Shown here: positions 1 to 6,113 of the stretch, piece after piece
How positions within the stretch are numbered: the stretch's first letter is position 1
Layout: every line of letters starts with the position of its first letter
Origin: Oscillospiraceae bacterium
GTDB lineage: Bacteria; Bacillota_A; Clostridia; Oscillospirales; Oscillospiraceae
Reading direction: 5' to 3'
Assembly (NCBI GenBank): GCA_016302015.1
Contig: JAEDOJ010000095.1
Coordinates: 1-6,113 of the forward strand
Length of the DNA: 6,113 nucleotides
Position numbers and translations under genes: made by a program
Notes under the pieces: model-generated
Database searches by the model: none
Told to the model about the DNA's origin: nothing
The model's input: only the letters and a program-made list of their open reading frames with translations

Positions 1-440
1 ATATCCGCTACGGTAGGCCGGAGGCCACCATGGAAGAGGTCATCGAGGCCGCCAAGCGGGCGGAAATTTACGAGGACATCATGGCCATGCCCGAGGGCTT
101 TGACACCTATGTGGGCGAGCGGGGCACGCTGTTGTCCGGCGGCCAGAAGCAGCGGGTCTCCATCGCCCGGATTTTCCTGAAAAATCCTCCCATCCTCATT
201 CTGGACGAAGCCACCAGCGCTTTGGACAGCGTGACCGAGGCGAAAATCCAGTCCGCCCTGGACGCTCTGGCGGTGGGGAGAACCACGCTGATCATTGCCC
301 ACCGCCTGTCCACCATCCGCAGCGCCCAGCGGATTTATGTGGTGGGAGAGGGCAGAATTCTGGAGGAGGGCACCCACGCCCAGCTCATGGAGCGAAACGG
401 CCTGTATGCCCGGCTTCGCAACACTCAGGCCGGGGTTTAG
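1..440 (+). CDS. ABC exporter, fused type, C-terminal part of ATPase domain (5' partial)
   Basis: This is the 3' end of an ATP-binding cassette gene; the reading frame is open to the left edge, so the ATG at 30 is internal and the gene starts outside the window. About 145 residues are visible. Seen: the ABC signature LSGGQKQR (codons from 132), Walker [13 protein letters not shown] (from 192) and the H-loop His in IIAHRLST (codon 300-302). The usual tail of an exporter ATPase follows, with a GRILEEGTH motif. Walker A and the membrane domain lie upstream and cannot be checked. Family knowledge: this pattern is typical of MsbA/MdlB-like (ABC-B) exporters with membrane and ATPase domains in one chain, working as homo- or heterodimers in the cytoplasmic membrane. 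The substrate cannot be inferred. The stop at 438-440 is one base before the next gene. Confidence 0.93.
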
Positions 441-441
441 C

Positions 442-690
442 ATGAAGCAGTGGTGCGTCTATATCCTCCGCTGTGGGGACGGCACCCTCTACACCGGCAT
501 GACCGACGATTTTGAGAAGCGGCTTGCCGCCCACCGGAAGGGCACCGGGGCGAAATATACCCGGGGACGGGGGCCTCTGACCCCGGTGTACCGGGAGGAC
601 TGCGACAGCCGGTCCGCCGCCCTGAAACGGGAGTACGCGGTGAAGCGTCTGTCCCGGAGGGAAAAGGAAAAGCTCCTCTCCCCTCGCTGA
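442..690 (+). CDS. Small GIY-YIG domain protein (YhbQ/UPF0213-like)
   Basis: An 82-residue protein consisting of almost nothing but a GIY-YIG nuclease-like domain. Seen: VYILRC (Y7) and LYTG (residues 16-19) stand for the GIY and YIG halves. They are followed by the conserved KRLAAH segment (R27, H31), a GAKYTRGRGP loop (36-45) and a helix with Glu64 in the place of the metal-binding Glu. The length is near the usual 80-100 residues of this family, so it looks intact. The ATG at 442 is chosen because the domain begins at residue 6 and the upstream frame overlaps the ABC gene. No good ribosome binding site is visible, and the start is one base after the ABC stop, so translation is probably coupled. 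Members are small standalone nuclease-like proteins, mostly of unclear role; DNA repair has been suggested for some. The physiological role here is unknown. Confidence 0.88.
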   Translation: MKQWCVYILRCGDGTLYTGMTDDFEKRLAAHRKGTGAKYTRGRGPLTPVYREDCDSRSAALKREYAVKRLSRREKEKLLSPR

Positions 691-745
691 GCCGGGACTG
701 GCGGTTCGTCCAAGGCTCCCTACTCTCTCGATTCTGTATCGGTCT

Positions 746-790
746 CTTGCCTCCCTCTGAGGCAGGTGGTTGAGGTTCTGTGCCGCGCCT
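746..790 (+). repeat. Degenerate copy of the CTCCCTCTGA repeat
   Basis: The segment begins TGCCTCCCTCTGA, exactly like the fuller copy at 792-804, and then diverges. It forms its own hairpin: TGCCTC (748-753) pairs with GAGGCA (759-764) around a 5-nt loop. I read it as a decayed or partial copy of the element at 793-846, on the same strand. The right boundary is approximate. Confidence 0.45.
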
Positions 791-792
791 CT

Positions 793-846
793 GCCTCCCT
801 CTGATGAGGGAGGTGGCAAAACCGGAGGTTTTGACGGAGGGAGAGA
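793..846 (+). repeat. Palindromic interspersed repeat, forward copy
   Basis: Two consecutive hairpins are visible. The first has a perfect 8-bp stem, CCTCCCTC (794-801) with GAGGGAGG (806-813), and a 4-nt loop. The second is CAAAACC (817-823) with GGTTTTG (827-833) around GGA. The element ends in ACGGAGGGAGAGA. Its 18-bp core (795-812) matches the reverse complement of 924-941 at 17 of 18 positions, so this and the next entry are opposite copies of one element. Similar repeats occur between genes in gut Clostridia as I recall, but I could not verify that here. REP- or MITE-like behaviour is inferred. Confidence 0.7.
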
Positions 847-896
847 CACGGAACGCATCGTTTTCCGGGAGAATCTGGATTAAAGCGGGGATTTTT

Positions 897-942
897 CTCT
901 CCCTCAGTCAGCTACGCTGACAGCTCCCTCGTCAGAGGGAGC
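897..942 (-). repeat. Palindromic interspersed repeat, inverted copy
   Basis: This is the opposite-strand partner of the copy at 793-846. It opens with CTCTCCCTC (897-905), an exact inverse of GAGGGAGAG (837-845). It then forms a hairpin GTCAGC (907-912)/GCTGAC (916-921) with loop TAC, and an 8-bp hairpin GCTCCCTC (923-930)/GAGGGAGC (935-942) with loop GTCA. The architecture (core hairpin, variable hairpin, conserved tail) is the same as the forward copy, although the variable hairpin differs in sequence. Confidence 0.7.
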
Positions 943-960
943 CATAGACTGGCACAAACC

Positions 961-1005
961 TTCTGCTGCCTTCCTCAGAGGAAGCCATGGCCGGTGCGAA
1001 TCCAA
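961..1005. repeat. Degenerate third hairpin unit
   Basis: CTTCCT (970-975) pairs with AGGAAG (979-984). The AGAGGAAGCCAT at 977-988 resembles AGAGGGAGCCAT at 934-945, and similarity continues weakly for about 15 more bases. This suggests a 43-bp offset partial duplication of the end of the inverted copy. Confidence 0.35.
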
Positions 1006-1054
1006 AGGGTTTGTTTCCCGGCGGGGTTTGCCTGTAAGCCGGAGTTTTCTGCTT

Positions 1055-1076
1055 TTTTCCCGAAGATTCGGGAAAA
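1055..1076. promoter_or_regulatory. 22-bp perfect palindrome beside the leader promoter
   Basis: TTTTCCCGAA (1055-1064) and TTCGGGAAAA (1067-1076) are perfect inverted arms separated by 2 bp. The right arm ends four bases before the -35 hexamer. With only two bases between the arms and no T-run after the right arm, it fits a dimeric repressor or activator site better than a terminator. The binding protein is unknown. Confidence 0.5.
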
Positions 1077-1080
1077 TTTC

Positions 1081-1109
1081 TTGACAAATTAGTCTTTCGT
1101 TGTTACCAT
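1081..1109 (+). promoter_or_regulatory. Sigma-A-type promoter for the speA leader/operon
   Basis: A perfect -35 TTGACA (1081-1086) is followed after 17 bp by TACCAT (1104-1109), four of six matches to TATAAT. A TG at 1101-1102 forms an extended -10 that would compensate. Transcription would begin near 1116. A better-looking TACAAT at 1113-1118 lies 26 bp from the -35 and would lack a partner. No other promoter of similar quality is seen before speA. Confidence 0.65.
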
Positions 1110-1352
1110 AGTTACAATAGTTTTTTGATGGGTTCCTCAGAGCCGTCAATGCAATTATTCCGGACCACTCTTCGGAGTCAAGGCCATACGGACAGCCGGG
1201 TCCACTGCCGATTGGCAACCTTCGTTGCCCTATTGACTGGGCGTTCCGCTCAGATTTTATAAGTTGGTTTCTTAAAACCAGTTGGTTTCTCATAAACCGA
1301 ATGGCGCCTCGGCGCTGACTTGTGAAACGGTCAATATGAAGAGTAGTAAGTG

Positions 1353-1469
1353 ATGATTGCTGTGAAAGCTCTGACATTCCCCAGGGAGATATTCGTATCA
1401 CAAGACAGCGCGGAAAATTTTGCGCCGTCTTGTGTTTTTTTACGCACAGGAGAAAGAGTGGGAAGATGA
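1353..1469 (+). CDS. Possible 38-residue leader peptide overlapping the speA start
   Basis: An ATG at 1353 opens a 38-codon frame that runs through the terminator hairpin and its T-run. It stops with TGA at 1467-1469, which overlaps the speA ATG in an ATGA arrangement. The peptide starts MIAVKALTFPREIF and contains four Arg residues (11, 31, 35, 38), not clustered. There is no clear ribosome binding site; only AAGAGTAG lies upstream. A five-codon ATG frame (1336-1353) ends on the same base where this one starts. If translated, ribosomes would disrupt the terminator and could feed into speA, as in translation-dependent attenuation. That is inference: the frame could be chance, and I do not recognise the peptide. 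Confidence 0.3.
   Translation: MIAVKALTFPREIFVSQDSAENFAPSCVFLRTGERVGR
1399..1441 (+). terminator. Intrinsic terminator (attenuator) in the speA leader
   Basis: CACAAGAC (1399-1406) pairs with GTCTTGTG (1427-1434). After one A-C mismatch, GCGC (1408-1411) pairs with GCGC (1422-1425) around a 10-nt loop, and seven Ts follow at 1435-1441. It sits 24 nt before the speA ATG and inside the same transcription unit, so it makes most sense as a regulated stop. It could alternatively end an independent leader RNA or upstream transcription. Confidence 0.85.
1448..1452 (+). promoter_or_regulatory. speA ribosome binding site, unusually distant
   Basis: AGGAG lies 13 nt before the ATG at 1466, longer than the usual 5-9 nt and unlike the other genes of this operon. 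It follows the terminator T-run by six bases. The start is fixed by homology: an upstream TTG at 1430 would lie inside the terminator and add residues that B. subtilis SpeA lacks. Confidence 0.55.
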
Positions 1470-2917
1470 AATACAAATTCGACCAGAGCCGGGCGCCCAT
1501 CTACGAAGCCTTGGAGCGATTCCGTCAGATGCGGGTGGTGCCCTTTGACGTACCCGGCCACAAGCGGGGCCGGGGCAACCCTGAGCTGAGAGATTTTTTG
1601 GGTCAGCAGTGCATTGGCGTGGACGTGAACAGCATGAAGCCCCTGGACAACCTCTGCCATCCCATTTCCGTCATCCGGGAAGCGGAGGAGCTGGCCGCCG
1701 ACGCCTTCGGCGCGGCGCAGGCGTTTTTGATGGTGGGAGGAACCACCAGCGCCGTCCAGAGCATGATTCTCACCGCCTGCAAGCGGGGCGATGAGATTAT
1801 CCTGCCCCGAAACGTCCACCGGAGCGTGATCAACGCCCTGGTGCTCTGCGGCGCCATCCCCGTGTACGTCAATCCCGAGGTGGATCAGCGGCTGGGTATT
1901 TCTCTGGGCATGAAGCGGGAGCAGGTTGCCAAGGCCATTGCCGACCATCCCAACGCGGTGGCGGTGCTGGTGAACAATCCCACCTACTACGGCATTTGCT
2001 CCGACCTGAGAGCCATTGTGGATATGGCTCATAAGGCGGGGATGCTGTGCCTTGCGGACGAGGCCCACGGCACTCACTTCTACTTCGGCGCTGACCTGCC
2101 CATCTCCGCCATGGCGGCGGGAGCGGATATGGCGGCGGTTTCCATGCACAAAAGCGGCGGAAGCCTGACCCAGTCCAGCTTCCTCCTCTCCGGCCCCAAT
2201 GTCCATGCGGGCTATGTCCGCCAGATCATCAACCTGACCCAGACCACCTCCGGCAGTTATCTGCTCATGTCCAGTCTGGACATTTCCCGGCGGAATCTGG
2301 CCCTCCGGGGCAAGCAGGTCTTCGGTCACGTGCAGGAGCTGGCCTCCTACGCCAGAGAGGAGATCAATGCCATCGGAGATTACTACGCCTTCGGCAGAGA
2401 GCTGATGGACGGCAACGCCGTGTTTGATTTTGACTCCACCAAGCTCAGTATCCACACCCTGGACATCGGCCTGGCCGGTGTGGAGGTCTACGACACCCTC
2501 CGGGACGACTACGACATCCAGATTGAATTCGGTGATCTGGGCAACGTGCTGGCCTACCTGTCCATCGGCGACCGGATGCAGGAGCTGGAACGGCTGGTCA
2601 GCGCCCTGGCGGAGATCCGCCGCCGCTACCGCCGGTCTCCCGCAGGCATGCTGACCCAGGAATATATCGATCCCATTGTGGCGGCAAGCCCTCAGGAGGC
2701 CTTCTACGCGGAAAAAGTCAGCCTGCCTCTGGACGAGACGGAGGGGCGGGTCTGCAGTGAGTTTGTCATGTGCTATCCTCCCGGCATCCCCATCGTGGCC
2801 CCCGGCGAGCGGATCACCAAGGACATTCTTCAATATATTAAATACGCCCACGAAAAGGGCTGTCAGATGACCGGCCCCGAGGATCCGGACATCCGGTATC
2901 TGAACGTGCTGAAGTAA
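1466..2917 (+). CDS. speA: Arginine decarboxylase, PLP-dependent, Orn/Lys/Arg decarboxylase family
   Basis: A 483-residue cytoplasmic fold-type I PLP enzyme predicted to convert arginine to agmatine and CO2. Seen in order: PGHKRG (30-35), GGTTSA (91-96, phosphate-binding), NVHRS (116-120), NPTYYG (171-176), DEAHG (198-202, D198 for the PLP pyridine nitrogen) and SMHKSGGSLTQ with the Schiff-base lysine K229. A C-terminal CYPPGIPIVAPGE stretch follows. The length and motifs match the short form typified by B. subtilis SpeA (about 490 residues), without the N-terminal wing domain of the large E. coli enzymes. The family also includes lysine and ornithine decarboxylases, and sequence alone does not settle the substrate. 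The agmatinase two genes downstream argues for arginine. It is first in the operon, behind the attenuator leader; speE follows after 12 bases. Confidence 0.93.
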   Translation: MKYKFDQSRAPIYEALERFRQMRVVPFDVPGHKRGRGNPELRDFLGQQCIGVDVNSMKPLDNLCHPISVIREAEELAADAFGAAQAFLMVGGTTSAVQSMILTACKRGDEIILPRNVHRSVINALVLCGAIPVYVNPEVDQRLGISLGMKREQVAKAIADHPNAVAVLVNNPTYYGICSDLRAIVDMAHKAGMLCLADEAHGTHFYFGADLPISAMAAGADMAAVSMHKSGGSLTQSSFLLSGPNVHAGYVRQIINLTQTTSGSYLLMSSLDISRRNLALRGKQVFGHVQELASYAREEINAIGDYYAFGRELMDGNAVFDFDSTKLSIHTLDIGLAGVEVYDTLRDDYDIQIEFGDLGNVLAYLSIGDRMQELERLVSALAEIRRRYRRSPAGMLTQEYIDPIVAASPQEAFYAEKVSLPLDETEGRVCSEFVMCYPPGIPIVAPGERITKDILQYIKYAHEKGCQMTGPEDPDIRYLNVLK

Positions 2918-2922
2918 GGAGG
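2915..2922 (+). promoter_or_regulatory. speE ribosome binding site overlapping the speA stop
   Basis: TAAGGAGG is a near-perfect anti-16S match. The speA stop codon TAA forms its first three bases, and the speE ATG follows after 7 nt. Termination on speA therefore places ribosomes directly at the speE initiation site. Confidence 0.8.
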
Positions 2923-2929
2923 AAGGCCC

Positions 2930-3787
2930 ATGGCATTTTGGTTCAGTGAGCATCACACGCCCGATGTGAAATTAAGTCTGCGGGTGCATCACCAGCTCTA
3001 TTCCGGGGACAGCGACTTCCAGCATATTGATCTGTTCGACACCCCGGAATTCGGCAAGGTGCTTGCCCTGGACGGGAACATCATGCTGACGGAGCGGGAC
3101 GAGTTCATCTATGACGAGATGATCACCCACGTTCCCATGTCCGTCCATCCCAACGTCACCACGGTGCTGGTCATCGGTGCCGGAGACGGAGGCGTTGTCC
3201 GGGAGCTGACAAGATACGATCAGGTTCGCCGCATCGATCTGGTGGAGATGGACCCCAAGGTTGTGGAGGTCTGCCGCCAGTATCTCCCCGGCAACGCCTG
3301 CCGGCTGGATGACAGCCGGGTGCATATCTACTATGAAAACGCCCTGAAATTCATCCGCCGCTGTGAAAATCTCTACGATTTGATCATTGTGGACTCCAAT
3401 GACCCCTTTGGCCCGGCGGAGGGTCTGTTTACCAGAGAATTTTACGGCATTTGCTACAACGCCCTGAAGGAAGACGGCATCATGGTCAATCAGCAGGGCA
3501 GTCCCTTCTACGCCGAGGATGCGGAGGCCATGAAGCGCAGTCATAAGCGCATCGCCACCACCTTCCCCATCTGCAAGGTCTATCAGGCGCATATTCCCAC
3601 CTATGCCGCAGGCTACTGGCTCTTTGGCTTTGCCAGCAAGCGGTATCATCCCGTGGTGGATAACGACGCCGCCCGGTGGGAGAAAAACAACCTCCGCACC
3701 CGGTATTACACCCCCAGACTCCATGTGGGCGCCTTCTACCTGCCCGCTTTTCTGGAGGAAATGCTCATGGAGGTGGAGCAATGCTGA
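2930..3787 (+). CDS. speE: Spermidine synthase family aminopropyltransferase
   Basis: A 285-residue protein of the spermidine synthase family, which moves the aminopropyl group of decarboxylated AdoMet to putrescine or a related amine. Seen: an N-terminal beta-strand domain; TERDEFIYDEM (54-64); the nucleotide loop IGAGDGG (82-88, usually GGGDGG); VEMD with E106; LDDSRV (126-131); the catalytic loop VDSNDPFGP with D155 and D158; and HIPTYAAGYW with Y225. The length is normal. Departures: YDEM where bacterial enzymes often have YHEM, and ENA (136-138) where the family has D-D-G/A, so the adenine-contacting Asp is Asn137. QQGSP (188-192) lacks an acidic residue, but E. coli SpeE has Gly there too. 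No speD is in the window. The substrate could be putrescine, agmatine or another amine. The last 7 bases overlap speB. Confidence 0.88.
   Translation: MAFWFSEHHTPDVKLSLRVHHQLYSGDSDFQHIDLFDTPEFGKVLALDGNIMLTERDEFIYDEMITHVPMSVHPNVTTVLVIGAGDGGVVRELTRYDQVRRIDLVEMDPKVVEVCRQYLPGNACRLDDSRVHIYYENALKFIRRCENLYDLIIVDSNDPFGPAEGLFTREFYGICYNALKEDGIMVNQQGSPFYAEDAEAMKRSHKRIATTFPICKVYQAHIPTYAAGYWLFGFASKRYHPVVDNDAARWEKNNLRTRYYTPRLHVGAFYLPAFLEEMLMEVEQC
3769..3773 (+). promoter_or_regulatory. speB ribosome binding site inside speE
   Basis: GGAGG, within the purine-rich GGAGGTGGAG, lies 7 nt before the ATG at 3781. It selects this start over in-frame codons further upstream (for example near 3676), which would add unrelated N-terminal residues. 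Confidence 0.75.
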
Positions 3788-4632
3788 AGCCCAATGTTGA
3801 GACCTTTATCGGCTGTGACGCCGGCTATGAGGAGGCCAAAATCGTTCTGTTTGGCGCACCCTTTGATTCCACCACCAGCTACCGCCCCGGCACCCGCTTC
3901 GGCCCCTCCGCCATGCGCCATGAAAGCTTCGGTCTGGAGACCTACAGCCCCTATCAGGATAAGGATCTGACGGATTACGCCGTGTTCGACAGCGGCGATC
4001 TGGAGCTGTGCTTCGGTTCTCAGGAGTCGGCGCTCCGGGACATCGAGGACAGAGCCGCCGCCATTTTGGAGGACGGGAAATTCCCCCTCCTGCTGGGGGG
4101 CGAGCATCTGGTGACCCTTGGATCGGTGCGGGCGGCGGTAAAAAAGTACCCCGATCTGCATATCATCCACTTTGACGCCCACGCAGACCTGCGGGACGAC
4201 TATCTGGGGGCAAAATTAAGCCACGCCTGTGTCCTGCGCCGGTGCCATGAGCTGGTGGGAGACGGAAGAATCCACCAGTTTTGTATCCGCTCCGGGGATC
4301 GGGAGGAGTTCCGCTTCGCCAAAGACCATACCGATCTGCACCCCTTTTCCTTTGAAGGCTTGAAGGAAACCGTGGAGGGCTTGAAGGACGTTCCGGTGTA
4401 TTTCACCATTGATCTGGACTGTCTCGATCCCGCCTGCTTCCCCGGCACCGGCACTCCCGAGGCCGGCGGCGTCACCTTCCCCCAGCTTCTGGAGGCCATA
4501 CGCACCGTGGCCGGGGCCAATGTGGTAGGCGCGGACGTGAACGAGCTGTCCCCCATGCTGGACGCCTCCGGGGCTTCCACCGCTCTGGCCTGCAAGGTTC
4601 TCCGGGAACTGCTGCTGGCTCTGTTATCGTGA
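3781..4632 (+). CDS. speB: Agmatinase (ureohydrolase/arginase family)
   Basis: A 283-residue cytoplasmic binuclear-manganese ureohydrolase predicted to split agmatine into putrescine and urea. All metal ligands are visible: H109 in LLGGEH; D132, H134 and D136 in FDAHADLR; and D211 and D213 in TIDLDCLDPA. The family signature continues with PGTGTPEAGG (221-230), and C-terminal GADVNELSP is typical. Sequence and length follow B. subtilis SpeB (290 residues), including SH after the second motif and CIRSG near 168-172. The gene starts inside the last codons of speE (7-base overlap), a speE-speB order also found in B. subtilis. The next gene follows after 25 bases. An alternative substrate is aminopropylagmatine or carboxyaminopropylagmatine, used by ureohydrolases of some spermidine routes; sequence alone does not decide. 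Confidence 0.93.
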   Translation: MLKPNVETFIGCDAGYEEAKIVLFGAPFDSTTSYRPGTRFGPSAMRHESFGLETYSPYQDKDLTDYAVFDSGDLELCFGSQESALRDIEDRAAAILEDGKFPLLLGGEHLVTLGSVRAAVKKYPDLHIIHFDAHADLRDDYLGAKLSHACVLRRCHELVGDGRIHQFCIRSGDREEFRFAKDHTDLHPFSFEGLKETVEGLKDVPVYFTIDLDCLDPACFPGTGTPEAGGVTFPQLLEAIRTVAGANVVGADVNELSPMLDASGASTALACKVLRELLLALLS

Positions 4633-4657
4633 ATATTTTCTGCAAAGGAGTAAGAAT

Positions 4658-5917
4658 ATGAGTAGAGTTTTAATCATCGGCTGCGGCGGCGTGGCCTCCG
4701 TGGCAATCCAGAAGTGCTGTCAGGTCAGCGAGGTCTTCACCGAAATCTGTATCGCCAGCCGCACCAAGTCCAAGTGCGACGCTCTGGCGGAAAAGTTAGC
4801 CCCCACTACCGCCACCAAAATCACCACCGCACAGGTGGACGCGGACAAGGTGGAGGAGGTCATCGCCCTGATCAAGTCCTACCAGCCGGAGCTGGTCATG
4901 AACATTGCCCTGCCCTATCAGGATCTGACCATTATGGACGCCTGCCTTGCCTGCGGCGTGAACTATATGGACACCGCCAACTACGAGCCGGAGAATATCG
5001 ACGATCCCCAGTGGCGGGCGGTCTATGAAAAGCGGTGCAAGGAAGCGGGCTTCTCCGCGTATTTTGACTATTCCTGGCAGTGGGCCTATGAGGAAAAGTT
5101 CAAGGAGGCCGGACTGACGGCGCTTCTCGGCTCCGGCTTTGACCCCGGCGTGACCCAGGCCTACTGCGCCTACGCCAAGAAGCATATCTTCGACACCATC
5201 GACACCATCGACATTCTGGACTGCAACGGCGGCGACCATGGCTATCCCTTCGCCACCAACTTCAACCCGGAAATCAACCTCCGGGAGGTCTCCGCTCCCG
5301 GCAGCTATTGGGAGGACGGGCATTGGGTGGAAATCCCCGCCATGTCCATTAAGAGAGAGTACAACTTCGATCAGGTGGGACAGAAGGATATGTACCTCCT
5401 GCACCATGAGGAGATCGAGTCTCTGGCGAAGAACATCCCCGAGGCAAAGCGGATTCGCTTCTTCATGACCTTCGGCCAGTCCTACCTGACCCATATGAAC
5501 TGTCTGGAAAATGTTGGAATGCTGTCCACCACGCCCATTGAATATGAAGGCCAGCAGATCGTTCCCATTCAGTTCCTGAAGGCGCTCCTGCCCGATCCCG
5601 CCAGCCTTGGCCCCCGTACCGTGGGCAAGACCAACATCGGCTGCATCTTCACCGGCACCAAGGACGGCAAGCCCAGAACCTACTATATTTATAATGTATG
5701 CGACCATCAGGAGTGCTACCGTGAGGTAGGCTCTCAGGCCATTTCCTATACCACCGGCGTTCCCGCCATGTGCGGCGCCCTGATGATGCTCACAGGCAAG
5801 TGGACGGAGCCGGGGGTGCATACCGTAGAGGAGTTCGATCCCGATCCCTATCTGGACGCTCTGGATCAGTACGGTCTGCCTCGCAGTGAGAGCTTCCAGC
5901 CGGTTCTGGTGGACTGA
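4658..5917 (+). CDS. Carboxy(nor)spermidine dehydrogenase-like, saccharopine dehydrogenase family
   Basis: A 419-residue NAD(P)H-dependent oxidoreductase. Seen: an N-terminal Rossmann loop VLIIGCGGVASVA (4-16); IASRTKSKCDAL (32-43), where R35 and K37 would suit NADPH; a second-strand MNIALPYQDL (81-90); GVNYMDTANYEP (100-111); and LLGSGFDPGVTQAY (156-169). A long C-terminal catalytic domain includes CNGGDHGYPFATNFNPE. These match carboxynorspermidine/carboxyspermidine dehydrogenase (CASDH), which joins L-aspartate semialdehyde to putrescine or diaminopropane and reduces the imine. The next gene encodes the matching decarboxylase, which supports this over saccharopine dehydrogenase of lysine metabolism. 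An acceptor of agmatine (carboxyaminopropylagmatine dehydrogenase) is also possible. AAGGAG (4645-4650) lies 7 nt before the ATG. The stop shares one base with the next start. Confidence 0.88.
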   Translation: MSRVLIIGCGGVASVAIQKCCQVSEVFTEICIASRTKSKCDALAEKLAPTTATKITTAQVDADKVEEVIALIKSYQPELVMNIALPYQDLTIMDACLACGVNYMDTANYEPENIDDPQWRAVYEKRCKEAGFSAYFDYSWQWAYEEKFKEAGLTALLGSGFDPGVTQAYCAYAKKHIFDTIDTIDILDCNGGDHGYPFATNFNPEINLREVSAPGSYWEDGHWVEIPAMSIKREYNFDQVGQKDMYLLHHEEIESLAKNIPEAKRIRFFMTFGQSYLTHMNCLENVGMLSTTPIEYEGQQIVPIQFLKALLPDPASLGPRTVGKTNIGCIFTGTKDGKPRTYYIYNVCDHQECYREVGSQAISYTTGVPAMCGALMMLTGKWTEPGVHTVEEFDPDPYLDALDQYGLPRSESFQPVLVD

Positions 5918-6113
5918 TGACAAAATGTAAAGACAGCCGCCCGCCCTTTGGGGGGCTGGCGGCCTATGAGATCCCGGCACAGTTCAGGGAGCTTCCCACC
6001 CCCTGTTATGTGATCGATCAGGGGATGCTGCGGAAAAACGGCGAATTATTGCTGGGAGTTCAGCAGCGGACGGGGTGTAAGATTCTGCTGGCCCAGAAGG
6101 CCTTTTCCAATTT
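5917..6113 (+). CDS. nspC: Carboxynorspermidine/carboxyspermidine decarboxylase, N-terminus (3' partial)
   Basis: Sixty-five codons are visible before the window ends. The protein has a short variable N-terminus, then ELPTPCYVIDQGMLRKN (25-41) and TGCKILLAQKAFSN (52-65). This matches the opening of fold-type III (alanine-racemase-like) PLP decarboxylases of the carboxynorspermidine type, where the lysine of the LALKxF motif holds PLP; here it is K61 in LAQKAF. It would remove the carboxyl group left by the preceding dehydrogenase, giving spermidine (or norspermidine). The ATG at 5917 overlaps the stop of the upstream gene by one base (TGATG) with no strong ribosome binding site, so translation is probably coupled. 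Substrate residues in the C-terminal part are not visible, so the exact substrate is open. Confidence 0.85.
   Translation, partial: MTKCKDSRPPFGGLAAYEIPAQFRELPTPCYVIDQGMLRKNGELLLGVQQRTGCKILLAQKAFSN

Follow-up and report, generated by a model that had tools for sequence, protein, structure and literature searches.

The locus studied here raises the question of what decides, in the stretch before the first gene, whether polymerase enters an operon of polyamine genes. The window, that is, the whole 6,113-nucleotide stretch of Oscillospiraceae DNA that we analysed (contig JAEDOJ010000095.1), carries the order speA-speE-speB-CASDH-nspC behind this leader, as read from an NCBIfam profile search of the window:

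1466..2917, + strand: speA, first gene of the operon, Orn/Lys/Arg decarboxylase family; partial profile matches only, all under the curated cut-offs (among them LdcC with 77.1 bits)
2930..3787, + strand: speE, polyamine aminopropyltransferase (NF002010, 368.9 bits, cut-off 260)
3781..4632, + strand: speB, agmatinase (TIGR01230, 282.6 bits, cut-off 174.3)
4658..5917, + strand: CASDH, carboxynorspermidine/carboxyspermidine synthase (NF043000, 403.3 bits, under its cut-off of 800)
5917..6111, + strand: start of nspC, carboxynorspermidine decarboxylase, truncated by the window end (TIGR01047, 31.4 bits over 39 residues, under the cut-off)

The nearest relatives of this SpeA (88% and 87% identity) belong to Oscillospiraceae-type MAGs. 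Its specificity is predicted to be for arginine from its homologue SP_0916, which the sections consulted of PMC7531197 describe as an arginine decarboxylase. According to excerpts of PMC10413350 and general knowledge, SpeA yields agmatine toward putrescine, SpeD supplies the aminopropyl donor, and CASDH with nspC forms the other route from putrescine to spermidine. No regulator gene was seen among the open reading frames or profile matches of the window. Farther upstream, a small ORF at 442-687 gave no NCBIfam match at 1e-3; we take it to resemble a GIY-YIG nuclease domain protein. The intergenic region 720-960 contains palindromic GAGGGAG/CTCCCTC repeats, one 18-base unit of which was absent from all 126 loci compared, and the Rfam search of the window placed a below-threshold whalefall-1 match at 748-816 on the minus strand.

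An earlier note on this DNA had proposed a terminator/antiterminator switch directly before speA. The terminator lies exactly where that note placed it, with the hairpin at 1399-1434, the T7 run at 1435-1441 and a gap of 24 nt (1442-1465) to the ATG at 1466. The complementarity of CTTGTGA (1319-1325) to TCACAAG (1398-1404) was equally exact. The extension to nine positions had the A-A mismatch (1318/1405) right and understated the length: the pairing really joins 1312-1325 with 1398-1411, with 13 standard pairs in 14 positions. The elements of the switch are as follows:

1312..1325, + strand: switch strand GCGCTGACTTGTGA, which can serve as the 3' strand of P6/P8 or as the 5' strand of the antiterminator
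1398..1411, + strand: antiterminator 3' strand TCACAAGACAGCGC, identical with the terminator 5' arm; 14-position pairing with the switch strand
1399..1441, + strand: intrinsic terminator, hairpin CACAAGACAGCGCGGAAAATTTTGCGCCGTCTTGTG at 1399-1434 and T7 at 1435-1441

The best duplex between the terminator 5' arm and the leader had an energy of -24.9 kcal/mol and ended at 1326, and none of 1000 dinucleotide shuffles of the leader reached it (mean -14.4, best -24.7 kcal/mol); the terminator hairpin alone gave -20.8 kcal/mol. A bare 7-mer match is weak evidence, and the 14-position pairing together with its conservation in relatives is strong evidence. When the whole leader of the window was folded with Vienna, P6 was formed in the minimum-energy structure, and the state with P6 and the terminator (-121.9 kcal/mol) was far more stable than that with the antiterminator (-102.6 kcal/mol), so that read-through would need kinetic control or a fold outside the model; energy models are unreliable for an RNA so large, and such energies are no demonstration of regulation. 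At 1411-1425, before the terminator completes, the antiterminator was 6.7 to 11.7 kcal/mol behind in the Vienna folds. In the segment 1240-1420 alone the antiterminator was the minimum-energy fold, whereas P6 won in the whole leader, a reversal that fits an upstream fold that would tip the balance.

The leader before speA is a large structured RNA of about 260 to 330 nt (about 1116-1441), and the terminator/antiterminator is its expression platform. The earlier note missed this conserved RNA, the 14-position length of the pairing, and the competition of P6 and P8 for the switch strand. Judged from its putative promoter, transcription would start near 1116. The conserved stretches follow one another as 5' hairpin region, P2, P3, P4, P5, P6, P7, P8, P9 and then the P1 3' strand. 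The parts are listed below; percentages are cells paired in the structure drawn for 50 sequences:

1081..1109, + strand: putative promoter read from the sequence, -35 TTGACA (1081-1086), 17-nt spacer, -10 TACCAT (1104-1109)
1137..1143, + strand: P1 5' strand TCAGAGC, which closes the RNA by pairing with 1368-1374; 88.5% of cells paired, double-sided changes in 2 of 7 pairs
1162..1211, + strand: 5' domain, matching Rfam RF02440 (SpF59_sRNA / ldcC RNA) with 67.9 bits (gathering 37.2, E 4.2e-11)
1162-1166 with 1199-1203, + strand: P2, inside the RF02440 5' domain
1182-1202, + strand: near-invariant core GGCCATACGGACAGCCGGGTC, inside the 5' domain; found with <=3 mismatches upstream of speA in 61/80 loci
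1214-1219 with 1224-1229, + strand: P3 hairpin GGCAAC/GTTGCC; double-sided changes in 5 of 6 pairs
1231..1238, + strand: P4 5' strand TATTGACT, pairs with 1329-1336; 99.8% of cells paired, zero double changes
1239-1242 with 1248-1251, + strand: P5 hairpin; 99.5% of cells paired, double-sided change in 1 of 4 pairs
1256..1265, + strand: P6 5' strand TTTATAAGTT, pairs with 1317-1326 and so sequesters the switch strand (anti-antiterminator); 98.6% of cells paired
1303-1308 with 1311-1316, + strand: P8 hairpin GGCGCC/GGCGCT, its 3' arm shared with the antiterminator strand
1329..1336, + strand: P4 3' strand GGTCAATA, from the 50-sequence structure
1344-1349 with 1357-1362, + strand: P9 hairpin TAGTAA/TTGCTG; 98.0% of cells paired
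1368..1374, + strand: P1 3' strand GCTCTGA, from the 50-sequence structure

RF02440 was the sole Rfam family above its cut-off in the window; whalefall-1 and sR24 matched more weakly, below theirs. By eye, the P1 3' strand (1368-1374) can also pair locally with GAGT in the 1341-1344 region. P1 and this local 3' hairpin (1137-1143, 1342-1346, 1368-1374) may form a second pair of exclusive helices.

The fold is conserved by compensatory change. RNAalifold on 50 leaders returned 51 pairs, 14 of them with compensatory double changes. A 63-pair structure, which was drawn by hand from leader L036 together with the RNAalifold output for this alignment and is therefore biased toward it, was paired in 95.3% of cells of the 50 sequences, with double changes in 17 pairs. 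Its covariation (0.148 vs 0.094 in shuffled alignments) was reached by 0/500 shuffles, and pairing fell to 29.5-45.5% when the partners were slid by 1 to 3 columns. P6 itself varied only by one-sided G-U changes, with zero double changes, and P8 was poorly aligned (outer pairs 80.2% paired, the two inner ones 36-47%). At switch position -3 (T1316 of the window), the base was able to pair with its partner in P8 as well as with its partner in the terminator arm in 36/49 sequences: an A had U as either partner in 26, and a T had A or G as either partner in 10. Covariation of one strand with two partners whose helices exclude each other, as these alignments suggest, is the signature of a switch.

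A hairpin with a T run between the RNA and speA was found by script in 60/62 leaders; of the two terminators that the script missed, that of L002 was visible by eye and that of L039 was found later, in the 20-leader scoring. The terminator was present in all 41 scored gene-blind loci. In 61 leaders, the duplex of switch strand and terminator 5' arm averaged -15.5 kcal/mol, compared with -6.4 for shuffled arms and -6.7 for random windows, and the terminator 3' arm was intermediate between real and shuffled arms at -9.8 kcal/mol. Against mononucleotide shuffles, p<=0.05 was obtained in 56/61 of these leaders, in 19/20 leaders not used before and in 39/41 gene-blind loci, and p<=0.01 in 46/61, 12/20 and 34/41, respectively. 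Pooled, with L081 (scored in both smaller sets) counted once and the four loci with a variant switch strand (L123-L126) as well as L127-L138 left out of scoring, the antiterminator duplex reached p<=0.05 in 112/120 distinct leaders; these relatives are not independent, several leaders being near-identical (six such pairs). The eight failures were L003, L006, L023, L031 and L047 in the 61-set, L010 in the 20-set, and L098 and L120 in the 41-set. L010 was counted as failed (p 0.92) after the script had taken the wrong hairpin; the right one, chosen by hand and uncounted, gave -18.4 kcal/mol and p 0.002.

The terminator arm moreover tracks the switch strand of its own leader. Among 98 unique switch-strand/terminator-arm pairs (pooled from all 61 and 41 rows and 14 of the 20, leaving out the near-copies L065, L032, L050 and L038, along with L010 and L081, the latter already in the 41), matched partners averaged -15.1 vs -11.8 kcal/mol for swapped ones, a mean that 0/5000 permutations reached; in a separate swap test matched partners also beat swapped ones (0/2000). 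The pairs at position -3 were A-T in 43, C-G in 16, T-A in 15 and T-G in 1, with 23 unpaired; at position -5 they were G-C in 40, A-T in 22, G-T in 21, C-G in 4, T-G in 3 and T-A in 1, with 7 unpaired. The switch proposed in the earlier note is thus supported by the covariation check in relatives that it had called for.

We then consider where the RNA occurs. It precedes speA in 79/80 loci, in 61/80 by the core and switch strand and in 18 of the other 19 by a covariance model built from 37 leaders. The exception, L037 (2300-2500), has speA, a promoter-like site and a short hairpin but lacks the RNA, a natural loss. A promoter-like TTGAC-16..19-TAnnnT/TGnnnT lay within 120 nt before the core in 55/62 leaders (window counted) vs 2/62 shuffled ones. 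A gene-blind search with the covariance model matched 20/398 genomes from the phylum of G001, 27/299 from the class of G339 (presumably Bacilli; three repeat the phylum draw) and 12/150 from the class of G002 (the genome that contains L007, the Acidaminococcus locus), with one match per matching genome. The resulting 56 loci, minus four repeats of the speA set (L083=L013, L127=L017, L129=L070, L133=L007), left 52 new loci, every one of them before a polyamine gene: CASDH in 26, speA in 20 and speD in 6, the last with TIGR03331 above its cut-off. These contexts come from tblastn with polyamine proteins only, and small ORFs may lie between RNA and gene. RF02440 itself matched in 18/20 loci of the phylum draw and, among 14 named control genomes, in Lactococcus lactis only. 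Many gut and soil bacteria have the RNA, with Faecalibacterium and Gemmiger, by record titles, among the gut genera. In Paenibacillus cellulosilyticus it stands before CASDH and nspC. The idea of a phage or plasmid element was rejected: the exact core was absent from viral_contigs, and that of Paenibacillus cellulosilyticus was the one plasmid-collection record. Copies of Clostridiales-1 RNA were seen near some speA loci (L042 5182-5531, two in tandem; L050 5220-5390; L059 783-949; L065 634-796).

The two domains of the RNA are unequally constant. None of the 18 divergent speA leaders matched RF02440 at the gathering score, though the 3' part, switch strand included, is present in 18/18. By eye, the RF02440 core was absent in 12 of them (L026, L032, L038, L042, L043, L045, L046, L050, L059, L062, L063 and L065), all of which retain the 3' domain, switch strand and terminator. 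It was variant in five (L030, L061, L068, L072 and L075), and L010 is cut by a contig end. The 5' domain is therefore not needed for switching everywhere, and the Rfam piece is less constant than the 3' part, which is then the candidate for the sensor, or at a minimum for the switch. L061, L068, L072 and L075 have a core of the GGACGGACAGCCGGGGCC type, in which the usual AAGGCCATA before CGGACAGCCG is replaced, and L030 is more degenerate; the variant 5' domains of the former four possibly have altered specificity. L123-L126 (1501-1691), which also lie before speA, have a CATCTTGTG switch strand, a long P7 and a different 3' part.

A terminator between the promoter and the first gene, together with a conserved alternative pairing that would block it, makes a transcription attenuator, and the leader very probably has this architecture. 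When the switch strand (1312-1326) pairs with P6 and P8, the terminator 5' arm would be free, the terminator would form and transcription would stop near 1441; when it pairs with the terminator 5' arm instead, the terminator would be blocked and polymerase would read into speA-speE-speB-CASDH-nspC. The conserved upstream part would act as the ligand sensor, and ligand binding would hold P6 closed, turning the operon off as feedback. As expected of a metabolite-binding riboswitch, the fold is conserved and covarying and lies upstream of genes with linked functions. The earlier note was right to treat the signal as inference. We propose spermidine or a close triamine as the ligand because the RNA precedes three alternative gene sets whose common product is spermidine. 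On balance, we favour a direct ligand-binding feedback 'off' riboswitch that would respond to spermidine or a close relative, with reasonable rather than high confidence.

The attenuator may be real and answer to another signal, such as arginine, agmatine, putrescine or ions, or may be an 'on' switch driven by substrate. With speA first in 20/52 gene-blind loci, a substrate or product of SpeA is a possible signal, and the 'off' direction rests only on P6 belonging to the conserved fold. Against this, 26/52 loci start with CASDH and 6 with speD, neither of which uses arginine or makes agmatine, and we regard another signal as unlikely, though still to be reckoned with. A protein could also read the leader, as an RNA-binding antiterminator or repressor, and conserved single-stranded stretches in so large a leader are a conceivable protein site. 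Near-invariant unpaired bases within a multi-helix fold, as found here, are typical of aptamers, and the window holds no visible regulator gene; a protein reader thus appears distinctly improbable.

Two further readings would leave the switch out altogether. The Rfam type of RF02440 (Gene; sRNA) and the cataloguing of pneumococcal F59/srn235 as an sRNA in the portions seen of PMC3395615 and PMC12323649 speak for a trans-acting sRNA with an ordinary terminator, but all 52 gene-blind loci place the RNA before and in line with a polyamine gene, and its terminator arm changes in step with the switch strand, a behaviour not required of a plain terminator; we consider this reading very improbable. 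As for chance complementarity beside a constitutive terminator, a lone 7-mer is not rare, but with 0/1000 leader shuffles reaching the observed duplex and 112/120 relatives having one, chance is scarcely credible. The spermidine-responsive 'off' riboswitch remains our preferred reading.

Other kinds of leader were considered and set aside. No conserved short ORF for a leader peptide was apparent: relatives do not, by eye, preserve the frames near 1337-1360, while the base pairs are preserved. Up to E=1, the Rfam search of the window gave no T-box and no SAM family, and both a T-box leader and a SAM-I-variant spermidine riboswitch were rejected.

Taken together, the comparisons allow a broader proposal, to which we give slightly less than an even chance: that the RNA would be a second class of spermidine-type riboswitch, unrelated to the known one and much more widespread, with a 3' switching and sensing domain kept in all 79 RNA-bearing speA leaders and, separable from it, a near-invariant 5' domain that corresponds to the Rfam piece, is lost or altered in some lineages and may be a second sensor. 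It would govern all three spermidine gene sets of Bacillota, among them that of the carboxyspermidine route, which is common in gut bacteria. If true, RF02440, now entered in Rfam as a short sRNA, would be a fragment of a widely distributed cis-regulatory RNA, one that links three routes to spermidine, those by way of arginine, S-adenosylmethionine and carboxyspermidine. A full-text literature search that included the retrieved parts of PMC11109978, PMC6429828 and PMC8632094, and lay outside the 2017 survey of 224 candidate RNAs, found no description of the switch; an earlier report, hinted at by the alias 'ldcC RNA', is possible.

Among the closest known systems, RF02440 matches 1162-1211 of the window directly and above gathering; the Rfam model, however, is 54 nt long and has the type of an sRNA gene, whereas the RNA of the window has about 260 nt plus a terminator and is cis-acting by its layout. 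The pneumococcal F59/srn235/SN20 sits between SP0915 and SP0916, as given in the extracts seen of PMC3395615 and PMC12323649, and an insertion fitness of 0.05 in mouse lung is listed for srn235/SN20 in those of PMC3395615. If that RNA is a leader, such insertions could take effect through speA in cis, and this 'sRNA' would be worth a second look. The Salmonella speF leader (PMC6386406) is likewise an RNA leader controlling polyamine synthesis, but it is described as the leader of an ornithine decarboxylase in an enterobacterium, with conformations that depend on arginine. The odc1 and potE motifs (passages of PMC8632094) are also candidate RNA regulators adjoining polyamine genes; odc1, from alpha-proteobacteria, is a short hairpin that has an ORF upstream, and potE is described there from Veillonella and metagenomes only, with no obvious expression platform. 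According to the text available of PMC10853860, the claim of a natural polyamine riboswitch was long disputed, and the accepted class is a rare SAM-I variant, 'off' with spermidine, whose tested example lies before an ldcC gene. That riboswitch shares with the RNA of the window the pathway and an antiterminator that occludes the left shoulder of the terminator, but it is built on the SAM-I aptamer, and the conserved sequences differ. If our reading is true, the RNA before speA is a polyamine riboswitch candidate unrelated to the SAM-I variant and commoner than it, present in gut genera such as Faecalibacterium and Gemmiger.
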